A stretch of 64,000 nt of DNA from Dokdonia pacifica (lineage in GTDB: Bacteria; Bacteroidota; Bacteroidia; Flavobacteriales; Flavobacteriaceae), in contig NZ_FZNY01000011.1 of assembly GCF_900188275.1 (NCBI RefSeq), positions 62,001 through 126,000 on the forward strand, written 5' to 3'. A program made the position numbers and the translations under genes. Shown piece after piece: positions 1-64,000 of this stretch; position 1 is the stretch's first letter; each line of letters starts with the position of its first letter. The notes below the pieces were generated by a model. The model worked only from the letters and a program-made list of their open reading frames with translations, was not told the origin of the DNA and made no database searches.

Positions 1-2
1 TT

Positions 3-407
3 AGCGCCTGTAATACAAGTGTAGGTGATATATTTTCTGGAGAGGGTGTCATGAGTTTAGCAAGAGGTTTTTTCTATGCTGGCGCAAATACTGTAGTATC
101 TAGTTTATGGGAAACTAATGATAAGATGACTGCAGAAATTATGGATTCATTTTATTCATATATAAAAGAAGGAGCTTCTAAATCTGATGCATTACATCTA
201 GCAAAGCTTGATTATATAAATACAAGTGATCTTTCAAAACAATCACCCTATTATTGGGCTCCATGTATTCTTATAGGTGAGGCAGATGCTACACTTTATT
301 CTTCAAGCCCCATAAGCAATTACATACTTATTTTAATAGGTATCATGCTCATCATCTTTATTTTATACATAAAAAGAAAAAAAATATTTTTCTTGGGTAA
401 CAAATAA
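3..407 (+). CDS. CHAT-domain protein, C-terminal part (gene starts before the window)
   Basis: The frame is open from the first bases and ends at 407. It reads SACNTSVGDIFSGEG just before the internal Met at 51, which is the catalytic-Cys region of CHAT (caspase-like, clan CD) domains. The following residues, SLARGFFYAGANTVVSSLW and later SPYYWAPCILIGEA, are also standard for the end of a CHAT fold. A hydrophobic segment (about residues 90-110 counted from the Met at 51) and a KRKKIFF basic tail follow, so the domain is probably tethered to the inner membrane. In Bacteroidota such proteins usually carry N-terminal TPRs; that part, including the catalytic His, lies outside the window. The Met at 51 is internal and not the true start. 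The substrate is unknown. Confidence 0.85.
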   Translation, partial: SACNTSVGDIFSGEGVMSLARGFFYAGANTVVSSLWETNDKMTAEIMDSFYSYIKEGASKSDALHLAKLDYINTSDLSKQSPYYWAPCILIGEADATLYSSSPISNYILILIGIMLIIFILYIKRKKIFFLGNK

Positions 408-449
408 CAAACTTCAGGAACAACAAGGAGAAACACATAAAGAATCTTC

Positions 450-866
450 TTGTACTACCCTATTACATATCGATTACAATCAATATCTAACATCAATGAG
501 TTTGCCATTGACAAGGATATTCTTGTGTTTCAAAAAAAACAATATCCATTGTATTTAGACATCCTTCCTATTGTAAATATTCTTGTTTACAAATTAAATA
601 AAAGTGGGTCTAATTTGAGAGCAGGTCTATTTGCAAGTTTAGGGTTTACGCTTATAGGCCTGATCTACAAGATATCATTAATACAATGTATCGTATGGCA
701 TAATACCAAAGTAATTATCAATACTTCAATTGCATGTATTTCACGTAATGCTTTGCTTTCTGAGTACGCTTTCGCGAAAGCGTACCAAGCCACCAATTCT
801 TCTTATAAAAAGAACAGATTCATTCATACATCAATAAACAAACAATCAAAAATTTCAATACTATGA
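450..866 (+). CDS. Hypothetical protein, possible membrane segments
   Basis: No family recognised. The open frame has no ATG near its 5' end, so a TTG at 450 is assumed; AAGGAG at 425-430 is too far away to support it. It has two moderately hydrophobic stretches (about residues 37-50 and 62-82). It overlaps the next gene by ATGA at 863-866, which suggests translational coupling. The 20-bp genomic palindrome is inside the frame and is read as EYAFAKAY. The Lys/Ser/Asn-rich end looks poorly conserved. It could be a real small protein or a fortuitous frame in the leader of the following gene. Confidence 0.4.
   Translation: MYYPITYRLQSISNINEFAIDKDILVFQKKQYPLYLDILPIVNILVYKLNKSGSNLRAGLFASLGFTLIGLIYKISLIQCIVWHNTKVIINTSIACISRNALLSEYAFAKAYQATNSSYKKNRFIHTSINKQSKISIL
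765..784. repeat. Palindromic repeat, copy 1
   Basis: Perfect copy of TACGCTTTCGCGAAAGCGTA, extended by one base pair on each side (764-785). It lies inside the small frame ending at 866 and is translated there as YAFAKAY. Confidence 0.95.
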
Positions 867-3800
867 ATAAAATAATACTATTTATTCTATGCGTTTTTAG
901 CATATCTACACAAGCAACATCTCGTAATACGCTTAGCTCCTCTTTTACAGGGATTGTAGCAGATTTACGTTACATGGATGTATCGGTAACCCCCGGTTCA
1001 AATCAAATAAATGCTACAAATGGGCACTTATTTACAGCTGCAGATATTGGAAAATTAATAGCTATTAAAAAAGGACATCATAATCCTAGTACGACTGCCG
1101 AGATTCCTTTTACAACTCCTGGACGTATTGTCACAGTAACCGCTCAAATAATAAGTGTATCTACAGATGGAACATCTGCAAGTATTAATGGTATTGCTCC
1201 TAATCAAGACATAGATACAAGAGCATATGTATACACTAATAATTATGATGCATTACAAACCCTTATAACAAATGGCGGAGACATCACACTGAATCAAAAC
1301 GGAATTATAGGAGTAAATCCTTTTTATCACGATGACTACACAGAGGTGACCAATAAGGGCTTACTATTTCCAGATAATCAGTCTGTAACTATCAGAAACA
1401 CAAACAATGCACGTATTAAACTATGCTCTGAGACGATAGACTGGGAGTATACATTTGCCCTATTTGCGAGTCAAGTAAGCAATCATGATATAAAAGTAGA
1501 GGTCTCTTGTATTCCACCAGATGAAGCGACAACGCGATGGGGAGGACAATGTTCATTTTTTACAACAACCTTACTCTCAGGAAATGGCGCTGGAAACTCC
1601 GTACGAACTATTGAGTTAAAAAACACAACACCTTTAGCTGGGGATATCGATACAGGTACAGATCCTTTCTGGAATTTTTATTTTAACGGATTGCTTGGTG
1701 GTATTGAAGGCACTTCTAATTACCAAGAAATCTTTATTCTTAATGACGATCCAAATGCAGAGATTAGAACTAAAAATGGAGGTATTTATCAATTTGGAGG
1801 AGGCTCTCAAATTACGATCACAAATCTTAAAGTAAACTATAGTGGACATTATGTAGGTGAAAATGGAAGAAGTTTTACTTCTGAAAGTATCTATACTGAA
1901 GCTGATGGAGGACGCTGGCAGTTTGACAACTTTAAAATTGAAGCTGGGGTTCTAAAACCTAATCATCCTAGTACAGATTTTTCTTGGTACGATTATGTAG
2001 CTCCTTCTCGAACAATGGGTGTGAGTATAGATGGTACTACTTTCTATCAGTTTAATTTAGACCCAGCCACCATGGCTACTATCCTAAATGGACATGATTT
2101 AGACATATCCAACACACCACTTGCAAATACAGCAAATGCAACGATTACTATTCAATTTCATGATGATGACCCTAACTTGAATCTTTCTTCAAATCAAGTA
2201 AAAACATTTGGTCACCCAAATTATGTGCATCCAGATGTCGCATTTAGAATCACAAATATTACCAGTGAGTACGGACACTGGAGATATTACGCAACTGGAA
2301 ATCAATATTTAATAGACGCAAATAATCCTAGTCTAGGAGAAGTGGACTCTACTATTACACCTGCTTTTTCTGAAATTTACAATTCTAACATTCAAGGTAC
2401 TGGATTACAATTTCAAAACTTCGGATCAAGTAATAATAATCAAGAGGTTGCTAATGCTACACGAGGAACTTTAAAGATTGTGAACAGCGATGTAAAAGCG
2501 CGATTAATTTTTGGAGCATTAGAACTAACAGATACCGAAATAGATGGTGAGTATATCTACGTAAACAGTTTAGTAAGCCATGGCGGAAACCGTCTTGAAT
2601 TTCAAGTCGTAGATGTCTTTAATTCTGATTTTATTAGTACCAATGACCACTATGACGGAAACTTAATTCGTTTTTTAAAGGATGATGTTTTAGTTCAATT
2701 TAACAACACAACATTTGGAACAAATTATGGAGGTGAGCATTTATTCCCTTATGTCCCTAATGGAACTTTACATTATCTAAATAATGCAGAGAACACCAAT
2801 CGTCTTCCTAGGTTTGATAATAGCATTAATGAAACTTACTCTAATGAATTTACGGAAGAAAGCACTGTTATTTTTGAAGATTGTGAGTTTGCTCACGTAG
2901 ATGGTACTTCTCTTTTTTCTAGAAGCTTTAATAATGGAGTATTAAGAGATGGTGCAAAGGTAGAATTTAGAAATTTCAAATTCAGAAATGCTATAGGTTT
3001 AGGTAAACTTATTCGTCCATACTTTGCTCCTGATCATAAAAATAATGGAATGGCAGACATTCCAACAGGTGATGAACTAGCCGTTTATAAACTTAATAAA
3101 ACAGGTGGTTTACCATATGCATTTGATGGATCAGATATTAATGCTATTGGAGCTAGAGTCTCATTCTCTAATCAGCATACCTTAGCAAATAAGGTTGCAA
3201 GCATTATTGTTCCAACATTTACAATTAATGATTTTGGACATCTATTCTATACTACAGACTGGGCAAATGGTGCTTATGTAGATGGAGAATTTACGATTCG
3301 CGTTACAGATGATCTTGTTCGATTTAACCCATATTATACTAATGGGAATACAAATAATAAAAGATCAAATACGACACTTTCAAATTTAGTATTAAACACC
3401 TCTGGAAAAAGAAAAAATGGAGAAGTAATTAGCTTTAAAGTAGACCCTAAACAAAATAGAGTTATAGAAATAAATGCTACTTTAGATGGGAATCCAATAG
3501 ATAAATACTATGTAGATGCTGACCCTACGGGCACACCTGGACTTGATGGAGAGATCGTATATTTGGAAGGTGATGATACTACTTTTTGGACACATGAAGT
3601 CTCACATAATAATATTTCAGGCACTTCATATTCTGTTTCACCTGAATTAGTTGATGGTCATACAGAACTTGAAACCAATATTTACTTTTCTATAAAACAA
3701 GAGTTACGTTCAGAAACGCCATGGGAAGATTTTGAATTCACGTTAACCGATGATACTGGAACTATACATACGTTTGTAAATTCATCTACTAGCTTTTTTA

Positions 3801-4981
3801 GAACCACAACAGGTCTAAGTACCGATGTACATCCTGAATACATAAAACATTTTTGGACATTCGAATCACAAGATGAAACTAATCATATATTATGTTATAT
3901 AGAAAATCGTACTGGACGAATCATATTTGAACAAGAACTTCCTTTTGACTTAGCTGCTTCACAAGCCTTAACTATTACTAAAGGTTGGGAAGTAATTTCT
4001 CAAGAATGGATTCCAAGCATAACTACTTCAGAATGCCAAGTAGATGTGTATGGTAATTTTGACTCAGCTGATGTTACCTATGCCGATGGTGATCTATGTA
4101 CCGCCTTCCCTTTTGGACACTTCAATCCTGCTTGGAATACACCTTTTCCTTGGAAAGCAACTATCTATTATGCTGCCTATCATGTATTACTAACAGAAGA
4201 CTTTTACGATAATTATAACTGTGACATATTAGTAAACCAAGGCACTAATACAAATCTATGGATGAAACCACATCGCATAAAAACACCACCCTCTGGACAT
4301 GAGAGTGTGATGGCATATTGGAATAATTCTAAGCATACAGATACAAACCTATCGGGTGTATACACACAAATAGAAAACTTAGAACCCAATACAACGTATC
4401 AAATAGAATTTTATGATTTACCATTGCGTACACATGCCCCTGGTAGACAAACAGCAAATTTATACTACAAAACCAAAGTCTCTTTTGATGGTCAAGAATG
4501 GGATGGACCTGATACCTATTATACCAATGAAGATAATTACTGGCATCAAAGAACGATGACCTTCACAACAGGACCAACAACAACAGCTACAACCTTAACA
4601 TTACAATTTCCATTATATCCAGACCTAAACAATCCTGTTAATGATGGTTACATCGCTATAGATGATATAAAAATCACTTGTGTAGATACTGCTAATGTAG
4701 GTGAAAACGATACAAACATTCCATCTAGATATGAAAACACGGATGAGAATCAAGTGTACATATATCCTAACCCTACTAAAGAAAATCTATTTATAGAATT
4801 ACTAGACCAAAAACAGGAAATAAAAACTATAGAAATATTTAATACCCATGGGCATCTTGTATGGAAAGATGAAGGAAACTTAAATACCATTACGATTTCC
4901 AAACTCAAAAAGGGAATATACTTCATTAAAATCTTAACAAGTGACAATACCTATATCACTGAAAAAATTATAAAACAATAA
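863..4981 (+). CDS. Large secreted T9SS cargo protein, beta-helix-like
   Basis: 1372 aa. Residues 1-19 form a signal peptide (MNKIILFILCVFSISTQAT). The N-terminal and middle part has many short repeats rich in Asn, Asp, Thr and Gly, and a segment (ADIGKLIAIKK ... NYDALQTLITNGGDITL) reminiscent of tailspike or pectate-lyase-like right-handed beta-helices. Residues about 1059-1372 form a module shared almost identically with the protein at 9047-12565. That module has a beta-sandwich-like region (IENLEPNTTYQIEFYDL) and ends with a T9SS type A sorting domain (VYIYPNPTKENLF ... ISKLKKGIYFIKI). The protein should be exported by Sec, then by T9SS, and anchored at the surface. No catalytic motif was seen; adhesion or glycan binding is possible. 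Confidence 0.85.
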   Translation: MNKIILFILCVFSISTQATSRNTLSSSFTGIVADLRYMDVSVTPGSNQINATNGHLFTAADIGKLIAIKKGHHNPSTTAEIPFTTPGRIVTVTAQIISVSTDGTSASINGIAPNQDIDTRAYVYTNNYDALQTLITNGGDITLNQNGIIGVNPFYHDDYTEVTNKGLLFPDNQSVTIRNTNNARIKLCSETIDWEYTFALFASQVSNHDIKVEVSCIPPDEATTRWGGQCSFFTTTLLSGNGAGNSVRTIELKNTTPLAGDIDTGTDPFWNFYFNGLLGGIEGTSNYQEIFILNDDPNAEIRTKNGGIYQFGGGSQITITNLKVNYSGHYVGENGRSFTSESIYTEADGGRWQFDNFKIEAGVLKPNHPSTDFSWYDYVAPSRTMGVSIDGTTFYQFNLDPATMATILNGHDLDISNTPLANTANATITIQFHDDDPNLNLSSNQVKTFGHPNYVHPDVAFRITNITSEYGHWRYYATGNQYLIDANNPSLGEVDSTITPAFSEIYNSNIQGTGLQFQNFGSSNNNQEVANATRGTLKIVNSDVKARLIFGALELTDTEIDGEYIYVNSLVSHGGNRLEFQVVDVFNSDFISTNDHYDGNLIRFLKDDVLVQFNNTTFGTNYGGEHLFPYVPNGTLHYLNNAENTNRLPRFDNSINETYSNEFTEESTVIFEDCEFAHVDGTSLFSRSFNNGVLRDGAKVEFRNFKFRNAIGLGKLIRPYFAPDHKNNGMADIPTGDELAVYKLNKTGGLPYAFDGSDINAIGARVSFSNQHTLANKVASIIVPTFTINDFGHLFYTTDWANGAYVDGEFTIRVTDDLVRFNPYYTNGNTNNKRSNTTLSNLVLNTSGKRKNGEVISFKVDPKQNRVIEINATLDGNPIDKYYVDADPTGTPGLDGEIVYLEGDDTTFWTHEVSHNNISGTSYSVSPELVDGHTELETNIYFSIKQELRSETPWEDFEFTLTDDTGTIHTFVNSSTSFFRTTTGLSTDVHPEYIKHFWTFESQDETNHILCYIENRTGRIIFEQELPFDLAASQALTITKGWEVISQEWIPSITTSECQVDVYGNFDSADVTYADGDLCTAFPFGHFNPAWNTPFPWKATIYYAAYHVLLTEDFYDNYNCDILVNQGTNTNLWMKPHRIKTPPSGHESVMAYWNNSKHTDTNLSGVYTQIENLEPNTTYQIEFYDLPLRTHAPGRQTANLYYKTKVSFDGQEWDGPDTYYTNEDNYWHQRTMTFTTGPTTTATTLTLQFPLYPDLNNPVNDGYIAIDDIKITCVDTANVGENDTNIPSRYENTDENQVYIYPNPTKENLFIELLDQKQEIKTIEIFNTHGHLVWKDEGNLNTITISKLKKGIYFIKILTSDNTYITEKIIKQ
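4038..4981 (+). repeat. 944-bp direct repeat, copy 1 (shared C-terminal module)
   Basis: Aligned by eye to 11622-12565, this segment shows no insertions or deletions and roughly 30 substitutions in 944 bp. The differences gather in the first 350 and last 100 bp. It encodes the last 314 aa of its gene, including the T9SS sorting domain. The sequences upstream of both copies are unrelated. Confidence 0.93.
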
Positions 4982-5001
4982 TTCATTAAATCTTTAAACT
5001 C

Positions 5002-5742
5002 ATGAAAAAACTAACATTACTAATCGTATTATTTATCGCTGGTATAACAACAGCACAAAATGAAATTCCTCAAAATGGAAATGTAGGAATAAACACGACT
5101 ACACCAACTCAAGAACTGGAAGTAAACGGAATTACAAAAACAAATCAATTAATTGTTGGAGACACCAATACCATCCCATTTTTTGTAAATGCATGGCTTG
5201 AAGGTGGTTTTTCTTCGCAATTATTTCTTAATTCCTCATCTAGTCCAGTTGACAAAAGACTTTGGGCTGTATCTGCCATAAATGGAAGCTTTAAAATCTT
5301 TAGTGAAGCCGATGATTTCTCTGCAGTAAATGAAGCATTTGTTATTAATAGAGGAACAGGAATAGCTATAGATAACGTCTTATTCCCTAACGGAAATATG
5401 GGAATAGGCACCTCTTCTTTTGTAGATGGAGATGATACATATCGACTTTCTGTAAATGGAAAAGTAAGAGCTCACTCTGTTAAGGTATATACAACTTGGG
5501 CAGATTATGTTTTTAAAGATGATTACGAATTAAAATCTTTAGATGAAGTTGAAAATTTCATCCAGCAAAATGGTCACTTACCTAATGTACCATCAGAAGC
5601 AGAAGTTCTTGAAAATGGTATTGAATTAGGAGCTATGAATGCTAAATTATTAGAGAAAATAGAAGAGCTTACACTTTATCTCATTGAACAACAAAAAGAA
5701 ATAGAAGCTTTAAAAGCAGAGGTTTCTACTTTAACGAAGTAA
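5002..5742 (+). CDS. Secreted tail-fibre-like protein with C-terminal coiled coil
   Basis: 246 aa with a signal peptide (MKKLTLLIVLFIAGITTAQ). After it comes the repeat NGNVGINTTTPTQELEVNG, typical of Bacteroidota trimeric fibre-like proteins, and a second copy near NGNMGIGTSSF. The C-terminal region (VENFIQQNGHLPNVPSEAEV, then NGIELGAMNAKLLEKIEEL and a heptad-rich coiled coil) is a very common ending of secreted flavobacterial proteins and resembles the end of phage tail-fibre proteins. It starts 20 bp after the preceding T9SS gene and is probably in the same operon. No T9SS sorting domain is present. A structural, surface-exposed role is inferred. Confidence 0.8.
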   Translation: MKKLTLLIVLFIAGITTAQNEIPQNGNVGINTTTPTQELEVNGITKTNQLIVGDTNTIPFFVNAWLEGGFSSQLFLNSSSSPVDKRLWAVSAINGSFKIFSEADDFSAVNEAFVINRGTGIAIDNVLFPNGNMGIGTSSFVDGDDTYRLSVNGKVRAHSVKVYTTWADYVFKDDYELKSLDEVENFIQQNGHLPNVPSEAEVLENGIELGAMNAKLLEKIEELTLYLIEQQKEIEALKAEVSTLTK

Positions 5743-5779
5743 ATAATAATGCATTTCAATAATCAAAAAAACATGTATT

Positions 5780-7849
5780 ATGATTTTACTAAAAGATAAA
5801 ATAAAAATAAGTGTCTTCATACTTATGATGATGAGCTTTTTAGGGTATACTCAACAAGAGAATACTGTAAAAAGGTATTATGTGAAATTTGCCTCTGAAG
5901 ACGTAGCACCGAAATTCGTAAAAGAAGGTGAAAAATTTACATATATAGGAGATGATAAAGAAGAGGAAGCTTTTTTTGCCAAATATGATATCCATAATTT
6001 TGAGCAAGTCTATCCTACCTCTAGAAGAATTAATCTAAGAAATGCATTCTTTTTAGAAACATCTTCACAAGATTTAGTGAGCGAACTTATGAAAGCATAT
6101 CCCACTAAATATAGAGTTATAGAAGATCTTACTGATGAAAAAATGGAACTAAACAATAATCCTTACTTCCCTAATGACTATGTAGTAAGTCCTGTACGTA
6201 TACCATTTGATCTAAGTACTTTTGATCGTAAGGAACTAGAGTATATTGGTGCTCCTAAAGCATGGGGAATTACAAATTCATTAAACAACACAATTACAAT
6301 TGGATTATCTGATGCCAAAGTAGACGATCAAGATCCAGATTTAGCAGGAAAAGTATCTTTCTTACCCAATGGTTATAGTTATGGAAATCTTACTCCCGAT
6401 TGCGATAATGGGTTTTCTACCCATGGTACAGGTGTAGGAGCAATAGCCGCTGCACAAGGAGACAATGGATATGGAACAGTGGGTGTATGCTATGATTGTG
6501 ATATACTAGCTGCCAATGCATTTTCGTACGGACATCTCTTGACTTTGGCACAAAGTGGTGTCAAGGTAATTAATATGAGTTGGGGAGGCACTTCATCTTT
6601 ACCACCAGATCAATATATTCAGAGCTCCCAACACCGTCAAGACATACAAGAATCTATAAATGAAATTGTTGAAGATTATGGAGTAGTTCTAGTAGCCTCA
6701 GGAGGTAATAATCTTAACTTTAATGCAAACGGTTATTTCCCTTTATACAACTATCCCGCTTCTTTTGATAATGTGATATCTGTAAGTGGCGTAAATCACT
6801 GGTATGATATGGATAATCCGCATGAGGTAACCGCAATCCCAGGAACCACAAATCAATCATATTTATGGCGTATTGAAGATTCTGTGTCACAATTAGTACT
6901 TGATGATGGTATTAACGAACCTCAAGGTGTGTATACTAATTATTGGAATCCAAATGGAAGTGGCATATTAACATTAAATGACCAAATTGATATTTTAGCG
7001 CCTGGATACCAAGTGCATTTGTATGCTACTCATATATACAATTGCCCAGTAGATCATAATAATGATGGACAACTTAATTATCTTCTTGAAGGTAAATATG
7101 GAAACGCAACATCTCCAGCTGCTCCCTATGTAACAGGAACCGTTGCTCTCATGTTTATGGTTAATGAGTGTTTGACTCCTAAGGAAGTGGAAAACATCCT
7201 AAAACTTACTGCTAAAGATATAGAAAACACACATCTTAATGCTCCATTTTATGGACTCATAGGTTCAGGAAAGTTAGAAACAGGAAACGCTGTTGAGTTT
7301 GTAGATGAAATGCAAAAGTATGATGGACTAGCCGTTATTAAAAACCATAGATTTCATCGTTATGATTTTAATCTTGACAAATTCAACAATGATCTTCTTA
7401 TAGAGAATGTTCAATTTGAAGAAAATACTACTGTAGATTTTACAGCAAGAAATAGTATTGAGCTTACAGAGGGGACATCTTTAAAACCAGGAGCCAATGG
7501 GTATGTCATTTTAAATACAGATACAACTATTAATGACATCTGTGTCCCATCTAATGTTTCAACTAGTGCTTCCTCTTCTGAAACCTCTAGAAATACATCG
7601 TCTGAACTTGAAAGTGAACTAATTCTATATCCAAATCCAACTCGAGATATAGTACAGTTACAATTAGTAAGTCAAAATGATAAAATAGCTTCTGTTGAGA
7701 TTTATAATATCCATGGTCATCTAATTTCTGAAGTAACTGCTTTAGAAAATAATAGTTTGAATATCTCGGCCTTTAAAAAGGGAATATACCTCATTAAAGT
7801 ACATACCGTAAACAAGAACTCTTTTACTGAAAAAGTAATCAAAATGTAA
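5780..7849 (+). CDS. Secreted S8 (subtilisin-like) peptidase with T9SS sorting domain
   Basis: 689 aa. A hydrophobic signal segment (about residues 8-22) is followed by a region compatible with an S8 propeptide. The catalytic triad can be read as Asp178 (GLSDAKVD), His215 (STHGTGVG) and Ser445 (NATSPAAP); the Asn at GGNN (about 309-311) fits the oxyanion position. The Asp and Ser boxes differ from the classic DTG and GTSMAAP. The end (LYPNPTRDIVQLQL ... ISAFKKGIYLIKV) is a T9SS type A sorting domain. It probably acts as a surface or extracellular endopeptidase, possibly with its secreted neighbours as partners. It starts 37 bp after the fibre-like gene. Confidence 0.88.
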   Translation: MILLKDKIKISVFILMMMSFLGYTQQENTVKRYYVKFASEDVAPKFVKEGEKFTYIGDDKEEEAFFAKYDIHNFEQVYPTSRRINLRNAFFLETSSQDLVSELMKAYPTKYRVIEDLTDEKMELNNNPYFPNDYVVSPVRIPFDLSTFDRKELEYIGAPKAWGITNSLNNTITIGLSDAKVDDQDPDLAGKVSFLPNGYSYGNLTPDCDNGFSTHGTGVGAIAAAQGDNGYGTVGVCYDCDILAANAFSYGHLLTLAQSGVKVINMSWGGTSSLPPDQYIQSSQHRQDIQESINEIVEDYGVVLVASGGNNLNFNANGYFPLYNYPASFDNVISVSGVNHWYDMDNPHEVTAIPGTTNQSYLWRIEDSVSQLVLDDGINEPQGVYTNYWNPNGSGILTLNDQIDILAPGYQVHLYATHIYNCPVDHNNDGQLNYLLEGKYGNATSPAAPYVTGTVALMFMVNECLTPKEVENILKLTAKDIENTHLNAPFYGLIGSGKLETGNAVEFVDEMQKYDGLAVIKNHRFHRYDFNLDKFNNDLLIENVQFEENTTVDFTARNSIELTEGTSLKPGANGYVILNTDTTINDICVPSNVSTSASSSETSRNTSSELESELILYPNPTRDIVQLQLVSQNDKIASVEIYNIHGHLISEVTALENNSLNISAFKKGIYLIKVHTVNKNSFTEKVIKM

Positions 7850-7909
7850 CTTTTTTACTTCAAAGTAAATGAACAAAAAATCAATATAAATTTTTATTGG
7901 ATGCTTTTA

Positions 7910-7929
7910 TACGCTTTCGCGAAAGCGTA
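7910..7929. repeat. Palindromic repeat, copy 2 (intergenic)
   Basis: Perfect TACGCTTTCGCGAAAGCGTA with one extra base pair on each side (7909-7930). It lies 60 bp after the subtilase gene and lacks the T run expected of a terminator. Confidence 0.95.
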
Positions 7930-8032
7930 TACATCTTCATTTTAAACGTTTGACAGCTCTTCTATATCAGAAAGCTACAGGACGAACGATGCTTTATCTC
8001 ATCGATCTAAATAATATTTTCTCGCGAAGAAT

Positions 8033-8067
8033 AGACATACTCTGTGAGTGTCTCTAAATGTTCACAG
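8033..8067 (+). promoter_or_regulatory. Predicted H-type pseudoknot leader element A
   Basis: Two interleaved stems can form. AGACA (8033-8037) pairs with TGTCT (8049-8053), and CTGTGA (8042-8047) pairs with TCACAG (8062-8067). The same order and exactly the same spacings (4, 1 and 8 nt) occur at 12866-12900 and 13638-13672. A small TTCT/AGAA hairpin just upstream has a counterpart near 12853. It ends 27 nt before the start of a double-glycine peptide. A cis-acting RNA is inferred; overlapping DNA operator dyads are the alternative. Confidence 0.6.
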
Positions 8068-8094
8068 TAATTCTAATTTTATAAATACTTAATT

Positions 8095-8283
8095 ATGTTA
8101 AAAAACATTTCAAATTTAGGAAATACACTTAGTCAAGAACAACTAAAAGAAACTTTGGGAGGCATGCAAGGTTTTGGAAAAGTAATTTGCGTTGCTCCGT
8201 ATTTAATTGCAGCTGGTGAAACATGTGCTCAAGGATATCACCCACACCCAACCATGGGACATTGCGTTTGTTGTAGAGATTAA
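8095..8283 (+). CDS. Double-glycine leader, Cys-rich secreted peptide 1
   Basis: 62 aa. The leader MLKNISNLGNTLSQEQLKET ends in LGG (residues 21-23), the pattern of bacteriocin or natural-product precursors cut after Gly-Gly by peptidase-domain (C39) ABC exporters. The predicted core of 39 aa holds five Cys, three of them in a CVCC end, plus a His/Pro-rich YHPHP stretch. No modifying enzyme or C39 exporter is in the window. It has its own leader element and a terminator follows, so it is probably monocistronic. Function may be toxin, signal or RiPP; none is proven by sequence. Confidence 0.8.
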   Translation: MLKNISNLGNTLSQEQLKETLGGMQGFGKVICVAPYLIAAGETCAQGYHPHPTMGHCVCCRD

Positions 8284-8290
8284 TCACTCT

Positions 8291-8330
8291 AAACTAAGGG
8301 AATTCTAAAAAAAGTATTCCCTTAGTTTCT
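8291..8330 (+). terminator. Rho-independent-type terminator after peptide 1
   Basis: A 13-bp perfect stem joins AAACTAAGGGAAT (8291-8303) and ATTCCCTTAGTTT (8316-8328), with a short T-rich stretch in the 3' arm and tail. It begins 8 nt after the peptide stop. Confidence 0.7.
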
Positions 8331-8428
8331 ATATCACTTAGAATACCTAATTACCATCTCAAAACAATACTCTTCTACAGAATTCTCTTAATTCTCATCA
8401 ATTAAAAACACATACAAAACATAATATT

Positions 8429-9025
8429 ATGAAACATATAATCAAACTTATTGTCACTTCTATTTTAGCTATTCTATTTTTTACGGCTTGCTCACCAGAA
8501 ACTGAAACTGAAGTATTTGAACTAGGAGAAACGACAACAGATCAAACTCTAAACAGAAGAGGCACTACGACTGGGCATGTTAATTTTTGTTATACAGAAA
8601 CAACGCCCGTAACACCTGCAGAAATCATAGTATGTCCAGATGTTTTTTCTTTGGCTGATATTACTGTAAATGTACCTTATAGTGATGATACGAATGATGT
8701 TGTTGATGAATTGAAAAGTGTTTTTTTCTGTAATGATGAGTTTAGTACATGTACGGGAGCCCCACAACCTGTAGAAGTATGCTCAGTGACTTTTAGTATT
8801 GAAGATAGTCCTAATTTTTTCGGAACGTATGAATACTTGTCTGATGACATTACTCCAGCAATATCCAATCAAATAAAGCAATACTTTGCTTGTGTGGCTA
8901 AAGATTATGGAGATACAAACTATTCAGAGTATCAAATAGCGCATGTAACCTTTTATCAAGATCAGCTTTTATGTAATAACTGTACTAGATTTCTTGTAGC
9001 TCAGGTAAGTTACTATGTCTACTAA
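8429..9025 (+). CDS. Cys-rich lipoprotein of unknown function
   Basis: 198 aa. The N-terminus MKHIIKLIVTSILAILFFTACS has a lipobox with the lipidated Cys at residue 21. No Lys occurs at +2, so it should move to the outer membrane. The mature part has nine Cys (for example CNDEFSTC, CNNC), an unusual number for a flavobacterial lipoprotein, and many acidic residues early on. No known domain was recognised. It lies 22 bp before the T9SS metalloprotease gene and is probably co-transcribed with it. It may be a partner or inhibitor of that protein; this is inference from position only. Confidence 0.75.
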   Translation: MKHIIKLIVTSILAILFFTACSPETETEVFELGETTTDQTLNRRGTTTGHVNFCYTETTPVTPAEIIVCPDVFSLADITVNVPYSDDTNDVVDELKSVFFCNDEFSTCTGAPQPVEVCSVTFSIEDSPNFFGTYEYLSDDITPAISNQIKQYFACVAKDYGDTNYSEYQIAHVTFYQDQLLCNNCTRFLVAQVSYYVY

Positions 9026-9046
9026 AAAATTATAAAACAACTAATT

Positions 9047-12000
9047 ATGAAAAGAGCATCTACATTACTTTTTTTCTGTTTGTTTATTTTGGGAAACACA
9101 TTCGCTCAAACAAATAGTCACACCCATACCTGTAAAGAGTTTACATATAAAAGACAGCCTTACTTACATTGTCAAAACTCGTCACATTATAATGAGAATA
9201 AAGATCATAGTAAAGAAATGTCTGTTATGGACCGTTTTGGAAATTATTATTGTACTGAAATTCTTAATGCCAAAGATAATATCACAACTCAAAGAAGAGT
9301 TTCGTCTGGAGGGCATTTTAATACTTTTTATGACAACACTCCTAGTTCCTTTAGATTAATTATAGATCAGGTTTTTGAAGACCTCGAACAACTATTGGTC
9401 TTTCAAAAAAATTGTGATGGTAATTTTCCTCAAGTAAATTTTAGAATTAAAGTGGTAGATTTTTCAGATGAAGGCACGATTGCAATAGAAGATCAACCAT
9501 TAGCAACTGGTACAGCTTTATATCCTGGCAGTACACGAAGAGGTACTATTATTAGAGGAGATGTATGGAATAAAATAAATTTAGGAACAACATACAACAC
9601 AAGTACTTCCGATGACGGTATCATTCAAATAAATCAAAATTTACTAAATAATTTTTATGTAGATCATTTTGTAGAAGATCTAAATAATGATGGGATCATG
9701 GATGTAGATGGAACTAATCTATCTGGAGAGCTATATGATCTTTATGGTATTATCCAGCATGAAATACTACATGCCATGGGATTTATCTCATTTTTAGATC
9801 AGAATGGTAATGGAACTACCTCTAGTAATTTTATATCACCATTTGACACTTTACTTTATAATAATACGACTCCCTTTATAGATACTTCTACTCCGTATGA
9901 CTGGGATATTTCAGCTGGAATTAACCCTAGTGTAGCATTCCAAGATCCATGTCCTACAAATACAATTCAAACAACAAGTCATACATTTCCGTTACACAGT
10001 ATGGATAGTGATGGTAATTTTGTACAACCATCACACATAAATGACACCAACAATTGTACAAATGGTGTAAGTTATATCATGTCTCCTTCTTATTCACATC
10101 TAGAATATAAACGATTACATCATGACGAGGTAAGTATACTTAATGAATTAGGATATCAAACAACAACAACCTATGGATCTGAATTCTTAATTACTGACAA
10201 TGCAACAATAAACCCAAACAGGGATATTAACTTTCCTGCAAGTACTATCAATATGGCTTATGCAATAGATGATCCTTGTCTAGAGGATAGTTACTTTACA
10301 TTTAATGAATGTGAAGGTCCTTCTTATGAAATAGATATTATACAAAATGATATCATTACTTCTAATTATAGCATTGTAAATACTGAGGTAATTAATCTAT
10401 TAAAACCTGGTCATATTACGATAGCAGATAATGTTCAGATGGAAGTACAGAATAACACAAATAGTATTACAATAAATTATACAGATCAAATGCTACTTGG
10501 AAGGGAATATAAGATACGTTATCAGCTTGTAGAAAATACGACGGGTAGATTAAGTAATCCAGCCTTAGTCACATTTAAAATACTTCCTTGCTCAGATCAT
10601 TTGGTGAATTTTAATTGTACTCCGGAAAGCACAGATTTCAATTTAATATGTAATTCTGAATTCATTACTGATTATGAATTACCATCGCATCCTCTAGTTT
10701 TCAATAATACTTTTTCAAGTGGTATAAGAGTTCCTTATGATTTCATGCCTGGATGGTATCCAGTAAATCATAATGCTAGATACTTTTTTGACATCTATAC
10801 TCTTGCAGATGTAGTCGCTCACATTCCTGCTATTACTGATGATATCGTTAACAATAATGGTGTTTTTGCTTTAGAAGGAACAAAAGGGGTAATGACAAAA
10901 TTAACTTCTAATTTACAACCTGATAAACGTTACATAGTAAGTCATTTTAGTAAAGGACTGGATGAAGATAATGAAGCAAAAAGAAGATATCGCATTGGTT
11001 TTTTTGAAGATATAGATCAAGACACCTATTATCCAGATGCTCCTCCTCAAGAAAATTCTCCAAGTTATCTAGCACAGTCAGTAACAAATTTCACCTCAAC
11101 TTCCGATCAAATTTCGCAACATGTATATTCGTTTGTTGCTGATCAAGAATATGAAGGTACTTTTGTTTCTGCAAGAAACTCTGGTTTTATTTTATTTGAT
11201 CACTTAGAACTTATTGAAGATACTATTGAAGATATAGAAACAGAAGTTGAAGTAGATTGTTCTCTCAATGAATTAACCACTATTGGCACCAATTTATACA
11301 CCGTTAGAGGTATGAACTTCTCTTGGTGGCTAGCGGGAGAAGATGGCGTTTTTTATACAAATGATGATATTCAACTTACATCAAATGATACTGACCTAAT
11401 TACTTCAGATACTATCTCACCAATAGGTAATGGTTCTGAATTAACAATCGGCACTATTACCTCCACAGAAACATATCAGTTACGACGTACTATGGGTGAG
11501 ACAACTGGATTACATTATACAGAAGCTAATGGGCTTATAGACACCATAACATTACCTCCTGCAAGCACCAATAACTTTATTGATAACATAAATGTACAGG
11601 TCTCTTGCATCGAAATTTGCGAAGTAGATGTGTATGGTAATTTTGACTCAGCAGATGTTACCTATGCCGATGGTGACCTATGTACTGCCTTTCCTTTTGG
11701 ACACTTCAATCCTGCTTGGAACACTCCCTTCCCTTGGAAAGCAACTATCTATTATGCAGCCTATCATGTATTACTAACAGAAGACTTTTATGATGACTAT
11801 AACTGTGACATATTAGTAAACCAAGGCACTAATACAAATCTATGGATGAAACCACATCGCATAAAAACACCACCCTCTGGACATGAAAGTGTGATGGCAT
11901 ATTGGAATAATTCTAAGCATACAGATCCTAACTTCTCTGGTGTCTATACACAAATAGAAAACTTAGAACCCAATACAACGTATCAAATAGAATTTTATGA

Positions 12001-12565
12001 TTTACCATTGCGTACACATGCCCCTGGTAGACAAACAGCAAATTTATACTACAAAACCAAAGTCTCTTTTGATGGTCAAGAATGGGATGGACCTGATACG
12101 TATTATACCAATGAAGATAATTACTGGCATCAAAGAACGATGACCTTCACAACAGGACCAACAACAACAGCTACAACCTTAACATTACAATTTCCATTAT
12201 ATCCAGACCTAAACAATCCTGTTAATGATGGTTACATCGCTATAGATGATATAAAAATTACTTGTGTAGATACTGCTAATGTAGGTGAAAACGATACAAA
12301 CATTCCATCTAGATATGAAAACACGGATGAGAATCAAGTATTCATATATCCTAACCCTACAAAAGAAGATCTATTTATAGAATTACTAGACCAAAAACAG
12401 GAAATAAAAACTATAGAAATATTTAATACCCATGGGCATCTTGTATGGAAAGATGAAGGAAACTTAAATACCATTACGATTTCCAAACTCAAAAAGGGAA
12501 TATACTTTATTAAAATCTTAACAAGTGATAATACTTATATCACTGAAAAAATTATAAAACAATAA
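9047..12565 (+). CDS. T9SS-exported zinc metalloprotease-like protein
   Basis: 1172 aa with a signal peptide (MKRASTLLFFCLFILGNTFA). A zincin motif HEILHAMGF lies at residues 238-246 (His238, Glu239, His242), preceded by GELYDLYGI; this resembles secreted metzincin or leishmanolysin-like enzymes of Bacteroidota. The third zinc ligand was not assigned. Middle regions look like beta-sandwich repeats. Residues about 859-1172 are the module also found in the protein at 863-4981, ending in a T9SS type A sorting domain (FIYPNPTKEDLF). It should be an extracellular or surface peptidase. A strong terminator follows. Confidence 0.85.
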   Translation: MKRASTLLFFCLFILGNTFAQTNSHTHTCKEFTYKRQPYLHCQNSSHYNENKDHSKEMSVMDRFGNYYCTEILNAKDNITTQRRVSSGGHFNTFYDNTPSSFRLIIDQVFEDLEQLLVFQKNCDGNFPQVNFRIKVVDFSDEGTIAIEDQPLATGTALYPGSTRRGTIIRGDVWNKINLGTTYNTSTSDDGIIQINQNLLNNFYVDHFVEDLNNDGIMDVDGTNLSGELYDLYGIIQHEILHAMGFISFLDQNGNGTTSSNFISPFDTLLYNNTTPFIDTSTPYDWDISAGINPSVAFQDPCPTNTIQTTSHTFPLHSMDSDGNFVQPSHINDTNNCTNGVSYIMSPSYSHLEYKRLHHDEVSILNELGYQTTTTYGSEFLITDNATINPNRDINFPASTINMAYAIDDPCLEDSYFTFNECEGPSYEIDIIQNDIITSNYSIVNTEVINLLKPGHITIADNVQMEVQNNTNSITINYTDQMLLGREYKIRYQLVENTTGRLSNPALVTFKILPCSDHLVNFNCTPESTDFNLICNSEFITDYELPSHPLVFNNTFSSGIRVPYDFMPGWYPVNHNARYFFDIYTLADVVAHIPAITDDIVNNNGVFALEGTKGVMTKLTSNLQPDKRYIVSHFSKGLDEDNEAKRRYRIGFFEDIDQDTYYPDAPPQENSPSYLAQSVTNFTSTSDQISQHVYSFVADQEYEGTFVSARNSGFILFDHLELIEDTIEDIETEVEVDCSLNELTTIGTNLYTVRGMNFSWWLAGEDGVFYTNDDIQLTSNDTDLITSDTISPIGNGSELTIGTITSTETYQLRRTMGETTGLHYTEANGLIDTITLPPASTNNFIDNINVQVSCIEICEVDVYGNFDSADVTYADGDLCTAFPFGHFNPAWNTPFPWKATIYYAAYHVLLTEDFYDDYNCDILVNQGTNTNLWMKPHRIKTPPSGHESVMAYWNNSKHTDPNFSGVYTQIENLEPNTTYQIEFYDLPLRTHAPGRQTANLYYKTKVSFDGQEWDGPDTYYTNEDNYWHQRTMTFTTGPTTTATTLTLQFPLYPDLNNPVNDGYIAIDDIKITCVDTANVGENDTNIPSRYENTDENQVFIYPNPTKEDLFIELLDQKQEIKTIEIFNTHGHLVWKDEGNLNTITISKLKKGIYFIKILTSDNTYITEKIIKQ
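11622..12565 (+). repeat. 944-bp direct repeat, copy 2
   Basis: Near-identical partner of 4038-4981 with no indels by eye. The two host genes are otherwise unrelated, so the module was moved or kept uniform by recombination. Confidence 0.93.
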
Positions 12566-12630
12566 AAGAAATACTCTTAATTCATTGATGAGCGTATCTA
12601 TAAACATGCGCTTTCAAATCATTTTAAAAT

Positions 12631-12669
12631 AATGCCATCAACATACTATTGATGGCATTATTTTTTTTG
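12631..12669 (+). terminator. Strong intrinsic terminator
   Basis: Perfect 11-bp stem AATGCCATCAA (12631-12641) with TTGATGGCATT (12649-12659), a 7-nt loop and a run of nine T. It ends the 9047 transcript. Confidence 0.92.
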
Positions 12670-12774
12670 AAACAAGCCGTTTTATTATCCTATTTTTTTA
12701 TGGTTTTATTACCAATACGTTAAATCTTGGCGTTTTTTAGTGTTAAAATTCAGATTATCAATAATTTAAATACA

Positions 12775-12852
12775 TTTTTAAGTATTTTTAAGTAAAAACC
12801 CAACCCCAATAACAATCTGACTATCAAATTACTAAAAAAATACTTAAAAATA
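12775..12852. promoter_or_regulatory. Decanucleotide direct and inverted repeats upstream of the peptide cluster
   Basis: TTTTTAAGTA occurs twice in tandem (12775-12784, 12785-12794) and once inverted at 12841-12850. The arms TATTTTTAAGTA and TACTTAAAAATA pair over 12 bp. It lies just 5' of leader element B in the 366-bp gap between the metalloprotease and peptide genes. It may be an operator or an AT-rich hairpin; no counterpart was found before the other two leader elements. Confidence 0.4.
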
Positions 12853-12865
12853 TTCTTGCAAGGAT

Positions 12866-12900
12866 AGACATATGCCTTGAGTGTCTTTAATGGATCAAGG
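12866..12900 (+). promoter_or_regulatory. Predicted H-type pseudoknot leader element B
   Basis: AGACA (12866-12870) pairs with TGTCT (12882-12886); CCTTGA (12875-12880) pairs with TCAAGG (12895-12900). Relative to element A, two base pairs of the second stem change on both strands, and all spacings are equal. It ends 31 nt before the peptide 2 start. Upstream, TTCTTGCAAGGA can form a small hairpin like the one in A. Confidence 0.6.
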
Positions 12901-12931
12901 TTATCATTAAAATTCAAAATTTATTTTAACC

Positions 12932-13114
12932 ATGAAAAAATTAGTAAAACTAGGAACGCAACTAAATGTAGAGCAACAAAAATCTATTAACGGAGGATCA
13001 ATAGGATGTAACATCTTCCTTTGTACACCAGAAAGTGAAGGGTGCCCATGCTATAATAACCCAAACAGTCCAGATGGAAGAGGATGTTGTATGGACGGAA
13101 TGTGTACTGATTAA
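12932..13114 (+). CDS. Double-glycine leader, Cys-rich secreted peptide 2
   Basis: 60 aa. The leader MKKLVKLGTQLNVEQQKSINGG (22 aa) fits the LGxxLxxEQQKxIxGG pattern of flavobacterial precursors. The 38-aa core has seven Cys (CN, LC, GCPC, GCC, MC) separated by Pro, Gly and Asn, which suggests a disulfide- or thioether-rich fold. It is probably the first gene of a peptide operon with 13202 and 13405, because those two lack their own leader element. Export by a C39-type ABC transporter encoded elsewhere is inferred. Confidence 0.8.
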   Translation: MKKLVKLGTQLNVEQQKSINGGSIGCNIFLCTPESEGCPCYNNPNSPDGRGCCMDGMCTD

Positions 13115-13201
13115 TCACCCCTATACAAATGAAAATATAGCTTATAAATGATACTTATGTATTGTTTACGCTTAAAAACATTAATCTTAAAAAAGAATCT
13201 T

Positions 13202-13393
13202 ATGTTAAAAAACATTTTAAAAGCAAATGGAGTTAAAGAGTTAAATAAAGCTGAACAACAATCAGTAACTGGGGGTATGATTACTACCTGTACTTCTGAT
13301 TCAGATTGTCAAATTCCAGGTAATCCATTTTGTATATATGCATGTATTATCAACTTTGGAGTTTGTGTATATGACACAAGAAGTTGTGCTTAA
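13202..13393 (+). CDS. Double-glycine leader, Cys-rich secreted peptide 3
   Basis: 63 aa from the ATG at 13202. A longer frame exists from 13148, but its extra 18 residues are not leader-like, and all sister peptides begin with MLKN or MLKK. The 25-aa leader ends in VTGG. The 38-aa core has six Cys and begins with CTSDSDC, a spacing common in knottin-like folds. The gene lies 87 bp after peptide 2 and 11 bp before peptide 4. Six Cys fit three disulfides, but this is not shown by the sequence. Confidence 0.78.
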   Translation: MLKNILKANGVKELNKAEQQSVTGGMITTCTSDSDCQIPGNPFCIYACIINFGVCVYDTRSCA

Positions 13394-13404
13394 TAGGTAG
13401 AAAG

Positions 13405-13572
13405 ATGCTTAAAAACATAAAAAAAGTAGGAGAAGTACTAACGGCTTCTACACAAAAAAGTATCACAGGAGGTAATGCCTGTATAGCCTGTTATGACCAT
13501 TGTGTTCTTGTTTCTAGAAATAGAATTGAGTTAGGAGATTGTTTTGACAACTGTCAACAAACAGTATGCTAA
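13405..13572 (+). CDS. Double-glycine leader, Cys-rich secreted peptide 4
   Basis: 55 aa from the ATG at 13405, chosen over an in-frame start at 13384 that overlaps peptide 3 and adds seven unrelated residues. The 23-aa leader MLKNIKKVGEVLTASTQKSI ends in TGG. The 32-aa core carries six Cys in CxxC-like pairs (CIAC, then YDHC, GDC, DNC and a terminal C). It is tightly coupled to peptide 3. Confidence 0.78.
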   Translation: MLKNIKKVGEVLTASTQKSITGGNACIACYDHCVLVSRNRIELGDCFDNCQQTVC

Positions 13573-13637
13573 CACCCATCATAAGAACACCTATTTAACA
13601 CATATAGAATACTCGTCTATATCATTAGTTAAAATAC

Positions 13638-13672
13638 AGACACACACTATGAATGTCTATAAATATTCATAA
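13638..13672 (+). promoter_or_regulatory. Predicted H-type pseudoknot leader element C
   Basis: AGACA (13638-13642) pairs with TGTCT (13654-13658). TATGAA (13648-13653) pairs with TTCATA (13666-13671), within the same frame of spacings as A and B. The outermost pair of stem 2 is lost (C.A) but an inner A-T pair is gained. It lies 24 nt before peptide 5, which therefore has its own leader. Confidence 0.55.
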
Positions 13673-13696
13673 CCATCAACTATTAATTTTATTATT

Positions 13697-13900
13697 ATGC
13701 TTAAGAAAATTTCAAATTTACAAGGAGTTCAAAAACTAAACAGTAAAGAACAAAAAGAAGTTAAAGGAGGAAAAGATGCTGTAAGATGTCCTGTTTACAC
13801 TCCAGCAGAATGTACAAACTGTGGAGGCTTTCCTGTTTTTAATGGATGTTGCTTAGGAACTCAAGAAGTACACGAATGCCTTACTGGATTCGGTAATTAA
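13697..13900 (+). CDS. Double-glycine leader, Cys-rich secreted peptide 5
   Basis: 67 aa. The 25-aa leader MLKKISNLQGVQKLNSKEQK ends in EVKGG and aligns with that of peptide 3 (two-residue insert relative to 1, 2 and 4). The 42-aa core has six Cys (RC, ECTNC, GCC, EC). A convergent terminator follows. It belongs to the same precursor family as the four preceding peptides; its function is unknown. Confidence 0.8.
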   Translation: MLKKISNLQGVQKLNSKEQKEVKGGKDAVRCPVYTPAECTNCGGFPVFNGCCLGTQEVHECLTGFGN

Positions 13901-13926
13901 AATACGTTTTAAAAAGCACGTATATA

Positions 13927-13960
13927 AGGCAAGATTTACATTTAAATCTTGCCTTTATTT
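13927..13960. terminator. Bidirectional terminator between convergent genes
   Basis: AAGGCAAGATTTA (13927-13939) pairs with TAAATCTTGCCTT (13943-13955) around a 3-nt loop, with a T-rich tail. It serves peptide 5 on the plus strand and possibly the permease on the minus strand. Confidence 0.75.
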
Positions 13961-13988
13961 ATATATTATATTTTGTTTGAATCTCAAG

Positions 13989-15089
13989 TTAACTCTTTAC
14001 ATCTAAAGCATCTCTTAGCGCATTTCCTACCAACATAAAAGCCATAACTAATAACATAATCGCTACCCCAGGAATAACAGCCAGATATGGTTTTCCTAAA
14101 ATAATATAGCTATAATGATCTTTAATCATTGCTCCCCAACTAGGCATAGGAGGTTGCGCCCCAATACCTAAAAAACTAAGACCACTCTCTATCAGAATAG
14201 CACCCGCAAAATTAGCCGCAGATATTACAATAAGAGGTGCCATGATATTAGGTAATATATGTCTTATAATAATACGCCCATGCGTATACCCAAGCGCTTT
14301 TGCAGCTGTAACATATTGCATTTGCTTAACACCCATTACCTGCCCTCTTACTACACGAGCTACCTCAACCCACATAGTGAGTCCAACCGCTATAAATACT
14401 TGCCAAAACCCTTTCCCTAAGGCCAATGTAATTGCAATAACTAATAATAAAGTAGGAATAGACCACGTCACATTAATAATCCACATAATAGCAGCATCTA
14501 CTTTCCCTCCAAAATACCCTGATAATGCTCCCATAAACACCCCTATAAGAAGTGAAATAAAAACAGCTACAAATCCTATAGAAAAAGAAATACGCGCCCC
14601 CACAAACATTCTACTTAATAAGTCTCTTCCGTATTTATCGGTGCCTAGTAAAAATTTTTGTGAGGCGATATGCGCTTTCGCGAAAGCGTATACATCTACC
14701 CCTTCTTCCATTTGCAAGCGTTTAGAAATCCCTTCTATATCATCTCCTACATACGGTGTATAAATAATCGCGTCATTTTCTATCGTATAGGATGTGATAG
14801 GGATTTCTGTATCATTATTTTGCTTTCCAAAAAATAGAGAAGACACGTTAAAGGAAGTCTCCTCTACCGCTGAAGGAATAGTAAGCATCGAAACTGTAAA
14901 TCCTGGTCCTCTTGAATGTATAGAAAGATGCATCTGATTTGCATTTTGACTATTATCAGGTGCAAATACATAGGCAAATAATGCAATGATCCCACAAAGT
15001 ACAATGTAGCATAAACTCAAAACGCCCCAAAAGTTTTTCTTAAACTTTTGGAGCGCTAAGCTTGTAAGTGAATTTGCGGTTTGCGACAT
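13989..15089 (-). CDS. ABC transporter permease, oligopeptide/dipeptide (OppC/DppC) type
   Basis: 366 aa. One N-terminal membrane segment (about 22-44) is followed by a roughly 100-residue periplasmic loop and then the binding-protein-dependent permease domain (about 150-360). The signature LLGTDKYGRDLLSRM and the EAA loop (VTAAKALGYTHGRIIIRHILP) identify an OppC-type permease, which moves peptides or nickel with OppB and ATPases that are not in this window. The periplasmic loop contains a palindromic repeat read as VYAFAKAH (residues 133-140). It starts 3 bp after the stop of the tail-specific protease gene, so they form an operon. A peptide substrate is likely, not shown. Confidence 0.9.
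   Translation of the reverse strand: MSQTANSLTSLALQKFKKNFWGVLSLCYIVLCGIIALFAYVFAPDNSQNANQMHLSIHSRGPGFTVSMLTIPSAVEETSFNVSSLFFGKQNNDTEIPITSYTIENDAIIYTPYVGDDIEGISKRLQMEEGVDVYAFAKAHIASQKFLLGTDKYGRDLLSRMFVGARISFSIGFVAVFISLLIGVFMGALSGYFGGKVDAAIMWIINVTWSIPTLLLVIAITLALGKGFWQVFIAVGLTMWVEVARVVRGQVMGVKQMQYVTAAKALGYTHGRIIIRHILPNIMAPLIVISAANFAGAILIESGLSFLGIGAQPPMPSWGAMIKDHYSYIILGKPYLAVIPGVAIMLLVMAFMLVGNALRDALDVKS
14671..14690. repeat. Palindromic repeat, copy 3 (in permease gene)
   Basis: TGCGCTTTCGCGAAAGCGTA: exact 14-bp core and one mismatch to the 20-bp consensus. It falls in the periplasmic loop of the permease, where an insertion is tolerable. Confidence 0.92.
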
Positions 15090-15092
15090 AGA

Positions 15093-17234
15093 TTAATCTT
15101 TTATCGCAGCAATTTTACTCTTTCTAATATTATTGATTTTTAAGTCTTGTAATACATTAAGTGCCTCTTCTACATAGACATCACTTGCAAGACTTTTATG
15201 CCAACGTTCTCTTTTATCTTTTAGTACGGTATCTTTTTCAAAAAGCTTTAATTCATAAGGCAATGAATTATAAGTCAAATTAGACGTATAATCATCTATA
15301 GCATCAAAACGTTTTCCTAATTCTTCGCTTTGTACGATTCTATTTTTATACCCTTCATAACTTAAGTCCCACTCTGTATCTTCGCGACGTTCCTTAAGCC
15401 ATTTTGCATACTCATTTATAAGTTTAAGTTGTTCACTTTTTGAAATACGTGCAACACTATTTTGTATTGTTTTTTCATAATCGATGTATCCGTCCCATGC
15501 ATCATAGGTAGCCGCTCTGATTCGATCCCAAGGTAGTGGGTTTTCTTGATCGCGCTCTCCTATATCTATATAGCTATATACATCTGGAACAACAACATCA
15601 CTTTTAACTCCTTCCAACTGAGTTGATCCACCATTTACACGGTAAAACTTCTGAATAGTTACTTTAAGAGATCCTATATCTCCATAATCATTAGATCGTA
15701 ACCATCTATTTAATGGGAAGAAACGTTGTACGGTTCCTTTTCCAAAGGTTTGCTTCCCTCCTATTATAATAGCTCTTTTGTAATCTTGCATTGCTGCTGC
15801 TAGGATTTCACTTGCAGAAGCTGAGTTTTCATTTACAAGAATAACAAGAGGTCCATCCCATAAGATCCCTTTGTCTTCATCATTAAGAATATCTGGAGTA
15901 TCATCGCTAGATTTTACTTGTACTACAGGTCCTTCTTTTATAAATAGACCTGCCATATCTACAACAGCCTTTAGAGACCCACCTCCATTATTACGTAAAT
16001 CTATCACAAGACCTTCCATGCCTTGTTTTTTAAGACGTATAATTTCTTGTTTTATATCTGTAGCGGCATTACGTCCGCCTGCATTTTCTGTATCAAAGTA
16101 GAAGCTTGGTAAATTAATAACTCCATAATTACGACCATCCTTTGTAACCGCAGCAGAGCGTGCATACGTTTCTTCTAGCAATACAACATCTCTGGTAATA
16201 ACAATATCTTTAATACTACCATCTATTTTACGCTTTACGTTAAGCGTTACCTTAGTGTCTTTTGGCCCTTTAATAAGTTGAATAGCATCATCAAGGCGCA
16301 TTCCTTGAATACTTGTTGCTTGCTCATCACCATCCTGAGCTACTTTTAAGATAATATCCCCTGCTTGTAATTCTTCTTGTCTCCAAGCTGGTCCTCCAGA
16401 AATAATATCGGTTACATGCACTGCTCCATTTCTCTTTTGAAGACGTGCTCCAATTCCTTCAAACTGACCACTCATACGTTGGTCAAATCTATCTTTCTGT
16501 ACAGGCGCAAAGTAATTGGTATGTGGATCAAACTCTTCTACAATTGCATTCAGGAAGTATGCAAAGTAATCTTTACGTTCAAGCTCTTCGGTAAGGTCAA
16601 AAAAGTTTGACGTACCATCGGCAACTTCTTCTCTTGCCTTTTCTTCTAATTGAACGTCTGTAAGCACTTCTTCCAGTTCTTCCCCTTCAGCTAGTTGCTT
16701 GTCTTGAGTATCTTTAAGATCGTAATACGTACTTAAAGCACTTAACTTTAGTTGTAATCTCCAACGCTCTTTTACTTCTTTTTTGTTTTTTGGATACGGT
16801 AATTTTTCATACTCTGTATCTATAGATTCATTTTTAGAGAAGTCAAATGGTTTTTCTAAAATGGCACGTTGTGCTTCTGCAGCTTCTTTAAAGCGTTCTT
16901 CAAAACGTGTATAGGTAAGATCAAAGAATGTGAGATCCTTTTCTTTTACCATATCATCTATTTTGTCCTTATAAGCAGCAAACTCTTCTATATCTTTTTT
17001 GTGAAAAAATCGTCTATAAGGATCCAATGCATCTATATAATCTTCAAAAACAGATTCTGAAAATGAATCATCCATTGCTTTTGGGTCAAAATGACCACGC
17101 TCAATCACATAAGATATTAGATCTAATAGTAATTTATCTTTATCTGGATCATCATCTATTTCTTTTGTAGTAAAACTACAACTCGCCACCGAAAATAGCA
17201 GGGCAAGAGCTATTAACTTTAAATTACTTCTCAT
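15093..17234 (-). CDS. prc: Tail-specific protease (Prc/Tsp, S41A family)
   Basis: Periplasmic carboxy-terminal-processing protease. The start is placed at the second Met of the frame (17234) because MRSNLKLIALALLFSVASCS then makes a proper lipoprotein signal; an ATG at 17252 adds six residues. Counting from the longer start, residues about 255-345 form a PDZ domain (ISGGPAWRQEELQAGDIILKV). The S41 core contains VIDLRNNGGGSL, then the SASASE motif (477-482) and Lys505 in FGKG, the Ser-Lys dyad. The length matches proteobacterial Tsp and not the short CtpA type. Such enzymes trim lipoproteins and peptidoglycan hydrolases. It is the first gene of an operon with the OppC-type permease. Confidence 0.93.
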   Translation of the reverse strand: MRSNLKLIALALLFSVASCSFTTKEIDDDPDKDKLLLDLISYVIERGHFDPKAMDDSFSESVFEDYIDALDPYRRFFHKKDIEEFAAYKDKIDDMVKEKDLTFFDLTYTRFEERFKEAAEAQRAILEKPFDFSKNESIDTEYEKLPYPKNKKEVKERWRLQLKLSALSTYYDLKDTQDKQLAEGEELEEVLTDVQLEEKAREEVADGTSNFFDLTEELERKDYFAYFLNAIVEEFDPHTNYFAPVQKDRFDQRMSGQFEGIGARLQKRNGAVHVTDIISGGPAWRQEELQAGDIILKVAQDGDEQATSIQGMRLDDAIQLIKGPKDTKVTLNVKRKIDGSIKDIVITRDVVLLEETYARSAAVTKDGRNYGVINLPSFYFDTENAGGRNAATDIKQEIIRLKKQGMEGLVIDLRNNGGGSLKAVVDMAGLFIKEGPVVQVKSSDDTPDILNDEDKGILWDGPLVILVNENSASASEILAAAMQDYKRAIIIGGKQTFGKGTVQRFFPLNRWLRSNDYGDIGSLKVTIQKFYRVNGGSTQLEGVKSDVVVPDVYSYIDIGERDQENPLPWDRIRAATYDAWDGYIDYEKTIQNSVARISKSEQLKLINEYAKWLKERREDTEWDLSYEGYKNRIVQSEELGKRFDAIDDYTSNLTYNSLPYELKLFEKDTVLKDKRERWHKSLASDVYVEEALNVLQDLKINNIRKSKIAAIKD

Positions 17235-17387
17235 AAAATTATGTATTTGCATTTTTTAACTACCAATTTACATTAAAAATTGTGCCAGAATATAAATAAA
17301 CCTTGTAATATTTTGTTAAACCTTATTTAGGCATTAAAGAAAAGCAATTTACGTATTTTCGCGCATAGAATCCAACTTTACCTATTC

Positions 17388-18161
17388 ATGGCAAAAAAAC
17401 CACTTATTCTTATCACAAATGATGATGGAATTACTGCAAAAGGCATACGTACACTTATAGAAGTCATGCGTACTATAGGAGATATTATAGTTGTTGCCCC
17501 AGACAAACCTCAAAGTGCCATGGGACATGCCATTACTATAAATGACACGTTATACTGTGACCCTTTTGTTTTTGATCCAGAGGCAACGCATCAAGAATAT
17601 AGCTGCTCTGGCACCCCAGCCGATTGTGTAAAACTAGCCAATCAACAAATACTGGATAGAAAGCCAGATATTTGTGTAAGCGGTATCAATCATGGAAGTA
17701 ACTCATCTATCAATGTCATATATAGTGGTACAATGAGTGCTGCTGTAGAAGCAGGTGTAGAAGGCATTCCCGCTATTGGTTTTTCTTTATTAGACTATAG
17801 TGCAGATGCAAATTTTGAAGCTTGCAAGCCTTTTGTAAAATCTATTACAGAAAAAGTTTTAGAAAGCGGACTCCCCAAAGGTGTAGTTCTTAATGTAAAC
17901 ATTCCTAAACTTCCATTTGAGGAAATTAAGGGCACAAAAATATGCCGTCAAGCCAAAGCTATGTGGGTAGAAGATTTTGACAAGCGTACCAACCCTTATG
18001 GTCGCGATTATTATTGGCTTTCAGGCGAGTTCATTAATGAAGATAAAGGCGAAGACACCGATGAGTGGGCACTTGCACACGGATACGTAAGTATTGTCCC
18101 AACACAATTTGATCTCACAGCACACCATGCTATTCAAGAACTCAATAGTTGGGATCTTTAA
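17388..18161 (+). CDS. surE: 5'/3'-nucleotidase SurE
   Basis: 257 aa. The start ILITNDDGITAKGIRTLIEV contains the metal-binding NDDG motif, and VVAPDKPQSAMGHAIT, GTPADCVKLA and SGINHGSN are the other SurE signatures. SurE removes phosphate from 5' and 3' nucleoside monophosphates and short polyphosphates, with a divalent metal, in the cytoplasm. Length and motif order are normal. It is transcribed away from prc and lies upstream of a small membrane protein and lpxB, with a palindromic repeat in between. Confidence 0.96.
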   Translation: MAKKPLILITNDDGITAKGIRTLIEVMRTIGDIIVVAPDKPQSAMGHAITINDTLYCDPFVFDPEATHQEYSCSGTPADCVKLANQQILDRKPDICVSGINHGSNSSINVIYSGTMSAAVEAGVEGIPAIGFSLLDYSADANFEACKPFVKSITEKVLESGLPKGVVLNVNIPKLPFEEIKGTKICRQAKAMWVEDFDKRTNPYGRDYYWLSGEFINEDKGEDTDEWALAHGYVSIVPTQFDLTAHHAIQELNSWDL

Positions 18162-18191
18162 GCTTAAAATGATGTGAAAAAACAAACTTTA

Positions 18192-18211
18192 TACGCTTTC
18201 GCGAAAGCGTA
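18192..18211. repeat. Palindromic repeat, copy 4 (intergenic)
   Basis: Perfect TACGCTTTCGCGAAAGCGTA, extended by one base pair each side, 30 bp after the surE stop. Confidence 0.95.
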
Positions 18212-18237
18212 TACCACCACACCTCAAAAAGGATTGT

Positions 18238-18245
18238 TACTTTTG
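18238..18245 (+). promoter_or_regulatory. Bacteroidota-type -7 element before the lpxB transcript
   Basis: TACTTTTG matches TAnnTTTG and lies 23 nt before the ATG at 18269. No clear -33 element was seen. Confidence 0.4.
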
Positions 18246-18268
18246 TATAAATAATCGAACCCTTACCT

Positions 18269-18547
18269 ATGAAAAAAGACATCATCTCAGGAGCTATTAT
18301 TGGACTCATTGCCAACGTTATAGGAGTATATCTTTATATCCTGGCATTTTCTGATAACACCTTTGATGTAACCATTAAAAAATCGTTGGATGAGGGATAT
18401 TTTGGTAAGATTGTAACCCTTGGAGCCGTTTTAAATCTAGCTGTCTTTTTTCTATTTATAAAAAAGAAACAAGATCATAAAGCACGTGGCGTACTCACGA
18501 TTACTGTAATTATTGCTATCTTAATAATGGCACTTAAATTCTTATAA
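18269..18547 (+). CDS. Small inner-membrane protein
   Basis: 92 aa with three predicted membrane segments (about 6-27, 48-64 and 73-91), connected by a Lys-rich loop (IKKKQDHKAR). No domain recognised. It ends 1 bp before the TTG start of lpxB, so the two are almost certainly co-translated. Short proteins of this kind next to lpxB and surE are familiar in flavobacteria; a role with lipid A synthesis is only inferred from position. Confidence 0.75.
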   Translation: MKKDIISGAIIGLIANVIGVYLYILAFSDNTFDVTIKKSLDEGYFGKIVTLGAVLNLAVFFLFIKKKQDHKARGVLTITVIIAILIMALKFL

Positions 18548-18548
18548 T

Positions 18549-19676
18549 TTGAAATATTACATACTTGTAGGAGAAGCTAGTGGAGATTTGCACGGATCAA
18601 ATCTTATGAAGGCTTTATATCATGAAGATCCAGAAGCAGATATTCGTTTTTGGGGTGGTGATCTCATGCAAGAAGCAGGTGGTACACTTGTGACACATTA
18701 TAAGGAACGCGCTTTTATGGGATTTATAGAAATTCTAAAAAATCTCTTTACCATTTTAGGTTTTATAAGCGCTTGTAAAAAAGATATTGCTGCATTTCAT
18801 CCTGATGTGATTGTATTTATTGATAATTCTGGTTTTAACTTACGTATTGCCAAATGGGCCAAAGCTCAAGGATATAACACACATTATTATATTAGTCCGC
18901 AGGTATGGGCCTCCCGTGCTGGTCGTGTCAAAACAATTAAAGCAACCATAGATCATATGTATGTGATCTTACCTTTTGTAGAAAGTTTTTATACCAAATA
19001 CCAATATCCTGTACAATTTGTAGGGCACCCGCTTATAGATGCTATTTCGGGACGTACCCAAGCAGACCCAGAAGTATTTGCCAAAGAGCATGACTTAGAT
19101 GAGCGCCCGATGATTGCTTTACTACCTGGAAGTCGTAAGCAAGAAATTAATGCCATGCTCAGTGTGATGTTAAGTGTCGTAGATGCGTATCCTGAATACC
19201 AATTTGTGATTGCTGGTGCACCAAGTCAAGAGGCTTCTTTCTATGAACCATTTCTTAAAGACGCACATGTACGCTTAATCATGAACAAAACCTATGACGT
19301 ACTAAGTTTTGCCAATGCTGCCCTCGTTACTTCAGGTACGGCTACGTTAGAAGCAGCCCTGTTTAAAGTTCCGCAAGTAGTATGTTATAAAGGAAGTCGA
19401 ATCTCTTATGAAATTGCCAAACGAATTATTAAACTTGACTATATTTCTTTGGTGAATTTAATTATGAATAAAGAAGTCGTGACAGAATTGATCCAAAATG
19501 ACTTTACCACTAAAACATTAAAAGCAGCATTAACTCAAATATTAGATGACTATCAACGCGGACAAATATTTGCAGATTACTATGATCTGGAACAAAAATT
19601 AGGAGGTCGTGGAGCAAGCTCGAAAACTGCAAAATTGATTGTGGAAAATAGTAAGAAGTCGGCAGTCGGTAGTTGA
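18549..19676 (+). CDS. lpxB: Lipid-A-disaccharide synthase
   Basis: 375 aa. It joins UDP-2,3-diacylglucosamine and lipid X to form the lipid A disaccharide on the inner face of the inner membrane. The start YYILVGEASGDLHGSNLM carries the GEASGDLHG motif; IDNSGFNLRIAKWAK, YYISPQVWASR and LLPGSRKQEI are also typical of this GT19 family. The start is TTG at 18549, directly after the preceding stop; no ATG occurs nearby, and the family begins at this point. Length is normal. Confidence 0.95.
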   Translation: MKYYILVGEASGDLHGSNLMKALYHEDPEADIRFWGGDLMQEAGGTLVTHYKERAFMGFIEILKNLFTILGFISACKKDIAAFHPDVIVFIDNSGFNLRIAKWAKAQGYNTHYYISPQVWASRAGRVKTIKATIDHMYVILPFVESFYTKYQYPVQFVGHPLIDAISGRTQADPEVFAKEHDLDERPMIALLPGSRKQEINAMLSVMLSVVDAYPEYQFVIAGAPSQEASFYEPFLKDAHVRLIMNKTYDVLSFANAALVTSGTATLEAALFKVPQVVCYKGSRISYEIAKRIIKLDYISLVNLIMNKEVVTELIQNDFTTKTLKAALTQILDDYQRGQIFADYYDLEQKLGGRGASSKTAKLIVENSKKSAVGS

Positions 19677-19802
19677 GGATTTTGGTACTATATCCTTTCG
19701 GAAAATCACACTATCTGTTTCTTCTTAAAAAAGATTTAAATAGTATAACCCGCTATTTGAAGTCAATATTCTATACTCTTTTTTCTATTCTCTTTAAAAA
19801 AC

Positions 19803-19810
19803 TATATTTG
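19803..19810 (+). promoter_or_regulatory. Bacteroidota-type -7 element before the NlpC/P60 gene
   Basis: TATATTTG matches TAnnTTTG, 32 nt before the ATG at 19843. Confidence 0.45.
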
Positions 19811-19842
19811 TTTTACCCAAATTATTTAACAACACCTACTTT

Positions 19843-20316
19843 ATGAAAAAACTATTCCTTTTCCTTTTTACAGCAGCTTTACTCACCTCTTGCGGAGGTT
19901 CTAAAAAAGCAGTCTCCAAAAACCGTACAATTCCTAAAACCGAACGTGTGGTGTTACATGCTCAGGCATTTAGTGGAACTAAGTATAAATTTGGAGGTAC
20001 CACATCCAAAGGAATGGATTGTTCAGGACTGGTATATGTTGCGTTTCAAAAAGAAAATATTGTCTTGCCACGCGTATCTCGTGATATGGCAAAAAAGGGG
20101 AAACCAATTTCTAAAAGCAGTGCTAAAGCGGGAGATTTGGTGTTTTTTAGAACCAATAAAAACAGCCGTAATATCAACCACGTAGGCTTAGTGACTGCTG
20201 TAAAAGGAGGAGAGATTTATTTCATCCATTCCACCACTTCCAGAGGCGTACTCACCTCATCTCTAGATGAAAAATACTGGAAACGTGCATTTGTAGAAGT
20301 ACGAAGAGTGATATAA
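19843..20316 (+). CDS. NlpC/P60 (C40) peptidoglycan endopeptidase lipoprotein
   Basis: 157 aa. The lipoprotein signal ends in LLTSCGG (Cys16). A single NlpC/P60 domain follows: YKFGGTTSKGMDCSGLV holds the catalytic Cys, NINHVGLV the catalytic His, and IHSTTSRGV the third polar residue. The enzyme should cut D-Glu to diamino-acid bonds in cell-wall stem peptides from an outer-membrane anchor. No SH3 or LysM targeting domain is present, as in E. coli Spr/MepS, which it resembles in size. It is convergent with the Hsp70-like gene. Confidence 0.93.
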   Translation: MKKLFLFLFTAALLTSCGGSKKAVSKNRTIPKTERVVLHAQAFSGTKYKFGGTTSKGMDCSGLVYVAFQKENIVLPRVSRDMAKKGKPISKSSAKAGDLVFFRTNKNSRNINHVGLVTAVKGGEIYFIHSTTSRGVLTSSLDEKYWKRAFVEVRRVI

Positions 20317-20321
20317 AACAA

Positions 20322-22796
20322 CTATTCAATTCCCAAAGATTTTTTACTTATTTCTGGTCCGGAATCGGATGCAGAACGCTTAGGAAGTTCACATATAGCA
20401 GCCATTTCAGAAACAATATATTTTAATTCTATATAATTACCCTCTTTTGAAACTTCTCTTCCTTTCATTGACAGTTCATCCCAACGTTTCTTGTCTTTAA
20501 TTTTATCACCTCTAACTTTTAAAAGCAAGGCAAAGAAAATATCCTGATAGCGTTTTGGATTATTATTAAAAGCATCATTTGCAAGCTGCTCTAACTCGGC
20601 GGCTTTGGATTTGATAAGGTTTTTATTGTTACTATTAATTAGCTCATGCTCTTTGCTAAGGAAGTCTTCAAACTGTACTTTTTGATTCTCATCTGCAAAT
20701 GCAGCATTCTGAAGATAATGAGTTTTTGCGGCCTTGAGATTTTCTAATTCTTCAAGTATATTGCGATGATTTAACAAGCGGTCAAACCGTTGTACCAAAG
20801 TGCGTTTATCATCATCTATTCTGTAAAGAATATCTGTTTGAATATCATTTTGATTTTCTATAGCAACGCCGTACAAAGTGACTAATTCATTTTGAATACT
20901 ATGTAATTCTCGTATCACCGACTCTCTATTATCAGTATTTTCTTCCTCGTATTTTTCTTGATTAATTCGGTTTATATACGATTGAATCTCAGCAATTATC
21001 TTATCGTAATTAATTGGATTCTTAGAGGGGTTAAACACTTGAAAATCCGAATACCCAATGGAAGGAATACTAATATTAATAGTTAAATCGCGAGATTCTG
21101 AGATTTGAAAATCGAGTTGAATATCTAATCCTTTCACCAAATCCTGACTCATTTTATCACTTCTAATCTCGATATATCCTATCGTAAGATTACTCGCAGC
21201 AGAATTTCCAGAGGCTCCTTCTAATATGTTTATGATTAATTTATCACCACTATTTTTTAAGATACTTTTTGAAGCTTTTTTATAGATACTTCGTTTTAAA
21301 GGTAGAATCTTATTTTTTGTAAAAATGGATTCTAGCAAGGTTTCTCCACCATCTCCATCTAGTTCGATACTAATATCTGCTGGAAGTGGCTGACCATTGA
21401 TACGATACAATCCTTGTGATATTTTAACTTCTTGTATGCTTCCAATAGTCTGTTGTCTCTTATCAAATAGTTGGACTTTAAATAGATTTTGCATCTTTTT
21501 CTCCAAGGGTACAAACGCACTAAACTTATTAGAAAATTCTTTCAATCCAGAGTCAAACCCATCTACGTTAGTGATTTGGTAGAATTTTGCTTTTTTAGAA
21601 TCGGTCTTCCCTAAGATTAATTCTTCTTCGTCATTACTTTGCGTTTCATAAACGAGTTGTAAATCGACACGTTCATTTTTCTTTACCGTTTCTATTTGAT
21701 CTGGAGTTGCTTCTTCTAATTTGGTTTCTACAGATCCTGCATAGTAAGCAGCACCTAATACAATAGCCGTTGTAGGGTCCATTGTGGTATCTACTATAGT
21801 TTGAGATTTTTCCTTGAGTTGTTTCCTAATTAATGGGATATAAGTTGTTCCTCCTACTAATACAATACGATTAATGCCTTCAAAAGATAGATTATTCTTG
21901 TCGAGTAGTTTCTCTATTAAATGATAACTTCGATTAAAATGGATCATCATAATTTGATCAATTTCGGCTTTTGTAATGGTCACATCTGTATCAATATCCA
22001 GTTGCTCACTATATACCTCAAAGGTGTATTCATTCTGTAGGGATAATATCTTTTTGGCCTCTTCTGCATAAGAAATAAAAGAACTCATTCCGGCAGCATC
22101 TTCTTGATGAATTAATTGTTCATATAACTTTTCTTTCCCAGTTTCATTTTCAATGGGCTTACAAATCAGATCACGTACAATATCTTGATCTATATCTTTT
22201 CCTCCCATATAATTATCACCTTCGTGATCAATGACGTCAAGAATCCCATTACGCATTTGCACTAATGCAACATCAAAAGTACCTCCTCCGTAGTCATATA
22301 CCAGCCATTTATCTTCTTTGGCAAATTCGGTGCCTTCGGCATTTGCATAGGCAAGACAGGCAGCAATAGGTTCCTGTAATAGCACTACTTCTTCTAAACC
22401 TGCTCGACGAGCAGCTTCTTTGGTGGCATTACTCTGGATCGTATCAAAGGACGCTGGAATCGTGACGACAGCACTACTGGTTCCGCTTTCGCGAAAGCGT
22501 AATAATTCTTCTATTACTGCTTGTGATAACCGTACAGGGTCAATTTGCTTTTGTAAACTCCTTGCATTTGCCCCCATTAATCGTTTAAAATTCATCTGAA
22601 CTATACCCGGTCGAGTTTGTAATAATGATAGGGCTTTATCACCTACAATATATTTGTCTTTACGCATGGCAACAGCACTCGGTAACGTCTCTTTTAGATT
22701 AAGCGGATTTTTATGAATAATCACCTTCCCATTTTCATAGGTAGCAATAGCGCTATTTGTTGTGCCAAGATCGATTCCAACATTAATATACTTCAT
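20322..22796 (-). CDS. Hsp70-family (DnaK-like) protein with long divergent C-terminus
   Basis: 824 aa from the Met at 22796, chosen because Hsp70 proteins begin MKYINVGIDLGTTNS-like; a Met five codons upstream is less likely. The ATPase half is complete: VGIDLGTTNSAIA (phosphate 1), VTIPASFDTIQ, YDYGGGTFDVAL (phosphate 2) and VLVGGTTYIPLIR (adenosine). After about residue 370 the canonical substrate-binding domain is replaced by divergent beta segments and a long helical tail. It is not the housekeeping DnaK. It is divergent from two paralogous membrane proteins, 90 bp away, which may be its clients or partners. A palindromic repeat is read as LRFRESG near residue 100. Confidence 0.9.
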   Translation of the reverse strand: MKYINVGIDLGTTNSAIATYENGKVIIHKNPLNLKETLPSAVAMRKDKYIVGDKALSLLQTRPGIVQMNFKRLMGANARSLQKQIDPVRLSQAVIEELLRFRESGTSSAVVTIPASFDTIQSNATKEAARRAGLEEVVLLQEPIAACLAYANAEGTEFAKEDKWLVYDYGGGTFDVALVQMRNGILDVIDHEGDNYMGGKDIDQDIVRDLICKPIENETGKEKLYEQLIHQEDAAGMSSFISYAEEAKKILSLQNEYTFEVYSEQLDIDTDVTITKAEIDQIMMIHFNRSYHLIEKLLDKNNLSFEGINRIVLVGGTTYIPLIRKQLKEKSQTIVDTTMDPTTAIVLGAAYYAGSVETKLEEATPDQIETVKKNERVDLQLVYETQSNDEEELILGKTDSKKAKFYQITNVDGFDSGLKEFSNKFSAFVPLEKKMQNLFKVQLFDKRQQTIGSIQEVKISQGLYRINGQPLPADISIELDGDGGETLLESIFTKNKILPLKRSIYKKASKSILKNSGDKLIINILEGASGNSAASNLTIGYIEIRSDKMSQDLVKGLDIQLDFQISESRDLTINISIPSIGYSDFQVFNPSKNPINYDKIIAEIQSYINRINQEKYEEENTDNRESVIRELHSIQNELVTLYGVAIENQNDIQTDILYRIDDDKRTLVQRFDRLLNHRNILEELENLKAAKTHYLQNAAFADENQKVQFEDFLSKEHELINSNNKNLIKSKAAELEQLANDAFNNNPKRYQDIFFALLLKVRGDKIKDKKRWDELSMKGREVSKEGNYIELKYIVSEMAAICELPKRSASDSGPEISKKSLGIE
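22482..22501. repeat. Palindromic repeat, copy 5 (in Hsp70-like gene)
   Basis: TCCGCTTTCGCGAAAGCGTA: exact 14-bp core, one mismatch to the 20-mer. It encodes LRFRES in the ATPase domain on the minus strand. Confidence 0.92.
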
Positions 22797-22885
22797 ACTG
22801 CTAATATACAATCTGGAAGATAATTTTTCATTGATTTATACTATTGAAATAGAAATGGTTTTAAGATTTTGATTAGATTAGTGAA

Positions 22886-24235
22886 GTGGATTTTAAGGAT
22901 TATTTATCTATTTCAAAATCAATGGCTAATAAGCCATTTACAGCATTAACAACTGCAGAAGCAAACCGTGTTGAGAAGCAGTTGCGTTTAGAATCCAAAT
23001 TATCTCAAGATCCCGAAAAGGAAGTACTTTTACACTTTATTGAAGCGATACACAACCATCCAGCGGGCTTAGATTTTTTAGTGGGCAACCCGAACATTAC
23101 ACATGTCCTTTTTAAAAAGCCTAAAAAATTAAATACATCTGCACGCATGCAGGTGTATGATTATGATCACTCACACATAAAGCAATTCTTTACATCATGT
23201 CTTTTATCTGAACTTTTAGAAACGGTAGGTTCAGAATTTCAAACAAACAAATTTACACGGCTTTTTGAGCTCGTAAAATTTCATAGGTTTTTACCTGATG
23301 CTGTTGTACTTGATATCATAAAGCGTATTCATGCAAGGCTTGATTATATACAGAGCAAACTAGATGCTAGATTAGAAAGTGCTAGTCAAGATATTCATGA
23401 CCTAAAATCTATGGTCATTTATCTTGGCGATGAACCCTTAAAGGCTAGATGGACAAAAATGCGTGTGGTAGGCATTCAGGTAACACTTGCAGATGATGAG
23501 ACAGGAGGAAGTACTTTAAACTGGATCAATAATTATTTTGATGCCTTATTTGATACAACTCCCAAAACAGAATTTGAACGTGAGAAAAGAGGGGAATTAC
23601 TAAGAGGATGCAATTGTGCCATGGGTTTTATCGTTTTGATGTTTGCTTTTTTTGGTATCGTGATTTGGATTTTTACGGCAACCTACAAGTCTTCTAAGGT
23701 AAAAAAGCCCGAATTAAAAGCAATTGAAAGTACAACTTGGGATCTCCCTAAAGAATTAGCTACGTTCCGATATGATAAATTCACCACTATTTATGATATA
23801 AAACGTCCTGAGACAAATTCGGATAAATTAGGAAACGATTTTTTATCTGGAAAGATACCTTCGGTACTGGCAAATGCTTTTATCGTAAATACAACAACGA
23901 GTGATATGATTGTTTTCTCAACAAGTTGGAACCGATCAATGACTATCTTAAAACCCACCTCCAAATATATTCGTGCGGGAGACTCTATAAGATGGTCTTC
24001 ATTTTTAGGGACACGATTATATATAGGGAAAAGGCCCAAACTAATCATTCAGCAAAACAGCGATAATCTTGCACTTAAATTTAGATTTATGGAAATAAAC
24101 AGAAACGCAAGAAAACTGGTAAGAAAAGAGTTTTATTTTAAAGGAACATTAACTGTACGTGATTCACTGGGTTCTTTTTATTTAGATGCTACTGACACCT
24201 TAGAGCTTTCTTCTGATCATAACACTACTGAATGA
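22886..24235 (+). CDS. Membrane protein, tandem paralog 1, Hsp70-associated
   Basis: 449 aa with a GTG start at 22886; MDFKDYLSISKS then aligns with MNFYDFLRTSKT of the next protein. A helical N-terminal domain of about 235 residues shares motifs with the paralog (ANRVEKQLRLESKL; GLDFLVGNPN). A conserved LRGCNC (about 238-243) precedes one membrane segment (about 245-267). The roughly 180-residue C-terminal part is probably extracytoplasmic. No known family was recognised. It overlaps the paralog by ATGA and is divergent from the Hsp70-like gene, so an assembly or quality-control relation is inferred. Confidence 0.8.
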   Translation: MDFKDYLSISKSMANKPFTALTTAEANRVEKQLRLESKLSQDPEKEVLLHFIEAIHNHPAGLDFLVGNPNITHVLFKKPKKLNTSARMQVYDYDHSHIKQFFTSCLLSELLETVGSEFQTNKFTRLFELVKFHRFLPDAVVLDIIKRIHARLDYIQSKLDARLESASQDIHDLKSMVIYLGDEPLKARWTKMRVVGIQVTLADDETGGSTLNWINNYFDALFDTTPKTEFEREKRGELLRGCNCAMGFIVLMFAFFGIVIWIFTATYKSSKVKKPELKAIESTTWDLPKELATFRYDKFTTIYDIKRPETNSDKLGNDFLSGKIPSVLANAFIVNTTTSDMIVFSTSWNRSMTILKPTSKYIRAGDSIRWSSFLGTRLYIGKRPKLIIQQNSDNLALKFRFMEINRNARKLVRKEFYFKGTLTVRDSLGSFYLDATDTLELSSDHNTTE

Positions 24236-25680
24236 ATTTTTACGATTTTTTACGCACTTCCAAAACCCGTGATCCCAAACGCTTTTCCGATCTAACAGAG
24301 ACCGAGATGAATCGCATTGAGAAAGAGTTGCGATTGGAAAACAAACTGGATAGTACCTCGGGGTCGGAGGCCTTATTAAATTTTATAAAAGCATTACAAG
24401 AACATGCTTCAGGGCTTGATTTTCTGATAGCTAATCCTAATTTAGCACAAGCTATCTTTTTAGAAAAGCCTCGTTTCAATACATCGGAAAGGATGCAACT
24501 TGAAGCATATCAAAAAATGGATATGCAGCGCTTTTTTGATCACATTTTACACACAGAACTTGAAAATGCGATAGGAGAAGCCACTGCAAAAAATCAATAT
24601 GCGAGATTAGCTCACATTGCAAAATTCAACCGGTATCTTCCAGAAACCATCACCTTATTATTAAAATCAAAAGCTTCAGATATGTTGATGCTTATTGAAA
24701 CACGCGTAAAAGGGGGAGTGATGAATGTGTATAAAGAATTGGAAGCCATAAAGCCTATTCTTATTTTTCTGGGAGATCAACATTTGATTCAAAAAGAAAA
24801 GACCGTTCAAAACATGGTCCTAAGCAATTCTCTAAAAAAGGCAGGTGAACCAGGGATTGTTGCATTTTTTAGTGCATTAGACGATTTTTTTGATGCTATT
24901 GGCACTCGATCTAATAACCTTATTGAAAAAGAAAAGAAGAGAGAGACCTTACGAGGTTGCGGTTGTGTTTTTATGTTTCTTCTTAGTCTCACTTTATTTG
25001 CTTTCCTATTTGTAAAGTATGTTTTGATAGAACCTCCTGTAAAAATGACCTCCAAAGAGTATCCTGCAAACCATAGGCGTTCGGATAAATTTCCAGCATA
25101 TCTCACCGATTTTGATCGCTCTGACATTAAGGAATATCAATATGTAGGTCCGCCTTATAAACGAGGAGTTCCATTAGATAAGCAGTTTGGATCTTATCCC
25201 AAAGAGATGACATTAGAACAAGGGCCATCAATTACCAACAATTCATCATATGATCTCATTATTTTTTCAAATGAAAATCAGTTTACAACTGAAAATGCGC
25301 CTAGTGCAGCAGCTACTTATATTGCATCGGGTGAGGATGGACATGCGGGCTTTTTTTATGTAAACAGGCTTTATTTTGGGGATAGTCTTTCATTATTTAA
25401 TACCCGTTATGATGAAGCTAGTGAGGAAACTATTGATAGTCTTTCTTTATTTGAAACAGATTATATTAAAAACAATGGAACGACCAAACGGTTTCTAGTA
25501 CAACCCTCATTTTCTAGAGAAGCTATTTCCTATCGCACTATTTTTAGAAGCCGATCTCCCATCACTATTCGTGACACTTTAGATCGTTTACTTTTTGATG
25601 GAACTGGAAGTATTATCGTATTTGATCGAGATAGTATTCAAAAAACACAAAGACTTCCTTTTATATTTCCACCTCTATAG
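24232..25680 (+). CDS. Membrane protein, tandem paralog 2, Hsp70-associated
   Basis: 482 aa; starts at the ATG overlapping the previous stop. It has the same build as its paralog: N-terminal helical domain (MNRIEKELRLENKL; GLDFLIANPN; FNTSERMQ), LRGCGC at about 238-243, one membrane segment (about 245-265) and an extracytoplasmic domain ending in IFPPL. Similarity is clear in the N-terminal half and weak in the C-terminal half, where only scattered pieces match (NNSSYDLIIFS against NTTTSDMIVFS). The conserved Cys pair at the membrane edge suggests a shared lipid, metal or disulfide feature. Function unknown. Confidence 0.8.
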   Translation: MNFYDFLRTSKTRDPKRFSDLTETEMNRIEKELRLENKLDSTSGSEALLNFIKALQEHASGLDFLIANPNLAQAIFLEKPRFNTSERMQLEAYQKMDMQRFFDHILHTELENAIGEATAKNQYARLAHIAKFNRYLPETITLLLKSKASDMLMLIETRVKGGVMNVYKELEAIKPILIFLGDQHLIQKEKTVQNMVLSNSLKKAGEPGIVAFFSALDDFFDAIGTRSNNLIEKEKKRETLRGCGCVFMFLLSLTLFAFLFVKYVLIEPPVKMTSKEYPANHRRSDKFPAYLTDFDRSDIKEYQYVGPPYKRGVPLDKQFGSYPKEMTLEQGPSITNNSSYDLIIFSNENQFTTENAPSAAATYIASGEDGHAGFFYVNRLYFGDSLSLFNTRYDEASEETIDSLSLFETDYIKNNGTTKRFLVQPSFSREAISYRTIFRSRSPITIRDTLDRLLFDGTGSIIVFDRDSIQKTQRLPFIFPPL

Positions 25681-25874
25681 CTGTTTTTGGATTGATGAAA
25701 CGTTTTCAATGCTGTATTATGGTTTCCCGTAATGAACACTTTCTCATATTTATTACATTAGTACATCCTTAATCTACCTTACATTAATTCGGTTACAAAC
25801 AACAACAATCTAGTTTACTGAAAATCAATATATTTATTATAATTATTTTATCATAAACATAAAAATTCAAAGTC

Positions 25875-28217
25875 ATGGGTAAACTATCTAAGTTCATTGA
25901 AGATTTAGGGCAGTGGATAACGTATATCATAAGAGAATCTAGTAATCACATGATTTCTATAGTTATTATATTTTTACTATTAATCTTATTATGGTTTTTC
26001 CCTCAAACAAGAGATTTATTATTAGTTCTTAATCAACCTACTAAAAATCATCTTGGGGAAATGATTTTATTTTTTTCATCACTAGCCGTTTTAGCTTTTT
26101 TAATAAGCAATGTCAATGATTATTTCTATGGTAATTCTAATTCTTTACTACCTAGAGATGACATTGAGAATGCTATCATTAAAAACGAAAGTATTGAGAC
26201 CTATAGAAGTAAAGAAAGGGAGGATCAAAAATTATATATCAGAAGAGTATTACCAAAAGTGTTAGGCACATTCCTTATTTTATTAACTGCTTTTTCTGTT
26301 AATAATATTGGCTTTAGTGTATCAGGAGATGACACAAAAAATAGTTTTTATAAGTACCTATTTATCATTTTAAGTATTCTTTTAGTATTAACGCTTAATT
26401 TACATTTTACCCGATGGTTTACCGGTTTATTTAAAGACAAAAAATGGGCTAACTATGCTCCCATAACAATCGCAATCATATGCCTCGTCGTTATCATGGG
26501 GTTTGGCTTTTTCAATAAAGGAGATTCAGATGGAGATGTTGTTATGCTTTTTGTAGCTTTATTATTATTTGCATTATTCTTTTTTGTAGTCTCCGTTTCT
26601 TACTCAAAACCTATCCTATTGTTTAAAGAAAAAGTGGGGGGATATGCTATTGCATTATGCACAATGATTGCTTTTATAGCCTATATTACTTTTCTAATTA
26701 GCCCAAAATTATCACATGGCTTTAATCCATTAAGTATTGTCCTAATTTCTTTTATTGGTATTTTTAGCATCCTTACGTTAATTAGATATTTAGGAAAAGT
26801 AATAAAAACACCCCTCGTTACGCTCCTTACAATATTCATTTTTATTTGGTCAGGAATTATTGCCAGCAATGATAATTTTAAGCATTATGAGGTAAGCAAT
26901 GTCGCATATGATCAAGCAAATTACAATCTTAAAAACCGACCTCAACTTGAAAAATATATGGCTTCATGGATTGAAGATCGCATACAGTATACAGATTCCA
27001 TTAAGAAATTCCCTGTCATCTTTGTAGCTGCCGAGGGAGGGGGTTCAAGAGCAGGCTTATGGTCATTATTAGTGAACAGTTATTTATATGAAAAGGATAA
27101 AGATTATTTTGAAAAACACCTCTTATCTTTAACAGGAGCTTCTGGTGGTAATGTAGGTAATAGCATTTTTTATACAACTGCCTATCAAAATCTTTTAAAT
27201 AAAGACACCATTAATTTTATTTCAAATGATAAACAATTCACTTATAAAGCCAGTGATTTCTATCAGAAGAATTTTTTATCCTCCTCTGTCGCTTCTTTTT
27301 TAGGAAGAGACATGCTATCAAGTCTTTCTGGTATCTCTTTGAGAGATGATCGCGCAAAGATTTTAGAAAATGAATGGGAAACTACCTATGAAGAAGTGTT
27401 TCATGAAAATAAAACTACAAATAAATTACTCTTGAGTAGTAGTTTTTTATCATTATCAACTAATAAAAAGAAATTAGGAATCACGCCCCCCCTATTATTG
27501 GTAAACACTACACATTTACAAAGTGGAAATCATTCTACGATTAGTAATGTTATTATTGATGATAGAAAATTTGTTCCAGACATCACTAAAGATTTTCTTG
27601 CCGATTATAAAGATGCCTATAGTGATAATAAAAATTACGACAACACCTCTATAAAGATCTCTACAGCAATGTTATTGAACGCCCGGTTTCCATATGTAAG
27701 CCCGGCAGGGAGAGTGACTAACATCGGGCAATTTGCTGATGCTGGTTATTATGACAATATAGGTTCCTATTCAACCCATATTCTCGTCAATACCTTTAAA
27801 AAAGTAGTAAGCACTCATTATCCTGAATATAAAGATAGGTTTGATGTTAGGGTTTTAATTATCGCAAATAATCCACATGAAGACAAAGAAGAGGATTCTC
27901 ATGACGAGAAAAAGATGAAGGAGAAGGAAAAGAAAAAAGAGAAGGAAAAGGATACGATCAAGTATAGTTCGCAATTACAAGCCCCTATAAATACCATACT
28001 CAGCGCCACTTTTGCACATCCTAACGAACTTATTAAAACCTATGAAAAAGAATATTTAGTTACATCTAAGAAAACAGATATTTATATTAAAAATGATACC
28101 ATCACCCCTATTTTACCTTTGGGAAGATATTTATCAGACTTTGCTATTCTTTCTTTAGAAGAACGCCTAAAAAACCAAGATATAATCAAAAAATTAGACA
28201 ACATACTATCTAATTAA
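25875..28217 (+). CDS. Polytopic membrane protein with C-terminal patatin-like phospholipase domain
   Basis: 780 aa. The first 335 residues hold about nine membrane segments. From about 378 a patatin fold is seen: VAAEGGGSRAG (oxyanion loop 388-394), GASGG nucleophile elbow with Ser423 (421-425), and DAG with Asp622 (622-624). These are the Ser-Asp dyad and glycine motif of patatin-like acyl hydrolases. A Lys/Glu run (about 688-705) follows. Acyl-ester hydrolysis at the inner membrane is inferred. It is followed after 7 bp by the OmpA-like gene, and the two look like a unit. It could also be an effector of a defense system, but no sensor or cyclase is nearby. Confidence 0.85.
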   Translation: MGKLSKFIEDLGQWITYIIRESSNHMISIVIIFLLLILLWFFPQTRDLLLVLNQPTKNHLGEMILFFSSLAVLAFLISNVNDYFYGNSNSLLPRDDIENAIIKNESIETYRSKEREDQKLYIRRVLPKVLGTFLILLTAFSVNNIGFSVSGDDTKNSFYKYLFIILSILLVLTLNLHFTRWFTGLFKDKKWANYAPITIAIICLVVIMGFGFFNKGDSDGDVVMLFVALLLFALFFFVVSVSYSKPILLFKEKVGGYAIALCTMIAFIAYITFLISPKLSHGFNPLSIVLISFIGIFSILTLIRYLGKVIKTPLVTLLTIFIFIWSGIIASNDNFKHYEVSNVAYDQANYNLKNRPQLEKYMASWIEDRIQYTDSIKKFPVIFVAAEGGGSRAGLWSLLVNSYLYEKDKDYFEKHLLSLTGASGGNVGNSIFYTTAYQNLLNKDTINFISNDKQFTYKASDFYQKNFLSSSVASFLGRDMLSSLSGISLRDDRAKILENEWETTYEEVFHENKTTNKLLLSSSFLSLSTNKKKLGITPPLLLVNTTHLQSGNHSTISNVIIDDRKFVPDITKDFLADYKDAYSDNKNYDNTSIKISTAMLLNARFPYVSPAGRVTNIGQFADAGYYDNIGSYSTHILVNTFKKVVSTHYPEYKDRFDVRVLIIANNPHEDKEEDSHDEKKMKEKEKKKEKEKDTIKYSSQLQAPINTILSATFAHPNELIKTYEKEYLVTSKKTDIYIKNDTITPILPLGRYLSDFAILSLEERLKNQDIIKKLDNILSN

Positions 28218-28224
28218 GGGTACC

Positions 28225-29139
28225 ATGGATTATGAAAATAAAATAAAACAAGCAGAACTTGAAAAGTTAATCGCTGAGATAGAACAATCAAAAGCGGAAA
28301 CAAGAAAGATCGAGTTTGATAGAGAACAATTAGAAAGGCCGTTTTATAAAAAATCAAGTTTTGTAAAAACTATTATTGCTGGATTAGTAGGTGGGATAGC
28401 CATATTGGGTGTTTTCAATAATGTTATTGAGCCCACCTATAAAAAAGATATCATTAAAAGCCAATTAAAGATTGCTGAAAAAGAAAAAGAGAACGCTGAA
28501 AACAAAAAAATGAATTCTATTTTAAATGATAGTATTCAAATTGCTGAAAAAAGTATCGATAGTCTTCAAAAAAGAAATAATAGCATATTATCTCAAATTG
28601 AAAAACAAAAAGAAGAAATTGAATATCATGAAGCTAACAATCTGAAATTAATTGATGCTATTAAAGATTATAATGCTACGTTAAAAATCAGAGAAAAAAG
28701 CATTATTTCTCAAAAGAAGAGAACTATAGAAATTATAAATGATCAACTTACCTATCTTAAAGGCCTTAATAAAGAAAATGCAATTCATGTACAATCCATT
28801 TATTTTGATTATGATAGGTCTAATTTACGACAAGAGCAAGCTGAACAACTTTTACTAATTTTAAAATTTTTAAATGCTAATAAGAGGAACTTTAACTTAG
28901 AAGTGAATGGATATTCTTATGTCAAAGGAGGGGCAGCGTATAATCAGCAATTATCAGCTAGAAGAGCGAATGTTGTAAGAGATTACTTGATAAGTAATGG
29001 TTTATCTCCACACAGAGTAACTTCGAAAGGCCTTGGAGAGGTTGACATTCATCCTCTTATAGTTGAAAACTTAGATCAAGAAACAGAAAGGAAATTATAT
29101 GAATTAAAAAGTGTTGTACAAGTGTATCTCACTTATTGA
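28225..29139 (+). CDS. OmpA-like peptidoglycan-binding protein with membrane anchor and coiled coil
   Basis: 304 aa. A cytoplasmic helical N-terminus (about 1-45) leads to one membrane segment (IIAGLVGGIAILGVF, about 50-66), a long coiled coil (about 75-175) and an OmpA C-terminal domain (about 185-300; IYFDYDRSNLRQEQAE, NQQLSARRANVVRDYLISNG). The typical NxxLSxxRAxxVxxYL motif is intact, so it can bind peptidoglycan. It spans inner membrane to cell wall, like MotB. It is coupled to the patatin gene by a 7-bp gap and may hold that enzyme at a fixed distance from the wall. Confidence 0.87.
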   Translation: MDYENKIKQAELEKLIAEIEQSKAETRKIEFDREQLERPFYKKSSFVKTIIAGLVGGIAILGVFNNVIEPTYKKDIIKSQLKIAEKEKENAENKKMNSILNDSIQIAEKSIDSLQKRNNSILSQIEKQKEEIEYHEANNLKLIDAIKDYNATLKIREKSIISQKKRTIEIINDQLTYLKGLNKENAIHVQSIYFDYDRSNLRQEQAEQLLLILKFLNANKRNFNLEVNGYSYVKGGAAYNQQLSARRANVVRDYLISNGLSPHRVTSKGLGEVDIHPLIVENLDQETERKLYELKSVVQVYLTY

Positions 29140-29202
29140 GTAATAAATAAAACATCTAATCTATTATATATAATACCCTAAAGCAAGCTATCGACTCTAC
29201 CA

Positions 29203-30846
29203 TTACTTCTTCTTTTTTCTTATATATTCTTCAGCCATAAGCATCGCATTATAGGCATTTACAATACCACCAGATTTTGAGAGTTCACTAAATGGCAATT
29301 GTTGATCTGGATTCTCTTTAGTAGGGACATCTACTAGAATATCATATTTTACAGATGAATCCATAAGAATTTGCTTTACTTCTGCAGCCGTAAGAGATGG
29401 ATAGTACGAACGAATAAGGGCTGCTACTCCTGATACTATTGAAGCAGAGAATGATGTTCCTTTTAAATTTGTTGCTACATTATCATTAGGACGCAATCCA
29501 ATAAGTCCATATCCTGGAGCAAAAATATCTACTGTTTCTTTTCCGTAATTAGATCTATTATATAGAAGCTTTTCATTAAGACCATATGATGTTCCTCCAA
29601 CGGTAATATAATTATCACTAAATTCTATACCATTGTTATAATCATTAGGGTATTTTGTATTTTCAAGTATATCTGTATTAAATTGATCGTTACCTGCAGA
29701 TTTAACTATTAGAACATCTTTATTCTCAGCATATTTAATTGCATCATCTACCCATTCCTTATTCATTGAAAACCGTTTTCCAAAGCTCATATTAATTACT
29801 CTTGCTCCATGATCAACAGCATAACGTATAGCAAGAGCTATATCTTTATCATGTTCGCTCCCATAAGCAGAAACTCTCAAAGGCATTATCTTAATATTTT
29901 TAAAAATATTAACACTGTCTTTGTCTATATATTTTGTAGTTAAAAACCCTGAAGTTAACGTTCCGTGACTTAAAAAAGAAAAATGAGTATCTACATTATT
30001 ATTTCCATAATTACTATAAAGTTTAGTCTGTTCAAAATCTCCAATAATTATTCTCTCTGGATAATCTTTATTAAGCATAAATTTTATAGAATTTAGTATA
30101 TCATTCTTTCTTTCTTCATTCCTTTCAGGAGTAAAACCATATGTTATGAAATTACTCATTCTACGGGCATGCGTTTGTAACAATGTATCATTAGGAAATG
30201 ATTTTTTTAAACTGTCTATATCTTTGATCGTATACTCTCGATTACCAAAAATATTTTTTAAAAATATCTCTGCATTAGTCCTACTCTCAATTACCATATT
30301 AGTATTTATCAAGTTATCATTGGCTTCCTTCAAATAAGATTTATATACTGTTTTTACTTTTGTTAATAATAAACTATCGGCCTTTGTAAGAGGAGTTTTA
30401 CTATTATCTAACATCTTAATAATTCGTACAAATTCAAATTGTTCATAGGTTAGATTTTCACCTCTCTGATTTCCTAAAAAATTCCACCCATTCAAATCAT
30501 CTACATATCCGTTACCATCATCATCTATATTATTATTTGCTATTTCATTGGGGTTTATCCAAATATTGGATTTGAGGTATTTATGATGGATATCCACACT
30601 CATGTCTAATACTGCGACGATTACTTCTTCACTTTTTTTATGCTTTAATAATTCGTCATAAGTTCTAAAAAGGCTTGTCCCAGGGACTGAATCTTTAATA
30701 ATATCTTGATGATACCATTTTTTTTCTCGCTGCTCTAATAGGGATATTTCTTTTTTAATCTTATCCCATGTTATAATAGATTTTTTCTGCTGTGCTTGGG
30801 AAGAACTTACAATTAAAAAAAACACAAGAATTACACCTATTTTCAT
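29203..30846 (-). CDS. Secreted S8 peptidase with long Asp-His insert, paralog 1
   Basis: 547 aa with a signal peptide (MKIGVILVFFLIVSSSQAQ). Triad: Asp81 (AVLDMSVD), His294 (LSHGTLTSG) and Ser465 (KGTSFSAS), with an SAGN oxyanion motif near 383. Asp and His are 213 residues apart, against about 30-40 in subtilisin. The insert begins with a DDDGNGYVDDLNGWNF acidic loop that looks Ca-binding and is then helical. There is no T9SS sorting domain, so a periplasmic place is likely. It is the last gene of a minus-strand set with its paralog and a precursor-like peptide. Its last 71 codons nearly match those of the paralog. Confidence 0.9.
   Translation of the reverse strand: MKIGVILVFFLIVSSSQAQQKKSIITWDKIKKEISLLEQREKKWYHQDIIKDSVPGTSLFRTYDELLKHKKSEEVIVAVLDMSVDIHHKYLKSNIWINPNEIANNNIDDDGNGYVDDLNGWNFLGNQRGENLTYEQFEFVRIIKMLDNSKTPLTKADSLLLTKVKTVYKSYLKEANDNLINTNMVIESRTNAEIFLKNIFGNREYTIKDIDSLKKSFPNDTLLQTHARRMSNFITYGFTPERNEERKNDILNSIKFMLNKDYPERIIIGDFEQTKLYSNYGNNNVDTHFSFLSHGTLTSGFLTTKYIDKDSVNIFKNIKIMPLRVSAYGSEHDKDIALAIRYAVDHGARVINMSFGKRFSMNKEWVDDAIKYAENKDVLIVKSAGNDQFNTDILENTKYPNDYNNGIEFSDNYITVGGTSYGLNEKLLYNRSNYGKETVDIFAPGYGLIGLRPNDNVATNLKGTSFSASIVSGVAALIRSYYPSLTAAEVKQILMDSSVKYDILVDVPTKENPDQQLPFSELSKSGGIVNAYNAMLMAEEYIRKKKK
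29224..29436 (-). repeat. 213-bp near-identical tract, copy 1 (3' end of subtilase gene)
   Basis: Aligned by eye to 30945-31157 with no indels and about 14 differences, whereas the rest of the two genes is diverged. This suggests gene conversion. Confidence 0.85.
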
Positions 30847-30926
30847 ATAAAACTATTGTTCAAATTGTTAATCTTAGCTCTCCTCAAACCTGAGTACTAA
30901 AAGCATATAATTTTAATTAGGCAGCT

Positions 30927-32546
30927 TCACTTTTTATTCTTCACATATTCTTCCGCCATAAGCATAGCATTATAGGCATTCACAATACCACCAGATTTTG
31001 AGAGTTCACTAAATGGCAATTGTTGATCTGGATTTTCTCTTGTAGGGACATCTACTAAAATATCATATTTTACAGATGAATCCATAAGAATTTGTTTCAC
31101 TTCTGATGCTGTAAGAGATGGATAGTACGAACGGATAAGAGCTGCTACTCCTGATACCAGTGGACTAGATAAAGAAGTCCCTCGATCCCATTTAGTTTTA
31201 TTATAAGGAAGTAATGTTTGTATAGAATCTCCTGGGGCAAATATGTCTATGTTTTGTTTTCCATAATTACTAAATGCAGATATTAGACCTCCATTCAAAT
31301 TGTTACTAGAAGAACTAATTCTCAACACATTATTTACAAACTCTATACCTTTATCATTATAATCTTTAGGATAAACTTCAAAGTTTTTTAAATCTATATT
31401 TAAATTAGAATTGCCCGCTGCGAAAACAACTACAACATCTTTTTCAAATGCATATAATAAAGCTTCTTTTACCCATTCCTGATGTAAAGAATAGTATTTC
31501 CCTGAACTATAATTAATTACTTTTGCTCCATTATCAACCGCATAACGAATAGCTAATGCTATATCTTTATCTTGTTCATCTCCGTTTACTGCAATACAAA
31601 GTGACATTATCTTTATATTTTCATTTTCATTAATCACCTCACTTACTACTCCAGCTACTTGAGTTCCATGATAAAATTGATCTATATTATCAAGCATATG
31701 ATTGTTTCCATATTTTGTATCTAAAATATCATCAGGATTATCTTTGAGAGGGTATCTATCATCATAATTTACATTTAAATATATATTAATATTATCTTCT
31801 TGTAATTTTTTAAATTCATTAAAGCTCTTTAAGTTTCTACCTCTTTTTTTCCATCTAGAAACAAGCTCTATTTTTTTTAAAAGAGAAGGATATATATTTT
31901 TCAAACAATCTAATCTTTTTTCTGTTAATTCAGTTTCTGATAAATTTGACAGAGAATCTAACGAAACAAGAGCTCTAGTATATTTTTTTATTATGTTAGA
32001 AGTATTAGTAGATAATCTTTTAGAACGCTTTAACTCTAAGTTCAATTTATTTAATGAATTTTTATAAATCTTAAAATTATTTATTTCATCTGCAGAAATA
32101 TCCCGCTCATCTTTTCCTTTAAATTTTTCATCATAAAACCTAACTATTCTCACATATTCATAATTAACCTTAGATAAATTCTCAGAATGAATATTACCTA
32201 AAAAGTTCCACCCATGAATATCATCTATATAGCCATTATTATCATCGTCAATATTATTACCCAAAATCTCACTAGAATTATACCAAATATGTTTTTTTAG
32301 CTGATCATTTTCAATGTCTATTTCTGTGTCTATAATAGCAATAATGACATTATTACTGTTTTTATTTTGAACATAGTTTTTAGCTTTCTTAAGACTAATT
32401 CCTGGTATAGAATCATCATTAACATCGAAATAATACCAAGGAATCTTAATTTCTTGATTTAAATTTTCTTTTTTAGAAAAATCAACAGATAAAAACTTCG
32501 CTAAAATTAATCCAATAAAAACTAGAGTAGACAAAAAATATTTCAT
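30927..32546 (-). CDS. S8 peptidase with long Asp-His insert, paralog 2
   Basis: 539 aa. The N-terminus MKYFLSTLVFIGLILAKFLS is a signal anchor or an uncleaved signal peptide. Triad: Asp73 (AIIDTEID), His293 (YHGTQVAG) and Ser458 (RGTSLSSP). The insert between Asp and His is 220 residues, opens with an acidic NIDDDNNGYIDD loop and is otherwise different from that of paralog 1. It lies 80 bp upstream of paralog 1 and 74 bp downstream of the small precursor-like peptide, with a strong hairpin in that gap. It may process the peptide; this is inferred from position only. Confidence 0.9.
   Translation of the reverse strand: MKYFLSTLVFIGLILAKFLSVDFSKKENLNQEIKIPWYYFDVNDDSIPGISLKKAKNYVQNKNSNNVIIAIIDTEIDIENDQLKKHIWYNSSEILGNNIDDDNNGYIDDIHGWNFLGNIHSENLSKVNYEYVRIVRFYDEKFKGKDERDISADEINNFKIYKNSLNKLNLELKRSKRLSTNTSNIIKKYTRALVSLDSLSNLSETELTEKRLDCLKNIYPSLLKKIELVSRWKKRGRNLKSFNEFKKLQEDNINIYLNVNYDDRYPLKDNPDDILDTKYGNNHMLDNIDQFYHGTQVAGVVSEVINENENIKIMSLCIAVNGDEQDKDIALAIRYAVDNGAKVINYSSGKYYSLHQEWVKEALLYAFEKDVVVVFAAGNSNLNIDLKNFEVYPKDYNDKGIEFVNNVLRISSSSNNLNGGLISAFSNYGKQNIDIFAPGDSIQTLLPYNKTKWDRGTSLSSPLVSGVAALIRSYYPSLTASEVKQILMDSSVKYDILVDVPTRENPDQQLPFSELSKSGGIVNAYNAMLMAEEYVKNKK
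30945..31157 (-). repeat. 213-bp near-identical tract, copy 2
   Basis: Partner of 29224-29436. It encodes the end of the catalytic domain just after the Ser box and the C-terminal tail of the second subtilase. Confidence 0.85.
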
Positions 32547-32570
32547 TCTATAATTTAATAATTAATTATA

Positions 32571-32607
32571 ACAAATTCTCTCTCAAGCAAATGGAGAGAG
32601 AATTTGT
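32571..32607 (-). promoter_or_regulatory. Strong hairpin between peptide and protease genes
   Basis: A perfect 14-bp stem (arms 32571-32584 and 32594-32607, reading ACAAATTCTCTCTC on the plus strand) closes a 9-nt loop. No T run follows on either strand. In the transcript it would sit 13 nt after the peptide stop and may block 3' decay or give partial read-through, so that peptide exceeds protease. Confidence 0.6.
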
Positions 32608-32620
32608 AAATTTAAACTTT

Positions 32621-32806
32621 TTAATTATTACCTTCAGGATCATTTCCGTCTGGATCATCTGGATCACATAAATCAGAAGAGTTAGTAGCCACAGTCCATG
32701 TTACATTTGTACCATCATTTCCTCCTATTATATATTTTTTCGATATATTATTAAGGCTTGCAATCTCAAATTTTTCAAAAAATAATTTTTTTCTTCTTTT
32801 TTTCAT
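32621..32806 (-). CDS. Double-glycine precursor-like peptide next to two subtilases
   Basis: 61 aa. A basic start (MKKRRKK) is followed by LFFEKFEIASLNNISKKYII and GG (residues 28-29), a leader style seen in Bacteroidota ribosomal natural-product precursors and different from the MLKN type at 8095-13900. The 32-residue core begins with Thr/Ser/Asn/Val, has one Cys, and ends in an acidic DPDDPDGNDPEGN stretch. The next genes in the same direction are two S8 peptidases, and a TPR-AraC regulator lies just upstream. No modifying enzyme (LanB, grasp, radical SAM) is in the window. It could be a RiPP, a signal, or a protease-handled peptide. Confidence 0.65.
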   Translation of the reverse strand: MKKRRKKLFFEKFEIASLNNISKKYIIGGNDGTNVTWTVATNSSDLCDPDDPDGNDPEGNN

Positions 32807-32918
32807 TTTTAATAGTTTTAAAATTCATTGAGACAATTATACACGAATTCTTTAAAATCTAAATAATGGTAGGACACAACTACTAGTCTTGATTTATAAA
32901 ATAAGACTAGTATAATAA

Positions 32919-34601
32919 TTATTTAAGTTCTTTTTTTATTTGTTTAATAAAGAAAGAAGGATATATACCATGTGTCTTATAAAATTCCTTAGAAAAAGAT
33001 TCTCCACTTTTAAAACCTGACTCAAGTGCAATTGCTTTAATGGTATATTCTCTAAAGCGACGATCTGTTTTTATTTTTTGAAAAGCATATTCAATTCTAA
33101 TATTTTTTAAATAAGATGAAAAATTACAATCCATATTATTATTAATGATAGCTGAAAGATATGTACTATTAGTTTTCAGTTTTTTTGATAAAGTTGAAAG
33201 TGTTATAGTACTATCAGTATACTCTTCATTTTCTTCAAATTTTTTTATTCTATTTAAAATTTTGCTTTCTATTTCAGAAGAAACATCTTTAAGAATCTTC
33301 TTTTTATCACTCTTATTATTTACTTTATTATCCTTTTTTATTATTTCCTCATAGCGCTTCATAAAAATTCTCCTTCTGTAAAATTGAAAAAAAACTATAA
33401 ATATCAAAAAAAGAGTAAGTCCTGTCAGGAATATATTGAAATAATATGATGTCCGTTTTATTTTTTTTAAATCTTCTATTAATAATTGTTTAGAATTAAG
33501 GAGTAAAGGGATGTCAAATTCTGTATTTAATTTTTCATTAAAATGCTTGTAGTCTAAGAAAGTACTACTGTCTATTTCCATTAATCTATTTATGTAATAT
33601 AATTGTTTATCTAAATTCTTATTTTTCCGACTCCAATCTATTAAATAAGAGTAGCTTTCTGTTGTTTCTGGTTGTATGAAATTTGTTACTCCATAAATGC
33701 TATCAACAACTTTATAATAAGAAACTGCTTTCTCTTCTAAATCTAAACCAAGATATGCCATACCTAAATAATATGAATTAACAGCTAATTCATCTATCAA
33801 ACCTTTTTTAGAAAGAAACTCTTGAGTTAAAATTAATTTATTTGCACCTTCACTATAATTCCCATCTTGAGTATTTACTATTCCTTCTAATGTTAAAAAT
33901 AAATTATAAAATAATTCATTTTTAATATTTTTAGATTGTTTTTTACCCATTTTAATTTTTGTCTTTGCAGAATCTAAATAATTATTTTTCCTATAAGCTT
34001 CAGATAAATTAAACAAAACACCTAAATGAGTTTCCTTACTTATCTCATTATAGTTTTTATTAAGACTGTAATCATAACATTCTCTTATTAAATTTAATGC
34101 ATCTTTATTTTCATCGATTCTCAATTTTAGAATTGATATATTTTGATTAAGCAAAAATGACATATTATCTTTATTAGGGCTATTATTATACCCTAATGCA
34201 TCTAAATAATCGTCTAAGGCTTTTCGAAACTTACGTTTCTTGAAATTATAATTTCCTCTTTCAAAAAAAGCTAGAGTAGGAAACTTTTCATTCTTCAGAT
34301 CTTTTGTTATCTTAATTATAGAATCATAGAAGTTTAATGTTTTCGAACCTTCTGGGTCTAGATTTATTTTTAATCTATAACCATTAGCTATTCTTAACGA
34401 GTCTTTTAAAACAATTGCTTTTTGCAAATATTCATCTGCAAACTTTATTGCTGTAGATGAATCCTGGAAATGATTCTTATAATCTGTTTTGATATTTCTA
34501 AAGGATCTTATTTCTTGAGTGCTATTTTTAAATTGAGAATGTATATCTACCGAAGTAAACAATAAACAAATAAATAAGAAGAGTTTTATTTTTAAAAGCA
34601 T
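32919..34601 (-). CDS. TPR sensor with transmembrane segment and AraC-type DNA-binding domain
   Basis: 560 aa. A signal or anchor segment (MLLKIKLFLFICLLFTSVDI) precedes about 350 residues of TPR-like helices. One membrane segment (about 388-410, YFNIFLTGLTLFLIFIVFF) then leads to a cytoplasmic AraC/HTH domain (about 450-560; LSKKLKTNSTYLSAIINNN, then AIALESGFKSGESFSKEF). This build, with an extracytoplasmic TPR sensor joined directly to an AraC domain, is common in Flavobacteriaceae. It lies 112 bp upstream of the precursor-like peptide on the same strand and probably controls the peptide and protease genes. Confidence 0.88.
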   Translation of the reverse strand: MLLKIKLFLFICLLFTSVDIHSQFKNSTQEIRSFRNIKTDYKNHFQDSSTAIKFADEYLQKAIVLKDSLRIANGYRLKINLDPEGSKTLNFYDSIIKITKDLKNEKFPTLAFFERGNYNFKKRKFRKALDDYLDALGYNNSPNKDNMSFLLNQNISILKLRIDENKDALNLIRECYDYSLNKNYNEISKETHLGVLFNLSEAYRKNNYLDSAKTKIKMGKKQSKNIKNELFYNLFLTLEGIVNTQDGNYSEGANKLILTQEFLSKKGLIDELAVNSYYLGMAYLGLDLEEKAVSYYKVVDSIYGVTNFIQPETTESYSYLIDWSRKNKNLDKQLYYINRLMEIDSSTFLDYKHFNEKLNTEFDIPLLLNSKQLLIEDLKKIKRTSYYFNIFLTGLTLFLIFIVFFQFYRRRIFMKRYEEIIKKDNKVNNKSDKKKILKDVSSEIESKILNRIKKFEENEEYTDSTITLSTLSKKLKTNSTYLSAIINNNMDCNFSSYLKNIRIEYAFQKIKTDRRFREYTIKAIALESGFKSGESFSKEFYKTHGIYPSFFIKQIKKELK

Positions 34602-35137
34602 TACAACAATCTGTGTATTCGGGTGTTCGTTCGTTCGCTTAAAACTAAATATTTAAAGTCATTTAATTTATAAAAATAAGCCCCTAATTGATAAATCAAG
34701 ACCTACTCCATTTGTAAACCCTCCAAAAACTTCACACTTTTGAATTGTTGAAATTAACAAACCCAATGTGTGACATTTAAAAATTTTCGTTTGGTGCGTA
34801 ATAGATCAGATTGGGTTTTAAAAAAACAACTTAATTAAAAAGTAATAGCAATTTTATATGATAGGATAGCAATATACACAGAAGTAAGTAAAATCTGTTA
34901 AATTTTGTTAAAAAACTACAGATCAGCTTTCTAAAAGAGAAAGCCTCTACTAGGTAGAAGCTCTCATCGTTTGTCAGAAAAACAAGCTAATGCCTGTTTA
35001 TAAAACAAATATACTAAAGTTTTACAAAACAGGTAGTGGTTTACCAAATGTGGGATGCTCTCACTCAAAACCAAGCCGCGGTTACCGAAAAGCGAATGAG
35101 TAGGTAGTATTTAAAATAACAGTAAAATTTTAGTAGT
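34602..35137 (+). promoter_or_regulatory. 536-bp gene-free region with several hairpins
   Basis: No credible coding frame. A 9-bp inverted repeat AAACCCAAT / ATTGGGTTT lies at 34759-34767 and 34810-34818. From about 34925 to 35105 the sequence is richer in G+C than its surroundings and holds several possible stems: GCTTTCT/AGAAAGC near 34926 with a small bulge, TCTAC/GTAGA at 34946-34958, AACC/GGTT near 35080, and CTCACTC/GAATGAG enclosing it. This could be a structured 5' leader of the secreted protein at 35138 or a separate small RNA. No known RNA family was recognised. Confidence 0.35.
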
Positions 35138-35722
35138 ATGAAAAATATTAAAACATTATTGACTTTTACAATTTTATCCTTTTTCCTGATTAGCATGAAA
35201 AGTAATGCTCAAATCAACACTACAAATTTAGAATCAGATACACAATTTTCTCAATTGCTAGAAAATAGTATTTCAATTTTACAGAGAGCTAAGTTTTCTG
35301 AACAAGTAAAAAATCTGGTCAAGAAAGATAATTTAAGTAAATCCGAGTTAGATTTTCTATCTAAAAGCTTTGGTTTTGAGAATGGCAATGCATATTTGGA
35401 TTATATCAAAAACTATAATACCCAGATTAAATCTTTACAAAAGAAATATGATTTGGTTAACATGGATAAGACCGAATTAAAAAAAATAAGTGAAAAAGTT
35501 ATTAATAAAACTAGTGTTGCTCAAAGAATGAGTGCTTGCGAAAGAATAAGAAGAAACTGTCTAGCGCAAGCTGCAGCAGGTGCTGTAGTAGCACATTTAG
35601 GCTGTGCAACTCTAGATATAACAGTTATTGCAGGTGTAATATGCCATGCTGCTGTGACAATTGGTCAAGCTGCAGCATCTGATAATTGTAATGCTGAGGC
35701 AGAAACTTGTGCAAATCAATAA
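35138..35722 (+). CDS. Secreted protein with Cys/Ala/Gly-rich C-terminal domain
   Basis: 194 aa with a signal peptide (MKNIKTLLTFTILSFFLISM ... NAQ). A helical region (about 30-125) is followed by a Cys-bearing hydrophobic end: ACERIRRNC, AHLGCATLD, AGVICHAAV, DNCNAEAETC. Six Cys and small residues suggest a compact disulfide-bonded helical hairpin; its look is bacteriocin-like, but no double-glycine leader is present. I recognise no named family. It is preceded by the structured region at 34602-35137 and followed by a perfect 19-bp inverted repeat. Confidence 0.75.
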   Translation: MKNIKTLLTFTILSFFLISMKSNAQINTTNLESDTQFSQLLENSISILQRAKFSEQVKNLVKKDNLSKSELDFLSKSFGFENGNAYLDYIKNYNTQIKSLQKKYDLVNMDKTELKKISEKVINKTSVAQRMSACERIRRNCLAQAAAGAVVAHLGCATLDITVIAGVICHAAVTIGQAAASDNCNAEAETCANQ

Positions 35723-35734
35723 TGAAAATTACGT

Positions 35735-35786
35735 TTGCAATAATTAAAATCAAAAAAATAAAACATATTGATTTTAATTATTGCAA
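35735..35786. terminator. Perfect 19-bp inverted repeat (terminator-like, no T run)
   Basis: TTGCAATAATTAAAATCAA (35735-35753) pairs fully with 35768-35786 around a 14-nt loop. It lies 13 nt after the stop at 35722. The lack of a following T run makes RNA stabilisation as likely as termination. Confidence 0.6.
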
Positions 35787-35807
35787 GCACAGACAACTTA
35801 TAAGTAT

Positions 35808-36056
35808 ATGAAAAATAATCGAAACCCTTTAAAAATAGTACCTTTTGTACTATTAGCAATTTATTATTTCTTAATCTATCAAAGTAACTTGAATAATACG
35901 TATAAGTTATCTATTCTAATAGGGATTGTAGTTATATCTGTAATCAATTATATTTTTCTTATAAAGAAAGATATAGTTACTGGAGGTAATGCTAAGTATA
36001 TCCTTTTGGCTTTTTTAGTAATTTCAATGATAATAGGAGCTTTCTTTTTTAAATAA
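35808..36056 (+). CDS. Small integral membrane protein
   Basis: 82 aa from the ATG at 35808. An in-frame TTG at 35781 lies inside the inverted repeat and is less likely. Three hydrophobic segments (about 8-26, 33-52, 62-80) fill most of the protein. No family recognised. It is 39 bp before an RDD-family gene, so both may form one membrane unit. Confidence 0.65.
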   Translation: MKNNRNPLKIVPFVLLAIYYFLIYQSNLNNTYKLSILIGIVVISVINYIFLIKKDIVTGGNAKYILLAFLVISMIIGAFFFK

Positions 36057-36095
36057 TCGTATATCCAAAAAGTAGTTTAACAAACAAATTTTATT

Positions 36096-36506
36096 ATGAG
36101 TCAAATACAAACAAAAAGAATCTTAGCATTTATTATAGACATGATTATTGTAAGTATCATCACAAGTGCATTACAATCTATACTATCCAATATATTTCAG
36201 CCTAAAGAGTATCTATTTATAGGAGTGAGTATAAAAACCACCTATGGTTTTTCAATAGTATTTTATCTTATCTATTTTTTTGTATTTGACTTTTTAAATC
36301 AGGGTAAAACGTTAGGTAAAATACTTTTTAGAAATCAAGTTATTTTTCCCGATAATAGAAAACCATCTATTATTAATTTAATGACTAGAACTGTTCTTAA
36401 AATAGTGAGCATACTCATTTTGCCTATCGCTATTCTATTGTATTTGTTTAATAACCGTTTTACGTTACAAGATCATTTTACAAAAACAACCGTTATAGCC
36501 GATTAA
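36096..36506 (+). CDS. RDD-family membrane protein
   Basis: 136 aa. The first segment KRILAFIIDMIIVSII has the Arg and Asp of the RDD signature. A second segment (about 45-68, YGFSIVFYLIYFFVFD) and a third (about 107-124) follow, with GKTLGKILFRNQVI typical of the RDD loop. Some members have been linked to ion antiport; here the function is unknown. It sits among small secreted and membrane proteins. Confidence 0.85.
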   Translation: MSQIQTKRILAFIIDMIIVSIITSALQSILSNIFQPKEYLFIGVSIKTTYGFSIVFYLIYFFVFDFLNQGKTLGKILFRNQVIFPDNRKPSIINLMTRTVLKIVSILILPIAILLYLFNNRFTLQDHFTKTTVIAD

Positions 36507-36568
36507 AGGAATCTTTACGATCAAATTATTCTTATAATTCAATATAAGAGGAATTTCAAAATCATTTT

Positions 36569-37042
36569 ATGAAACCAATATTCACCACACTACTCCTAGT
36601 GTGCACATCAACTATTGCCTTATCTCAAGAGCACAAAGCTACTTTTGGGAAATATACAGGCTGTTTACGAACAGGAGGCATCTGCACGATTGAATCACCT
36701 CCAGTTTCAGATAATAAAACAACAGTTGTTAATAACAACATCTCTTTTATCACAATCAAAGAGGGCGCAACGATTTTACGTGTCTATAGAGACCAACTTT
36801 CACAAGAAGAACTCGATCAAATTTTAGGAACACCTATCACATCAGAAAATAAAAGCTCTTTACAGTTTATCATGGAAGAAGCTTTGCCATTACCCGAAGA
36901 TATTATTGCCCTTACATCAAAGACAAAATCTAAACAGCTTACTGCTCTAGAAGCAAAGACCTACCCAACTGTTATTACAGACAACTATATAGACATCACC
37001 ATCGTACGAGCAGACACCAATGTAAACTCAAAAGATGAATGA
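36569..37042 (+). CDS. Secreted hypothetical protein
   Basis: 157 aa with a signal peptide (MKPIFTTLLLVCTSTIALSQ). The mature start ATFGKYTGCLRTGGICTIES has two Cys in CLRTGGIC and is followed by an alpha/beta-like region without recognised motifs. It is 62 bp after the RDD gene. REP-like repeats follow. Confidence 0.7.
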   Translation: MKPIFTTLLLVCTSTIALSQEHKATFGKYTGCLRTGGICTIESPPVSDNKTTVVNNNISFITIKEGATILRVYRDQLSQEELDQILGTPITSENKSSLQFIMEEALPLPEDIIALTSKTKSKQLTALEAKTYPTVITDNYIDITIVRADTNVNSKDE

Positions 37043-37052
37043 CAAAATAGCC

Positions 37053-37231
37053 TTTCTCCCTCTGGGAGAAACGGGAATGAGGGCAAAACAAATAACGTCA
37101 TGCTGAACTTGTTTCAGCATCACAAAAAAATAGAGAATTAATAACGTAAATAAGATTCCGAAATAAATTCGGAATGACGGAAAAACGAATACCCTAAAGC
37201 TTTTCTTCTTCTGGGAGAAACAGGAATAAGG
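37053..37231. repeat. REP-like intergenic repeat cluster
   Basis: A 30-bp unit containing CTGGGAGAAAC occurs at 37053-37083 and again, with changes, at 37203-37231. Between them are two hairpins typical of flavobacterial intergenic repeats: ATGCTGAAC/GTTTCAGCAT near 37099-37120, and ATTCCGAA/TTCGGAAT (37155-37162, 37168-37175) followed by GACGG. Nothing coding is seen here. Confidence 0.8.
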
Positions 37232-37247
37232 AAAAAATTAAAAAAAC

Positions 37248-38417
37248 ATGAAACTTATTATATACATCACCATTATCTTATCGCTATGCGGGATTCATAT
37301 TTCCCATGCAATAAATGACGCTGGAAACATCAATGAAATTTCTATAGAAGCACATATAGAACAACTATATATAGAACTAGAAAATACCAAAGCGCAGTAT
37401 CAAGAAAAGTATACGTTGATTTCCGTAGCACTATCAGAAGCAACCCAAGGAATCAAAGAGAGTATCACTACTGATCAAAAACTATATTGGTTATTAGAAA
37501 AGGATCAACTGAAAGAAGAGAGAGAACGCCTTGAGTTAAGCGAACTTTCTGACCTAAGTAAAATCAGATATATCAAAGGACTCCAAATTATTAAAATACT
37601 CTATGAAAAAACACTTGCCTTAGATCATCATTTTGCTTCTGTGAGTACCTTTCGCGAAATAAATAAAATAGCAAATCCCAACAATTATCCTGAATTTAAA
37701 AATATTAAGGAAACCATAGGTGTTAAAGCAGATAAGAAGAAAGGGTTTAACTTAACCAATATTCTGGGGAATAATATTTATGCCTCTGTAGCACATTCAT
37801 TTATCTCATTATTCAATAATGAAGCCACTTCTAGAACTCAAAAAGAAGAAAGCTTAAAGGATGTGGAGTGCATATTAGATTTTACACTACGAATGCATAA
37901 TGATTTAAACACCATCTATTTTGAAACAGTTTTTCTTCAAAAAAGCAATGAAAATATTATGGGTGAACTCCAACAACTTTTTATTGATTTCACAAAACCT
38001 ATAAAGTATAGAATCTCCTTAAAAGAATGTCGTAATTCGGATGATTGGGATAATGTGCGAGACCATTTAGACACCTATCTAGAAGCACTTAATACAGCTT
38101 TGGCAGACGATAGCAAGCGCTACAAAGCACATAAAATGCAAATCAATCTAGAGTTTCCTATAGATAGATTGTTACAATTTATCACACAATACAATGCTTT
38201 TATAGATCAAGGAGCAAAGTTTTATGAGAAGTTTGGAATTATGTTAAACAGTTACGAAAACGAAACACAGTGTGCTAGTCAAATACCTGTAGAATATAAA
38301 AAGCTTAAAGAAAGTATTGCAGTGGCTATAGAAAAATTCAATACCGCATACAAACCCGTAGAGATTAATGGAAGTAAAATGAAAGAGGTTCTCTATGGAC
38401 TGAATGAGTATGACTAA
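37248..38417 (+). CDS. Secreted helical protein of unknown function
   Basis: 389 aa with a signal peptide (about 1-21, MKLIIYITIILSLCGIHISH). The rest is charged and almost entirely helical, with coiled-coil potential near residues 40-110. No enzymatic motif, sorting domain or family was recognised. It lies between two repeat clusters, which suggests single-gene transcription. A partial palindrome core, TTTCGCGAAA, occurs at 37650-37659 and encodes FRE. Confidence 0.7.
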   Translation: MKLIIYITIILSLCGIHISHAINDAGNINEISIEAHIEQLYIELENTKAQYQEKYTLISVALSEATQGIKESITTDQKLYWLLEKDQLKEERERLELSELSDLSKIRYIKGLQIIKILYEKTLALDHHFASVSTFREINKIANPNNYPEFKNIKETIGVKADKKKGFNLTNILGNNIYASVAHSFISLFNNEATSRTQKEESLKDVECILDFTLRMHNDLNTIYFETVFLQKSNENIMGELQQLFIDFTKPIKYRISLKECRNSDDWDNVRDHLDTYLEALNTALADDSKRYKAHKMQINLEFPIDRLLQFITQYNAFIDQGAKFYEKFGIMLNSYENETQCASQIPVEYKKLKESIAVAIEKFNTAYKPVEINGSKMKEVLYGLNEYD

Positions 38418-38473
38418 AAAATATAAATCCTAATAGGCACTAAGTCCTATACTTACAACTTCTTTACAACAAA

Positions 38474-38655
38474 GGAGAAGGGATATTACATCTTATTCTT
38501 AAAGTGCGCATACACCTAGAATATGGTATTCTCTTCTCCCTCTTATGTGTTAGTTAGGGGAGCTGCTTCTCATAAACGATAACATGCGCACTAAGGCATC
38601 GGTTCTCCCTATGCGCCAGTCCTCCTATGCCTTAGGTTATCGTTTTGAAAGCAGC
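38474..38655. repeat. Large imperfect hairpin element
   Basis: The 303-bp gene-free gap before comEC holds a nested inverted repeat. GCTGCTT (38562-38568), the AAACGATAAC region (about 38574-38583) and AAGGCAT (38593-38599) pair with ATGCCTT (38626-38632), GTTATCGTTT (38636-38645) and AAGCAGC (38649-38655). A second pair GGAGAAG/CTTCTCC (38474-38480, 38533-38539) lies before it. The G+C content is higher than around. It may be a MITE-like or REP-like element or a structured RNA. Confidence 0.6.
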
Positions 38656-38720
38656 ATTTCTAAATACTAAAGAATATAAATATCTATCAGTCCCATTTTC
38701 TTTCTTCTTATAAACATTCA

Positions 38721-40748
38721 TTGAAATCATACAATACACTTCTAGCGAAAGCTACTATATTCTTTATGGTAGGCAGTATCTTATATCCCTATAGTAATCT
38801 TTCCATATTTTGGTGTGCCATACTTATAGTTACTTTATACGGTATTGCAAATGTCTTTCATGCGTTAACCAATAAAAATAAAAAATGGTCACCACCCTTT
38901 GGAATCGTCGTACTTCTGTTCTTTTTAATTTTAGGTATAGGAAATAGATCGCTTAAAGATCCATTAAACAATAAACTTCATTACACACATCATAACTATA
39001 ATATTCATCACACATATCTTTTTTCTATTCATGAACAATTAAAACCAAGTCAATATCAAGATAAATATATTATACAGTTACATAAGCAGGATAGTACCAA
39101 AATCACAGGCAAAGTACTTCTATCCATTCAAAAAGATAGTACTCAAAAACCTCTTAAGATTGGTAGTTGGTATTATACACGAACTCCTTTAAAAGATCTT
39201 CCAAGCATAAAGAATCCATATCAATTTGATTATGGTGCTTACTTAAAAAAGAAACATATCTATGGACAGTTTTTTATTCAGAAAGATGAACTACTAGAAG
39301 TAAATTATACTTCAAAAAACTTCTATACATTCGCTATACGCTTTCGCGAAAGCGTCATCAGAAAATTAAGAAATCAGCCTTTTACTCAAGAACAATTAAC
39401 CGTCATTCAAGCATTATTATTAGGGAAACGGCAAGATATTGACGCTCATTTGAGCAATCAATACGCAAATGCAGGAATGATGCATATTCTAGCAGTCTCA
39501 GGTTTACACGTGGGTATTATATTATTATTACTCCGTTTTGTCACAAGGGTGATTTCAGGTAGAAAACTCCGTTGGGTACGATCAGGGATTAGTATTAGTT
39601 TACTGTGGTGTTTCGCATTTATCACAGGGCTATCTCCTTCTGTTTTAAGAGCAGTGACCATGTTCAGCTTTTTAGAATTGGGAAGTTGCTTAGGAGGAAA
39701 GCGCAGGATTAATGATGCATTAGTATTTTCGGCATTCATTTTATTAATAATAGACCCTTCCTTAATCTATCAAGTAGGGTTTCAATTAAGTTATTTAGCC
39801 GTCATTGCTATTTTATGGATACAACCCTGGTTATATAATTTTTATCAACCACGTTATTATATTATCAAAAAAATATGGGGAATCATTACCGTATCTGTAG
39901 CCGCTCAAGTAGGAGTATTACCATTAAGTATACTTTATTTCCACCAATTCCCAGGATTGTTTTTAGTATCAAATAGTGTCGTACTTCCTTTTCTAGGAAT
40001 TATATTATCTCTTGGAATACTCGTTATAGGTCTCAGTTATTTCTCTTTACTACCCGATAATTTAGCAATAGCATATGGGAAAATAATAGACCTTCTCAAT
40101 GGTTTTATTGCATGGGTTGCATCTAAAGAAGCATTTGTTATTGACCACATATCATTATCCTTTACCTATATGATATTGATGTATCTATTACTTGCATCTC
40201 TTATTTATGTTCTAAAAAGATATCAATATAAACGATTATTACTTTTCTTTTCAATTCTCTCATTCTCTCTTGTCATGCATATCTATCAAAAAACAGAAAA
40301 AGAAACTTCTCATATGACAATATTCCATAAAAATAAAGAAACACTTATTGGTCTATATTCGTCAGACTCTTTAGTCGTTTATACGAACATCATTCATAAA
40401 AATTTCAATACAGATAATCGTATTGTGGATTATCAGAATGCTTTAGGGTTAGATACTTTTCATATAGAACCTATTCAGGATTACTACCATTTTAACCAAA
40501 AAAAATTACTTCTTATTGATAGTATTGGGGTTTACAAAATTAAAAAGCTACATCCAGATTATATCTTATTACGTCAGTCTCCAGATATTCATCTAGAACG
40601 TCTCATTAACGTATACCCTCATGTGACCATCATTGCCGATGGTTCTAATTACCGTAGTGATATCATACGTTGGAAAGCCACCTGCCATAAACGAAACATC
40701 CCTTTTCATAGTACGTATGAAAAGGGATATTTTATACTAAAAGAATAA
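38721..40748 (+). CDS. comEC: ComEC/Rec2-family DNA-uptake channel protein
   Basis: 675 aa. The TTG at 38721 is the likely start, as no earlier ATG exists and the first membrane segment begins at once. It has a DUF4131-like N-terminal region, then the competence domain (about 215-480) with GKRQDIDAHLSNQYANAGMM and HILAVSGLHVGIILL, the signature of ComEC. ComEC forms the inner-membrane channel for single-stranded DNA in natural transformation. The C-terminal metallo-beta-lactamase region is short and has no HxHxDH motif. A palindromic repeat encodes IRFRESV near residue 208. Confidence 0.9.
   Translation: MKSYNTLLAKATIFFMVGSILYPYSNLSIFWCAILIVTLYGIANVFHALTNKNKKWSPPFGIVVLLFFLILGIGNRSLKDPLNNKLHYTHHNYNIHHTYLFSIHEQLKPSQYQDKYIIQLHKQDSTKITGKVLLSIQKDSTQKPLKIGSWYYTRTPLKDLPSIKNPYQFDYGAYLKKKHIYGQFFIQKDELLEVNYTSKNFYTFAIRFRESVIRKLRNQPFTQEQLTVIQALLLGKRQDIDAHLSNQYANAGMMHILAVSGLHVGIILLLLRFVTRVISGRKLRWVRSGISISLLWCFAFITGLSPSVLRAVTMFSFLELGSCLGGKRRINDALVFSAFILLIIDPSLIYQVGFQLSYLAVIAILWIQPWLYNFYQPRYYIIKKIWGIITVSVAAQVGVLPLSILYFHQFPGLFLVSNSVVLPFLGIILSLGILVIGLSYFSLLPDNLAIAYGKIIDLLNGFIAWVASKEAFVIDHISLSFTYMILMYLLLASLIYVLKRYQYKRLLLFFSILSFSLVMHIYQKTEKETSHMTIFHKNKETLIGLYSSDSLVVYTNIIHKNFNTDNRIVDYQNALGLDTFHIEPIQDYYHFNQKKLLLIDSIGVYKIKKLHPDYILLRQSPDIHLERLINVYPHVTIIADGSNYRSDIIRWKATCHKRNIPFHSTYEKGYFILKE
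39337..39356. repeat. Palindromic repeat, copy 6 (in comEC)
   Basis: TACGCTTTCGCGAAAGCGTC: exact core, one mismatch at the last base. It is read as RFRESV on the plus strand, at the border between the N-terminal domain and the competence domain. Confidence 0.93.
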
Positions 40749-40753
40749 ACCTA

Positions 40754-41293
40754 CTACTTGCTAAATGTGTATTTAAATTCCTCTTGGTAGGTTTGCCATT
40801 TTTCTTGAGTAGTCAAGTCCTTATAATCATCATTGGCAATCATCTTTAGATATATCTCCAATTGACGTGGAGTTTTGTAACCTTCAATCGGTTGAATAAA
40901 TGCTCCTGTCTCATCAAAAAATACAATACTAGGATAGACTCTTATTTTCATTGCCTGTGCAAACTCATGCTGGCTATTTCGGCCTCTGCGATTTGGATCA
41001 TGCCTTGGGTTGGTATAGGTGTTTTCCAAATAATGGATCTCTTCTGTACCTTCAGCATTAAATTTTACAGCATAGTAATGCTCATTGATAAAATCGGCTA
41101 CTTCTTTATTTCCAAAGGTATTTTTATCTAATAATTTACAAGGGCCACACCAAGTAGTGTAGGCATCTACAATAATTTTCTTAGGATTCTTTGCTTGAGC
41201 TGCTAGTGCTTCATCAAAAGTTATCCAATTAATTTCTTGTGCCGATAGCGAACTCACAAAAATGAGTGCACATATGTATAGTAGTTTTTTCAT
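40754..41293 (-). CDS. Secreted thioredoxin-family protein
   Basis: 179 aa with a signal peptide (MKKLLYICALIFVSSLSAQ). The fold contains WCGPC with Cys49 and Cys52, followed by KLLDKNTFGNKEVADFINE, and the cis-Pro region VYPSIVFFDETG. This is the thioredoxin/DsbD-gamma-like type common in Bacteroidota periplasm, likely a disulfide reductase. It ends 5 bp from the comEC stop on the opposite strand. Confidence 0.9.
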   Translation of the reverse strand: MKKLLYICALIFVSSLSAQEINWITFDEALAAQAKNPKKIIVDAYTTWCGPCKLLDKNTFGNKEVADFINEHYYAVKFNAEGTEEIHYLENTYTNPRHDPNRRGRNSQHEFAQAMKIRVYPSIVFFDETGAFIQPIEGYKTPRQLEIYLKMIANDDYKDLTTQEKWQTYQEEFKYTFSK

Positions 41294-41354
41294 TTATTCT
41301 AAAAAGTTTATGTCTCACAACAACAGGTTTTAAGGAGTTATAAGACTTCTTATA

Positions 41355-41409
41355 TACGCTTTCGTACTTCGATAACCTCAGTATAAACTTCACTTTCGTG
41401 AAAGCGTAC
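41355..41409. repeat. Split or decayed palindromic repeat
   Basis: A half copy TACGCTTTCG (41355-41364) is followed 27 bp later by CTTTCGTGAAAGCGTAC (about 41393-41409), one mismatch from the second part of the palindrome. The two outer arms can pair across the gap. It is intergenic. Confidence 0.75.
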
Positions 41410-41454
41410 CCTTATTTACTTTTCTATGTCTATTTGTTGTCTTATCCCTTACAA

Positions 41455-41488
41455 ACAAAAAACGTTCCAAGATAAGGAACGTTTTTAA
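41455..41488 (-). terminator. Terminator after the peptide transporter operon
   Basis: AACGTTCC (41461-41468) pairs with GGAACGTT (41476-41483), flanked by A and T runs, so it can work in both directions. It lies 20 bp after the minus-strand stop at 41509. Confidence 0.8.
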
Positions 41489-41508
41489 AGTATTTAATCG
41501 TATGTGTA

Positions 41509-43266
41509 TTATTTAACACCATGCATTAATTTCTTAAGTAATGGGTGTAGTAATAAAGAAATAATACCTAAACCTATTGGGATAACGGTAAATATTAAAA
41601 AGAATCCCGAAAGGCCTCGCTCTTGTGTTATACTCTCTATATCTCCACCTACATAATGTGCTAGTTTATTACCTATCGCTACTGCTAAATAATAGACTCC
41701 AAACATTAATGCTATCATTCTAGCTGGTATTAATTTACTTAAATAAGAAAGCCCCATAGGAGATAAACATAATTCTCCTAGCGTATGAAAAAGATAGGCA
41801 AATACAAGCCAAGCCATACTCAAACTTGCTCCTTTTGCTCCTGGTTCAACATCTCTAGCACCAAACGCTAAGAAAGCGAAACCTAATCCTAATAGAAACA
41901 AACCAAGGAAGTATTTTACAGATGCAGGAGGGTTAAATCTACTATCCCACCATTTTGTAAATAGAGGCGCAAACATAATAATGAATAACGAATTCAAAAT
42001 AGCAAACCAAGTTACTGGAACTTCAGTTTCATTTGACTGAAACTCTGTATATAACTTAAAAATAACAATCGCCCATACAATAACAAAACTACATCCTAGA
42101 ATGATATTTGATAAACCTATTTTCTTGAAAGTTTTCTTAAACAGACTTAATAAGACATATGTTATGATAAGTAATGGTACAACGGTAACAACCAAATCTA
42201 CAATCTTAAACACTGTTGCTGATCCTCCTTCTAATATACGATTTGTAAAATCTCTAGTATATAAGGGTAATGATCCTGCTGCTTGTTCAAATGCAGCCCA
42301 AAAGAATACGGTAAACAAACAAAAAATGGCGAAAGCAATCATCCTATCACGTTCAATACGCGTGTATCTTGGTATACGAACTATCAATACTATTATAAAT
42401 GAAATAGCGGCTAATAATGCAAAAAATAGAGAGTCTCCAATACCCGCAACAGTAAAATTAAGTGTCTGAATATCTCCTATTTTACTTAAGGGGTCATTTA
42501 TAATAAAAATGAGTGCAGATATCAAGAAGACAGCTAATAAAACAATATCAATAATTTTAAAATGATTGAGTTTAACTCCATCTGCAATCACTTTCTCTCT
42601 TTCTGCAGATTTTGACTCTATAGTAGGTTTATCTCCTATATTTCCAAAAAGTGGTTGTGCAAAATAAAATTGCAACATCCCTAGAAACATAAAAATTCCA
42701 GCTAAACCAAAACCATAACTCCATCCTACTTTCTCACCAACCCAACCGCATAGCATAATTCCAATAAAAGCTCCCGCATTCACTCCCATGTAAAAGATGT
42801 TGTAAGCACCATCTTTTTTCTCATCATGACCTTCATACATTTTAGAAATAATAGAGGTCATATTAGGTTTAAAAAAACCATTACCAACTATTAAAAGAGC
42901 TATTCCTATATATAGAAACGTAGGTGTCTCTATTGCCATAGATGCATGTCCTAAAGTCATTAATAGAGCACCAATAACAACAGCCATTCGATAGCCTATT
43001 TTATTATCTGCAAGCCAGCCTCCCACAAGAGGAGTTAAGTATACAAATAAAGCATATGTTCCTAATAAAGATAAGGCTGCCGATGTAGACCATCCCCAAC
43101 CAGGATTATCACCAGTTATCACCCCTGTTAAAAATATAACAAGAATTGCACGCATTCCATAATAGGAAAACCGCTCCCACATTTCTGTAAAAAAGAGTAC
43201 AAATAAACCTGATGGATGTCCTAAAACTTTATCTTTAAAAAATTGATCTGTAGAATTTGTTGACAT
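41509..43266 (-). CDS. Proton-coupled peptide transporter (POT/PTR family), 585 aa
   Basis: MFS transporter of di- and tripeptides. The first membrane segment has FFTEMWERFSYYGMRAIL, the POT ExxERFxYY motif, and later GELCLSPMGLSYLSKLIP is a second signature. About 14 membrane segments can be seen, with a long loop (about residues 210-235). It is the last gene of the DPP4-POT-POT run and lies 11 bp after the other POT gene. A terminator follows. Confidence 0.94.
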   Translation of the reverse strand: MSTNSTDQFFKDKVLGHPSGLFVLFFTEMWERFSYYGMRAILVIFLTGVITGDNPGWGWSTSAALSLLGTYALFVYLTPLVGGWLADNKIGYRMAVVIGALLMTLGHASMAIETPTFLYIGIALLIVGNGFFKPNMTSIISKMYEGHDEKKDGAYNIFYMGVNAGAFIGIMLCGWVGEKVGWSYGFGLAGIFMFLGMLQFYFAQPLFGNIGDKPTIESKSAEREKVIADGVKLNHFKIIDIVLLAVFLISALIFIINDPLSKIGDIQTLNFTVAGIGDSLFFALLAAISFIIVLIVRIPRYTRIERDRMIAFAIFCLFTVFFWAAFEQAAGSLPLYTRDFTNRILEGGSATVFKIVDLVVTVVPLLIITYVLLSLFKKTFKKIGLSNIILGCSFVIVWAIVIFKLYTEFQSNETEVPVTWFAILNSLFIIMFAPLFTKWWDSRFNPPASVKYFLGLFLLGLGFAFLAFGARDVEPGAKGASLSMAWLVFAYLFHTLGELCLSPMGLSYLSKLIPARMIALMFGVYYLAVAIGNKLAHYVGGDIESITQERGLSGFFLIFTVIPIGLGIISLLLHPLLKKLMHGVK

Positions 43267-43277
43267 ACTATTCTATT

Positions 43278-44669
43278 TTAATTATCAGCTAGTTCAAATC
43301 CTTCTGCTTCTTCGTTTCTTAAATCTCTCTCATTATCTTCTGCTCCGTGCGTAAGACTTTCTAATTTCTTTCTGAAAACCATAACTAAAATTCCAAAGAC
43401 AACACAAAAACCAGCAATACCAGTGAAAATAGTAAACTCACCCAATTTTTCTGAAGCTTCTCCTAGTAATCCAGCTAGTTTATTCCCAAACCCTGTCATA
43501 GCAAAATAAACACCCATCATAATTGACCCGTATTTAAGTGGTGCTAATTTGGTGATATAAGACAATGCCACCGGAGAAATACAAAGCTCACCTACTGTAT
43601 GAAATAGGTACGCAAGAACTAACCAAAACATTGCGGAAGAACCAGTACTTTCATACTGAGATGAAGCTGCCGACATAAAAAAGAAACCTGTACCCATTAT
43701 GATAAGTCCCATTATCATTTTAAATAATGATGTAGAAATTTTTCCTTTCAATTTCCTACTTGCCCAATATGCAGCCACTGTTGTTCCTAAGAAAATAATA
43801 AACATTGCATTTAAAGATTGGAACCAAGAAGCAGGAACCTCAAATCCCATAAGCATTCTATTAGTATTATCTTTTGCATAAATATTCATAAGACCACCTG
43901 CTTGTTCAAAAGCTCCCCAGAAAACAATAACTAATAAAAATGATATAAATAGAACGACAATTCGATCTTTTTCTATTTTTGTTAATGGTTTTTTCATAGC
44001 GGCTTTCTCTTCTTCATTTTTAGAAGCACCTAAATAATTACCTACATGTTTTAAGTGTTTTTGACCTGCAACATATTGAATTAACCCTAAAGCCATTCCT
44101 ATACCTGCTAATCCGAAGCCATAATGCCATCCATAAACTTCACCTACATATCCTACAATTAAACTTGAAAGAAATGCTCCTACATTAATCCCAATGTAAA
44201 AAATCGTAAATCCTTTATCTCTTCGTATATCTCCTTGCTTATATAATCCTCCTACCATAGTCGAAATATTAGGTTTAAGCATTCCTACTCCAGATATAAT
44301 AAGCCCTAATCCTGTATAAAAAGCCCACATTTGTTCGATTGCTAATATACTATGACCTGCGACTAACAAGACTCCTCCTAGTAAGACAGATTTTCGTTGG
44401 CCTAATAATTTATCTGCTATTACACCTCCAGGAATTGAAGCCACATAAACAAGCATTGTATATGTTCCATATAAGGATAAAGCATCACCATTAGACCACC
44501 CTAAACCAGCATTTTCTGCAGAAGCTTCTGCTACTAAATAAAGTACTAATATTGCTCTCATCCCATAATATGAGAATCGTTCCCACATCTCTGTAAAAAA
44601 TAAAACATAAAGCCCTACTGGATGTCCAAATAATTCCTTCTCGTGAGCTTCTTTAGTAATTGAAGACAT
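43278..44669 (-). CDS. Proton-coupled peptide transporter (POT/PTR family), 463 aa
   Basis: Paralog of the next gene: FFTEMWERFSYYGMRAILVLYL at the start, GELCISPVALSYITKLAPL near the end. It is about 120 residues shorter, mainly in the central loop and added membrane segments, and ends with an acidic tail (EDNERDLRNEEAEGFELAD). Two adjacent POT copies probably differ in peptide range. It lies 42 bp after the DPP4 gene, so surface or periplasmic peptidase and uptake are co-expressed. Confidence 0.94.
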   Translation of the reverse strand: MSSITKEAHEKELFGHPVGLYVLFFTEMWERFSYYGMRAILVLYLVAEASAENAGLGWSNGDALSLYGTYTMLVYVASIPGGVIADKLLGQRKSVLLGGVLLVAGHSILAIEQMWAFYTGLGLIISGVGMLKPNISTMVGGLYKQGDIRRDKGFTIFYIGINVGAFLSSLIVGYVGEVYGWHYGFGLAGIGMALGLIQYVAGQKHLKHVGNYLGASKNEEEKAAMKKPLTKIEKDRIVVLFISFLLVIVFWGAFEQAGGLMNIYAKDNTNRMLMGFEVPASWFQSLNAMFIIFLGTTVAAYWASRKLKGKISTSLFKMIMGLIIMGTGFFFMSAASSQYESTGSSAMFWLVLAYLFHTVGELCISPVALSYITKLAPLKYGSIMMGVYFAMTGFGNKLAGLLGEASEKLGEFTIFTGIAGFCVVFGILVMVFRKKLESLTHGAEDNERDLRNEEAEGFELADN

Positions 44670-44711
44670 AAATTTTAATATTAATTAATAATTAGGTTGT
44701 ATAATAGTTGA

Positions 44712-46913
44712 TTATAATTTCTCTTTGATATAATTGGTCATCATGGTGTATAAATGATAACGGGTATTCCCTCCGTAAATTCCATGATTCTTATCAGGGT
44801 AATTAAAATAGGTAAACTGCTTATTTGCCTGCACCAATGCTTCTACCAGTCGTGTAGAGTTTTGCACGTGTACATTATCATCAGCACTTCCATGCACGAG
44901 TAATAAGTCTCCTTTTAATTTTTCTACATGACTTAAGGGAGAGTTACGATCATATCCGCCTGGATTTACCTGAGGAGTTAACATATACCGTTCTGTATAG
45001 ATAGTATCATAAAAACGCCAAGAAGTTACTGGAGCAACGGCAATGGCCATTTTAAAGGTGTCGGCTCCTTGAAAAAGACAATTGGATGCCATAAATCCTC
45101 CATAACTCCAGCCAAATATCCCTATTCTATCAGCATCTATATATTCTCTTTTTCCTAATTTTTCTGCAGCAGCAATCTGATCGATTACTTCATACTTTCC
45201 TAATTCTTTTTGAGTGATTTTTTTAAAATCTCGTCCTTTCAGACCTGTTCCTCTTGGATCTATACATACTACAATATATCCTTCTTGCGCTAGCATTTGA
45301 AACCACATATCATTAGAACTATTCCAAGAATTTTTTACCGATTGTGATCCTGGTCCAGAATATTGATACATAAAAAGTGGATACTTTTTAGTAGGATCAA
45401 AATCAAGAGGCTTGATCATATATCCATTTAAATCTTCGCCATTAATAGGCAATGTAAAAAATTCTTTAGGAGATACTTTATAACTGTTATATAAAGTTTT
45501 TAAGGTCTCATTATCTTTTAACGTCTTAATGAGTTTACCATCTTTTGCATTGTGTAATGTATAACGCCATGGTGTTGTGGTATCACTAAACGTATTTATG
45601 AAATACGTAAAATCAGCACTAAAATCAGCATTATTAGAACCTGCATCTACAGCTAAAGGTGTTTTGTTCTTCCCACTAATATCAATAGCATATATGCCTC
45701 TGTTTATAGAGCCATTTTCGGTACTTTGATAAAAGATACGATTGGATGCTGCATCATATCCATAATATTCTGTTACTTCCCATTTACCAGAGGTTACTTG
45801 CTTTTTAAGAGAACCATCTTTATTGTAATGGTAAATATGATTCCAGCCATCTTTTTCACTGGTCCAGATAAAGCTATTATCTTCTAAAAACGTAAGATTA
45901 TCTGTTACATCTACATAAGCTTGGTCTCTATCTCGAAGAGGTTGTGAGACTTTATTGGTACTTGCATTATAAAACACAAGAACCAAATCATTTTGATTCC
46001 TATTAAGGGTTTGTATAGAAAGGATGTTTGGGTCTTTAGACCACGCTATTCTCGGAATATAATAGGGATCTATATTTCCAAAACTGATCTGCTTTGTTTG
46101 CACGACATTGGTTCCTGTCAAGGCTTCTCCCAAACTGTAAACATGCAAACTTACCTTAGCATTTTCTTCTCCCGCTTTAGGATATTTAAATACGGTTTGT
46201 GTTTGATAGAGTTTATCACCATATACATCCATAGAGAATTCGGGTACATTGGTTTCGTCAAAACGTATATAAGCAATACGTTTTCCATCTGCACTCCAAT
46301 CAAAAGCACGTACAAAGCCAAATTCTTCTTCGTACACCCAGTCTGTAATTCCGTTTATAATGCTATTTTTCTTCCCGTCGAAAGTAAATTGATTCGTTTC
46401 ATTTCTATCAATATCAAAAACATAGAGGTTATTATTTTTTCCGTACGCAATTTTAGTTCCGTCTGGAGAAAATGTAGGCTCTTGAATAAGATCATCAGAT
46501 ACTTTTGTAAGCTTTCGCGAAAGCAAATCATAGACATAATACTCTCCTAATGTCGAGCGTCTAAAAATGGACTTAATCTGTGTAGAAAGCAGCACTTTTT
46601 GCTCATCAGCACTAAACTCATAGGCAATAAAATAATCAAGGCCTTCTATTTCGGCTGTACTTACTGCTGTACGTACTTTTTCTCCACTTTCATAATTATA
46701 GATATCTACCGATGCTACACGAGTATTATTATCAAAGTTTTGTACTGCATATTCTTTTCCATTTGCCATGGAATGTAATGCTTGTAAACGCTCTGTTCTA
46801 AATGTATTGACATTGGGTTTCCATATATCTGCAATGGTAATAGACTTATTTTGAGCCGTAATGATGGGGGTTGCCAGAAGAAAAAAGGCAATCATAAAGG
46901 TAGTGATTCGCAT
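44712..46913 (-). CDS. S9B peptidase, dipeptidyl peptidase IV type
   Basis: 733 aa with a signal peptide (MRITTFMIAFFLLATPIITAQ). An eight-bladed beta-propeller region (about 40-480) has the DWVYEEEFGF stretch with the double Glu that binds the substrate N-terminus. The hydrolase domain contains GWSYGGF with Ser603, HGSADDNVH with Asp678 and NHG with His710. The enzyme releases X-Pro (or X-Ala) dipeptides from peptide N-termini. It is the first gene of the operon with two POT carriers that can import the products. A palindrome core is read as LLSRKL. Confidence 0.95.
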   Translation of the reverse strand: MRITTFMIAFFLLATPIITAQNKSITIADIWKPNVNTFRTERLQALHSMANGKEYAVQNFDNNTRVASVDIYNYESGEKVRTAVSTAEIEGLDYFIAYEFSADEQKVLLSTQIKSIFRRSTLGEYYVYDLLSRKLTKVSDDLIQEPTFSPDGTKIAYGKNNNLYVFDIDRNETNQFTFDGKKNSIINGITDWVYEEEFGFVRAFDWSADGKRIAYIRFDETNVPEFSMDVYGDKLYQTQTVFKYPKAGEENAKVSLHVYSLGEALTGTNVVQTKQISFGNIDPYYIPRIAWSKDPNILSIQTLNRNQNDLVLVFYNASTNKVSQPLRDRDQAYVDVTDNLTFLEDNSFIWTSEKDGWNHIYHYNKDGSLKKQVTSGKWEVTEYYGYDAASNRIFYQSTENGSINRGIYAIDISGKNKTPLAVDAGSNNADFSADFTYFINTFSDTTTPWRYTLHNAKDGKLIKTLKDNETLKTLYNSYKVSPKEFFTLPINGEDLNGYMIKPLDFDPTKKYPLFMYQYSGPGSQSVKNSWNSSNDMWFQMLAQEGYIVVCIDPRGTGLKGRDFKKITQKELGKYEVIDQIAAAEKLGKREYIDADRIGIFGWSYGGFMASNCLFQGADTFKMAIAVAPVTSWRFYDTIYTERYMLTPQVNPGGYDRNSPLSHVEKLKGDLLLVHGSADDNVHVQNSTRLVEALVQANKQFTYFNYPDKNHGIYGGNTRYHLYTMMTNYIKEKL
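46511..46524. repeat. Palindromic repeat, copy 7 (core only, in DPP4 gene)
   Basis: Exact 14-bp core GCTTTCGCGAAAGC with diverged flanks. On the minus strand it is read in the third possible frame, as LSRKL. Confidence 0.88.
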
Positions 46914-46926
46914 AAAAATCGTAAGA

Positions 46927-46957
46927 TTTTAGTAAAGGTTTTCCAATTTTACTAAAA
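46927..46957. promoter_or_regulatory. Inverted repeat in the DPP4 upstream region
   Basis: TTTTAGTAAA (46927-46936) pairs with TTTACTAAAA (46948-46957), starting 14 bp before the DPP4 start codon. It may be an operator or a leader hairpin for the peptide-use operon. Confidence 0.35.
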
Positions 46958-47059
46958 AAAGACCAGAAAACCCGCTATTTGGTGTTAAATACTATCAAAA
47001 TGTTAAGAAATAATCATCATCAAAAATAATACCTAAAACTGCTTTAACAACTTTCTACC

Positions 47060-47067
47060 TATCTTTG
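47060..47067 (+). promoter_or_regulatory. Bacteroidota-type -7 element before mvaA
   Basis: TATCTTTG matches TAnnTTTG, 22 nt before the ATG at 47090; no certain -33 element. Confidence 0.45.
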
Positions 47068-47089
47068 TGATGACTACAAACCATATAGA

Positions 47090-48397
47090 ATGACCAAAAA
47101 AATATCAGGTTTTTCAAAACTATCTAAAAAAGAAAAGATTCATTGGTTAACAGAGACCTACTTTTCTGGAAAAGAAGCCGCAAGCCAACTACTTAAAACC
47201 TATTGGAATTCAGATGAAAAACTACAACAGTTACATGATGAATTTATAGAAAACACGATTACCAATTATTACTTACCACTAGGTGTCGCTCCTAATTTTT
47301 TAATTAATGACACCTATTATACCATCCCAATGGCTATAGAAGAAAGCTCTGTTGTAGCCGCAGCAAGTAAAGCTGCAAAATTTTGGGAAGCTCGCGGTGG
47401 TTTTAAAACAACGGTTTTAGGTACCACAAAAATAGGTCAGGTACATTTTATGTATACAGGTGATGTAGGCGTCTTAGAAGCTTTTTTTAATGAAATAAAG
47501 CCTACACTTTTGGAAGATGCCAAACCTATTACGGCAAATATGGAGAAAAGAGGGGGTGGTATTAAAAGCATTACCTTAATAGATAAAACAGCAACCTTAG
47601 CTAATTACTATCAATTACACTGCACTTTTGAAACCTTAGATGCAATGGGGGCTAATTTTATTAATAGTTGCTTAGAGCAATTTGCACAGACTTTTAAAAA
47701 CGGTTTTGATGCTGATATACGCTTTCGCGAAAGCGAACTCAGTATTATTATGAGCATTTTATCTAATTATGTTCCAGATTGTATCGTTAGAGCTGAAGTG
47801 AGCTGCCCAGTAACTGATCTTACCGAAAAAGGAATTGATGGGGAAGAATTTGCTGCAAAATTTGCACAGGCCATTGCTATTGCAGAAGTAGAACCGTATC
47901 GTGCAGTAACCCACAATAAAGGGATTATGAACGGTATTGATGCGGTAATTCTGGCAACTGGTAATGATTTTAGAGCTATTGAAGCTGGAATACATGCTTA
48001 TGCTTCTAAAGATGGTATCTATAAAAGTCTTACGCATGTAAGCGTCATAGATGGCGTATTTAGATTCTGGATGGACATTCCGTTAGCAGTTGGTACTGTA
48101 GGTGGTCTTACAAAATTGCATCCTCTTGTAAAATGGTGTTTTGAACTACTACAACATCCTAATGCAAAACAACTCATGCAAATTATTGCTGTTGCTGGAC
48201 TTGCACAAAATTTTGCTGCTGTAAAATCACTTACCACCACAGGAATACAACAAGGGCATATGAAAATGCACCTTATGAATATTTTAAACCAGTTTGAAGC
48301 TTCTATCTCTGAAAAAGAACAGGCCGTCACTTATTTTAAAACAAACCCTGTTTCTCATAGTGCTGTGGTGAGTTATATAGAAAAAATCCGATCGTAA
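47090..48397 (+). CDS. mvaA: Hydroxymethylglutaryl-CoA reductase, class II (degradative-type)
   Basis: 435 aa. It interconverts HMG-CoA and mevalonate. Family motifs are present in order: MAIEESSVVAAASKAAKFW (catalytic Glu), DAMGANFINSC, THNKGIMNGIDAV (catalytic Lys) and GIQQGHMKMH (catalytic His). Though class II is called degradative, in Bacteroidota it makes mevalonate for isoprenoids. It is followed without a gap by a GHMP kinase, which fits the same pathway. A palindromic repeat encodes IRFRESE near residues 211-217, so an added loop is tolerated there. Confidence 0.95.
   Translation: MTKKISGFSKLSKKEKIHWLTETYFSGKEAASQLLKTYWNSDEKLQQLHDEFIENTITNYYLPLGVAPNFLINDTYYTIPMAIEESSVVAAASKAAKFWEARGGFKTTVLGTTKIGQVHFMYTGDVGVLEAFFNEIKPTLLEDAKPITANMEKRGGGIKSITLIDKTATLANYYQLHCTFETLDAMGANFINSCLEQFAQTFKNGFDADIRFRESELSIIMSILSNYVPDCIVRAEVSCPVTDLTEKGIDGEEFAAKFAQAIAIAEVEPYRAVTHNKGIMNGIDAVILATGNDFRAIEAGIHAYASKDGIYKSLTHVSVIDGVFRFWMDIPLAVGTVGGLTKLHPLVKWCFELLQHPNAKQLMQIIAVAGLAQNFAAVKSLTTTGIQQGHMKMHLMNILNQFEASISEKEQAVTYFKTNPVSHSAVVSYIEKIRS
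47718..47737. repeat. Palindromic repeat, copy 8 (in mvaA)
   Basis: TACGCTTTCGCGAAAGCG followed by AA: 18 of 20 consensus bases. It is read as RFRES on the plus strand. Confidence 0.93.
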
Positions 48398-49306
48398 ATG
48401 CATTCTTTTTATAGTCACGGAAAATTACTTCTTACTGCAGAATATCTTGTACTAGATGGGGCTAAAGCACTTGCGATTCCTACCAAAAAAGGACAGTCTC
48501 TTACCATTACACCTTTAGATACATCAAAATTGGTTTGGCAAAGTATCCTACACGATGGCACTTTATGGTTTGAAACAGAAATTAGCTTACCGCTATCCCA
48601 GTATATAAAATCGGACAATCCCATCATCCAAAAATTATATGAGGTTCTTACCGAAGCACAATCATTAAATCCTGACTTTTTAAAATCTTCTCAAGGATAT
48701 AAAGCAATAAGCACGTTAGAATTTCCTAGAAATTGGGGACTAGGGTCTTCATCTACCTTGATTGCAAATATTGCACAATGGGCGCACGTAAATCCATATG
48801 AGTTACTTGAAAAAACTTTTGGTGGAAGTGGTTACGATATTGCATGTGCCACATCACATACACCCATTACATACATACGTCAAAAAGCTACTCCAGCTGT
48901 AACACCTATTATATTTAATCCTAGTTTTAAGGATCAATTGTTTTTTATACATTTAAATAAGAAACAAAATAGCAGGGAGAGTATTTCTCACTATAGAAAT
49001 ATAAAAACTGAAGAGAGGGCCATACAAGTCAAAACATTTACGCTATTTACAGAAGCAATGATTGCTTCTCAAAATTCACTTTCTCGTTTTGAAGCATTGA
49101 TCATAGACCATGAGTCTGAATTATCAAAAATAGTACAAACACCTACTGTAAAAAAACAACTATTTCCAGCGTACCCTAAAGCTATAAAAAGTTTAGGAGG
49201 TTGGGGAGGTGATTTTATACTTGCTATAGGTACTTACGAAGAAATGAGCTATTTCAGAGAAAAAGGATATACTACAATACTATCATTTTCAGAAATGATA
49301 CTTTAA
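48398..49306 (+). CDS. GYDIA-type GHMP kinase (mevalonate-pathway kinase candidate)
   Basis: 302 aa. The start HSFYSHGKLLLTAEYLVLDG is the GHMP N-terminal motif, and RNWGLGSSSTLIANIAQW is the phosphate-binding motif 2. GGSGYDIACATS gives the family its name. The C-terminal motif 3 is LGGWGGDFILA. Direct abutment to mvaA (ATG right after the stop) points to mevalonate, phosphomevalonate or mevalonate-diphosphate conversion. Which substrate is used cannot be told from sequence. A strong terminator follows. Confidence 0.9.
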   Translation: MHSFYSHGKLLLTAEYLVLDGAKALAIPTKKGQSLTITPLDTSKLVWQSILHDGTLWFETEISLPLSQYIKSDNPIIQKLYEVLTEAQSLNPDFLKSSQGYKAISTLEFPRNWGLGSSSTLIANIAQWAHVNPYELLEKTFGGSGYDIACATSHTPITYIRQKATPAVTPIIFNPSFKDQLFFIHLNKKQNSRESISHYRNIKTEERAIQVKTFTLFTEAMIASQNSLSRFEALIIDHESELSKIVQTPTVKKQLFPAYPKAIKSLGGWGGDFILAIGTYEEMSYFREKGYTTILSFSEMIL

Positions 49307-49326
49307 GATACACGTATTTAAAACCA

Positions 49327-49358
49327 CAAAAAAAGGATCACTAATGTGATCCTTTTTT
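49327..49358. terminator. Bidirectional terminator between GHMP kinase and ppiD
   Basis: Perfect stem with A and T runs: AAAAAAAGGATCAC (49327-49340) and GTGATCCTTTTTTT (49345-49358), 4-nt loop. Confidence 0.93.
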
Positions 49359-49379
49359 TATATGCTAATGGGTATCCTA

Positions 49380-51497
49380 TTAATAGAATGTACCTCTATA
49401 ATCTTCGATATCTGCAGCGGCTTTTAGCGCTTCAATTACCTTTGTGGTAACAGCTCCTCTAGCTTTCTGTGCTTGTTGTGCAGCATAAGAACCATAATTT
49501 TCTAAGGCTGGGGCTTCTGTTTTCTTAGTTACTTTAATAACATATACACCTCTTTCTCCTTCTATAGGTTCTGAAACATCGCCTTCATTAAGACCAAAAG
49601 CAACTCCAACTACTTTAGGCTCGTCTCCTGCTCCTGCAATATTAGGGCTGTTCATATTTAATGCTCCAGAAGTTTTTACTACTTGATTTTGGCTTTGCGC
49701 AATCGCATCTAAAGTAGTACCAGAAATCTTCGCTTTAATTTGAGCTGCTTTCTTTTGCTTACGTAAAATAGGTAATACACTAGCCGATACATCTTCAGGT
49801 CGTTTTACTCCTTCTTCTACCATACGAGTAACTTGAGCAACAATATATCCATCGTTTACTTGGAAACGCTTGATATCTCCCTTCTCTGTACCTTCTTCAA
49901 AAGCCCATTGTACAATAGAACGTTGTGGTCCCTGCCCAGGAAGGTTTTCATCCATTCTCCCGATATTATTTACAGGTCGAACTGTATAATTACCTTCTTT
50001 AGCTATCGCATCGAAATCTCCATTTCCAGCCGCAATTTCAAATTTTTGTGTTTCTGTATATACATCAGATATTGTTTTATCTGAAGGCGCAATTTCTTTT
50101 GCGATACTAGCAATCTTAAATGTTTTTTGGAAATCTTTCTGATCTAATACTTCTATGATGTGATATCCAAATTGAGTTTCTACTACATCTAAATCACCTT
50201 TATCTCCTTCAAATAAGAAATCATTAAACTCAGGAACGAATTTTCCATACTCAGAGAAATCATATTCTCCACCTTTATCTTTACTTCCTGGGTCTTCAGA
50301 AAAATCTTTTGCTAAATCAGAAAATTTAGATTTATTTCCTTTAATAACGGTAAGTAAGCTATCTGCAAGTGCTTCTGCTTCTTCTTTAGTACGGGTTACT
50401 TGAGCAGATCTACCTTGATATCCTATTAAGATATGACGTGACTTAACAGAATCTGGTAATTGTTTTGTCTCAACAATACGATCTAGTTTCATATAACGAC
50501 CATCTTTATATGGACCGTAAATGGCTCCTTTATCTAATTGAGCAATGGTATCTCTTACAATACCTGCAAGATCTTTTTTGAATCTGAAACGATCTACATA
50601 TGGTAAATCAGAGTTTTCTGAAAGGAATTCAGCTAAATCTTCTGCAACTCTAAATCCTGGAAGTGTATCATTAATTTGTGTAGATCTGTTATAAGATATA
50701 AGCTCATCATTAAGATACGTCATCATAGATTCTTTAAGAACATTCTCATCATCTAAGGTTGCCTTCTCTTCAAATTTCACAAAACGAATATTACGAGTAG
50801 GATCTGTTTGATACTCGTCTTTATGCGCATTTATATAGCTTGTAATTTCAGATTCAGATACTGTAATATCATCATCAGAGATACTTGCGTAAGGAATTTG
50901 TACAAATTGAATATCTACAGCATTCCCATCTAATCTGTAAGCAACTTCTCCATCTTTAAGAGTAGCGCCTAATCCAGCCTTCACTAAATTATAATAGACA
51001 CTTTGCTTTTCTGAATTTGCAAGTGACTCTTCATAATTAACCCAACCTCTGTAATCGTCAGGGTTTCCACTATCTCTTAATGTCGCTATAAATTCTTGCA
51101 TTTTAGCCTCGCTAAAGAATCCATCAGCATCTTGAAATCTAGCATCATTCTGTAATGCGTTTTTAAGAAGCTCCGTAACACGTTCTTTCCCGACACGAAT
51201 ACCTAACTCTTCATACTGACCTTCTAAAACCATACGGTTTACTTCTTGGTCCCATACTGCATTCACCGCTCTTGTCGTTGTACCCGACGGGCCTAAACGA
51301 CGTACTTGTTGCTCTACTTTAAGATCAAATTCTTTTCTGTCTATATCCTCTCCATTAATTGTCGCAACACGGTTTTGCTTTGATGAATCAGATCCTGCAT
51401 TTTTAATCAAATCTGCAAGCACAAAAGAGAAAAGTGCTAATGCAATGATTAGGATTAAAAAGAGTGATCGTTGTCTTATCTTATTTAAAATTGCCAT
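49380..51497 (-). CDS. ppiD: PpiD-type peptidyl-prolyl isomerase, membrane-anchored
   Basis: 705 aa. MAILNKIRQRSLFLILIIALALFS is a signal anchor, followed by a SurA-N-like chaperone region (NGEDIDRKEFDLKVEQQVR). A parvulin domain lies at about 340-450 (SRHILIGYQG; FSDLAKDFSEDPGSKDKGGE; FGYHIIEVLD). A second, degenerate parvulin-like region (about 530-660, MNSPNIAGAGDEPKVVGVAF) follows. The protein helps fold envelope proteins at the periplasmic face. It is the last gene of the minus-strand envelope cluster. Confidence 0.93.
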   Translation of the reverse strand: MAILNKIRQRSLFLILIIALALFSFVLADLIKNAGSDSSKQNRVATINGEDIDRKEFDLKVEQQVRRLGPSGTTTRAVNAVWDQEVNRMVLEGQYEELGIRVGKERVTELLKNALQNDARFQDADGFFSEAKMQEFIATLRDSGNPDDYRGWVNYEESLANSEKQSVYYNLVKAGLGATLKDGEVAYRLDGNAVDIQFVQIPYASISDDDITVSESEITSYINAHKDEYQTDPTRNIRFVKFEEKATLDDENVLKESMMTYLNDELISYNRSTQINDTLPGFRVAEDLAEFLSENSDLPYVDRFRFKKDLAGIVRDTIAQLDKGAIYGPYKDGRYMKLDRIVETKQLPDSVKSRHILIGYQGRSAQVTRTKEEAEALADSLLTVIKGNKSKFSDLAKDFSEDPGSKDKGGEYDFSEYGKFVPEFNDFLFEGDKGDLDVVETQFGYHIIEVLDQKDFQKTFKIASIAKEIAPSDKTISDVYTETQKFEIAAGNGDFDAIAKEGNYTVRPVNNIGRMDENLPGQGPQRSIVQWAFEEGTEKGDIKRFQVNDGYIVAQVTRMVEEGVKRPEDVSASVLPILRKQKKAAQIKAKISGTTLDAIAQSQNQVVKTSGALNMNSPNIAGAGDEPKVVGVAFGLNEGDVSEPIEGERGVYVIKVTKKTEAPALENYGSYAAQQAQKARGAVTTKVIEALKAAADIEDYRGTFY

Positions 51498-51574
51498 CTG
51501 TCAATAATTTATTCTACAATAGTGGGCGAAAATACCATTTTCTTATAAAATAAAAAACAAAAAAGTGATAGGAT

Positions 51575-52873
51575 TTAACCTTCTTGAGGTCGTATCTCAA
51601 TAAGCTCGATTTTTGTATTGGAAGTCTCTAGTATATGGAGTTGTAAGTTATCTATCAATATTGTCTCTCCTACTTCAGGAATCTCTTCTGTATGACTCAC
51701 CACAAGTCCTCCTAAAGTTTCATAGTTTTCACTTTCAGGAAGGTTTAATTTATAGGTTTCGTTTAGATAATCTACTTCCAAACGAGCAGACAAATGATAA
51801 AATCCATCTTGAGTGATTTCTTCCTTTAAATCTATAGAGTCATGTTCATCTTGAATCTCTCCAAAAAGTTCTTCGATTATATCTTCTACGGTCATCATCC
51901 CACTAGTACCGCCATATTCATCTATAACCACAGCAATACTTTTCCTTTTTTTAGTGAGTACATTGAGCACATCTTTTGCGAGCATTGTTTCAGGAACATA
52001 CACAACAGGCATTAAGATACTACTGATTGTTTTAGGCTTTTTAAACAGTGCGAAAGAGTGTACATACCCTATTATATCGTCTATAGTATTTTTATAGACT
52101 AGTATTTTTGAGAGTCCCGATTCTATAAAAAGAGAGGTAAGAGCTGTAGGGCTCATATTTTCCTCAACAGCAATAATTTCTGTACGCGGAATCATTACTT
52201 CTCTCGATTTTACTTCTGAAAACTCTAATGCATTTTGAAAAATCTGAATTTCTGTATCTACTTCTTCATGATTAGATACAGATTCCATTTGTTCTGAAAT
52301 ATAATTCCCTAATTCTACTTTGGAAAAGGCAAGCTGCACCTCATCACCATCCGTTTTAAATAGATATTTAAGAACCATATCAGAAATCCAAATCACAAAG
52401 GAGCTTAAAAAACTAAATAAAACATAAAAGAAATATGCAGGGATTGCGAAAACCTTTAATAGTCTATTGGCATAAATTTGAAAAAATACTTTTGGTAAAA
52501 ATTCTGCTGTGAGAAGAATCACAATGGTAGAGATGATCGTTTGACTAAGCAAACTAAACTCTGAAACAAAAGTAGAAAGCCATTGTAAGTTTTCGCCGAA
52601 AGGCACACTTTCTAACCAATGTTGTAGCACATCTCCCATATAATACCCATATACAACTAAGGCTATATTATTGCCTAGAAGCATGGTTGCTATAAACTTT
52701 GAGGGTTTTTGAGTAAGACGTGCGAGAATTTTAGAAAGAAAGTCATTTTGCTTTTTTTCTAATTCGATATGAATTTTATTTGCCGATATGTAAGCAATTT
52801 CCATACCTGAGAAAAAAGCAGAAAGAATGAGCGAAACACAAATGACCGCTATGCTACTTTCAAGTGACTCCAT
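51575..52873 (-). CDS. CNNM/CorC-HlyC family transporter-like protein
   Basis: 432 aa. A DUF21/CNNM membrane domain (about 1-190, four segments) comes first, then paired CBS domains (about 210-330; SREVMIPRTEIIAV; VVIDEYGGTSGMMTVEDI) and a CorC_HlyC C-terminal domain (about 345-430). Relatives act in magnesium or cobalt export or resistance; the name hemolysin is historical. It starts 1 bp after the stop of a 64-aa gene and belongs to an operon with lptC. Confidence 0.93.
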   Translation of the reverse strand: MESLESSIAVICVSLILSAFFSGMEIAYISANKIHIELEKKQNDFLSKILARLTQKPSKFIATMLLGNNIALVVYGYYMGDVLQHWLESVPFGENLQWLSTFVSEFSLLSQTIISTIVILLTAEFLPKVFFQIYANRLLKVFAIPAYFFYVLFSFLSSFVIWISDMVLKYLFKTDGDEVQLAFSKVELGNYISEQMESVSNHEEVDTEIQIFQNALEFSEVKSREVMIPRTEIIAVEENMSPTALTSLFIESGLSKILVYKNTIDDIIGYVHSFALFKKPKTISSILMPVVYVPETMLAKDVLNVLTKKRKSIAVVIDEYGGTSGMMTVEDIIEELFGEIQDEHDSIDLKEEITQDGFYHLSARLEVDYLNETYKLNLPESENYETLGGLVVSHTEEIPEVGETILIDNLQLHILETSNTKIELIEIRPQEG

Positions 52874-53068
52874 CTAAGGCTGGTTCCTTTTTTCAAATTT
52901 CTTTCTAAAGTGTCTTCTAAAGAAAAACATTCCTATACTAACTACTGTAAAAAACAGGAACAGATAGGCACTATTTCTGTCTTCATTCCATTTTGAAAAG
53001 GTTTCATAACCTGCTAATATTGCTATAATAGCATATATCCATTCTGTGAATTTTGCGTAACGCATCAT
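52874..53068 (-). CDS. Small membrane protein between lptC and CNNM gene
   Basis: 64 aa with two hydrophobic segments (about 9-21 and 30-49) and a basic end (FFRRHFRKKFEKRNQ). It overlaps the lptC stop by 4 bp and ends 1 bp before the CNNM gene, a clear sign of co-translation. No family recognised. Confidence 0.8.
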   Translation of the reverse strand: MMRYAKFTEWIYAIIAILAGYETFSKWNEDRNSAYLFLFFTVVSIGMFFFRRHFRKKFEKRNQP

Positions 53069-53637
53069 TGGTCTTCGGTGGTTTCTTTTACGTATTGTTT
53101 ACTTACGTTGTTTAAAGATACAAAATTTGTAAAGTCTTTGTTTGAGTCAAATAAATCTCCATCATTACGAGATCCATCTGCAGTAATAAGTGTATAAGGC
53201 TGATCAGTAAATATCCAATTACTAGATTGGTCCCAATATAATTGTTGGGCATTTAATGTTACAGAGTCGCTTGTAAATAAGGTTACATCTTGTTGTAAAT
53301 CTATAAGATTGGTATTCTTATAGCGTATGGCATATTTGGAAGTGATGATATTTTCTTTTCCATCGTCATCTATAAAAGTAACCTCTACACCTTCTGGGAA
53401 TTCTTCGTAAGGAAAAGAAGCATTACTAAAATCTTTAAGTAACGGAGTTTTAAGATGTGCCGTCACCTTTCCTGAATCTGTATATTTAAGATTAATACCA
53501 GTTCCTTCTGCAATAGCGGCATCAGATTTAATACGCATTTTACGAATTTCTTCTCCTTTACCTTTACAACTAAAACACAAAGTCACAGCAAAAGCTGTGA
53601 CTAAGTATACTATATATGTAGTTGTTCTTTTTATCAT
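53065..53637 (-). CDS. lptC: LPS export protein LptC
   Basis: 190 aa. An N-terminal hydrophobic segment includes a lipobox-like LCFSC (Cys24), then the beta-jellyroll typical of LptC (NLKYTDSGKVTAHLKTPLL; EEFPEGVEVTFIDDDGKE; ITSKYAIRY; NAQQLYWDQSSNWIFT). LptC passes lipopolysaccharide from LptBFG to LptA in the periplasm. Its start overlaps the TPR gene stop by 1 bp. Confidence 0.9.
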   Translation of the reverse strand: MIKRTTTYIVYLVTAFAVTLCFSCKGKGEEIRKMRIKSDAAIAEGTGINLKYTDSGKVTAHLKTPLLKDFSNASFPYEEFPEGVEVTFIDDDGKENIITSKYAIRYKNTNLIDLQQDVTLFTSDSVTLNAQQLYWDQSSNWIFTDQPYTLITADGSRNDGDLFDSNKDFTNFVSLNNVSKQYVKETTEDQ

Positions 53638-55022
53638 TATAGATTAGGAACTCTTACACTTGATCCAATCCAACATCCTATAGAGACTGTCTTACCTCCC
53701 ATGTTTGCATTAAAGATCATTGATTTATCTGGAGCTTTTCCTCTGTAAGCTGCTGCTGTTGCATTTGCATTTTTTGCTAATGAAGGACTTACACGACCTG
53801 CACGCTCTGCTGTGTTTGCAGCTAGCCAGTATACAGCTCTTTTATTAAATACACTATCTCCACAGTTATTTGCACTTGAAGCATACATAGCTGCTATTTT
53901 CAAATAACATCTTCCCATAGATGGATCTTCTGCCAATGCTTTGTTATACAAACCTCTTGCTTTTCCATAACTTCCAGACTTTCTTGCTTTCTCAGCAAGT
54001 CTATAATAAGATTTTGCCTTTTCTTTAGGATCAGTTTCAAGATCAATAGCTTGTTGGAAATAATTTTGAGCTGCAGCATTATCACCTTTCTTATCTGCTA
54101 AGATTCCTAAGTATTGAGCTGACTTTGCAGATGGCTCTAAGTTATGTAACTGTGTTACTAATTTTTGGAATAATTCAGAATCTGTACAATCTTTTCCTGC
54201 AAGACGTCCTGCTGCTTTACGAATCCAAGCAATGTCATTTTTATTTTCTTCATATCCTTTATTATATAAAGGAATTAAGTTTTCACAGTTTCCTAACACA
54301 CCCATAGTACCATCTGTACTACTACCAAACGTTCCAAAAGCTTTAAGGTTTTTAGTGTAACCATCCTTTCTTTTTGCTTCTTTTGCACTTAAAGGTTGAC
54401 CTGCATTTTCTTTATCCAAAAGTTTTTGCAGCTTAACATCTAGTTTAGTTGCTTCTTTATTAAGTTTTTCCTGAGTTTCATCATACAGATCAAAAACATC
54501 TTGAAGTGGTAACTCATTCGCCTTAAATAAATCTACAGCTAGTTTAAATCTAGTATAGATACTTTTTGAACTTGAAATAGATTCTGGATCTTTTGCAAAT
54601 GCTGCATTAAAAGCATCATACTGAGACTTCTTAGTTCCTACTTTATTATCAAAAAGGATTTGTGCTTGGTTTGCAGCATTTTTCCCTGATGGAGTCTTTG
54701 CTGGAAAGTACTGCTCTCTTTGCTTTAAAAATGAGATAAGATCCTGCACAACGGCTGTTTTCTGATCACCTGTAGCTTTTTTAAGATCGGCTTTTAATAA
54801 ACGCTCTCCATATTGATATAAGGCTAATGACCAGTTAGGACAATCTTTTCTTAGTTTTTCAAATGATGGTCTAGCCGCTTCATAGTTTTTAACTTTGGCA
54901 GCTTCTACAAAAATCGAACCTGTAGTAATACACTCCTCGCTTATTTGTTGAGCATTTACATTTGCAGTCCCGGTCATCATCAATACGATCGCTGCAAAAA
55001 GTGTAGTTAATTTAGTTTTCAT
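53637..55022 (-). CDS. Secreted TPR protein of the envelope operon
   Basis: 461 aa with a signal peptide (MKTKLTTLFAAIVLMMTGTANVNA). Helical pairs fill the protein; clear TPRs lie at about 295-370 (AQYLGILADKKGDNAAAQNYFQQA; AKSYYRLAEKARKSGSYGKA). It ends in a short Cys-containing tail (VSIGCWIGSSV). Set between coaX/outer-membrane and lptC genes, it probably scaffolds an envelope assembly process. Confidence 0.88.
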   Translation of the reverse strand: MKTKLTTLFAAIVLMMTGTANVNAQQISEECITTGSIFVEAAKVKNYEAARPSFEKLRKDCPNWSLALYQYGERLLKADLKKATGDQKTAVVQDLISFLKQREQYFPAKTPSGKNAANQAQILFDNKVGTKKSQYDAFNAAFAKDPESISSSKSIYTRFKLAVDLFKANELPLQDVFDLYDETQEKLNKEATKLDVKLQKLLDKENAGQPLSAKEAKRKDGYTKNLKAFGTFGSSTDGTMGVLGNCENLIPLYNKGYEENKNDIAWIRKAAGRLAGKDCTDSELFQKLVTQLHNLEPSAKSAQYLGILADKKGDNAAAQNYFQQAIDLETDPKEKAKSYYRLAEKARKSGSYGKARGLYNKALAEDPSMGRCYLKIAAMYASSANNCGDSVFNKRAVYWLAANTAERAGRVSPSLAKNANATAAAYRGKAPDKSMIFNANMGGKTVSIGCWIGSSVRVPNL

Positions 55023-55040
55023 AATCTAGTTTTTGTACTA

Positions 55041-56288
55041 TTAATTAAATTTACTTTGGATAAACCAAATATCATTGAGAGATAAACTAATCCCTGCGTT
55101 AAAGAAGTTCTCTTGAACTAATCCTGAATTTGTCGTTCCACGCTGTCCGAACTCAAAAGTAAAATTAATATTACTTAATCTTCGTCCTGCTGGTAGTCCA
55201 ACTCCAAAAGATATGCCAAACTCATTTATATCTTCATTATCTATGACAATACCACTCTCTTCATATCTAAATCCTGCCCTGTAAGTAATTCTCTCAAAGT
55301 AACTTGAGACAGAATTATACTTAGGAATATAAAACCCACCTAGTCTAAACTGAGTAGCATCTTCAAATCTTGCATTCTCTATTTCAAAACCTCTATTGGT
55401 AAACGTGCTATTTTTCTGACTTGTATATTCAGCCCCAAAAAACCACTTATTAGGCTCTCCTAATCCAGCTCCAAAGGTAACAGAAGAAGGAAAATCAAAA
55501 TTAGTATCTCCTACAGGAACTTCTATAATGTCTATATCTTGTAATAGTCCTAAGTTATTAAATACAACTGAAGAAACTTGCCTTTCATTTTCAGACTCTA
55601 CTTCTGTAGCAGGAACATACTTTACAGAACTACGAAGCTCTAACTTATCTGTAAGCATCACATCGTATTGTGCCCCTAATTCAAAAGTAAACCCTAAGAT
55701 ATCTGAACGATTACGTTCACGTGTACCTAATTCGGCTCCATCTATCGTACGTAATGTTTCATTTTGGATATTTCCAAAATTATAATTAGCACTTGCACCT
55801 ATATATAGTCCCTTTGTTACTTTATATCCTGCAGACAAAAATACGCGATTTACACCACCTCTCCCTGAAAACGTATTAATAGTTTCATCTTCACCATCAC
55901 TTAAATCATAACCTACAGAGGTAAACGGAACCAATCCAAAACTAACACCTGCTCTTTTAGATACCGGAAAACTTAACGCTAAATAGTCTATTGTACTTAT
56001 AGAATTACTATTCTCATTAACGTTATCTTTTAAGTTTACTTCTGTATGACTTCCTCCTACAGTAAATGTCACAAATCGCAAACGACCTAATTGTGCAGGA
56101 TTTAATAAATTAAGATGTAAACTATCACTATAAACACCCATACCACCCATGGCACGGTTTTCATAGGTTCCTCTAAATTGTTGTGTTCCTATACCAAAAA
56201 AGGAATAAGGAGATGCAGTTCCACCCTCCTGTCCAAAGGCATTTCCAGCCATCACAAGCATTACTGCAATAATTATTTTTTTAATCAT
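55041..56288 (-). CDS. Outer membrane beta-barrel protein (FadL/OmpP1-like appearance)
   Basis: 415 aa with a signal peptide (MIKKIIIAVMLVMAGNAFG). The start SPYSFFGIGTQQFRGTYENRAMGGMGVYSDS and LLNPAQLGRLRF are typical of a Bacteroidota barrel family with FadL/PorV-like organisation. Alternating strands continue to a terminal amphipathic strand (NDIWFIQSKFN). Function unknown; hydrophobic uptake or a transport-partner role is possible. Its start overlaps the coaX stop by 8 bp. Confidence 0.82.
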   Translation of the reverse strand: MIKKIIIAVMLVMAGNAFGQEGGTASPYSFFGIGTQQFRGTYENRAMGGMGVYSDSLHLNLLNPAQLGRLRFVTFTVGGSHTEVNLKDNVNENSNSISTIDYLALSFPVSKRAGVSFGLVPFTSVGYDLSDGEDETINTFSGRGGVNRVFLSAGYKVTKGLYIGASANYNFGNIQNETLRTIDGAELGTRERNRSDILGFTFELGAQYDVMLTDKLELRSSVKYVPATEVESENERQVSSVVFNNLGLLQDIDIIEVPVGDTNFDFPSSVTFGAGLGEPNKWFFGAEYTSQKNSTFTNRGFEIENARFEDATQFRLGGFYIPKYNSVSSYFERITYRAGFRYEESGIVIDNEDINEFGISFGVGLPAGRRLSNINFTFEFGQRGTTNSGLVQENFFNAGISLSLNDIWFIQSKFN

Positions 56289-57006
56289 TCGTTCGTCTTA
56301 ATATATAATTTAAGCCCTCCATCAAAAAATTAGAGTGCGCAAAGATGCTATTTTTTAATCGTTTTGACAAGGTTTCTGTATCTCCACCCGTTAAAATAAC
56401 AGTATCAACCTCAAAATCGTGTTTATATTGGTCTATAATTCCGTCTATTTCTTTTACTATTCCTACCATAACTCCTGAATGAATAGCCATTTCTGTACTA
56501 TCTCCAATAATGTGTTCTGGCATATGTGTTTCTAATAAAGGAAGATTTGCCGTAAGATTATGTAATGTATTATATCGTAATCGGATGCCTGGAGATATAG
56601 CACCTCCTTTATAATGACCTTCTGCATTTATAAAGTCATAAGTAATACAAGTTCCTGCATCTATGATCAATCCATTTTTTCCTGGGTACGCTTTCGCGAA
56701 AGCGGCCACAAGCGCCATCCTATCCACTCCTAATGTTTCTGGAGTACTATAATCATTTACAAAAGGAAGAGGAGTATTATGAGATAAAACAACCGTAGGA
56801 AATCGAAGCTGAACAGATCGAGCCTGCTCTTCTGATAATCTCCCTACAGAAGATATAATAGCTTTCTTTACAGGGTAATCTGCTACAAAATCACCTAGAT
56901 TTTCTATAAATAGTGGTAATGCCATCACTTTTTTTGCGACCATAACATCATCATCAAAAATAGCGGCTTTTACTCTAGTGTTCCCTACATCTATTATAAG
57001 TTGCAT
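56281..57006 (-). CDS. coaX: Type III pantothenate kinase
   Basis: 241 aa. It phosphorylates pantothenate in the first step of CoA synthesis. LIIDVGNTRVKAAIFDDD is the phosphate 1 motif, TLGVDRMALVAAF and LIIDAGTCITYDFI carry the catalytic Asp, and ILTGGDTE is the adenosine motif. A palindromic repeat between the second and third motifs is read as AFAKAYPG. It is the first gene of the minus-strand operon reaching to ppiD. Confidence 0.95.
   Translation of the reverse strand: MQLIIDVGNTRVKAAIFDDDVMVAKKVMALPLFIENLGDFVADYPVKKAIISSVGRLSEEQARSVQLRFPTVVLSHNTPLPFVNDYSTPETLGVDRMALVAAFAKAYPGKNGLIIDAGTCITYDFINAEGHYKGGAISPGIRLRYNTLHNLTANLPLLETHMPEHIIGDSTEMAIHSGVMVGIVKEIDGIIDQYKHDFEVDTVILTGGDTETLSKRLKNSIFAHSNFLMEGLNYILRRTND
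56687..56706. repeat. Palindromic repeat, copy 9 (in coaX)
   Basis: TACGCTTTCGCGAAAGCGGC: exact core, two mismatches at the right end. It is read as AFAKAY on the minus strand. Confidence 0.92.
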
Positions 57007-57136
57007 ACGGTATAATATGTCGCCAAAAATACAAATTGAAAAACACTAGCCTGTTAACAGAATCGTAAAAGACGTTGTGATTTTGCAAATTAATAGGTAG
57101 TTAACATAAATTATGGGTTATTAACAGACTTTTTGA

Positions 57137-57173
57137 TTTGTTTACTTTTCAAAATCATTTTTTAGTAAGTTTG
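57137..57173 (+). promoter_or_regulatory. Candidate promoter of the 57281 transcript
   Basis: TAAGTTTG (57166-57173) matches TAnnTTTG; TTTG at 57137-57140 upstream is a possible, widely spaced -33 element. A leader of about 100 nt would precede the small gene. Confidence 0.4.
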
Positions 57174-57280
57174 TAAACATAAGTAGATAAGTTATACAAT
57201 AACATATAGCGCAATTATTTCATAAGGAAAGAGGGATAAAGGACATTTGTCCTAACAAAAACTCAAAACCCCTCAAAATT

Positions 57281-57403
57281 ATGGAAAAAGTAATTCTAGC
57301 AATTGCATTTGCCCTTGCCGTTCTTGTAGGTACTGCTACAAACGCATCCCCAAATGAAAGACAAATTGACAAAGACAAATACGAAATCCCGCCAAACGGA
57401 TAG
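57281..57403 (+). CDS. 40-aa secreted or membrane miniprotein
   Basis: The frame runs from ATG at 57281 to TAG at 57401-57403. MEKVILAIAFALAVLVGTAT is a signal-peptide-like or membrane helix, and the rest (NASPNERQIDKDKYEIPPNG) is polar. It has a promoter-like element upstream and a clean leader. Its last 50 bases overlap the first codons of the next gene in another frame. It may be a real short secreted peptide or a leader whose translation controls the next gene. Confidence 0.6.
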   Translation: MEKVILAIAFALAVLVGTATNASPNERQIDKDKYEIPPNG

Positions 57404-57866
57404 AAAAAAGCGTCTTATTATTGGAGGTGTGATTGCATTTTTACTTGCAATCACACCTTTTTTATTCTACTTATATAAGTATGCCCCAGACAATTCTAAA
57501 ACATGGGAAACTTCTTTATTTACTTTTGAAAGTAAAGGATTTAATAATGCTCAAAACTATATACATGCATTATTCACAAAAATCACTTTTGTTATCATAA
57601 CTGCATTATGGTTTATTACTGCTAAACATTGGTGGAGATGGGCAATTTTAATTCCATTAATCATGTTTTTATTCCAGTTATTAGGGGTCATTAATTACCA
57701 AGTAAGCTATATGGACGAATTTGATTTTTGGTATTCACTCCCTATTATTATGCCTATCGTTGTATTCTTAATCTGGATAAGTCGTGAGCTTAATAAAATC
57801 ATAGGAGATCTTGATCTCAAAGACGAGATTGAAGAAGAGTTAGAGAGTTATACAAAAAACGATTAA
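57354..57866 (+). CDS. Four-helix inner-membrane protein
   Basis: 170 aa. The basic, Thr/Lys-rich start is followed by membrane segments at about 21-42, 69-85, 91-112 and 121-142, then an acidic tail (DEIEEELESYTKND). No family recognised. The ATG at 57354 lies inside the 57281 miniprotein and is the only Met before the first segment, so the 50-bp overlap seems genuine. Confidence 0.75.
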   Translation: MKDKLTKTNTKSRQTDRKKRLIIGGVIAFLLAITPFLFYLYKYAPDNSKTWETSLFTFESKGFNNAQNYIHALFTKITFVIITALWFITAKHWWRWAILIPLIMFLFQLLGVINYQVSYMDEFDFWYSLPIIMPIVVFLIWISRELNKIIGDLDLKDEIEEELESYTKND

Positions 57867-57907
57867 TTGACTATTCTACCTCTGGCGGCCTGCCTTTAAG
57901 TCTTTTT

Positions 57908-58102
57908 CTATTTTGCGTTTTTTTCTGTAAATCGTTTCATGACTTCCATCAATTCAGGATCTTTAGTTTCCTTATAAATTTCATTAATTGCTAGTACAAG
58001 TCGTTTTGCTTCTCTAGATGCCACCACCCTATCACTCGTAGACATATTACTCATTTTAGCGTTTTCAAAAGCAGCTGCTTCTTTTAAAATGTCCATATCC
58101 AT
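57908..58102 (-). CDS. Small helical hypothetical protein
   Basis: 64 aa, charged and helical (VVASREAKRLVLAINEIYKE), without membrane segments. No family recognised. It is convergent with the preceding gene (41 bp). The last clearly well-formed small gene before the degraded recombinase region. Confidence 0.6.
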   Translation of the reverse strand: MDMDILKEAAAFENAKMSNMSTSDRVVASREAKRLVLAINEIYKETKDPELMEVMKRFTEKNAK

Positions 58103-58290
58103 GTATTTAGGTACTATAAATATAGAAAAGAAGTTTTAGAAAGTGAAAAATAATTACAAAAGCACTTTACATTGTTAAAAATCTATAAATTAACACATTA
58201 CAAATTAAAAACAATTCATCTTCAAGCAGTAAAAATAACATCAGTAACGATAAATAGATAAAGAGTTTATGGTATTCAAGGAAAACAAGA

Positions 58291-58521
58291 ATGTCCAAAA
58301 TAAAAAACGCTTCAGATAATATTGCCAATCGCTTTTTTATAACAGAAGTTGATCCTACTCAATCAGAATTTAAAGAATTACTGGAAATCAAATTAGGCAG
58401 AAAAAAGAAAAGCGGTGCTAATAGAACTTTGGATTTAAGTAGTGGGAACTTGTTTTTAGAAAACCCGCTAGCACAAAAAAATATTTTTAAACGAAAAAGA
58501 AACCTATATCGACATCATTAA
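58291..58521 (+). CDS. Hypothetical small basic protein upstream of recombinase remnant
   Basis: 76 aa, ending in a basic stretch (NIFKRKRNLYRHH). No family recognised. It lies 19 bp before the broken recombinase and may be part of the same mobile remnant or a fortuitous frame. Confidence 0.35.
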   Translation: MSKIKNASDNIANRFFITEVDPTQSEFKELLEIKLGRKKKSGANRTLDLSSGNLFLENPLAQKNIFKRKRNLYRHH

Positions 58522-58540
58522 TTATATTGAAAATAAATGA

Positions 58541-59106
58541 GTTAGAGAACACATACCAATATTTAACAATAGCCTCTTTAACGGATTACGTGTTGAAGAT
58601 ATGGAGAAGTTACACCTTCATTCTTTAGAATTGTTTAAAGGGAAAAGAGGGAGTTTTTATTGTATTAAAACTAAAATTGGAAGACAAAGTCAGAAGTTAT
58701 CATTCCTCTTTTAAAACTCGTTAGAGATATTCTTAAAGTTAATAACAATCGTTTCCCTATTTTTAACAAGTAAATTGTCAATGTGAACATTAAAAGAGCT
58801 TGTATACTTCTTGATATAGAAACCTTAGAAGAAAAAACAAAAATAAGATTTAATCAAGGTAAGATAGTAACTACTGGCATACCAAAATATGAGCTTGTAT
58901 CTACATATGACTGTACACGATCATTTATCACAAACTTGCTCAAAAACAATATTAATGGAGAGGGAATTAAATATATCACTAATCCAAAGAAACAAGATTC
59001 AAACGACATGATTGCTCTTTATAATAAAGATAACTTAATAGATAAAGCTGAAATGCTTCTTATTGAAATAAACTTGATCTCTAAGTATGGAATTTATAAT
59101 CATTAG
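58541..59106 (+). pseudogene. Degraded tyrosine recombinase/integrase
   Basis: The catalytic half of a phage-type integrase is spread over two frames with stops. Frame one (58541-58714) reads IFNNSLFNGLRVEDMEKLHL, matching the box-I region TGLRxxDIxxL with its Arg. Near 58693 the reading shifts to EVIIPLLKLVRDIL and PIFNK, then a stop at 58771. The same frame resumes to 59106 with PKYELVSTYDCTRSFITNLL, the box-II region in which the HxxR His is replaced by Tyr, and a possible nucleophile in MIALYNK. The N-terminal DNA-binding part is not seen. It marks an old integration site. Confidence 0.8.
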
Positions 59107-59171
59107 ATTTACTACTATTGATTTTCTTCTTTAGAGTAAAGAGGAAGAATACATATAAAAAATCAAACTTC

Positions 59172-59444
59172 TTATTTGTATAAATACGGTCTAGATTCAA
59201 CCGGTATATGATCTTCTCTATTTGCGCTATGTGAAGCATATGACCACTCTCCAAGTCCATCTGTTGAATATTCATTGTTACTATCGTATATTACTTCTGA
59301 TTCGACAATCTTTTTAACTTCCGTAATTCTATCAGAATTATTATCTATAATTTCTGTTTTAACTTTTACATCTTTTCTTTTAAAAAAAAGAGAACCAGCA
59401 TATAGAATTATGCCTGTAGATATAATCAAAACTAAAAAATCCAT
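59172..59444 (-). CDS. Small single-pass membrane protein
   Basis: 90 aa. One N-terminal membrane segment (MDFLVLIISTGIILYAGSLF) precedes a short basic stretch and a polar tail ending in PVESRPYLYK. No family recognised. It lies between the recombinase remnant and another membrane protein on the same strand. Confidence 0.5.
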   Translation of the reverse strand: MDFLVLIISTGIILYAGSLFFKRKDVKVKTEIIDNNSDRITEVKKIVESEVIYDSNNEYSTDGLGEWSYASHSANREDHIPVESRPYLYK

Positions 59445-59587
59445 ACACTTATTACTTACAAATGCTTTAAACTAATTAGTCGTCCGACATTCAAATTCTT
59501 TGCAATATTAAGGATAATTAATTGATTTCAATAAAATTAACCAAAATAAAATACAAACATTTCATTAAATTTATAAAAAATTCACAG

Positions 59588-60052
59588 TTAATTAACATCA
59601 TCTTCTCTCTTTTTCGAAAGAATTACTATTACACCTATAATAGCCACAAATATGTAAATCCATTTAATATATCTAGTATTAAATCCTTGTATCAAACGAA
59701 TTTCATAACCTGCTTTCAAACATGAATAAATAATTGCAAGTATAATTGATATCCCTTGTAAAAACATTGGAAACCAAACTTCTGCTTTAGCATTATTCAA
59801 AAAGCCCAACTTTTTATTTGTAAAATAAAATTCTTTATCGGAAATGTAAAAATTAAAATTAACTAGAGAAATTAATATAAAAAGCAAATATTCTGCTTTT
59901 AAATTTTCATCTAATTCAGAAAGTAGTTCCCAAAAACTACTATAGTCTTTACTCAATAATGTTACTATATAAACACCAAAAAAAGGAAGGGTTGACAACC
60001 CCCAACTCCAAAGTAACTTCCTCTTTTCATTTTTATCACTAATATTCCCCAT
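59588..60052 (-). CDS. Four-helix membrane protein
   Basis: 154 aa from the Met at 60052; the frame extends seven codons further but MGNISDKNEKRK is a more usual start. Membrane segments lie at about 17-34, 58-75, 93-113 and 128-145. No family recognised. It is divergent from the 934-aa gene with 95 bp between, so a shared control region is possible. Confidence 0.6.
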   Translation of the reverse strand: MGNISDKNEKRKLLWSWGLSTLPFFGVYIVTLLSKDYSSFWELLSELDENLKAEYLLFILISLVNFNFYISDKEFYFTNKKLGFLNNAKAEVWFPMFLQGISIILAIIYSCLKAGYEIRLIQGFNTRYIKWIYIFVAIIGVIVILSKKREDDVN

Positions 60053-60147
60053 ATATATTGTAAATAAGAACAAATTTATAGATATATCAAAATTTTAAAC
60101 TAATTTTCCATCAGCTTATCAATTGAATTTCAACACGGAACGAATTT

Positions 60148-62952
60148 ATGGAAAAAAATAATATGGAAAGCAATTGCTTACTTCAAGATGGAAGTCTCTT
60201 TATAGGTTTAATCTCTCTTCCTCTAGGAAAAGAAGAAGAAACTAACGCAACTCTAGAAGGTTTATTTGAAGATTATACTAAACGTTTAAACAAAAAAATA
60301 TCACTTTACTCTAATAAAAAAGAAGGAGACACAGATTATGACAGTCTAATAAAATTCTTCTTTAAGGAAAAAAAATTCTATTTATTTGGAAAGTTTGACC
60401 TTGCCGTAATAACAATAATTGATGGATTCAGTTTTCCAGTTAGAGAATTTAGTTTAAAAGGATTAAATTTATTTAGTAAAGAAGATTGTATTCTAGATAT
60501 ATCACGCCACACTATATTAGGACCAACGCCTAAATTTAATAATGATAAAGATGATAAAGATGATAAAGATGATAAAATAACGGGGCTACATAAAAAAATA
60601 TACGAAAACAAGCAACTACCTCTAATTTCCATTACTAGATTAAAGTTAAATGACTTATGCCTTTTTAAAAACGGAACTGATTTCATTAGAAGTGTTATAA
60701 AACAAATCAACTACACTTTGAAAAATCAAATTGATAAAAAACATCAATTTGATTTTATTATTATTGAAAATTATGGATGGTCCGAAATCACAATAACCAT
60801 TTTTGCAGATAGTTACAACTCCATTGGGGACATAATGATAAAACTAAGGAGCTTAACAAAATCTGATTTAATTAACACTTTAGATTTAATTGACAGACCT
60901 CTAAAAAACATTTTAAAAGCAGAACAAACAAGTGTAAAGCCAGATAGTTTATTATTCACAGACTCTCATTCTGTACTTGGTTTTGACTATGATTTATTCT
61001 CAAATCAAGATGCAATAAAAAATCTAATTTCTTCTAATGATGAGATATTACACAGAATAGATATTTCAACAAAACCTGGTTACATAGTTGATATATTCAA
61101 TAGTCTTAAAGAAATATCTAAATTAGATCAATTACAAATTGACGAATCAAATCACATCAAAGCCACAGTTGGAAAATCTGATATATTATACTATATAAAT
61201 AAAAATAAAAAAATAAAAACACACGAATTAATAAGATGGATTACTAATTTTAGAAATAATAAGAATTTCACTTCTAAAGTAAATAGATTATCAACAACAG
61301 TAATTTTTCACCATCAAGAAAATTGTTTTCCACAAGGTTCTATCACAAGTAATTCAATATCTGATGTTGATTTACTAAAATTAAAGTTCAACTCTGATAC
61401 TCTAATTAAACTAAACAAGACTTTAGGCGAACTAAATATACCACATGTTACAAAAGAAGCTATCCTGAATCTTTTCTCTATTTTTAATAATAAAATGTCA
61501 AACAGCTTATCTTTTGCTAGCTTCATAGAACTTAGGCCTTTTTTGACACATATATTACAAGTAGTAGCAAATGCTATTTATCGTTCAAAAAATACTTCTA
61601 ACTATAACTTTAAATCAATATTAAAATGGCTCAATCATAGTCTACATGCATTTCATTATGCTTATTACAATAGAGTTCTAGGTCAATATAACAATGGAGA
61701 TCAATATGATCAACCTATGTTTTTTAATATTGGATCTCAAACATTAGTTTCTGCTTTTGACATTTTATACAAGAGTATTACCTCAATAGTTGGGAATAAG
61801 GCAAGTTTTGTATTTGTAGAAGCTGATCCAGAATTTACTATATCAGATTTAGCTCTAAGGTTGAACTATTTTCACGTTTTTAACCCAGAATTACTTTGCG
61901 CTGTACTCTTTCAAGAGGCTACTAATCAATGCAAAAATAGATTTGAGCACGAACATCCCAATCTATTTAGATTTCACCGTCAAAAGAACAGAAAAACTTC
62001 AACAAATTATATCGATTGGAATTTAAGAAAGAATGGTATTGAAGGGGATCAATTAATAAGAGAATATGAAAATATAATAACTCCTCTAACTCCTGAATTT
62101 TTTGAACATATTTTTTCAGATCTAGTTGGTTATCGATTATTCTACCAAGACAATTCTAAAATGTATACTTATTGGTCTTGGGCATATTTTTCTACAGACA
62201 TAAATAATTTTCAAAATAACCATGAAAATTTAGATATAAATACAAAATATTTAATTCCTTACCTGTTTAGACAGCTTATAGTTTTAAAATGTTACTCTGA
62301 AGAAGAATATGAAAATTACGAAGTCAAGTTTGACCCTAAATTAGATATTATTGCTAACAGAGAAATAGTATCTCTCAAAACTTTTCTGAACACTTATTTC
62401 TTAAAAGGGGAGTTCCTAGCTTGGGTAAACGAAATTAAAGAGTTTGCTGAAAATCTATATAAAAAAAATCTATTAAATAATATCGGTGATAATTCTCAAA
62501 TTATAAATCAAATAAAGGAAAATTTAATTAAAGGTCGAGTTATTAACAATTATTCAACAAATGAAACTGATGAAAATAGATTTCTTTTTACTAGAAATTT
62601 ATTATATGCCTATTTAGAAGCTGTTAAAGAGGTTTCTAAGGAATCTAAAAAATATAATATTGTTAGAAGACAAAAGGATTATGAAAACACTAAAAATGAA
62701 GATTTCTCAAATTTACTATTCGATCCACAAGGAGGCACCTATATAGTAAACCCTACTATTAGACGTGAAATATATAAGTTACGATCCTCATTTCACATGA
62801 CTCTTATACATCTATCTTTATTAAAAAAAGGACGAATGTTTAGAGAAATGACAAATAGTAAAAGGACATCATTAGACGACATAACATTTAACGAGAAAGA
62901 TTATAAAAAATTCATTGTCCCAAAAATTACTTTTGTTGATAACAAATATTAA
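60148..62952 (+). CDS. Large unrecognised protein (934 aa)
   Basis: No signal peptide and no membrane segment, so cytoplasmic. It reads as two parts: an N-terminal half with mixed alpha/beta features (DGSLFIGLISLPLG; FDFIIIENYGWSEITITIF) and a helical C-terminal half with aromatic-rich segments (WLNHSLHAFHYAYYNRVL; FRFHRQKNRK). A DKDDKDDKDDK run (about 133-143) comes from a 9-bp tandem repeat. I recognise no catalytic motif or known family. Strong AT bias, lack of the genomic palindrome, the neighbouring recombinase remnant and a pentapeptide-repeat gene suggest acquired DNA. A defense or mobile-element role is possible but unsupported. Confidence 0.8.
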   Translation: MEKNNMESNCLLQDGSLFIGLISLPLGKEEETNATLEGLFEDYTKRLNKKISLYSNKKEGDTDYDSLIKFFFKEKKFYLFGKFDLAVITIIDGFSFPVREFSLKGLNLFSKEDCILDISRHTILGPTPKFNNDKDDKDDKDDKITGLHKKIYENKQLPLISITRLKLNDLCLFKNGTDFIRSVIKQINYTLKNQIDKKHQFDFIIIENYGWSEITITIFADSYNSIGDIMIKLRSLTKSDLINTLDLIDRPLKNILKAEQTSVKPDSLLFTDSHSVLGFDYDLFSNQDAIKNLISSNDEILHRIDISTKPGYIVDIFNSLKEISKLDQLQIDESNHIKATVGKSDILYYINKNKKIKTHELIRWITNFRNNKNFTSKVNRLSTTVIFHHQENCFPQGSITSNSISDVDLLKLKFNSDTLIKLNKTLGELNIPHVTKEAILNLFSIFNNKMSNSLSFASFIELRPFLTHILQVVANAIYRSKNTSNYNFKSILKWLNHSLHAFHYAYYNRVLGQYNNGDQYDQPMFFNIGSQTLVSAFDILYKSITSIVGNKASFVFVEADPEFTISDLALRLNYFHVFNPELLCAVLFQEATNQCKNRFEHEHPNLFRFHRQKNRKTSTNYIDWNLRKNGIEGDQLIREYENIITPLTPEFFEHIFSDLVGYRLFYQDNSKMYTYWSWAYFSTDINNFQNNHENLDINTKYLIPYLFRQLIVLKCYSEEEYENYEVKFDPKLDIIANREIVSLKTFLNTYFLKGEFLAWVNEIKEFAENLYKKNLLNNIGDNSQIINQIKENLIKGRVINNYSTNETDENRFLFTRNLLYAYLEAVKEVSKESKKYNIVRRQKDYENTKNEDFSNLLFDPQGGTYIVNPTIRREIYKLRSSFHMTLIHLSLLKKGRMFREMTNSKRTSLDDITFNEKDYKKFIVPKITFVDNKY
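60544..60576 (+). repeat. In-frame 9-bp tandem repeat
   Basis: GATAAAGAT occurs three times followed by GATAAA. It encodes an acidic/basic DKD repeat. Because the unit is a multiple of three, copy changes alter length without a frameshift. Confidence 0.9.
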
Positions 62953-63477
62953 ACTTATAGAAGTTATTTGCATAGAAGACAAAGCATTTTATATCCTCCT
63001 CGATGAAGTTATCGAGCGTGTAAAAGATCAAAATCATTGGTCGAGAAGCAAGACTTAGGATAATAGTCACTCCATCTTCAAGATAAATAGCATTTTCAAC
63101 ATCGTGAATTGGAACTTTGATTTTGGCGATAAACCTATGCAGGTTTTTCATTTAAGAACGGTTTAAGAGAAGCTACTTCATACGCTTTGCATTAAATGCT
63201 TTCCTTGAAGTATTCTGAAAAAAAGTGTAATGCCCAAAGGCTTTCGAAATATTCATTCGTCTGGGTATAATAGAAAGCAATTATAAATAGCCCGCTGCTG
63301 TAACGGCGGGCTACTTTTTGCAAAGTGTATTAAAGCGAGAATCTATGTATCATATATCGCAGATGACTTCAATAAGATTTGTATACCAAAGTTAAGTTGT
63401 ACTTAATATTCAACCTCTACTAAACAGTTTTACACATCTTAAATACCTATATTTATGCATATTAGAAATTTTAATTT
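62953..63477. other. 525-bp region without a convincing gene; one hairpin
   Basis: A 74-codon minus-strand frame (62927-63151, MKNLHRFIAKIKVPIHDVEN) overlaps the end of the 934-aa gene; it may be a remnant but has no recognised family. TAGCCCGC (63288-63295) pairs with GCGGGCTA (63306-63313), followed by CTTTTTG, a terminator-like hairpin for plus-strand transcripts and locally much richer in G+C. The rest is AT-rich and probably holds the promoter of the pentapeptide gene. Confidence 0.5.
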
Positions 63478-64000
63478 ATGGAATTAACTGAAAAAAGCAT
63501 TATTGATTTAATAGATCAAGGAGCTGAAGAGTGGAATAATTGGGTTAAAGAGCTAACCAAAAATGTACGTGGAATTAAATTACATTCCGACAAATCTTTA
63601 CGAAATTATCAATCGTATCATATCTCATTATCTATAGCATCTTTACCTAAGATGAAATTAAGTAGAAGAAAATTTAAACAATTTGATTTTTCTAGATTAA
63701 AAATACAGTCTTCAGAATTCAATTATGTTGAATTTGATGATTGTGATTTTTTTGAAACTCAATTTGATAATTCTAAATTTAACTATTGCATATTTAAGAA
63801 TTGCACATTCAAAAAGACTTATTTTATAGGGGCTAATTTAAATTATTCAAAATTTAACAATTGTAAATTTATTGGATGTAATTTAAGTAAGACGGAACAG
63901 TACTTAACAAAATATGACAATTGCACTATTTTATATACGTACCTAAAATTTGCAAATCTTACAGAAACACATCTTTATAAGACTACAATAGATTCTTCCA
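63478..64000 (+). CDS. Pentapeptide-repeat protein, N-terminal part (cut by window end)
   Basis: The frame starts at ATG 63478 and is open to the last base (174 codons visible). After a helical N-terminal part (DQGAEEWNNWVKELTKNVRG), residues from about 68 show repeats with Phe or Leu every five residues: FKQFDFSRLKIQSSEFNYVEF, then FDDCDFFETQFDNSKFNYCIF and FIGANLNYSKFNNCKFIGCN. Such repeats form a right-handed quadrilateral beta-helix. Known roles include DNA mimicry (gyrase protection); most are unknown. It stands in the acquired-looking right end. Confidence 0.85.
   Translation, partial: MELTEKSIIDLIDQGAEEWNNWVKELTKNVRGIKLHSDKSLRNYQSYHISLSIASLPKMKLSRRKFKQFDFSRLKIQSSEFNYVEFDDCDFFETQFDNSKFNYCIFKNCTFKKTYFIGANLNYSKFNNCKFIGCNLSKTEQYLTKYDNCTILYTYLKFANLTETHLYKTTIDSS

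Follow-up and report, generated by a model that had tools for sequence, protein, structure and literature searches.

The gene 32 operator of phage T4 has a pseudoknot as nucleation site for a protein that binds over the unstructured start region (PMC535899). The element reported here resembles this operator in that a small RNA pseudoknot is followed by an A/U-rich start region (PMC535899), where the unstructured character of our spacer is inferred from its A/U-richness. On the other hand, the T4 operator serves one phage gene with its own single-strand-binding protein as cooperatively binding repressor, whereas here many cellular genes are concerned and the factor is unknown. In T4, moreover, the unstructured part exceeds 40 nt and holds a Shine-Dalgarno site, as compared to a spacer of 23–31 nt in our data.

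Class I preQ1 aptamers share with our element the H-type pseudoknot topology, a length of about 35 nt and an A-rich loop 3 (PMC11625349). However, the sequences of stems and loops differ, no ribosome-binding sequence is masked here, and there is no match in Rfam. Nor is there the linkage to genes of queuosine synthesis or transport that marks preQ1 class I: 260 of 284 places precede ORFs of leader-type peptides, and inspection of the non-leader neighbours gave exported proteins, unrelated genes or broken ORFs. STAXI (Weinberg 2010) is likewise mainly a repeated pseudoknot, but is located near genes for DNA-handling proteins (PMC2864571). Flavo-1 (Weinberg 2010) shares the occurrence in Bacteroidetes, but was classed as not cis-regulatory (PMC2864571).

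The window, i.e. the whole stretch of 64,000 nucleotides of Dokdonia pacifica DNA that was analysed, displays no Rfam 15 match at gathering score, with preQ1 and SAM-II among the families covered, and four element loci (L003, L004, L040, L086) display none at E up to 1. This agrees with the preliminary description, made from the sequence alone, which knew of no named RNA family with this layout. No such element was found in the literature searched (including PMC2864571, PMC6429828, PMC8632094, PMC11109978 and PMC6671954); supplements and a 2017 survey of 224 RNA candidates were outside the scope of this search, and an earlier listing without a name remains possible. By its general kind, the element fits the structured cis-acting mRNA leaders: paired changes in the stems and a fixed sense and place are both present, while transcription and an effect on expression are inferred.

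Three copies in the Dokdonia pacifica window

The pattern AGACA-N11-TGTCT occurs at exactly three sites in the window, starting at 8033, 12866 and 13638. Dinucleotide shuffles give an expectation of 0.02 sites, and none of 100 shuffles reaches three. Every copy is followed by an ORF with a double-glycine leader, at 27, 31 and 24 nt between the 3′ arm of stem 2 (S2) and the ATG. The features are the following (S1, stem 1; L1 and L3, loops 1 and 3):

8033–8067, forward strand: pseudoknot copy 1 (S1 8033–8038/8048–8053, L1 8039–8041, S2 8042–8047/8062–8067, L3 8054–8061)
8068–8094, forward strand: A/U-rich spacer between copy 1 and the start codon, 27 nt
8095–8283, forward strand: double-glycine leader peptide ORF, 62 aa, no Pfam or NCBIfam family
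12866–12900, forward strand: pseudoknot copy 2 (S1 12866–12871/12881–12886, L1 12872–12874, S2 12875–12880/12895–12900, L3 12887–12894)
12901–12931, forward strand: A/U-rich spacer between copy 2 and the start codon, 31 nt
12932–13114, forward strand: double-glycine leader peptide ORF, 60 aa, no Pfam or NCBIfam family
13205–13393, forward strand: double-glycine leader peptide ORF without upstream element (contrast), Pfam PF14406 below cut-off at E 0.054
13405–13572, forward strand: double-glycine leader peptide ORF close behind the preceding one, without element (contrast)
13638–13672, forward strand: pseudoknot copy 3 (S1 13638–13643/13653–13658, L1 13644–13646, S2 13647–13652/13667–13672, L3 13659–13666)
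13673–13696, forward strand: A/U-rich spacer between copy 3 and the start codon, 24 nt
13697–13900, forward strand: double-glycine leader peptide ORF, 67 aa, no Pfam or NCBIfam family

The preliminary description had claimed three copies of one layout in front of double-glycine peptide genes, which held and extends far beyond the window. Its arms TATGAA/TTCATA for stem 2 of copy 3 failed, as they lie one base outside the layout shared by the other copies. In the common register the arms are CTATGA/TCATAA, giving five pairs and C-A at the outer pair; the innermost S1 pair of this copy is C-A as well, and with the register moved by one a sixth S2 pair forms. The claim that two stem-2 positions change on both sides held in the common register (T-A/C-G/T-A and G-C/T-A/A-T in copies 1 to 3). 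The constancy asserted for stem 1 held within the window only, for the outer five pairs; in relatives, this stem varies with paired changes. A junction of 1 nt behind a stem 1 of 5 bp had also been proposed. This failed, for a sixth pair between element positions 6 and 16 had been overlooked (U-G, U-G and C-A in copies 1, 2 and 3). Among 211 rows picked by stem 2 only, these positions hold C-G 104 times, U-G 70 times, U-A 22 times and C-A twice; because they form a sixth stem-1 pair, no base is left between the stems. The element is thus very likely a canonical H-type pseudoknot with S1 of 6 bp, L1 of sequence AAA, S2 of 6 bp placed directly on S1, and L3 of 8 nt (NUAAAUGW).

Paired changes, strand and fold

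Relatives were collected with covariance models in which one stem was the sole structure, either stem 1 (R1) or stem 2 (R2), such that the other stem could be assessed by a model blind to it. Among the R1 matches (116 distinct, 127 rows), 94.6% of stem-2 cells are paired, with two-sided changes at all six pairs. Independent drift of the stem-2 arms, which the preliminary description had named as refuting its reading, is hence not met. Among the R2 matches (111 distinct, 122 rows), 97.9% of stem-1 cells are paired, with two-sided changes at 4 of 6 pairs; the outer pair is A-U in 93, G-C in 11 and U-A in 3 cases. In each of the two alignments, both of which include the 14 training copies, 10 of 12 pairs display two-sided changes. 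Pairing drops to 22.6%–56.3% when the partner columns are slid by 1–3. The set used for counts on stem 1 comprises loci already found by R1, the stem-1 model. In the gapless alignment of 14 copies from the host genome, 97.4% of 154 cells pair; two-sided changes occur at 5 of 6 stem-2 pairs and at none of the outer five pairs of stem 1, which are invariant. Taking all distinct gapless copies together (n = 218), both stems pair, with two-sided changes.

Against a tree-based null (alignment thinned to 153 rows), the top two ranks among 1225 column pairs go to the central pairs of stem 2, and no equally high null score was seen in 60 simulations. The top 12 hold five of the six stem-2 pairs, and the outer pair of stem 1 comes 16th; only the two central stem-2 pairs are individually significant. 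Rows with indels were left out of this null, of the loop and pair composition, and of the mismatch counts given below.

The kind of mismatch that is tolerated bears on the nature of the molecule. With double counts removed, 204 rows have five stem-1 pairs. In these, the inner five pairs of stem 2 contain 6 A-C cells as compared to 88 expected, a depletion of about 15-fold, while G-U cells are only about halved (80 versus 155 expected). At the innermost pair of stem 1, there are 2 A-C versus 15 expected and 69 G-U versus 77 expected. Expected counts derive from column composition, with independence assumed. Since most loci had been fetched by a model or pattern match, the test was repeated without the pattern-picked loci, with A-C at 3 versus 47 and G-U at 43 versus 83 in the inner five stem-2 pairs, and 1 versus 9 and 35 versus 39, respectively, in the innermost stem-1 pair. 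The pattern used for named genomes had AGACA/TGTCT fixed and was restricted to Y and R at the sixth pair of stem 1. On RNA versus DNA or on strand, the outer five stem-1 pairs (G-U 6, A-C 6) are uninformative. Tolerance of G-U but not of A-C is what an RNA read in the direction of the peptide gene would show.

These counts bear on the reading of the site as a DNA operator, in which AGACA-N11-TGTCT would be the dyad of a transcription factor and stem 2 a by-product. A palindromic spacing of 21 bp, as seen here, is common in operators; a further palindrome is found 5′ of about half of the copies, and AraC-type regulators are encoded near some of them. However, stem 2 crosses stem 1 and changes on both sides, and an operator predicts equal G-T and A-C mismatches, which is not met in stem 2 and the innermost stem-1 pair, where A-C is depleted far more than G-U. 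We consider this reading very unlikely. That the RNA element is conserved for its fold, as such, is very likely, and the selected H-type pseudoknot proposed in the preliminary description is strongly supported.

The loops are nearly invariant in part, with A at 99–100% at position 19 in L1 and at positions 36 and 37 in L3. A descriptor without sequence, built from stems, ranges of loop length and distance, scores at least 12 for 164 of 332 distinct leader-like ORFs and for none of the mononucleotide shuffles of 300 of these stretches. The former is no estimate of frequency, as many of the loci were fetched because they bear the element. The descriptor also finds divergent forms of stem 1 (TGGCAT/ATGCCA, GGACCG/CGGTCC, GACTG/CAGTC, AGACTC/GAGTCT), and loop 3 stays close to UAAA in these copies. 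An AUG in loop 3 acting as an upstream start was rejected, for its bases vary (AUG, CUG, UUG, ACG, AGG, AAG).

In 119 rows, conservation 5′ of the element reaches no farther than about 23 nt from stem 1. The palindrome located 5′ of stem 1 in about half of the copies was considered as part of the RNA fold and rejected: in its CGCG class A-C (66) is at least as common as G-U (52), and it is absent from many copies. Neighbouring columns of this palindrome also rank high in the tree-based null. Hairpins are often found upstream of the element.

Target genes, position and possible translational control

Altogether, 296 distinct places were obtained, of which 284 hold the full element and 120 nt of flank; the 12 cut ones were left out of the ORF count. 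A leader-like ORF was defined as at most 140 aa, with G[GAS] or A[GS] at residues 15–34 and an ATG within 60 nt. Such an ORF follows on the same strand at 260 of the 284 places, with GG in 243 of them and 23–31 nt between stem 2 and the ATG in 253. Among the remaining 24 places are three with a leader of variant motif (L085, L097, L100), the gene of an M56-type protease farther off (L081; family by eye), the gene of a TonB-type receptor (L181; by eye), and places with a broken or no ORF. Six exported proteins of other kinds carry the element as well, namely lipoproteins (L139, L159 twice, L165, L202) and a secreted protein (L123), and it is therefore not merely hitch-hiking with one gene family. 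Neighbouring genes encode ABC transporters with C39 peptidase, HlyD, VKOR-thioredoxin proteins, lanthipeptide enzymes and TPR-AraC regulators. The data thus show paired changes in both stems, the strand, a narrow spacing, and one element common to many paralogous and a few unrelated genes for exported proteins.

Initiation in F. johnsoniae is favoured by adenines at −3, −6, −12 and −13, and ribosomes of Bacteroidia make no use of Shine-Dalgarno pairing (PMC6847099; PMC9976891). The initiating 30S subunit should cover the mRNA to about −20. In our data, start regions from 312 places, some counted twice, hold A at −3 (85%), −11 (79%), −12 (86%) and −13 (64%), and −6 is not A-rich (24%). The A at −3 and around −12 matches what is seen in Flavobacterium genes that are well translated. 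Whether a knot so near the start controls translation or senses a ligand, as had been suggested, remains inference, as there are no expression or probing data; its place at 23–31 nt is easier to reconcile with translational control from beyond the ribosome footprint than with a masked start site.

Based on this dataset, we hypothesize a cis-acting element in the mRNA leader, with its 3′ end 23–31 nt before the AUG of genes for exported peptides, so that the knot would sit just 5′ of the expected footprint of the initiating 30S subunit. A trans-acting factor, be it a protein or the platform of the 30S subunit itself, may recognise the knot and its conserved loops. When bound to the knot, this factor would raise or block loading of 30S subunits on the unstructured spacer, and as an outcome these exported peptides would be made together. 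The evidence that translation is controlled by an element just 5′ of the initiating 30S subunit, via a trans-acting factor, leaves us evenly balanced between acceptance and doubt, as this is inferred without expression or probing data and no factor is known. Speaking against it, −6 is not A-rich and A-rich start regions are usual in the phylum Bacteroidetes; many leader genes lack the element, and most pairs are not individually significant.

A constitutive element of mRNA stability or processing is a possible, though less likely, alternative, in which the knot would be the protected 5′ end after RNase cleavage and the message of the peptide would outlive that of the transporter genes. In favour of this, elements in one locus (L069) lie between genes of the same strand, right behind the preceding gene; the housekeeping promoter motif TAnnTTTG displays no peak at a fixed place upstream of the element (293 rows), and hairpins often precede it. 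However, a protecting knot needs neither the narrow distance to the AUG (23–31 nt in 253 of 260) nor conserved loop bases.

According to a further reading, the knot is a riboswitch-like aptamer, the folding of which is stabilised by a small ligand with a change in expression. Its size and topology resemble class I preQ1 aptamers (PMC11625349), and its loop bases are nearly invariant. However, no alternative structure or terminator was found, albeit without a systematic search; stem 2 leaves the start region uncovered, and the targets are exported peptides instead of one metabolic pathway. A riboswitch appears unlikely, yet it is not excluded.

Returning to translational control, a bolder version would see an unnamed class of regulatory RNA with up to about 20 copies per genome, which binds a common factor or ligand, possibly reporting cell density, competition or envelope state, and switches the translation of the set of exported peptides together. 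We offer this tentatively, as the balance tips against it. If translational control is true, a sizeable minority of Flavobacteriaceae would possess a regulon that acts at the RNA level on exported peptides, which are putative bacteriocins, lanthipeptides or signals; on the bolder version, this would be a regulon of competition or signalling in bacteria which start translation without Shine-Dalgarno pairing. It would also provide a natural system for the dependence of initiation on RNA structure upstream and on the 30S platform, as the host ribosomes hide their anti-Shine-Dalgarno tail and the pseudoknot is near-fixed just outside the 30S footprint. As none of the three element-bearing window peptides has a match in Pfam or NCBIfam, the motif helps in finding small-peptide genes.

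Distribution across genomes

The 5.5-Mb host genome holds 15 places with the pattern AGACA-N11-TGTCT, as compared to 2 for the reversed control. In 14 of these 15, all but L012, the 3′ arm of stem 2 has no more than one mismatch and an ORF bearing a leader motif (GG, GA or AG) follows. The R2 model finds 24 places in this genome at E up to 1, 21 of which precede a match of a leader profile (places compared by hand); of the other three, one lies before a peptide whose leader is different, and no intact ORF follows the two in L113. The leader profile was built from 20 leaders, all of them behind an element, and is biased toward such genes. It matches 51 times in the host genome (E up to 2.2e-4), 21 times behind a model-detected element and 30 times not. 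Another genome (G179) has 21 leader matches and no element match. Hence, such peptides can manage without the element.

At E up to 0.01, R1 matches in 29 of 299 sampled genomes of Flavobacteriaceae, with up to 19 matches in one genome; one of the 29 (G261, locus L067) looks false, its neighbour not being a peptide gene. Leader-profile matches are present in 24 of the 29 element-bearing genomes versus 24 of the 270 others (Fisher p 1.5e-17; compared by hand), and four of the five element-bearing genomes without a profile match encode leaders of another subclass by eye (L042, L063, L064, L066). A third model, R3, built from the alignment used for the stem-1 counts, was applied at E up to 0.001. 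It matches in 11 of 296 genomes of the order, one of them (G369) outside the family, and in 9 of 395 genomes of the phylum, none outside the family. The number of genomes outside Flavobacteriaceae in these two samples is not shown, such that the limit of the range is soft. Scans over more than 40 genomes employed stricter filters and scored at most about 15–20 candidates per genome, and copy numbers are thus lower bounds.

Tandem arrays of element and peptide gene are present in two loci (L113, L079), and single copies lie scattered over the host genome. The arrays would be expected of a recombination or cassette site that moves peptide genes and folds as single-stranded DNA, as do attC sites, which are recognised by structure. 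Against this stand the narrow distance to the AUG, the scattered single copies, the element before unrelated lipoprotein genes, and the mismatch bias of RNA type; we judge such a site very unlikely. Carriage by viruses was rejected, as no exact match of the pattern was found in viral contigs, which also speaks against the cassette site.

A pattern scan of named genomes returned at least 112 stretches, from which 80 loci were taken, mostly of Tenacibaculum, Aquimarina, Dokdonia, Winogradskyella, Polaribacter, Bizionia, Psychroserpens, Flavobacterium and other Flavobacteriaceae. A few of these records are labelled Bacteroidales, Roseivirga or Tissierellales, with the labels of metagenome-assembled genomes taken as given. 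The Tissierellales record (L177) is weak (E 0.005) and has no leader peptide, and the Bacteroidales and Roseivirga records (L156, L216, L207) display good elements with leader peptides.

Palindromes and hairpins next to the elements

A short palindrome of the CTCGCGAG, TTCGCGAA or CTTGCAAG type lies immediately 5' of stem 1 of the pseudoknot element, both in the window and at other element-bearing loci (L-numbers):

window 8021-8032, palindrome 5' of stem 1
window 12854-12865, palindrome 5' of stem 1
L040, L069 and L074, palindrome 5' of stem 1

The CGCG class is present in 119 of 228 rows, and the TGCA class in 16. Since mismatches in this palindrome occur without strand bias, it may represent a DNA site.

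Upstream of 25 of the 293 elements there is a hairpin with an A-tract at its 5' side, which is terminator-like on the minus strand, compared with 7/293 for the plus-type hairpin. Control stretches display 3/277 minus-strand terminator-like and 8/277 plus-type hairpins, and shuffles 0-1. In L069 the gene preceding hairpin and element is on the same strand.

L069 about 3060-3095, A-tract hairpin upstream of an element
L040, L044 and L054, further examples

Two other patterns were observed. A long palindrome around CGCTTTCGCGAAAGCG has two copies in the window (7910-7929 and about 14671-14690), set apart from the elements. Leader-peptide genes lacking the element (L268, L276, L285, L291) apparently have in common, as judged by eye, a different upstream pattern that is rich in A/T and has a core resembling TGATTATCA.

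Elements without intact peptide genes

Peptide ORFs are broken or absent behind several elements whose two stems are intact or almost so:

L047 and L056, element before a broken or missing ORF
L088 3768-3816, same
L113 4636-4684 and 4745-4794, same

Possibly, peptide genes decay before their elements do.

Neighbouring genes

The peptide genes of the window are flanked by a subtilase and a metalloprotease-like protein, each with a type IX secretion tail. Elsewhere, element-bearing peptide genes are close to genes for LanC-like proteins and for the N and C parts of a lanthipeptide dehydratase, or are adjoined by large TPR proteins whose C-terminus carries an AraC-type HTH and which may be receptors or regulators. 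They are also located near gene sets that combine a sigma-70-like factor with a TPR protein and a CHAT protease (the protease assigned by Pfam in L109 and by eye in L106).

window 5780-7849 and 9047-12565, subtilase and metalloprotease-like protein
L103 3096-9490, lanthipeptide dehydratase and LanC-like genes
L111 8714-10432, L112 7627-9351 and L103 10216-11916, TPR proteins with AraC-type HTH
L109 5297-9150 and 12140-13500, and L106 2672-7488, sigma-70-like/TPR/CHAT sets
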